Virus record (IMG/VR): IMGVR_UViG_3300035199_000763
Location: 1 to 24,207 of that record
DNA: 24,207 bases
Reading direction: 5' to 3' (one strand)
DNA from: a virus
Part shown: positions 1 to 24,207 of the stretch, piece after piece
Layout: each line of letters opens with the position of its first letter
Numbering within the stretch: the first letter of the stretch is position 1
The notes under the pieces: generated by a model
Database searches by the model: none
Told to the model about the DNA's origin: nothing
What the model saw: only the letters and a program-made list of their open reading frames with translations
Made by a program: the position numbers and the translations under genes

Positions 1-1094
1 CCTTCTCTTCGATCAAACTTTTGAACTACCTCTTCATCCATCAATTTGATAATATTGTTCTTAAACTCTTCGTCTGTTTGAATAATCTCTGCCCACTTAG
101 ATGGCTGAAACTTCTTCTCATAGCCGCCGGGCATCTTGAGAGTATACCATGCGCCGGCGCTCGTCAGGTGTTCAGAGCCCTTTACCGCATCAAACCAGCT
201 TTCCTCATCGCGGATACCAATGTCTTCGGTACCCCACAGAATACGGAATGCGCAGTTTCTGCCTTGCGTCCCAAAGCGAGACTTCTCAAGTTTTACCTTA
301 ACCTCGGACCCTATGCGAAAGCCCTTGTCATCTTCAATGAAAGCGGACTTTGCTTTTCGTCCCGTTAGCCAGATACGCAGCGAATACGAATAGTGCATCG
401 CCTTTCCCCCGGGTGTCATGTAGGGTGTTGTCATCGCAATGATCCGTGCATTGGGGCCGGATGGAATATTGGTCTTAAGTTGATTTAGAACCACAAACGT
501 TGCCTGTTTGTCTGCAATGGGGATGATCAGCTTTGACATTCCCTTGGCGAGAATACGAGCCTTAACCGCCATCGATGATTGCGGGTTAAAGTCACCCTCT
601 ACGTCTGATATCGAAGGCGTTAGCGCCAGGGAATCCCAGATAAACAATAACTGTTCATCGGTTGCTCCCAACAATTCTTCCACAGTCTCTAAGACAAACT
701 CCACAGAGGACGCCTGAACGTACATTAAACGCTCTAGGTCGCACCCTGCTCGCTCCAAGAAGCTTGGGTCGATGGCTGACTCAGAATCGAAGTAGACGAC
801 CATCTTGCCCGTTTTCTGGGCGTTTGCGGCTACTTGTGCTGCCATGTAGGATTTGCCTGTTGATTCTAATCCAGCAATCTCTGTTACTTTGCCGACTGGT
901 ATACCAGCAACCTTTCCTTTGCATACGATGGAATCTAGCCATCGGGATCCTGTTGGAATCCACTCCTTTACCTCGGTCGGGTTGGCGCCTGTTAAATCGT
1001 GGGCGACGTTTCGGCCGGCTTTCTTGTTGACAAGACTCATTAGGTCCTGCATTGAAACGCGGCCGGCTTTTGCTTCTTTGGCTTTTCTAGCCAT
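1..1094 (-). CDS. uvsX: UvsX/RecA-like recombinase (partial, 3' end beyond window)
   Basis: ATP-dependent strand-exchange protein for recombination-dependent replication and repair. About 364 codons are visible and the frame is still open at base 1, so the C-terminus is missing. The Walker A loop GLESTGKS is at residues 75-82. The RecA-type acidic segment YFDSESAIDP (101-110) should hold the catalytic Glu. Walker B LLFIWDS is at 149-155, and VVLNQLKTN (201-209) matches the RecA Gln switch region. PGGKAMHYSYSLRIWL (228-243) matches the segment after loop L2. The ATG at 1094 is preceded by a strong AAGGAGG site. It follows the gp32-like SSB gene by 69 nt, and UvsX and gp32 are functional partners in T4. 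The RecA family is certain. The UvsX assignment rests on the neighbours and the overall look. Confidence 0.92.
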   Translation of the reverse strand, partial: MARKAKEAKAGRVSMQDLMSLVNKKAGRNVAHDLTGANPTEVKEWIPTGSRWLDSIVCKGKVAGIPVGKVTEIAGLESTGKSYMAAQVAANAQKTGKMVVYFDSESAIDPSFLERAGCDLERLMYVQASSVEFVLETVEELLGATDEQLLFIWDSLALTPSISDVEGDFNPQSSMAVKARILAKGMSKLIIPIADKQATFVVLNQLKTNIPSGPNARIIAMTTPYMTPGGKAMHYSYSLRIWLTGRKAKSAFIEDDKGFRIGSEVKVKLEKSRFGTQGRNCAFRILWGTEDIGIRDEESWFDAVKGSEHLTSAGAWYTLKMPGGYEKKFQPSKWAEIIQTDEEFKNNIIKLMDEEVVQKFDRRE

Positions 1095-1110
1095 ATTCCC
1101 TCCTTAAAAG

Positions 1111-1145
1111 TGCGGCACCCTATTACTTATAGCCGGGGTGCCAGC
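1111..1145 (-). promoter_or_regulatory. Intergenic hairpin between SSB and recombinase genes
   Basis: A perfect 7-bp inverted repeat, GGCACCC (1136-1142 read on the minus strand) with GGGTGCC (1114-1120), encloses a 15-nt loop. It lies after the SSB stop and just upstream of the AAGGAGG site of the recombinase. Only a short TTTT follows on the transcribed strand, so it is a weak terminator at best. An mRNA processing, stability or attenuation element is equally possible. The loop contains TATAAGTA, one base from the T4 late promoter box TATAAATA, probably by chance. Confidence 0.5.
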
Positions 1146-1163
1146 GGCTGCCTACAAACCTAA

Positions 1164-1928
1164 TTACTTGGTGGATATTAACTCATCAAACGCTCGGTCC
1201 ACATCGCTTTTGCCATTCCCATATTTAGTGGTTTCCTTCGAGCGGCTTTCGGCACTTCCGTTGCCGGCCAATTGTTCATCCAAGATTGCATCAATCTCCT
1301 CTGGAGTATGACGCTCAAACAGAGCATCAATATCAGGCATACTATCAAGGAGGGCAGGGATAGCTTCCGTGTCTTCCAATAACGAGGAAGTATTTCGACG
1401 CATCTTTAGGTTTGTTTGTGGGTATGCCCCCGGTGCGGTGGGCTTTGTATACGTGAGTGAGATATCGGTACCCTCCAGTGGGTCTGTGATATCTCCGTAG
1501 TCCGGATCGAGAATATATCCTAACAGATTCTCGTAGGCACGCTTGCCATATCCGTACACCTTAATTCCTTCTTCTTCTCGGCCGCGCAAGACGACTGGGG
1601 AAAAGTAGCGGGCGCGAACAAATAGCGACTTAGCAAGCTTCTTGCTTTCTTCGTCGTTCTTGTCGACACCTTCTCGCCAAAGCTGTGAGGCGAATTCGCA
1701 AATGGGGCACGTCTCCCCGAAATTGCGCTTGGGGCAGACGATTCCGCCGCGATGATCTCCCACATTGTAGTGGAAATACATCTCCTTTAGCGGGTCACCA
1801 TCAGGCGCCGGGACAATGCGAATGTCCTGATCTCCCTCGTCTGGCTTAAACCAGTGTGATTTCTCTCTTGTTCCCTCACCACGTAAGGTGGCGAGCTTCT
1901 CTTTCATTAGGTCCATGTTAATTGACAT
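1164..1928 (-). CDS. gp32-like single-stranded DNA-binding protein
   Basis: A 254-aa ssDNA-binding protein of the T4 gp32 type, coating single strands during replication and recombination. The basic N-terminal part is followed by the core segment FKPDEGDQDIRIVPAP (27-42). A zinc-ligand set fits the gp32 pattern: His53 (or His59), Cys65, Cys74 and Cys77, that is C-X8-C-X2-C, against H-X12-C-X9-C-X2-C in T4 gp32. The core runs to about residue 180. A Ser/Gly/Glu-rich linker (222-241) leads to a short C-terminal peptide ending DRAFDELISTK, the place where gp32 recruits replication partners. The ATG at 1928 follows AAAAGGAG. Its neighbours are a recombinase and a polymerase. At 254 aa it is slightly shorter than T4 gp32 (301 aa), and its C-terminus is less acidic. 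Confidence 0.88.
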   Translation of the reverse strand: MSINMDLMKEKLATLRGEGTREKSHWFKPDEGDQDIRIVPAPDGDPLKEMYFHYNVGDHRGGIVCPKRNFGETCPICEFASQLWREGVDKNDEESKKLAKSLFVRARYFSPVVLRGREEEGIKVYGYGKRAYENLLGYILDPDYGDITDPLEGTDISLTYTKPTAPGAYPQTNLKMRRNTSSLLEDTEAIPALLDSMPDIDALFERHTPEEIDAILDEQLAGNGSAESRSKETTKYGNGKSDVDRAFDELISTK

Positions 1929-1955
1929 TTTTTCTCCTTTTATTATGTCTAAAGT

Positions 1956-1976
1956 ATATCAAGCATTCCTTGATAT
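1956..1976 (-). promoter_or_regulatory. Perfect 8-bp hairpin in the SSB gene leader
   Basis: ATATCAAG and CTTGATAT form a perfect 8-bp stem with a 5-nt loop, about 30 nt upstream of the SSB start codon. In T4, gp32 represses its own translation through a structured leader followed by an unstructured A/T-rich stretch. Here the hairpin is likewise followed by an A/U-rich stretch that includes the ribosome site. A regulatory role is an inference. Confidence 0.5.
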
Positions 1977-1986
1977 CTAATGTAAC

Positions 1987-2011
1987 ACTCTTGCTCTATC
2001 TCGTCAAGAGT
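1987..2011 (-). promoter_or_regulatory. Second hairpin, overlapping the upstream gene's stop codon
   Basis: ACTCTTG and CAAGAGT form a perfect 7-bp stem with an 11-nt loop. On the transcribed strand the first arm lies in the last codons and stop of the FtsZ-like gene, so translation of that gene would melt it. No T tract follows, so it is not a standard terminator. With the hairpin at 1956-1976 it forms a two-hairpin leader before the SSB gene. Confidence 0.45.
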
Positions 2012-2855
2012 CTTTTTTGACATTTTGTACAGCGTTTGTATGCGCCACACAAAATCCAAAGTCTTTGCCGTGCGGGGTTTCATAAATGGCGTACGACACC
2101 TTGCGAAAAGCATTTCTCGGCTTCTCTTTTAAGATATCGACCACATTTCTATGAAGGCTCCCGTCCGTTTCTAATTTTTCCTTATTGATACATAAATAAT
2201 AACACACCTCGCGCTCCATGTCAAGCTCATAAAACCAGTTTTCTGTAATTTTTTTAGGGTCGACGGTGCCCAGTGTGCGAATTCGGCTATGGTCTGCTGG
2301 TTTCGACATTACTCCGATCTCGGGCTCGTTATGATCAAAATAGTTTAAGTAGTGGATAGTAGATGCAATGGCGCCATTCAGATGATCGTAGAATTTTTTA
2401 ATCGGCACATCACCGATGGCCTCTTCCAGTTTTTTGTTAGACAAGAGAGTTATAGAATTGAACACCCCTGAGCGAGCATACTCTTGCAAGATTCCACAGA
2501 CCGCATTTTCGATCAACTTGGGGATTCCTGTTAGCAAATCTGTGTCGGGTTTCACGTAAAAAACGTCGATCTGCTTGCCCTTAATTTGCTCTAGAATTCC
2601 AAGCGTGTAGCTGGAGCTATATGAAGACCCGATTATGAACACTTGCACGTGATCGTCTATCTTAGCAAAATATTTCTTAAGATTGGGAATGTTTTTTTCA
2701 TATTCCTCCGGGTCGTCGTAGGATTTTAATCGCCTCTTGCGTCCGGCACTTCTTTCGATTTTATCGTTTAGCTTGTAGACCTTATATTGAGGATACTGCT
2801 CAAACTTTTCTGCAATTGCCGATGCTCCATTTCCAATTCCAACAATAGATATCAC
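2004..2855 (-). CDS. Divergent FtsZ/tubulin-like protein (tentative)
   Basis: A 283-aa protein starting with GTG inside a GTGA overlap with the polymerase stop. The N-terminus ISIVGIGNGASAIAEKF (2-18) looks like the first strand and G-rich loop of an FtsZ-type Rossmann fold. Residues 70-90 (VQVFIIGSSYSSSYT) sit where FtsZ and tubulin carry the GGGTGTG signature, but that motif is absent. IDVFYVKPDTDLLTG (96-110), a helix with ENAVCGILQEYARSG (116-130), then ITLLSNKKLEEAIGD (135-149) and a helix with YDHLNGAIASTIHYLN (156-171) follow the FtsZ order of strand, 'N-x-L' strand end and long helix. Possible roles are DNA or virion positioning or a replication accessory without GTPase activity. The reading is by eye only. 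The fold is uncertain, but the reading frame is not. Confidence 0.5.
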   Translation of the reverse strand: MISIVGIGNGASAIAEKFEQYPQYKVYKLNDKIERSAGRKRRLKSYDDPEEYEKNIPNLKKYFAKIDDHVQVFIIGSSYSSSYTLGILEQIKGKQIDVFYVKPDTDLLTGIPKLIENAVCGILQEYARSGVFNSITLLSNKKLEEAIGDVPIKKFYDHLNGAIASTIHYLNYFDHNEPEIGVMSKPADHSRIRTLGTVDPKKITENWFYELDMEREVCYYLCINKEKLETDGSLHRNVVDILKEKPRNAFRKVSYAIYETPHGKDFGFCVAHTNAVQNVKKDS

Positions 2856-4039
2856 AGATCTAACTCGCTTATATTAAAATAATCTTTTCCGGCTCGAAGA
2901 TTTACACGAAAAACATCAAGTTTGTTATTGGCAAAAATTTCTTTAATTTCTTGTATCGTTGAGCGATCTTCGTCGCAAAAATCAATCACAATCTCGTCAT
3001 GAACAATGTGCGATATAAAAGATTTTTTGTCATCCAAAAATTTATCGAGGGCGCATGCGCGGTCCAGTACCAAATCTGCCGTCGTACTCTGAATTAGGTA
3101 GTTTAAGGCGCGCCGGCGATCCACGTGGATGTTCCTTCCAAATACAGTAGAAATATAATCCCCGCTGTAGTAGGTGTCAAGGATTTTTTCTCTATCGTAG
3201 TGCTCGGTTTCAAAGATTGTTGAATCTGGGTTATACAGCCAACTAAAAAACAACGTCTTGGCTTCCGCTCGATCGATATTTTCATCCTTGATTATGTTCT
3301 CCATGTTCCAGAGGTGGATGTCTGTTGCGGGTTGTTGCTCTCCTGACAGGGCGATTAAAGTGCGAGCTTCGGCACCATTATAATCTAGGGATAAAAACCA
3401 GTCGTTGTGGGGCTTGATGAGGGCCCTTAATTCTCTTTTCATTGTCAACACAGGAAAAGAATTTGAATGGGAGGATAGGCGCCCCGTCACGGTTCCAAAT
3501 AAATTATAATCAATGTAGGGGGAACCCTTTAATATCTTTTGTACCTCTTTTCTTAGGCCGCTGCTGAGGAATAGAGACTTACAGTCTGCACTATCCAGAT
3601 TAAGTCTTTGGTAGCGAATTTTGTGAATGAGCCTTTGAAAAGCATCTAAGTGTTTATAGTTGCCAGGTTTTTCTATATTTTCAAAAACGTGCCGAGAAAC
3701 TTGATTTCTCAATTCACAAAATTTTACTAAAAAGTCGTGAGGGATCAAATCGAAAAAACAATGTTCTCGAAAATCAATCTTTGCAATATCAAACGATTTT
3801 TTGTAGGCGCGCATGGTCCGGGCTGCAGCCTGCAGATCTTCTTTCAAGTTTTCCGGACAAACTTCTTCTATGGGGAGGCCACTGGCATAAAGCCATGCAT
3901 ACTCTACCTCTTGATTCTGAAGAGAGCCTGAATACTTCCACGTGCGTGTAAGATCGGGCGGGAAATCCTCGAAGTGAAGCTTCCCGTCCGCATATACACC
4001 TACGCATTCTCTTTTATCATCTAGCGCTTGAAAAATCAT
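2852..4039 (-). CDS. Compact family A DNA polymerase, no 3'-5' exonuclease
   Basis: A 395-aa replicative-type DNA polymerase reduced to the polymerase domain. Motif A is DYNGAEAR (219-226), with the catalytic Asp219 and a Glu at the Pol I E710 position. The O-helix has Arg257, Lys261, Phe265 and Tyr269, matching R754, K758, F762 and Y766 of E. coli Pol I. TGRLSS (185-190) matches the conserved 'TGRLSS' turn, Gln317 in NYLIQSTTADL matches Q849, and motif C is HDE (347-349). I see no exonuclease motifs in the first 180 residues, which replace the usual exonuclease and part of the thumb. The ATG at 4039 overlaps the preceding stop as ATGA, and the stop overlaps the next gene's GTG, so translational coupling is likely. 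Proofreading must come from another protein or be absent. Confidence 0.93.
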   Translation of the reverse strand: MIFQALDDKRECVGVYADGKLHFEDFPPDLTRTWKYSGSLQNQEVEYAWLYASGLPIEEVCPENLKEDLQAAARTMRAYKKSFDIAKIDFREHCFFDLIPHDFLVKFCELRNQVSRHVFENIEKPGNYKHLDAFQRLIHKIRYQRLNLDSADCKSLFLSSGLRKEVQKILKGSPYIDYNLFGTVTGRLSSHSNSFPVLTMKRELRALIKPHNDWFLSLDYNGAEARTLIALSGEQQPATDIHLWNMENIIKDENIDRAEAKTLFFSWLYNPDSTIFETEHYDREKILDTYYSGDYISTVFGRNIHVDRRRALNYLIQSTTADLVLDRACALDKFLDDKKSFISHIVHDEIVIDFCDEDRSTIQEIKEIFANNKLDVFRVNLRAGKDYFNISELDL

Positions 4040-5268
4040 CTATCACTTGTGCGAAGGGTCCGTTGCTTTTCTCTAATATAACCTAAAGAGCCCTGATAGT
4101 CAAATGTTTTATTTAGGATTCTTTCAAAAACTTTCATCGCCAGTGGGAGATTTTCTGAAGCAATTTCAATACAGTCGTCAATCAAAAACATTCTCTCCTG
4201 TTCAGAAAAAGAAGATTCTTCTTCAAAGAACCTTATTGTAGCATACAACTTGAAAAAATACAAGTCATCATATTTCGAATTTAACGCTTCCCAGGTATAC
4301 TGCATCGGCTTTTGACGTTTAATTTTGGTCGTATAGGTGGGAGCAGACATCAGAACTGAGGTGCCAGCAGACGTGCACAATTGTGGCTTGTAAATAAATT
4401 TTTCAGTACTCAAGTTATATAACTGCAGCATATATTGTTTAAACACATCAAGATAAGACGTTGTGGCAGGTTCGTAAGCATAATTGAGTATTTGGTTAGT
4501 ATTGGGAAGACCATATTGAGCTGCATATTTTACCATGAAGGGGCTCCCGATATCCGCGACGAGCCTCCATGGAATAAGTTCATCCACCATAAAGCCGTAC
4601 TCCCTACATGCATTTAGGAAATATTCCCAATTAAGACTGTTGTGAAAATTTGTTATCTTTTCAAGATCATTAGTGGGGTCTAAGTCGGCAATCTCTACCG
4701 ACAAACCCGATACGGATATAGGACAATAATTGCTTTTTACAAAAGCAGGGTAGGTGAATGGAATTTTACGTGCCGCCGATTGGAGGGATGGCATGAGCCT
4801 TAAAATAAATTGATTAAAGTTTAAAATATCAGCTTTGTTTAGTTTAAATTCCGAGCCCAATGTTTGCATATATTCAGTAAAATGTGTGTGATACAGAGAC
4901 CGGGGGTTTTCATACCCCTTATATGCTTTGAGGGTGCTTAAAAACCTCTGGCTTGGCGAGATTGATTTGGTCATGATACATTTTTCGAATTGAGAATTGA
5001 GATCGTTGAACGCGTCTACTACGAAATTGAGAGCTTGAATGGTTGGGTCACCTGCGGTGGTCTTAAGATTGGACAAGGTGGCCATATAGTTGGCGGGCAC
5101 AATGGGCACAAATCGTCGCGACACTCGACCATAAAGGTGTTTTTCGGCAAAATTAAAATTAGTTAAATTTTGGTACGCACGATTACGTATGGTGGTGTTA
5201 TAGATGAGCCTCTTATCATATAGGTCTTTGGCGCTCTCTGCATTGCTTTCGATGTATAAAACTGACAT
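4036..5268 (-). CDS. Unidentified 410-aa protein, between tail and replication genes
   Basis: I do not recognise this family. The protein is soluble-looking, with no signal peptide and no clear transmembrane helix, and is rich in Tyr, Phe and Asn. A well-formed core segment, IPWRLVADIGSPFMVKYA (about residues 233-250), is followed by a Tyr-rich stretch (YDDLYFFKLYATIRFFEEE) and a helical C-terminus. The ATG at 5268 is preceded by AAGGAAA and lies 18 nt after the hub-like gene's stop. Its own stop overlaps the polymerase ATG. The gene order upstream suggests a virion or baseplate protein. The coupling downstream allows a replication role. Neither is shown by the sequence. Confidence 0.7.
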   Translation of the reverse strand: MSVLYIESNAESAKDLYDKRLIYNTTIRNRAYQNLTNFNFAEKHLYGRVSRRFVPIVPANYMATLSNLKTTAGDPTIQALNFVVDAFNDLNSQFEKCIMTKSISPSQRFLSTLKAYKGYENPRSLYHTHFTEYMQTLGSEFKLNKADILNFNQFILRLMPSLQSAARKIPFTYPAFVKSNYCPISVSGLSVEIADLDPTNDLEKITNFHNSLNWEYFLNACREYGFMVDELIPWRLVADIGSPFMVKYAAQYGLPNTNQILNYAYEPATTSYLDVFKQYMLQLYNLSTEKFIYKPQLCTSAGTSVLMSAPTYTTKIKRQKPMQYTWEALNSKYDDLYFFKLYATIRFFEEESSFSEQERMFLIDDCIEIASENLPLAMKVFERILNKTFDYQGSLGYIREKQRTLRTSDR

Positions 5269-5286
5269 TCTTTTTTTCCTTTAATA

Positions 5287-8200
5287 TTAGTAGAACGGAT
5301 CCATAAGGTTTTCGTCGGTGTCGGGAGTATCTCCGTCCCTACCCAGCACTTCGTCGAATTCGGCAAACTCTGCCATTGGATCTGCTGCGGCTTTTTCTTC
5401 GCGATTGCTATTCTCTCCTACTGTGCACTTTGCGGGCTTTGATGCGGGCTTATCAACATCGGTTGTAGCATCATTCTCTTCCAGACGTCTTTCAACCTCT
5501 TGCACCCAGCGCGCATCGATAGAAGTATCTGCTTGGCCCGGGCCAAAAGTGTGGGTGGACCTGATGATCATGTAATAACCTCCGATACCATAATCTGTCA
5601 AGTTATCGATGTCAAACTGATCGCCCTCTTTGCTGCCCGCGCCGGTGGCTCCTATGTTATCGTGCATACTCGGCGCGAAGCCCTTCGGATCGACATAGAT
5701 ATATGTGCCAGGGTAGGCCGCCACATTTGAAAAACAGGAGATATCTGCGTTGTAGACTTCGCGCAATTGTTCTAATCCGTCGAAACCTTGTTGCTCAGCC
5801 CTCACCTCTTTTAAGCCCGGCATGTCGGTACGTGTGAGCCGGATGTTCTTAATAATGCCGCGGTCTCTTCCAATTGCATAATGAAATATACCTACAGCGG
5901 CATCTTTACTCTCACTTCCTTCCATCACTCGGACCGGCTGGGCGCGGGATGCATAGTATACTAAATAATCATTTTCTGCAGCTGCAGAATGTGCTTTACT
6001 TGAACGATAGCCAGAAATATTTAGAACTGGTTCGCCCTTACTCTTATATCGATTCATATCATAATATCTCGCATACTTATTTTTAACCCTTGCTCTGGCC
6101 ATCACAGTTGAAATTGTGTCTAAATTGCCAGTGGAGCGCTTATAGTCTGTCACGGTGGCCTGGTTGATTCTAACTCTCTGATTTAAACCACCCATTCCCT
6201 TAAAACAGGTCTCGTCATTCAAGAAGGTTTTAAGAAAAATATTAAAAAGATCGTTGAGAAAGCTGGGGAGTGGATAGAAGATTTGATCTTTTTGCAAAGT
6301 TTTCTCGGTGAGAAATTGCATAAAGTATTTTAATGAGAGAGGGAGGTCTCCCAAGTTAACAAACCTACTGTCGGCAGGATTTTTTGGATTAACGATCTCA
6401 ACAGGCCCCAACAACACCCGCAATCTTTTAAAATTTGCGGCCAGGCGCTTGTAACCATCTATCTGTTCTCGGACAAGATCTCCATCAAGGTTAGAATTCC
6501 CACTTTTGATCTCAGGCAGCCACTTTGAGTGCATAGATTCTACTGTGGTTGTTATACCATCTAAAATTATATCTAACATGTCGCTAATAAAGAAAAAGAT
6601 AATCGGCTGTGCACCGTCCTTTCCTTCGATTTGCTTTGTGAAGACCGTACTGTTGGATGCGCTTGGGACTGTTTCTCCGGTTTTGGAGGACGTCGACTCT
6701 TTTATATCATCAGACATCCCATCCTGCAGGCTCCCTTCGACCGTCTTAATTTCTGGATCTTCCAAGCCGATGTTTTTTGCATTAGCATACGGACCTTCCT
6801 TGACAATGGTTGATATCGCATCTTGAGAAATAGTAATATAACGTATTTTGTTATTTTTGTTCATTGCATCAAAAAGCCAGTTAAGGGCTGCCTTTTTATC
6901 TTCCATAATCTGATCCTTGTCGGCTTTTCTGGCTTCGGCAAGATCTGCCGCTTTACAGTCTTTTTCTAATGAGCTATATTTTAATTTTCTCTCGATCATG
7001 TTTTTTGTCACTACAGGATTGCTAAAAATAGAAAAGACGGGCCGATTGTAAAAATCCTCCACGAAGGCAAAATAATTAATTTCAAACTTAACTCGGCCAG
7101 TTTCGTCAAAATCAAAATTATGAATAGTGGGTACCAAATTTAATGTAACAAATGAATTGTTTATGGCATCTCGGGTAGGCGACGATAACATTCCCGTTTT
7201 GGCGGGAGGTAGCTCCCAGCCTACAATCGCCTTAAGTCTGAAATCCAACTTAGCTAAATTTTGAGCCTCTTTGGATCCGCCTTTAGGATCCATGCCCTTG
7301 TACCGCTCTCTTAAGCGCTCGCCACCTGTCTTGAGGGCCAAATCCAAATAACTGTATCCATCCCGCGGTTCTGATAGTTCATCAAAAGTATTAGCAAAAA
7401 TGGTGAGCTTTGCGGTAATGCTCTTTTTCACGGCAAAAGGGTTGCTTCCTTCATACGTAAAGGAGAAGTTTTGAAGGCCGGCGCCATAGCCGCGCTTGGC
7501 TTTGTTTTTAAAGATGGCCTCCGTCGTTCCTTTTGCGGTCGTACGTGTGCTTCCAAGGTAGGAATCAAATTTTACTGGAATTGCTATTTCTTCCCCCTTT
7601 TTCTTTGAGTCTGGAATGACTTTAAATAATTGAATTTTTGGTTGAAGGCTGGATATCTCGGCCGTAGACATACGCAAGAGATCTTTTTGAGTTGGGTACT
7701 GCGTCAACATGTTCATGAATCCAAATTCTTCATAATGGGCCATTAAGCAAGCATTTTGAGCATTATCATAATAGGGAATAGGCTTAACTTCGGATGTGTC
7801 GATTGACGCCTTCTTGGCCTTAAGTATGTTAAATAAGTAAGCTAACAAAAAACACTGCTCTTTCATTTCTACAATATTGGCACTCGCACTGGCGCCGGCA
7901 GCTGCGCCGGCTGCTGCAGCGGCTGAATCGGCGGCGGCCTTCATCTTCTCGGCTGCGGCTGCTGCAGCGGCTGCGGCTTCTTCTTCGGACGAAGCGTCCG
8001 ACTCGCCTAGACCATCTGCGGCGTCAAGCGCGTCGGCCTCCTCGCTGAAAAAGTTAGCATCTATTTGCAATTTTCCGGCTAAATAAGACGAATAGTCCTC
8101 GGTGGCCAGGTCTAGCGGTGTCTTATCTTTAAAAAGAGCAATTAAGTCTTCCGCGGAAATGGCATCTTCGTTGCCGTTAATAGAATTCCATCGATTGGTG

Positions 8201-8436
8201 AGGTGCAGGGCGGGCGCATTATAGGTCTCGCTATCCGTGTTATGTGAGTTCCACAGGGTTGCGGGCTTCTCTTCACCGCGGTCCGCATTATACCATGTGG
8301 TTTTTTCGTCATTTTCATATAGGCCCTCAAGCGCAGCTGTGTACCAGCCGGCTAGCTCGGCGCGGAAGGCGGAGTCTACATTTTCAGGCTTTGTATTGGT
8401 GGTCTTAAAAGTGAAGCCATCTTGCTTATTACCCAT
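5287..8436 (-). CDS. Large baseplate hub-type structural protein (tentative)
   Basis: A 1049-aa protein, probably of the baseplate hub and tail tip. Residues about 149-186 form an Ala-rich, partly charged low-complexity linker. Around 395-480 lies a beta-rich section with TLNLVPTIHNFDFDETGRVKFEINYFAFVED-type alternation. The last part (about 800-1000) has the pattern of gpD/gp27-type hub proteins: NDYLVYYASRAQPV, an acidic YNADISCF stretch, AAYPGTYIYVDPKG and IGGYYMIIRSTHTFGPG followed by DTSIDARW. It ends in a Glu/Asp-rich tail. The ATG at 8436 has a TAGGAGTG site and follows the LysM gene after 1 nt. The position after tape measure, initiator-like and LysM genes fits a hub. It is much longer than T4 gp27 (391 aa), so fused or inserted domains are likely. 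Confidence 0.6.
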   Translation of the reverse strand: MGNKQDGFTFKTTNTKPENVDSAFRAELAGWYTAALEGLYENDEKTTWYNADRGEEKPATLWNSHNTDSETYNAPALHLTNRWNSINGNEDAISAEDLIALFKDKTPLDLATEDYSSYLAGKLQIDANFFSEEADALDAADGLGESDASSEEEAAAAAAAAAEKMKAAADSAAAAAGAAAGASASANIVEMKEQCFLLAYLFNILKAKKASIDTSEVKPIPYYDNAQNACLMAHYEEFGFMNMLTQYPTQKDLLRMSTAEISSLQPKIQLFKVIPDSKKKGEEIAIPVKFDSYLGSTRTTAKGTTEAIFKNKAKRGYGAGLQNFSFTYEGSNPFAVKKSITAKLTIFANTFDELSEPRDGYSYLDLALKTGGERLRERYKGMDPKGGSKEAQNLAKLDFRLKAIVGWELPPAKTGMLSSPTRDAINNSFVTLNLVPTIHNFDFDETGRVKFEINYFAFVEDFYNRPVFSIFSNPVVTKNMIERKLKYSSLEKDCKAADLAEARKADKDQIMEDKKAALNWLFDAMNKNNKIRYITISQDAISTIVKEGPYANAKNIGLEDPEIKTVEGSLQDGMSDDIKESTSSKTGETVPSASNSTVFTKQIEGKDGAQPIIFFFISDMLDIILDGITTTVESMHSKWLPEIKSGNSNLDGDLVREQIDGYKRLAANFKRLRVLLGPVEIVNPKNPADSRFVNLGDLPLSLKYFMQFLTEKTLQKDQIFYPLPSFLNDLFNIFLKTFLNDETCFKGMGGLNQRVRINQATVTDYKRSTGNLDTISTVMARARVKNKYARYYDMNRYKSKGEPVLNISGYRSSKAHSAAAENDYLVYYASRAQPVRVMEGSESKDAAVGIFHYAIGRDRGIIKNIRLTRTDMPGLKEVRAEQQGFDGLEQLREVYNADISCFSNVAAYPGTYIYVDPKGFAPSMHDNIGATGAGSKEGDQFDIDNLTDYGIGGYYMIIRSTHTFGPGQADTSIDARWVQEVERRLEENDATTDVDKPASKPAKCTVGENSNREEKAAADPMAEFAEFDEVLGRDGDTPDTDENLMDPFY

Positions 8437-8437
8437 T

Positions 8438-8776
8438 TTACACTCCTAGGACTTGGAGTGCAGCTTCCAAATCAAGCGGAATAGTAATTGCCATGCCGGG
8501 CTTTAAGTCTGCCTCGGTGGGATAGCTGTTCCACCATGCAATAACCCACCAATAGCGCACATCACCATAATAGCGACTAGCCATGTTGTAGAGTCTATCT
8601 CCGTATTTCCAGACGTAAGTGTCTACGGGCACATTTATGCGGGCCCCGAGCGTAGGCATCGCCAGCTTGGGAGTTGCATATTGAACGATTTGCTTTACGT
8701 CTCGTTTCTGACGCAGAAATCGATAATATTCACTACGATTTAATAATGTTTGAGTTTTTGAATATCTAGATGCCAT
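8438..8776 (-). CDS. LysM-domain baseplate protein (gp53/gpX-like)
   Basis: A 112-aa protein. A basic, helical N-terminus (about 1-45) is followed by one LysM-like module (about 50-105): the segment VWKYGDRLYNMASRYYGDVRYWW has the LysM 'GD-L--IA-RYYGD---WW-I--WN' pattern and is followed by GMAITIP. Short LysM proteins of this kind sit in the baseplate of contractile tails (T4 gp53 carries such a fold, as do Mu-type gpX proteins) and help join hub and wedges. The start is 3 nt after the previous stop and the stop is 1 nt before the hub ATG, so the three genes form one translation unit. A cell-wall hydrolase role is unlikely, because no catalytic domain is attached. Confidence 0.8.
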   Translation of the reverse strand: MASRYSKTQTLLNRSEYYRFLRQKRDVKQIVQYATPKLAMPTLGARINVPVDTYVWKYGDRLYNMASRYYGDVRYWWVIAWWNSYPTEADLKPGMAITIPLDLEAALQVLGV

Positions 8777-8779
8777 AAT

Positions 8780-10081
8780 TTAACGTCCGTCTCCCCCGCC
8801 AAAGTCGACGTCCATAACTGGCGCCATGGTTCCTCCTGCGCCGGAACCGCCGCCGCCGCCAACGTTAATCAAGCGACCGGCCGTGCCCCTGGCGGCTGCG
8901 TTTGGGCCGCCATGGGTGCTCCAGACGTCTGACATGGCGTGGCCGGCATCGCGACGGGCATCGCGTTCGTTGAGATCTTGGATAGTTATGCCCTTGATAG
9001 CAGCGAACTTAGCAGCCAAGGCGCCGTCGATGATTGCCTCGTCTCCCCACTGAATAACACCATCTTCGCCGCGGCGGGGATATGGAACATCGTTGGCGCT
9101 CTGATCGCCCCACACGTCGGCAGGGTCCTGATCGGCATCGTTGGGGGCCGGCGGTGTTGCTGCTGCTATGATAGGGTTGCCGGCCTGATCTTTCTTCATT
9201 TCGCCGCTGAAAAGGCTCACTCCATATGGGAAAAGCTCGTTTTGTGATTTTTCGTCTTTCCAGCCCAGAGGGCCCTCGTGGATGGGCGAGAATTCAAGGT
9301 TCAATTCAATATGCTTGGGCAGGATTGTGTTGGGGGCGCGCTCAATAACGCCGGCATCTGCGCGGTCCAGATTGTGATTGACGGTTAAGGAGTTTATAAC
9401 CCCTAATTGACCGGATTCTGCTTCATTGCTTGACTTATAGTCTGTCATCATAGCCCATGCCGAGGCGTTGGAATCGACACTGCCTTGCGCGTTTTGGAGC
9501 AAGTTCATAACTTTTATTTTAACCAGCGGAGATTGTCCAATGCTGAGTGCGTTGCCGGTATCAGTGTAAGAAGGGTAAAGAAACTGGGAAAGCATCTGAA
9601 CTTTTCCAAGGTTTTCGTAACCTTCTGAATCGCTAGCCGCAGGAACCGCCAGTGCCAAGCTGATGCGTTTGTCGGTTTGTTTAAATAAGTAGATTGGATC
9701 CACGCGGCCAAAAACAGCTTCACGACCCCAATCACAACTATATGTCTCATTAAAGGCGGTAATAAATGCTTTAAAGTATACAGACTTTCCACTTGGAACG
9801 TGGTAAAAGGATACCACCATTTGCAAGTTGTTTGCATATGCCGCGGCGGCATCAATATATGTGTTTGTGCGATCAATGAGCGCGTTTTTGAATTTGGCGC
9901 CGTCGCCGGCGGCGTAGGACTTTTGGGCCCCAGTTCGGCCCGAGGTAGGATCTACGTAGCCATCTTCTCCGGCCTTCTTGCCGGGTGTCATGATGCTGGG
10001 GTCTGGTGCAATGTTCGCAACGCCCATTGTAATGGGGAAATACTTCTGAGAACTGAATGTTTTGTTATTGTCGTCTGCCAT
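8780..10081 (-). CDS. Tail tube-initiator / baseplate-like structural protein
   Basis: A 433-aa virion protein. Residues about 85-260 hold a tail-protein pattern seen in baseplate and tube-initiator proteins of contractile phages: VYFKAFITAFNETY, then an 'FGRVDPIYLFKQTDKRISLAL' stretch, then LSQFLYPSY, then GVINSLTVNH and PKHIELNLEFSPIHEG. The N-terminal 70 residues and the last 140 look flexible, and the C-terminus is a Gly-rich tail (GGGGGSGAGG) ending in DFGGGDGR. The ATG at 10081 has an AAAGGAA site. It lies between the tape measure gene and the LysM gene, the usual place for XkdP- or gp54-type proteins. The assignment to a specific T4 gene is not secure. Confidence 0.6.
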   Translation of the reverse strand: MADDNNKTFSSQKYFPITMGVANIAPDPSIMTPGKKAGEDGYVDPTSGRTGAQKSYAAGDGAKFKNALIDRTNTYIDAAAAYANNLQMVVSFYHVPSGKSVYFKAFITAFNETYSCDWGREAVFGRVDPIYLFKQTDKRISLALAVPAASDSEGYENLGKVQMLSQFLYPSYTDTGNALSIGQSPLVKIKVMNLLQNAQGSVDSNASAWAMMTDYKSSNEAESGQLGVINSLTVNHNLDRADAGVIERAPNTILPKHIELNLEFSPIHEGPLGWKDEKSQNELFPYGVSLFSGEMKKDQAGNPIIAAATPPAPNDADQDPADVWGDQSANDVPYPRRGEDGVIQWGDEAIIDGALAAKFAAIKGITIQDLNERDARRDAGHAMSDVWSTHGGPNAAARGTAGRLINVGGGGGSGAGGTMAPVMDVDFGGGDGR

Positions 10082-10104
10082 GATTTTGTTTCCTTTTGTG
10101 GTTA

Positions 10105-13100
10105 TTAGGGGCTATAGCCCATGCCCGTGATTCCGCCGAAGCCTGCGGCTGCACCCATGGTGCTGATGGTGCGCTCGTCAAGAACCTTGCCATCCAACAT
10201 AAGCTGGACTGTGACTTTATTATCGCCGGCGGCGACCTGTCTGCCCTGGGGCATGCGATAATCTCCAGCTTGATCAAGCTGGGCGCGCACCTGACGGCGC
10301 ATCTTTTCCACTTCAGCCTTTTCCATCTTGGCCTTCAAGGCCTTCGATGCGGAGTCCAAGGCGGGCTGGGCCTCGTAGCTTCCAAACTCCTCGACGTGTT
10401 TTATAAGGGCCTCTTCGGCGCCGGCCACGCCGGCATCTGCCCGTTTCGTCAGCGCATCCTGCATTTTGCGCTGGCGGTCCTGGAATTCTCGCGTGTTTCT
10501 CAAGGAGTCTCTGCCTTGGTCGTCAACCATTTGGTTTGCACGACCTCCAATTAAGTCGGCGCCAAAAATGCCCCGGGTTTTATTACGCAAGGTATCTAAC
10601 GCATTGCCGATATCTGTGGCTTCTGTGGCCAAGAAGCTTTGACCTTTCTTGACTTTGTCGCCCATGAAGTAGTCCATGAGGCCTGAGCCGCCGGTGAGTT
10701 CAAATTCATCTCCAGAGGCGCCTCCCATCCCAAGGGCGCCCTTGAATGTGTCGATAAAGCCGCCAGATAGAAAATCAGCGAATTCGTAACTGCCGCTTAT
10801 GAAATAGCCTATAGATGCCCCCAGTATGGAGTTCGTTTCTTCCCACTGAGTAAGCTGCTTATCTGTCCTTTTAGCTTGCTGATCCATCACTGCGCTGTGT
10901 CCTAGCCAGAGAGAAGTAGCAACAGCAAGAGGGCCTGCGACTTTTCCAAGGGCTCTGTTGGCTCTTCCCAAGAAGTTTTTCATTTTGGCAAACTTCGATG
11001 TGGCTACAGCTGCATCATCTCCTGCAGCTGCCGTCGCTTTGGCCAAATCTTTAGCTTTCGCGGCTTGCTTCGCGTCGAACCAGTTGCTTCCCCCACCGCC
11101 ACCGCCCAAGTGGCGAGGCTGGGCCGCTCGAGCAGCTTCTGCATTGCCGATGAATCCGCCCTGGCGCGCTCTTGACCACGCCTGAGCTTTTTTGAGGCCA
11201 TCGCCGACGCTCTTGGTCATGCTCTTGAAGAAGCCGGGCTTGTTTTTTTCCGCGGCGGCTGCCGCGGCTCTAGCCCTTACTTGGGGCTTCGAATTGTATG
11301 CCCTCTGCTCGGCCCGGAAGGCCCTGCGGGATGAGAAATCGCCCCTTACCGGGGCTCCTCCGCCGCCACCGCCGGCGCGGCCGCCTCCGCCGCCACCACC
11401 GCCACGGCCGCCGCCACCGCCACCACCGCGGCCGCCACCGCCGCCGCCTTTGCGGCCCTTCCATTTGTCAGTAACCCAGTTCCCTATTACTCCTTGAAAG
11501 ACTCCCAGGCCAAACGCGCCAGCGGCTCCAATCAACGCCATGGCCGGACCAAGTATGCTGGTTGCCTCAGCAACCGCCGGAAGGGCAGCGAGGATCTTGG
11601 GTATGTTGTTTGCTGCGGTCGTAACGAGGCGCTCGGCGTTCTTGAAAAACTCCGTAATTGTTTTCTGGCCGGCCGGCGATGCCAGCCATCTCATGATCTT
11701 TTCGATGCCCTCCATTACCTGGGGGAGAATCTTGATATTTCGCTGGATTAGGGTAGCAATCTCGTCTTGTACAGTTTGGAATGTTTTCGCTTTTTCCGCC
11801 ATAGAGACATAGTCTGACGCATTGTCGTTCATTTTCTCCCCAAGGAGATCATACCTCCCCGACATCACAAGAGCTAGCTCGGAGACATTATCTAGGCCGG
11901 CGGCGCGTGCATAGAAAATCCGTTGATAGTATTCCATATCTTGGAAAGAGCCGGCGGTGTTCTGGATCGCATCTCTTATCATATCAAATCTAGCCGCTGG
12001 GTCGGTTTCCATCATCAGATCCATGGCATTTACAAAATTTCCGCCCAATGCGGCATTTAGCATGCCAGCCTGTTCTGCGGCGCCCTCGAAGGTGTCAAAT
12101 TTAGATGTTATTGCAAATAAACGCTGAAGATCAATTCCTGTGATCTTTGATGTGCGGGCTAAATCTTTAAATGCTTTTACTCCATCGGCGCCGAATTTTG
12201 ATACATGCTCTCGGGAAAGTGCAAAGCCGCTCGTAAGCTGCCCCACATCCATTCCAATATTCATAGCATAAGCCGTTAAATCTCTCATTACGTCGCCACT
12301 ATCCTCAGCAGACACTCCAAGAGCTTTGGTGGAAAGTTGAACGCCGTCGGCGTACGACTCATATGAAACACCAAGTCTGTTGAGCATGGTGGCCTCGAGG
12401 GCGAGTTGTGAAGCTACCTCGGTATTGATCATCGAGAAGTCGGTAAAGTTTCTATATAGTACGGCCGCAGAATCAGCTAATCCATCAAATTCATGTGTAA
12501 ACTCACGTACAGCTGGGATTGCAGACTCAAGGGAGGCTGCTAGCTTTTTGCTCATTCCGGTGGTTCGGCGCATATTACGCCCCACATTCTCGACTTCCAT
12601 GGCCAACTTAACAAGCATCGTGGCCATATCTATGACCATTTGAAGATAGGAGCCACCAAAGGCCTTTGCAAAATTAAGACCAAATTCCATAAGGCCTTTT
12701 TTACCACTTGATATCGCCTTGCCCAACTCCCCGAATTTATCACTCAAATTTGTTACGTCTATTACGCCGCCGCGAGTCACGCGGAATGCCTTACCTAAAG
12801 ACTTTCCAAGATTGGCGGCCGCTTGAGCCGATTCCTCTACGGCTTTAGCGCGCCTTTCTTCTTCTTTGACGACTTTCTCTAGTTCGCGGACTTGCTCTCT
12901 TAGTTCATGAGGAATTTCTTTCTGCAGGCGTGCAAGATCCCGCATGTGTTCGCGCTGAGTTTTTAACAATTCAGCATTAGTTTCTGCAAGTGCCTTTTGA
13001 AGCTCTTTTATTGCATAGGTATCTTCTTCGGTTTTTAAAATTTTCTGTAGGTTTTCTTGCTCTTTCTTTAGATCATCGACGCGCTCAGCGGCCGCTTTCT

Positions 13101-13245
13101 TGCGCCATTGAGCGCGTGATTGAACCTCTTCGACAGTTTCTTCGGGTGGGGTGGCCGAGGCCTCTTCTTCGCGTTCTTTACGGCGAGCGCGACGACCCTT
13201 TCGGCCGCGGCGGCCGCCGGAGTCATCGGTTGGGTCGTCAGCCAT
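10105..13245 (-). CDS. Tape measure protein
   Basis: A 1046-aa protein that sets tail length and passes through the tail tube at DNA entry. The N-terminus (1-25) is Arg/Lys-rich, and residues about 45-150 are a strongly charged coiled coil. A hydrophobic helical segment lies at about 195-220, and a second at about 560-585 (ILGPAMALIGAAGAFGLGVF). A Gly/Arg tract follows (about 596-630), then basic Ala-rich repeats and a C-terminal coiled coil. Length, hydrophobic segments and position directly after the overlapping chaperone genes are typical. At about 1.5 angstrom per residue, a general rule for these proteins, the tail would be roughly 150 nm. The ATG at 13245 follows GAGGAG. A terminator-like hairpin lies just upstream. 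Confidence 0.9.
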   Translation of the reverse strand: MADDPTDDSGGRRGRKGRRARRKEREEEASATPPEETVEEVQSRAQWRKKAAAERVDDLKKEQENLQKILKTEEDTYAIKELQKALAETNAELLKTQREHMRDLARLQKEIPHELREQVRELEKVVKEEERRAKAVEESAQAAANLGKSLGKAFRVTRGGVIDVTNLSDKFGELGKAISSGKKGLMEFGLNFAKAFGGSYLQMVIDMATMLVKLAMEVENVGRNMRRTTGMSKKLAASLESAIPAVREFTHEFDGLADSAAVLYRNFTDFSMINTEVASQLALEATMLNRLGVSYESYADGVQLSTKALGVSAEDSGDVMRDLTAYAMNIGMDVGQLTSGFALSREHVSKFGADGVKAFKDLARTSKITGIDLQRLFAITSKFDTFEGAAEQAGMLNAALGGNFVNAMDLMMETDPAARFDMIRDAIQNTAGSFQDMEYYQRIFYARAAGLDNVSELALVMSGRYDLLGEKMNDNASDYVSMAEKAKTFQTVQDEIATLIQRNIKILPQVMEGIEKIMRWLASPAGQKTITEFFKNAERLVTTAANNIPKILAALPAVAEATSILGPAMALIGAAGAFGLGVFQGVIGNWVTDKWKGRKGGGGGGRGGGGGGGRGGGGGGGGRAGGGGGGAPVRGDFSSRRAFRAEQRAYNSKPQVRARAAAAAAEKNKPGFFKSMTKSVGDGLKKAQAWSRARQGGFIGNAEAARAAQPRHLGGGGGGSNWFDAKQAAKAKDLAKATAAAGDDAAVATSKFAKMKNFLGRANRALGKVAGPLAVATSLWLGHSAVMDQQAKRTDKQLTQWEETNSILGASIGYFISGSYEFADFLSGGFIDTFKGALGMGGASGDEFELTGGSGLMDYFMGDKVKKGQSFLATEATDIGNALDTLRNKTRGIFGADLIGGRANQMVDDQGRDSLRNTREFQDRQRKMQDALTKRADAGVAGAEEALIKHVEEFGSYEAQPALDSASKALKAKMEKAEVEKMRRQVRAQLDQAGDYRMPQGRQVAAGDNKVTVQLMLDGKVLDERTISTMGAAAGFGGITGMGYSP
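11355..11456 (-). repeat. GGN-codon simple repeat in the tape measure gene
   Basis: A stretch of about 100 nt is almost entirely GGN codons broken by single Arg codons, giving runs of 6-8 glycines separated by Arg (a GGR-type tract). The plus strand reads as CCGCCACC-type repeats. It is a candidate for length variation by slippage. It separates the hydrophobic region from the basic C-terminal half of the protein. Confidence 0.85.
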
Positions 13246-13290
13246 CGTTAATTCTCCTCACCATAAGTGCTATCCATAAATAGTTTAAAC

Positions 13291-13320
13291 AAAAAAAAGA
13301 CAAGACTATCCGGCCTTATC
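13291..13320 (-). terminator. Rho-independent terminator before the tape measure gene
   Basis: On the transcribed strand, GATAAGGC (13320-13313) and GTCTTGTC (13306-13299) pair over 8 bp, including two G-U pairs, around a 6-nt loop. Eight T residues follow directly (13298-13291). It starts 7 nt after the chaperone stop and ends 45 nt before the tape measure ATG. It could lower tape measure expression relative to tube and sheath, which are needed in far larger numbers. Confidence 0.65.
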
Positions 13321-13326
13321 TTGGAA

Positions 13327-13617
13327 CTACTTTAAATGTTGCGGCATTTCAGGTGCGTTATCAGGAGTAAGAGTAGTACCGCCTGAAGAGTTGTTATATG
13401 CACTCTCTGTCGCTTCGGCTTCGGCTTCAAGCTGCTTCATTAGTCTTTCAACGAACCACTTTCTAAGGCCAACGGGCAAGTTATAGGCTTCAGCGAAAGA
13501 CCAGCCTCCGGAATATTTCAAAAAGAAAAATTGCTCGTAGACTAGCTCCATGTACTCATCACTCAGGCCAAAAAAAGTCCACCGAAAGTGGAACCTCCAT
13601 CTCTTGAGAGTGATCAC
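13327..13617 (-). CDS. Tail assembly chaperone, downstream frame (likely frameshift product)
   Basis: This frame overlaps the end of the preceding gene by 59 nt and is offset by +1 from it. The part after the overlap (about 80 residues: LSDEYMELVYEQFFFLKYSGGW-type sequence, then LPVGLRKWFVERLMKQ and an acidic, Ser/Thr/Pro-rich tail) looks like the small helical domain of T4 gp26/gp51-type and other tail assembly chaperones. The GTG at 13617 lies inside the upstream gene without a clear ribosome site. The first residues (RWRFHFRWTFFG) look like out-of-frame translation of that gene, so I think it is normally made only as an extension of the upstream protein. An internal ATG at 13551 (MELVYEQ) is a less likely independent start. 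Confidence 0.7.
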   Translation of the reverse strand: MITLKRWRFHFRWTFFGLSDEYMELVYEQFFFLKYSGGWSFAEAYNLPVGLRKWFVERLMKQLEAEAEATESAYNNSSGGTTLTPDNAPEMPQHLK

Positions 13618-14425
13618 AGTCAGTACATATAAACTCCTGAGACATGTTAAGGTCAGGCATCGCTAAGCGATAAATAGTACGCATATGTCGAGCATCCGCT
13701 GATGGCATATTTTCTACAAGGTGGCCAATATCCTTAAGATCCGTGGATTCATTCACTGAAACGATGGTCGTTTCTAGCTGGCGCGTAATCGCCCGATCGC
13801 GGCGATTCTTCCTATCCGCGTCGGCCATATTAGACAGCTTCTTTTCGTCGTACCCGTTCAGAAGTTTAAACGCTACTTCAACACCGGCACGAGGCAGAAC
13901 GGTGGTAAACGTACAATCGTCGTTCTCTCTCACATTTAGACCCTCAAAACTTCGACCTGAGTACGTCTCAAGCTCGTTTAAATCAAAGCTGTGGTCTCCA
14001 GATATTCCGCATGCGGGACATTCCACAGCCGTCGTATAAATGTTTCCGTATGAAGATGCACGAATTGCCACAATCAAAGCGTTCTTGTCTCCCATCAACA
14101 GAGTTTGGGGATCAATGGCTTTATTGCAAATTAAGCTCTGAATTACTCGGTCTAAGGCAATGCCTTTTTTAAGCAATGTGCGCGAAGTGAGGATATCCTC
14201 TTCTTTCGCAGTCATTTGCTTAATTTCAATCGTATCTTCATTGTGAAGAGGGTGCCCTTCCGGATAATATCGACCCCCTGACGGTAAATCAACAAACTCT
14301 GTTGGCACCACAAAGGAGAATGCTGCTGTTTCCGGAGCATCATCCTTTGCTAATTGTTGGATTGGCGCGCCCGTATCTTCGGGCTTCTTTTTTGTGTCGC
14401 CGACACGTCCTCTATTTCTTGACAG
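13559..14425 (-). CDS. Tail assembly chaperone, gp26-like with zinc ribbon; probable CTG start
   Basis: From 14311 it encodes 250 residues, and from the CTG at 14425 it encodes 288. It matches the T4 gp26 / T4 baseplate protein pattern: PTEFVDLPSGGRYYPEGHPL, then IEIKQMTAKEEDILTS, then LLMGDKNALIVAIRASSYG. Two CXXC pairs (C98/C101 and C229/C232 counted from 14311) should bind one zinc. Between tail tube and tape measure this is the place of the lambda G/GT-type chaperone that coats the tape measure. The GTG at 14311 has no ribosome site, and the frame stays open upstream. CTG at 14425 has GAGGTG four bases before it and yields a plausible basic N-terminus (MSRNRGRVGDTKKKP). The stop is 9 nt after a T7 run. 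Confidence 0.72.
   Translation of the reverse strand: MSRNRGRVGDTKKKPEDTGAPIQQLAKDDAPETAAFSFVVPTEFVDLPSGGRYYPEGHPLHNEDTIEIKQMTAKEEDILTSRTLLKKGIALDRVIQSLICNKAIDPQTLLMGDKNALIVAIRASSYGNIYTTAVECPACGISGDHSFDLNELETYSGRSFEGLNVRENDDCTFTTVLPRAGVEVAFKLLNGYDEKKLSNMADADRKNRRDRAITRQLETTIVSVNESTDLKDIGHLVENMPSADARHMRTIYRLAMPDLNMSQEFICTDCDHSQEMEVPLSVDFFWPE
13568..13579 (-). other. Probable programmed frameshift site (T7 run) in the chaperone overlap
   Basis: In the upstream frame the codons are GAC TTT TTT TGG CCT GAG TGA. The seven T residues occupy 13576-13570. Skipping one T (+1) or backing up two (-2) joins Phe-Phe to Gly-Leu-Ser-Asp of the downstream frame. Phe tRNA re-pairs perfectly on the T run in both cases, whereas a -1 slip would meet a C. 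The fusion from the CTG start would be about 365 residues. Transcript slippage on T7 is an alternative. Confidence 0.6.
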
Positions 14426-14500
14426 TTTACACCTCGTTGTTAGTTATGTAAATATTATATATGATATGTTTCAATAGTTGTAGAAAATATTAAGGGATTT

Positions 14501-15076
14501 TTATGCCATTTTATAGAAATCGGTACCGCCGGCGGCTGTTGGGGCGGCAGTTTTCAGCTCACATTGGGCCCAATCATATTGAAGAGTTAAATCTACGGTA
14601 GTAAGATCGTCACTCCCGTACTCCAAACTGCCGAACTTCGCTTCTGTGATGAACGCGTTATTAAGAGTCCAAGTCTCCAATGCTACGCCGGCGGCGTCCA
14701 ACTGTTGAACAGTAACTGTGCCAATCGAAGAGACGGCGGCGCCTTTGGACATTGTGGTTAGTTCAGATGGTGTGCCGGGTATAGCATAGTTAGATTGCTG
14801 TACTATAGAGTTGATGAGGCCTACCGTATCGGGATCTCCAGGATCTACAAGTGTCATTGAGATTGCTTGCCACTTGACAGAGCCGGGATAATAAAAGGTG
14901 TGATTCAGGTATTGGTGTTCTGCTGTTTCAATTGTAAAAGACGGTTTGTCACACGTTTTGGCAAACCACAAACTTGAGCCGGCGGCGCCTTCAAAGGCTG
15001 CCATTGTAACTATGAACCTAAAATTTCTTTTCGGCTCTTTTGTGGTGTTGGAGCCGGGTGCGGACCAGAATGCCAT
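14501..15076 (-). CDS. Tail tube protein (gp19-like)
   Basis: A 191-aa major tail tube subunit, stacked in rings inside the sheath. The segment order fits the T4 gp19 family: an N-terminal arm with EPKRNFRFIVTM (14-25), KPSFTIETAEHQYLNHTFYYPGSVKWQAISMTLVDPGDPDT (44-84), a middle LxxWTLNNAFITEAKFGSLEYGSDDLTTVDLTLQYDWAQ (from about residue 133). The 'YPG--KW--I--TLVDP' and 'W-L-NAF---A-FG-L-Y--D-L--V-LTLQYDW' patterns are typical. The ATG at 15076 has an AAAGGAG site. It lies downstream of two sheath genes, which is the standard order. Confidence 0.9.
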   Translation of the reverse strand: MAFWSAPGSNTTKEPKRNFRFIVTMAAFEGAAGSSLWFAKTCDKPSFTIETAEHQYLNHTFYYPGSVKWQAISMTLVDPGDPDTVGLINSIVQQSNYAIPGTPSELTTMSKGAAVSSIGTVTVQQLDAAGVALETWTLNNAFITEAKFGSLEYGSDDLTTVDLTLQYDWAQCELKTAAPTAAGGTDFYKMA

Positions 15077-15106
15077 GATTTATTTCTCCTTTAAATCTAT
15101 TTTTAA

Positions 15107-15124
15107 TTAGTAGTTAATTACTAA
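15107..15124. repeat. A/T-rich inverted repeat between sheath and tube genes
   Basis: TTAGTA and TACTAA flank a 6-nt spacer in the 68-nt gap. The stem is all A-T except one pair, so a stable terminator is unlikely. It could be a protein-binding site or a weak mRNA processing element. Confidence 0.4.
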
Positions 15125-15144
15125 ATAATGCTAAAACTTTGTTA

Positions 15145-18100
15145 TTAATCTTCGAATGAGGCGCCTGTGCTAGTGATCACAAAGTCAATTGCGATATATT
15201 CGATGGCCCTGGCAGGCTTGACCATGATCTTGGCGTACATGATATTTTGATCAATCAGGTCTGGAGTCGTCGTTGTCTCGTCCAAAATCAACCTATAATC
15301 AACAATACCATAGTTTGTCATTGTGTTCTGCAGGAACGGCTCTACGAGGCCCTTAAAGCGTGTCCACGTGGCGGGCACATTTTGCTCAAAAAGAACTTGT
15401 GTAGAAAGAATAGAAATCTGCTTCTTCATGAAGATAACGAGCCTTCTCACATTAATCCTATCTAGAGCGGAGGCACGTTCCTGTAATGTCTTCTGCCCAA
15501 ACACCACGACTCCACTTGAGGGGAAGGATGCGATGGGGTTAATTCGACCATCATATAGCGTATCTCTTTCCTTAGAATTAAGGCGTTCGCTTACGTTTGT
15601 AACCGGGATCCCTGCGGCGCCTTCTGTAAGGCCTCCACGATTGAACCCGGCCGGTGCAAACCATACTGCATTAGACTTGGCTTCCGAGGAGGCTAGAACG
15701 CCCATCATGGCCACTGTAGGCGGGATCCATACAAGGGCGCCAGTGTCTTCGTCGCGAGTCTGAACCCACGGGTAGAATGCAGCACCATAGCTAGAATCAA
15801 TGCGCCTGTCTTTGAGTGCATTGGCGGCCTGCACGGGTGTGGTTCCCAAGCGATCGGCCTTATTGGCATAGTAGCGCTCTGCAGACGGAATATAGACATT
15901 TGGAAGATCGACAAGGGACATAACATCCCCTCGTTCTTCACACAGTCTGATCATGTGAGTCGTGAGCGAATCAAGCGTCAAGCCCGGCACTGCTAACAAG
16001 TTCATATCGATAAAGTCAGGATTTGCAACGGTGTCGATGGCTCTCCGATAGGTGTGGTAAGCATAGCTATTGTCTTCTGTCGAAGATGCGTCCATTCCCT
16101 GATTATACATGGGATCTGGCTTTGTAATGTCGAAGCCGTCCGATCCTCCCCAGAATGGGGCAGTAAATTGATTGTAATTGGCATCCAGCAAGTCGGTGTA
16201 CGACGCGCTTGTTACCAAGCCACTCGTTTCGGATTGGCGAGAGCCGGATCCCCAGTAATAACGACCGTCAGATCCGGATACAATGTCATCCATGGAAAAC
16301 ACATATGCGGCCTGTGAGTCAGTCGCTTGGGTGCCAACTGGATCGTCTGGATAATTGGCGTACAAAAGCATTTGTGGGTCTGAAATTCCTGTCCCCACGG
16401 AGGTGCTTCCTGTTGCTCTGGTGGATGTTATACCAAAATACGCATTAGTTGGGTTAGTAAGTTTACCATTCGATGCGTAGGTGCGCAAGCGAACTTGTGG
16501 CCAACTAAGCGCCAGATCCAGAGCAACTCCCGTTCCTGTGACAAAGGCGCTTCCGGACCAATACGGAGTATCCGTGTTGAATAATGTGGTGGTGCCCATT
16601 CCAGCTTGGTCTTGGCGTGCGAAGATGAATCTGCCGGCTGTGGGATCTTTGGAATTCTTTTGTGCTAATGTGTCCCGTGCGCCCCCAGTGGTGCGTGGAT
16701 TGTCTAGCTGAATGCCTTCCGTTGTTGTCGGCTTTGGTGGGCCCCAGAATCCGAAAGGTAGAAGGCTGGCATCTGTGGCGCCCGCTTCTACGTCTGCGTT
16801 CATTTCTGCACGCATATACTTGGACTTGTTTGCGTATTCGCCATAGGTTTTAAGTCTCTTTGAGACATTATCCCAGCTAATATATTGATCGCCAATGCGA
16901 CGAGCAACGAAGTTGGGAGAAGATGGATCTAGATTGAGATTGTCAAATCTTTCCAAAATGACCACCTTATTGTCAGTATCGCGAAGATCTCGAATTACAA
17001 TAGAAAAGCTTCCATATGGGTTCGATGTGGTGTTTGATTGTCTTAGGCGAGTAATAGATACTTTGCAATTCTTGCGAAGCCAATCTCCATGACTCAATCC
17101 AACCAACCGGAATAGTTTTTGCATATTTTGTGGATAGAAAGATGCTTGGGGGCCGCGGTCCTGGCCGATAAACCAGCCAGCAATGGCATCTCTATAGGCT
17201 TGCCCCTCCATGTTCGCGGGGGATGTGGTAGCGGATCCGCTGCTTGCGATGGGGTAAATAATGCCAACCAAATTAGTCTTGGTAGCTAGCCCGTCGTCTC
17301 TTAAATCCTGTTCAAAGGACTCCCCGAGCCAATAGTCTTTCTCGACGGCAGATGGATAGAAGTTTTGGCTGCTTTTAAGTTGAGGGTTCGTGTTGAGCTT
17401 CTTGCGAATGAAGTTGGCAGAAGAATCGTCAAAGTTAACGCTAGCGTTTGTTGTCGCATTAGATGTTTGAACTTGAACATGAAAATTGCCGGCGCTGTCA
17501 GCGGTGATCGCCGTGCCCATTGATGCGGTTGTTGAGTAGCACGACCAGTTAGGGAGATACTGGCCTACAACGGCTGTGGCGCCGTTCGCGGCGGATCCAG
17601 AAACGGCTCGGCCGCCGTAAATAGAGCCTGAAAGCAGCGGGGCGCCGTCTTGACAATAAATGATCGCACCCAAAGATGCAGTAGCGCTCTGTGTGGCGCT
17701 TGAGCCCGACTCAAACACCCAAAGACCATACGCACCACCAAGAGTGGTGATGGCACTACCTCTAGAGGAGTCGGCATCGTTGGTGGTTTGCCAGCCTGCT
17801 GCGGCCTCTCCGGCTGCAGCTTTACCGGCAACTGTTTGAGTACCGAGCAATCGAATGTAGGTAAGAGGTGCAATATTTGCCCTCAAGAAAGCTTTGGCGG
17901 CATATGTTCCGTACATTGGAGACTGGTAATTGCCATTACGGGAAACATCGCCTTTTCCGGCGCCGGGTACTGTGGATCCGAATACTTCAACGAATTCAGA
18001 GTATGACTGTACTTGGACGGGTCTCATTCCCGGGCCACGTGAAGCGCGACCAATGACGACAGGGCCAATGGCTACGGCGGATTCTGGGCGAAAACTATTA

Positions 18101-18156
18101 TCTATTTCGTTAATAAAAACGCCCGGGGAGACAAACTTAAATCTTTTAATTGACAT
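15145..18156 (-). CDS. Tail sheath protein, paralog B
   Basis: A 1003-aa contractile sheath subunit. The N-terminus KRFKFVSPGVFINEIDNS and IGPVVIGRASRGPG are the sheath opening. A long middle part (about 125-690) holds the surface domains. The conserved C-terminal sheath core runs from about residue 699 to the end: the helix and strand region with YYANKADR, then GVVVFGQKTLQERASALDRINVRRLVIFMKK, then LFEQNVPATWTRFKGLVEPFL, then EYIAIDFVITSTGASFED. It is paralogous to the gene directly upstream, 21 nt away. T4 gp18 has 659 residues, so this is about half as long again. The ATG at 18156 has an AAGGA site. Confidence 0.95.
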   Translation of the reverse strand: MSIKRFKFVSPGVFINEIDNSFRPESAVAIGPVVIGRASRGPGMRPVQVQSYSEFVEVFGSTVPGAGKGDVSRNGNYQSPMYGTYAAKAFLRANIAPLTYIRLLGTQTVAGKAAAGEAAAGWQTTNDADSSRGSAITTLGGAYGLWVFESGSSATQSATASLGAIIYCQDGAPLLSGSIYGGRAVSGSAANGATAVVGQYLPNWSCYSTTASMGTAITADSAGNFHVQVQTSNATTNASVNFDDSSANFIRKKLNTNPQLKSSQNFYPSAVEKDYWLGESFEQDLRDDGLATKTNLVGIIYPIASSGSATTSPANMEGQAYRDAIAGWFIGQDRGPQASFYPQNMQKLFRLVGLSHGDWLRKNCKVSITRLRQSNTTSNPYGSFSIVIRDLRDTDNKVVILERFDNLNLDPSSPNFVARRIGDQYISWDNVSKRLKTYGEYANKSKYMRAEMNADVEAGATDASLLPFGFWGPPKPTTTEGIQLDNPRTTGGARDTLAQKNSKDPTAGRFIFARQDQAGMGTTTLFNTDTPYWSGSAFVTGTGVALDLALSWPQVRLRTYASNGKLTNPTNAYFGITSTRATGSTSVGTGISDPQMLLYANYPDDPVGTQATDSQAAYVFSMDDIVSGSDGRYYWGSGSRQSETSGLVTSASYTDLLDANYNQFTAPFWGGSDGFDITKPDPMYNQGMDASSTEDNSYAYHTYRRAIDTVANPDFIDMNLLAVPGLTLDSLTTHMIRLCEERGDVMSLVDLPNVYIPSAERYYANKADRLGTTPVQAANALKDRRIDSSYGAAFYPWVQTRDEDTGALVWIPPTVAMMGVLASSEAKSNAVWFAPAGFNRGGLTEGAAGIPVTNVSERLNSKERDTLYDGRINPIASFPSSGVVVFGQKTLQERASALDRINVRRLVIFMKKQISILSTQVLFEQNVPATWTRFKGLVEPFLQNTMTNYGIVDYRLILDETTTTPDLIDQNIMYAKIMVKPARAIEYIAIDFVITSTGASFED
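17353..17400. repeat. 48-nt perfect match to paralog A (20371-20418)
   Basis: These 48 bases are identical to 20371-20418, covering exactly 16 in-frame codons (residues 253-268 of paralog B, 241-256 of paralog A, KLNTNPQLKSSQNFYP). The flanking codons encode similar residues but differ at many synonymous sites. Confidence 0.9.
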
Positions 18157-18177
18157 ATTTCATATTTTCCTTATTCA

Positions 18178-21138
18178 TTAATCCTCAAAAGATGCCCCAG
18201 TTGACATAATCACAAAGTCAATTGCAATATATTCAATGGCACGTGCAGGTTTGACCATGATCTTCGCATACATAATGTTCTGATCAATAAGATCGGGGGT
18301 GGTGGTGGATTCATCCAAAATTAGCTTATAATCAACAATACCATAATTAGTCATAACAGTTTGTAAGAATGGTTCCACGAGACCCTTAAACCGTGTCCAT
18401 GTAGCCGGAACATTCTGCTCAAAAAGAACCTTGGTCGAGAGCACAGAAATTGTCTTCTTCATAAAGATCACTAACCTTCTGACATTGATTCTATCCAGCG
18501 CTGACTGTCTTTCTTGCAACGTCTTCTGTCCAAATACCACGATCCCGCTTGAAGGGAAGGACGCAATAGGGTTGATTCTGGCTTCATATAGAGTGTCGCG
18601 ATCATCCTGATCGAGCCTCTCTGTAACGCTGCTTACAGTAATGCCGGCGGCGCCTTTAGTCAGTGTTCCACGGTTATATCCCGCGGGAGAAAACCATACC
18701 GCATCCGTTGTTTTTTCTGAAGAGCCAAACACCCCGAGTGCTGCAACCGTGGGGGGGATCCACACGGATGCGCCGTTGTTTTCATCCCGGGTCTGGACCC
18801 ATGGGTAATATGTGGCGCCGTAACTAGAGTCGATTCTCCTGTTCTTTAAGGCATTTGCAGCCTGTACTGGTGTGGTGGCGCGCCTACTGGCCTTATTGGC
18901 ATAATATCGCTCGTGACTAGGAAGGTAGACATTCGCCAGATCGACGAGTGCGAGAGTGTCTGCTCTGTTTTCAGCAACACGTATTGCGTGAGTGGTGAGC
19001 GAGTCGTTGGTGAGACCTGGCACCGTCAGCACATTCATGTCAATACTGTCGGGATCAGCCACAGTGTCTATGGCGCGCCGATAAGTATGATAGACATAGC
19101 TGTTATCTTCTGTTGAAGAATCATTCATAGAATTGTTGTACATGGGATCGGGCTTCGTGATGTCAAATCCGTCGGATCCGCCCCAGAAAGGAGCAGTAAA
19201 ACGATTATAATCCGCGTCGAGTATGTCAGTATAAGAACTGCTGCCGAGGGAGGAGCCGTTCAATCGAGAGCCAGAACTCCAGAAGAACACTCCACCAGAG
19301 CCCGATACAATATCATCCATGGAAAACACATATGCATAGGAATTATATCCGGTGCCGGCAGTTAGGGCCGGATCATCAGGGAAGTTGGCATACAAAAGGT
19401 CAGACGGATCTGACAAGCCAGTTCCCGGAGAAGTGCTACCGGTAGCTCGGGTCGACATAAATCCAAAGTATGCTTCTGTCGGATCGGTAAGTTTGCCGGC
19501 CGAAGCGGAAACTCTAAGGCGAGTGTGGGGCCATTTAAGCGCAACATCAACACCAAATCCAGAACCAGTCAAAAGCGGAGTGGCGGTGAAAGCTAATCCG
19601 CTGGTGGTGTCGTATGCCAAATCTTGAGCGCCGCCCAACTGAATCTGATCTATATACACAAACTGATTATGTGCAGCATTCGTCGGTAGGGCGTGTGTGC
19701 CGCCAGCACCGGCGCCGGTACCAGTGCGTAATCCGGTGATTGTTGTAAACTGTGGTGGGCCGAAATACCCAAACGGAACCAGTGATGCGTCTGTAGCTGC
19801 AGCCTCGACGTCGGAGTTCATCTCCATGCGAATGTATTGGGACATGTTGTCGTATTCGCCATACGTCTTAAGTCTCTTACTTACGTTATCCCACCTAACG
19901 TATTTGTCTCCAATCCTGCGTGCAACAAAGTTTGGTGACGCGGGGCTCAGATTCAGGTTATCAAATCTTTCCAGCACTACAACATTATTATCAGTGTCTC
20001 GAATATCTCTCAGTACGAGAGAGAAACTACCATAATCGTTTGTCGTGGTATTCGATTGGCGGATCCTTTCGATAGAAATCTTGCAATTCTTATGTAGCCA
20101 TTCGCCTTGGCCGCGGCCATGCACACGAAAAAGTTTTTGCATATTTTGTGGATAAAAATTAGCACTAGGGCCTGTGTCTTGGCCAATAAACCAGCCAGCA
20201 ACCGCATCCCGGGATGACTGCTTAAGCATGTTTTGTGGGCCCGTTGTTACGGTGCCGCTGAGAGCGATTGGGTAAACAACCCCCACCAAGCTTCCGGTGG
20301 AAATAAGCCCATCGTCTCGAACAGCTTGTTCAAAAGATTGACCAAGCCAATAGTCCTTCTCAACGCTCGTTGGATAGAAGTTTTGGCTGCTTTTAAGTTG
20401 AGGGTTCGTGTTGAGCTTATTTCTAATAAAGTTATCTGAATTAGTGTCAAAGCTTACGCTTGTCAGCGTCGTTCCGTTGCTGGTTGAAACATACAAGTTA
20501 AACACTCCTTGAGCATCGCTTGAAATCAGCGCACCCAGAGAAGATGTAGTGTCGTACGTGGCGCTCGTTTCGGCGCCGCTGCCTTTTGAGGTCTTGCCGC
20601 CATAAATAGAGCCACTAAGGCCTACATATCCATCCTGACAATAGATAATGGCGCCCAACGAAGCAGTTACCGATTGGTACGCTGCCGGAGAGCCTGAAGG
20701 AAACAGCCATAGGCCGTATGCGCCGCCGATGGAGCCGGCTGAAGTTCCTTTTCCGGGGTTATAAGTTGTTTTCCAGCCTGCGGCAGCTTCTGCGCCGGCA
20801 GCTTTGCCGGCATTTGTTTGCTCGCCAAGCAGGCGCACATAAGTTAAGGGTGCCACATTTGAGTTCAGGAACGCCTTGGCGGCGTAGGTACCGTACATGG
20901 GTGACTGAAAGTTTCCATCTCGGGAGATGTCGCCTCCCATGTTTCCCGGTACCGTCTCGCCAAAGGTGCGTACAAAATCAGAATACGAGCTTACTTTTAT
21001 GGGGCGCATTCCGGGCCCTCTTCTGGCACGTCCGATGACGACTGGGCCTATGGCCGCGGCCGATTTAGGGATCGTACTGTTGTCTATTTCATTGATGAAG
21101 ACACCAGGAGAGACAAACTTAAATCTTTTTACCGACAT
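18178..21138 (-). CDS. Tail sheath protein, paralog A
   Basis: A 986-aa contractile sheath subunit, closely similar to paralog B along most of its length. N-terminal SPGVFINEIDNS and IGPVVIGRARRGPGMRP and the C-terminal core (from about residue 679) match nearly residue for residue. The regions around 125-235 and 465-580 differ in length and sequence (for instance TGTGAGAGGTHALPTN here). These should be the outward-facing, variable domains of the sheath. It is first of the two in transcription, with an AAGGA site 9 nt before the ATG at 21138. Both copies are full length without frameshifts, so both are probably used. Confidence 0.95.
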   Translation of the reverse strand: MSVKRFKFVSPGVFINEIDNSTIPKSAAAIGPVVIGRARRGPGMRPIKVSSYSDFVRTFGETVPGNMGGDISRDGNFQSPMYGTYAAKAFLNSNVAPLTYVRLLGEQTNAGKAAGAEAAAGWKTTYNPGKGTSAGSIGGAYGLWLFPSGSPAAYQSVTASLGAIIYCQDGYVGLSGSIYGGKTSKGSGAETSATYDTTSSLGALISSDAQGVFNLYVSTSNGTTLTSVSFDTNSDNFIRNKLNTNPQLKSSQNFYPTSVEKDYWLGQSFEQAVRDDGLISTGSLVGVVYPIALSGTVTTGPQNMLKQSSRDAVAGWFIGQDTGPSANFYPQNMQKLFRVHGRGQGEWLHKNCKISIERIRQSNTTTNDYGSFSLVLRDIRDTDNNVVVLERFDNLNLSPASPNFVARRIGDKYVRWDNVSKRLKTYGEYDNMSQYIRMEMNSDVEAAATDASLVPFGYFGPPQFTTITGLRTGTGAGAGGTHALPTNAAHNQFVYIDQIQLGGAQDLAYDTTSGLAFTATPLLTGSGFGVDVALKWPHTRLRVSASAGKLTDPTEAYFGFMSTRATGSTSPGTGLSDPSDLLYANFPDDPALTAGTGYNSYAYVFSMDDIVSGSGGVFFWSSGSRLNGSSLGSSSYTDILDADYNRFTAPFWGGSDGFDITKPDPMYNNSMNDSSTEDNSYVYHTYRRAIDTVADPDSIDMNVLTVPGLTNDSLTTHAIRVAENRADTLALVDLANVYLPSHERYYANKASRRATTPVQAANALKNRRIDSSYGATYYPWVQTRDENNGASVWIPPTVAALGVFGSSEKTTDAVWFSPAGYNRGTLTKGAAGITVSSVTERLDQDDRDTLYEARINPIASFPSSGIVVFGQKTLQERQSALDRINVRRLVIFMKKTISVLSTKVLFEQNVPATWTRFKGLVEPFLQTVMTNYGIVDYKLILDESTTTPDLIDQNIMYAKIMVKPARAIEYIAIDFVIMSTGASFED
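20371..20418. repeat. 48-nt perfect match to paralog B (17353-17400)
   Basis: This is the partner copy of the identical tract in the downstream sheath gene. It lies in the same orientation, about 3 kb away, and is a possible substrate for recombination or gene conversion between the sheath genes. Confidence 0.9.
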
Positions 21139-21260
21139 ATATTGTGTTCCTTGCTTGTATTAAAAGATGCTATGCAAACTACCACGTAATCACTTGTAAA
21201 TAGTATTCGTAACCTCAAAAGTCCGGAAGGAAAATACATTTTCTCTTTTTAAGTCAGGAA
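21139..21260. other. 122-nt non-coding gap before the sheath genes
   Basis: This gap separates the neck genes from the sheath pair. It contains a short GAAAAT/ATTTTC inverted repeat just after the neck gene stop and the ribosome site of sheath A. I see no T4-type late box (TATAAATA) or clear -35/-10 pair. It is the most likely place for a sheath promoter, but none is proven. Confidence 0.4.
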
Positions 21261-22145
21261 CTAATCCATGAAAAGTCCCGGGACGCCAGGAAGTAGAGCC
21301 TGCTCACGAGGGAAAGACACTTCTACGGCATTTTCTTGTACCTTTACGATGGGCCGGTCGTCATTTTCGCCGTCGCCTATAAGGTAGCCTAAAACTTTAA
21401 TGTTGATTTCAGTTTGAAAAAGCCTCATATCTTCCCCCAAGTCGGACACATTATTTTTTTGACTAAACTCAGGCTGAATAAAAATTTCATAAGAATGACC
21501 ATTGCGCTTTAGCACCAACGAATTAATTTGACCCGTTCTGCACACAAAGGGGGCCGTCAGTTGGTTCATTTGTTGCTGGTATTCACTTTTTATGACTATC
21601 TTATAGTCTAAATTTATGTAGATGGGGATGGGGATAGACAAACTTCTTATAACTACCTTCTTGTTGATGCGAGGATAGTGTTTTTGGTGAGTTACAGCCT
21701 CGGGCTGCATCCTCATTGATCTCGCGACTGCAAAATTACGAGTTTTATCTTGTACGATTTGTCTGGCCACCACCATCCGTCCGGTCCGGCCGTTTCCTTC
21801 CGGTGAATATATTTGTGCCTGAAACGATCCTTTATTCTCAGGGTCTTTGGTGATATTGGTACGCTCGATACTTATAAGCGGTAGTTTAAGGGCGCCACCA
21901 TTGTCTCGAAGGTCTTTATTGTGTTTGATTTGATATGCTCGTTCGGCACTCTGCCACAAGAGCGGAGTTTTCTTAAACCCGTCGTTGGTGATGGTACCCA
22001 AGTCCAAATCATCTTTTAAAAATTCAAAGACGGACCGGTCAATGTTCTCAATGCTCGATCCGAGCATTCCAAGCTCTTGTAGGGTATAGGAGCCTGTTTC
22101 CGGCATTTCCGGCATTTGAGCGAAACTAAAATCTTTAACTTGCAT
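21261..22145 (-). CDS. Tail completion / sheath stabilizer protein (gp15-like, tentative)
   Basis: 294 residues from the ATG at 22145, or 316 from a TTG at 22211. I prefer the ATG: it overlaps the previous stop by only 11 nt and has AAAGGGG upstream, while the longer form would overlap by 77 nt in a region whose sequence is dictated by the other frame. The C-terminal half has IPIPIYINLDYKIVIKSEYQQQMNQLTAPF, then a segment with GHSYEIFIQPEFSQ, then MRLFQTEINIKVLGYLIG. This order resembles T4 gp15 (a 'YELSIFTRYEDDM-QIVEQILPYF' segment and an 'RRRIEWSLTFEVNGWMYP' segment), which caps the tail and locks the sheath. It lies between neck and sheath genes, as expected. The N-terminal half is not recognised. 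Confidence 0.55.
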   Translation of the reverse strand: MQVKDFSFAQMPEMPETGSYTLQELGMLGSSIENIDRSVFEFLKDDLDLGTITNDGFKKTPLLWQSAERAYQIKHNKDLRDNGGALKLPLISIERTNITKDPENKGSFQAQIYSPEGNGRTGRMVVARQIVQDKTRNFAVARSMRMQPEAVTHQKHYPRINKKVVIRSLSIPIPIYINLDYKIVIKSEYQQQMNQLTAPFVCRTGQINSLVLKRNGHSYEIFIQPEFSQKNNVSDLGEDMRLFQTEINIKVLGYLIGDGENDDRPIVKVQENAVEVSFPREQALLPGVPGLFMD

Positions 22146-22623
22146 CAAATAGCCCCTTTCTCGCTCTTCTGCAGCGCGCCGAGATTTCAAATTCATGTCC
22201 CGCTTGGCCAAAAAGCAATCTTTTCTCCACTAACTTAACTATCTCAAAATAATAACCATTGTAAAGAACAAAGTCTCCTTCGCGAACATATAAATCCTGA
22301 TCATCCTCTAATCGTCGACGATGAAAGGAAACATTTATTTCCCAAGTCTTGTCAATCCCTGCATTTTCCATGTAGTCTGTTGCAAATTCAGTGTATTCCA
22401 CCAATGCGTACACACGAATGGGTGGCAGGAACGTTTTTTCTACAGCTTCTCCATATAGGTCGTTAAAATTAGTCCTTTCTATATCGATAGGATAATACAA
22501 AATTTGTTGGCCAATTACTTTCTCTATAAGCTCGTCGTTAACTTGCTTTACTAGATCGCGTTCTTTTCTGCCCAGAAATAGAGGGGGCGGTGGTGATTCG
22601 GGCCTTTTCCATTCATTAGACAT
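22135..22623 (-). CDS. Neck / head-tail connector protein (gp14-like, tentative)
   Basis: 162 residues. QQILYYPIDIERTNFNDLYGEAVEKTFLPPIRV (about 39-71) has the 'Y-ID---TNFNDLYGEA--K' pattern of T4-like gp14 neck proteins. The next part is beta-rich (WEINVSFHRRRLEDD, then YVREGDFVLYNGYYFEIVKL) and ends with FGQAGHEFEISARCRRAR. The ATG at 22623 is 7 nt after the previous gene's stop with only a weak ribosome site, so translational coupling is likely. It lies between a gp13-like and a gp15-like gene, the T4 order. The assignment is from pattern and position. Confidence 0.55.
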   Translation of the reverse strand: MSNEWKRPESPPPPLFLGRKERDLVKQVNDELIEKVIGQQILYYPIDIERTNFNDLYGEAVEKTFLPPIRVYALVEYTEFATDYMENAGIDKTWEINVSFHRRRLEDDQDLYVREGDFVLYNGYYFEIVKLVEKRLLFGQAGHEFEISARCRRARKGLFDAS

Positions 22624-22629
22624 TGATCA

Positions 22630-23901
22630 TTACCCCACAAAAATTGGCAACGGCGAATTTTTAAATGTCGCTGCCGTTGCATCGGCCTTTTCCGCATCTT
22701 CGCTTATCAAGGCGACATATTCTGTTGCTTTCAGCATTTCAGATAGCTTGGTCTTCAAATTTTCTTGTTCATCTTTTGCTTGCGCCAGCAGATCAGTAGC
22801 ATTCAAAGTGACACTTTCTCCCGGTATTGGGATGGTGGCAAATTTTCCTCTAATTTGTCCCAACATCTCTTTGCACAACGCTAATGAATATTTTCTAATC
22901 CACTGTTTCCCAATGGCGTTGATGTGTTTATAGGGAATATTATCAAACGGAAGTGTGTTAAGATTGTTGACGCCCGCTACGCCGTCTTTCATGTCGGGAT
23001 TTTCCTCCCATGCGTCTGTTTGAACATAAAATTTAACCCATATCCTCTCTTTCTCTTGAAATCCCCAGTAGGTGGGGATTGGATACAGTCTAAGTTGGTT
23101 ATTTATAATTTCATAGGAATAGTTGGACGTTCGAGTTAAAATAGAGTCTTCATACATGATAGCTTGCATTTTATTTTGCCAAGTTGGAATAATTTCAAAA
23201 GTAGAATCATCCGCAAACTGTCCATATGTGGAATAGTTGCCTACAACTCCAATGCCTCCATAATATCCATAAAAGCGCCACATTGCCCGGGCAGATATGT
23301 AAAATACCTTAGTTACATAAATTCTCTTATTGTCTATGCGGCCCGCATAAGGAACGGCAGTGCCGGCATCGTCCACTCCGGAGTCCGATGCGCTTTGAAT
23401 AATTTGTTGAATATCATAGTCTTGTACGTCCTGTTCCGGCTTAAAGGAGGCTGAGTATTGAGGAGTCGTCCCCCCAAAGCCGGCCATGGCAGCCATTCCA
23501 TCGCCAATCCTTTTAGCATAGCTCATTTGTGCCCGCGGGAATTTCAAGTTGCTTCCGCTTGGGCCTGTTTTCCGGTCGCCCTTGTGATCAAAGGTTCCGG
23601 TGGTGTTTCCTAAAGTATCCGATAGAATATTTTTCCCTTGATGCAAATTAACAATGTAGGAATATTCTAGAACTGCCTCTTCATATGCGGAATAAACATT
23701 CGCATCTGTAAGCTCGATGTCCACCACGTCGCCGCCGAGTTTCTTATAAACGTAATTAACTTGGAGTGCGGCGCCACTAAGGAAATCTGCGGATCCTGTG
23801 TATATCCCAAACGGGACGGATGCAGACACATTAGATACGCTTCCTGTTTTCGAGAGAACGATCGCACTTGTTTCAGCACGGGGATTTAAGTTGATTGGCA
23901 C
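22630..23901 (-). CDS. Neck protein (gp13-like, tentative)
   Basis: 423 residues starting with GTG at 23901 behind a perfect AGGAGG. An N-terminal helix with ELTDANVYSAYEEAVLEYSYIVN (about 62-84) and a C-terminal helix with KQWIRKYSLALCKEMLGQIRGKFATIPIPGESVTLNATDLL are the two parts I recognise from T4-like gp13 proteins, which join the portal and tail. The section between (about 90-300) holds an insertion rich in Gly, Ser, Tyr and Asp. T4 gp13 has 309 residues, so this copy is longer. A likely terminator lies upstream, so this gene may head a transcription unit. Confidence 0.6.
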   Translation of the reverse strand: MPINLNPRAETSAIVLSKTGSVSNVSASVPFGIYTGSADFLSGAALQVNYVYKKLGGDVVDIELTDANVYSAYEEAVLEYSYIVNLHQGKNILSDTLGNTTGTFDHKGDRKTGPSGSNLKFPRAQMSYAKRIGDGMAAMAGFGGTTPQYSASFKPEQDVQDYDIQQIIQSASDSGVDDAGTAVPYAGRIDNKRIYVTKVFYISARAMWRFYGYYGGIGVVGNYSTYGQFADDSTFEIIPTWQNKMQAIMYEDSILTRTSNYSYEIINNQLRLYPIPTYWGFQEKERIWVKFYVQTDAWEENPDMKDGVAGVNNLNTLPFDNIPYKHINAIGKQWIRKYSLALCKEMLGQIRGKFATIPIPGESVTLNATDLLAQAKDEQENLKTKLSEMLKATEYVALISEDAEKADATAATFKNSPLPIFVG

Positions 23902-23931
23902 ACACAGATCCTCCTATTAAATAAGTAGTTT

Positions 23932-23970
23932 AAAAAATGCAAAGCTCAACGTCTAGTTGGAGGCTGCATC
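23932..23970 (-). terminator. Probable rho-independent terminator
   Basis: On the transcribed strand, ATGCA and TGCAT close a stem that continues, after an internal loop, with CAAC/GTTG and CT/AG pairs around a TAGAC loop. Six T residues follow (23937-23932). It begins 3 nt after the stop of the upstream gene. The stem is imperfect. Confidence 0.5.
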
Positions 23971-23972
23971 AA

Positions 23973-24207
23973 TTAGCCGTTAATTTTAGGATTTTTCGGG
24001 GTGGACTTGGCCTTTCTGGTCTTTCTTTTTGGTGAGATTTTGGGGGTGGATGCCGGGGTGGCTTCCGTTTCGGCTAATGTCTCTGCCACAGGGGCTACCA
24101 CCTTTTTGGTTGGCGCAGCTGAGTGTATAGTTGTAGCTCTCACCTCGGGCGCGTCATTTGTGGGGGCGACTTCGACTTCTGGTGTCTCCGAAGTGGTTTG
24201 TGAGTTT
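23973..24207 (-). CDS. C-terminal end of a Pro/Thr/Ala/Lys-rich protein (partial)
   Basis: An open frame (first full codon at 24206) ends with TAA at 23975-23973 after 77 residues. It is low-complexity: acidic and Pro/Thr-rich first (SETPEVEVAPTNDAPEV), then mixed Val/Ala/Pro, then very basic (PKRKTRKAKSTPKNPKING). The start is outside the window and no family is recognisable. Such tails occur on phage structural proteins with a disordered linker. It is followed directly by a terminator-like hairpin. Coding status rests on the open frame and its position before a terminator. Confidence 0.6.
   Translation of the reverse strand, partial: NSQTTSETPEVEVAPTNDAPEVRATTIHSAAPTKKVVAPVAETLAETEATPASTPKISPKRKTRKAKSTPKNPKING

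Follow-up and report, generated by a model that had tools for sequence, protein, structure and literature searches.

A probable programmed +1 frameshift at a conserved U-run linking two overlapping frames of a gp26-like tail assembly chaperone gene

Two listed open reading frames on the minus strand of a stretch of viral DNA (13559-14311 and 13327-13617) share 59 nt at an offset of +1, which raises the question of how the second of them is translated. The stretch, referred to here as the window, comes from IMG/VR as a virus record with a length of 24,207 bases. Tail-chaperone frameshifts of -1, -2 and +1 are all known (PMC5009743), and an earlier note on this DNA had claimed that the two frames are fused by a programmed frameshift with either +1 or -2 geometry. 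The reading favored here, to which we assign a probability of about 0.85, is that a programmed +1 frameshift at a conserved U-run would allow one gene to yield a short and a long tail assembly chaperone.

Gene Order and the Overlapping Frames

The first of the two frames belongs to a gp26-like gene (13559-14425, minus strand; PF12322, phrog_150), which would encode the short, zero-frame form of the tail assembly chaperone. The locus sits between a T4 gp19-like tube gene (15076-14501, minus; phrog_4542) and an ORF of 1046 aa in the tape-measure position (13245-10105, minus), which is the placement of a chaperone of the G/GT kind, and the annotated order in relatives is sheath, tube, gp26-like gene, (small ORF), tape measure or long tail protein. 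Both this placement and the programmed fusion of the two frames, as put forward in the earlier note, are supported on sequence evidence. If translation starts at the CTG at 14425, the gp26-like product has 288 aa and the fused product 365 aa. The natural start of the gene (14425-14404, minus) is without an ATG; the CTG, which follows ACGAGG, begins LSRNRGRVGD, and one relative (L040) carries an ATG at the equivalent position (MSRNRDRLGS). It is possible that the CTG is used as a start or that it reflects a sequence error. Further upstream, two tandem sheath genes (15145-18156 and 18178-21138, minus) each encode about 1000 aa and are 69% identical over their full length. A short family A DNA polymerase (395 aa, PF00476; 2852-4039, minus) is found on the same stretch as the tail genes, as is a gp32-like protein (1164-1928).

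The 3' end of the gp26-like gene reads GTT CCA CTT TCG GTG GAC TTT TTT TGG CCT GAG TGA on the minus strand, with the putative slip site TTT TTT TGG at 13568-13576, its T-run at 13576-13570 and the zero-frame TGA at 13561-13559. One base forward at the T-run, the reading continues as GGC CTG AGT GAT GAG TAC ATG ..., forming an extension of 80 open codons in the +1 frame (13330-13569, minus; GLSDEYMELVYEQFFFLKYSGGWSFAEAYNLPVGLRKWF...) up to a stop (13329-13327) before the tape-measure gene. The +1 frame is actually open from about 13662; past the zero-frame stop it remains open for 232 nt versus 17 nt for the other frame, and when the bases of the extension are shuffled it remains open in about 1% of cases. 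On the coding strand within a gene, the T7 run is the single case in the window, the other coding-strand T-run being the tail of a terminator (13298-13291). The base preceding the run is C, so that no canonical -1 heptamer (X XXY YYZ) is formed. The overlap, the offset, the T-run and the TGA shortly after it had all been described previously and were confirmed in the sequence.

Family Identity and Fold

The short form matches PF12322 (T4_baseplate) with E=3.6e-16 and 60 bits (cut-off 24.5), in agreement with the T4 gp26-like identity proposed beforehand, and phrog_150 is also matched. T4 gp26 and T4 gp51 both match PF12322. The short form can be aligned to T4 gp26 (E 5.5e-6), which terminates ...EFFELL at the slip position, and the gp51 family is collinear with the fused form in a whole-protein profile comparison (E 1.4e-6); for the extension alone, the comparison with the gp51 tail was not significant (E 0.22, control 0.27). 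The fusion from Microcystis phage Mel-JY01 matches phrog_150 over positions 7-274 of 282, across the junction. An AlphaFold2 model of the short form has a pLDDT of 86.6, and its top fold match in the PDB is the HK97 tail assembly chaperone 2ob9, which is a weak match (prob 0.87, E 0.22); a sequence search of solved structures gave no match.

Conservation of the Slip Site and Direction of the Shift

For comparison within the clade of the window, 80 IMG/VR relatives of 55-69% identity were taken. The relatives are the best matches to a handful of queries and not a census, and owing to kinship within clades the counts are not independent events, so that the figures given here describe strength and not probabilities of independent events. 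The slip site is invariant in the clade, where TTTTTTTGGCCT is retained, together with an offset of +1, by every relative with a readable end. The comparison covered 191 distinct junctions: 176 run on in the +1 frame and 2 more are also open in +1, 12, all from jumbo phages, use -1 at T TTT TTC, and 1 has no recognisable site. The variants seen elsewhere (TTT CTT TGG, TTT CTA TGG, CTT TTT TGG and TTT TTT TAC) all retain a UUU or CUU able to shift one base forward. A search through 255 loci for a broken T-run or for separate, well-spaced genes, which the earlier note had named as evidence that would speak against it, left the idea standing. A scan of a genome collection with a diverse alignment gave no usable stretch.

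Silent sites are near saturation in the clade (pS 0.79, 52 members), and both slip-site TTT codons are single-codon there; they account for two of the only three single-codon columns among 37 conserved-residue columns, the third being a GAG located 21 nt upstream. At other positions in these genes phenylalanine is encoded by TTT in 81% and by TTC in about 19% of cases, versus 100% TTT at the slip site. Furthermore, a T directly before the run occurs at 0 of 174 +1 sites, where about 91 would be expected judging by the same residues at other positions in these genes, and at 12 of 12 sites of the -1 group. Since a T at this position would make a canonical -1 heptamer, its avoidance argues for selection on the choice of frame. 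The jumbo phages in question (CBB-like, PA5oct-like, Atu_ph07 and Vibrio 2.275; L094, L257-L266, L089, L091, L092) have a gp26-like gene joined to the following frame via the canonical -1 site T TTT TTC, and in their records the small ORF is annotated separately, in another form, or is absent.

The best surviving alternative to a +1 shift is a programmed frameshift of -2 on this run, a type known from Mu (PMC5009743), which would lead to D-F-F-F-G-L with one extra residue. Its net frame is identical to that of +1, and on TTT TTT T a P-site UUU could re-pair perfectly two bases back. The relatives, however, are less accommodating: in four Streptomyces phages (CTG TTT CGC or CTG TTT CAG) and in Streptococcus phage GXN1 (TTC TTT CGT) a shift from UUU to UUC is possible by +1, whereas -2 requires a middle-base mismatch and is unworkable, and at TTT CTA T it would be poor. 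A tandem -2 slip would moreover require precisely the T before the run that is missing from all 174 sites, and the upstream hairpin of the clade, described below, should impede backward slippage, hence -2 (PMC6321510). A +1 shift is compatible with every relative that has a site, while -2 fails in several, which leaves -2 improbable. Of the two geometries originally offered, +1 is preferred on the basis of the relatives' sites, and the pattern spans several phage groups.

The Extension and Its Possible Starts

The pN/pS of the extension is 0.32 in the window's clade and 0.49 and 0.55 in two other groups, and in the shifted frames it is 0.98-1.79 over the groups, with 0.98 and 1.79 in the clade. 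Conservation is 96-99% for the Gly-Leu that opens the extension and for a Tyr roughly six residues further along. These values indicate that the +1 extension is under purifying selection and conserved from its first residue. As a candidate for its identity, DUF6760 (PF20546) was tried and rejected, scoring 16.5-16.7 bits, below the cut-off of 27.

A conserved second frame could also be translated without any frameshift, as a separate small protein, by reinitiation at an ATG in the extension frame (13549-13551, minus) through translational coupling. This ATG follows the TGA by 7 nt in the window, and in most of the clade (42 of 52 members) an ATG is found soon after the stop. The earlier claim that the downstream frame has no credible start was therefore overstated for the window, but it holds for many relatives: between 2 codons before and 12 codons after the site, no start codon is present in 58 of 70 members of the Flavobacterium phage immuto group, 45 of 49 members of the Mel-JY01 group and 8 of 52 members of the clade. 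The second frame is conserved and coding, with the start missing in most of two groups and present in many clade members, and it is because relatives lack a start codon, not from the window alone, that a case against an independent start can be made. In addition, the G, L and Y conserved in the +1 frame precede the ATG in the clade, and reinitiation leaves both the frozen silent TTT codons and the avoided preceding T unexplained. We consider it highly unlikely.

The annotated genes immuto35A_232 (L083:4833-4943) and SP15_046 (L088:4755-4874) open partway through the extension, and their annotated starts are probably wrong. In Mel-JY01, in immuto and in three contigs of about 195 kb, no further gene for the long form could be located; each of these five genomes or contigs (160-196 kb) carries a single G part plus a single T part in a different frame, and none has the separate long-form gene of the T4 type. 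The window, at 24 kb, is a fragment.

The Upstream Element and Downstream RNA Features

Directly upstream of the slip site a hairpin can form between CCAC (13591-13588) and GTGG (13582-13579), spanning 13579-13591 on the minus strand and ending 2 nt before the T-run, and a Shine-Dalgarno-like GGAGGT (13593-13598, minus) lies 16 nt before the run. In relatives the arms of the hairpin are CCGC and GCGG, and the consensus of the clade, with few exceptions, is GGAGGTN-CCGC-TNNNN-GCGGA(C/G)-TTTTTTTGGCCT. The 4-bp pairing is kept in 99.3% of cells, the single compensatory change being that of the window (CCAC/GTGG), and one pair is broken in L003. At the hairpin, the CCG and GCG codons each have just one or two exceptions among 45 distinct sequences (background in the same genes: 18% CCG for Pro and 17% GCG for Ala), and the silent third positions of the neighboring Val and Leu, which serve as an internal control, vary freely. 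GGAGGT is present in 37 of 38 distinct clade sequences and GAGGT in all 38, and its GAG is the upstream single-codon column mentioned above; GGAGGT may act as a Shine-Dalgarno-like element, or may pair with ACTTTT or GGCCT. A hairpin of -4 kcal/mol or below is predicted for 51 of 53 members of the window's clade versus 10 of 49 and 20 of 72 in the sister groups. In an E. coli 70S system, upstream hairpins adjacent to the E site promote +1 frameshifting and reduce -1 frameshifting (PMC6321510). Downstream RNA structure gave no signal as a stimulator (mean z -0.05 to -0.84, like controls).

A hairpin followed by a T-run is also the make-up of an intrinsic terminator or attenuator, which could mainly lower transcription of the tape-measure gene, the frame relation being incidental, and a pattern scan lists TCCACTTTCGGTGGA-CTTTTTTT as terminator-like. 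The hairpin, however, is typical of this clade only, and the T-run and the +1 frame persist without it; a T before the run, which would extend the run, is avoided, and a better terminator is located after the extension, which makes this explanation very unlikely. The latter terminator-like hairpin, with a T8 (13291-13322, minus), lies between the stop of the extension and the tape-measure gene. Equivalent hairpins directly follow the extension in 15 of 29, 13 of 30 and 2 of 28 relatives of three groups and in 0 control stretches, which fits the gene and its extension being one unit. Transcriptional slippage on the 7-base homopolymer, which would generate mRNAs lacking one U or gaining two, is excluded for practical purposes by the interrupted runs (TTTCTTT), since 28 distinct sites of the same family are TTT CTT TGG and others TTT CTA TGG, without a long run, and since it would favor longer runs, of which none above 7 was seen.

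Proposed Mechanism

By sequence, the site, the frame, the extension and the upstream element are conserved, whereas we infer that a frameshift takes place, how often it does so, that it goes in the +1 direction and what it is for. Most ribosomes would read the gp26-like gene up to the TGA and produce the G-like short form. In a minority, the peptidyl-tRNA-Phe on the P-site UUU, with UGG waiting in the A site, would slip by +1 onto the overlapping UUU and read 80 more codons, resulting in a G-T-like long form with the junction ...D-F-F-G-L-S.... The hairpin of the clade, positioned at the E-site side, and perhaps also GGAGGT, would favor the forward slip and hinder the backward one. By analogy to G/GT of lambda, the short form would serve to coat the tape-measure protein and the long form, which is less abundant, to recruit the tube protein, and both would depart before completion of the tail.

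A broader proposal, for which we see the odds as about even, is that GGAGGT, followed by a hairpin at the E-site side of U7GG, constitutes in the window's clade a composite forward-frameshift signal new to phage tail genes, tuned for +1 and guarded from -1 by the absence of a U before the run, and that, across the gp26 family, the shift has changed direction, +1 in some members and -1 in others, along with the make-up of the site.

Comparison With Known Systems

The tail assembly chaperones of T4 are reported to be gp26 and gp51 (Vladimirov, Gautam and Davidson 2022, via PMC10885494, PMC12846349). Two papers that cite this work state that some T4-like phages have a short and a long chaperone gene instead of frameshifting (PMC10885494) and that chaperone genes of T4-like phages are known to contain -1 signals of the poly-T type (PMC12846349). 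The frameshifted tail chaperone is a kind already known; within the literature searched, the +1 site at poly-U in this group of gp26-like genes and the upstream element look new. T4-like phages are cited as making tail chaperones without frameshifting, but many gp26-like phages apparently use one gene and a +1 slip, and the gp26/gp51 pair of T4 would then represent one of two ways of meeting this need. A +1 slip would also account for a small ORF for which annotations give a separate hypothetical protein, a start at unconvincing codons or nothing at all, and the groups compared here provide natural sequence sets for probing what determines the direction of ribosomal slippage.

The locus resembles that of lambda gpG/gpGT (-1) in the order of tube, short chaperone with an overlapping extension and tape measure, and in that only a shift close to where the first gene ends gives access to the extension (PMC5009743), but here the shift would be +1 (or -2) at UUU UUU UGG, the family is PF12322 and not lambda G, and the upstream hairpin is clade-specific. 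As for T4, the short form aligns with gp26 and the fused form is collinear with gp51, whereas T4 has two genes on opposite strands, one being a short copy and the other a long, fused one, and the window has one gene and an overlapping frame. The -2 chaperones of the Mu type arrive at the same net frame, yet the sites of the relatives are consistent with +1, and several of them are inconsistent with -2. In prfB (release factor 2), which shifts by +1 at CUU UGA, the P-site tRNA likewise slips forward on a U-rich codon with a slow codon waiting in the A site, an upstream duplex acts as a stimulator, and one sister group here even has CUU followed by UGG; the differences are that the waiting codon is the sense codon UGG and not UGA, and that GGAGGT lies 16 nt before the run with a hairpin in between. 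The chaperones of Vandenendeviridae, with -1 at GTTTTT (PMC12846349), are likewise encoded by a myophage gene with a poly-T site near its 3' end, but the shift is in the opposite direction. The same layout is found in the CBB-like jumbo phages identified in this work, where a T precedes TTT TTC at the -1 site, in contrast to the run of the +1 sites, which is never preceded by a T.
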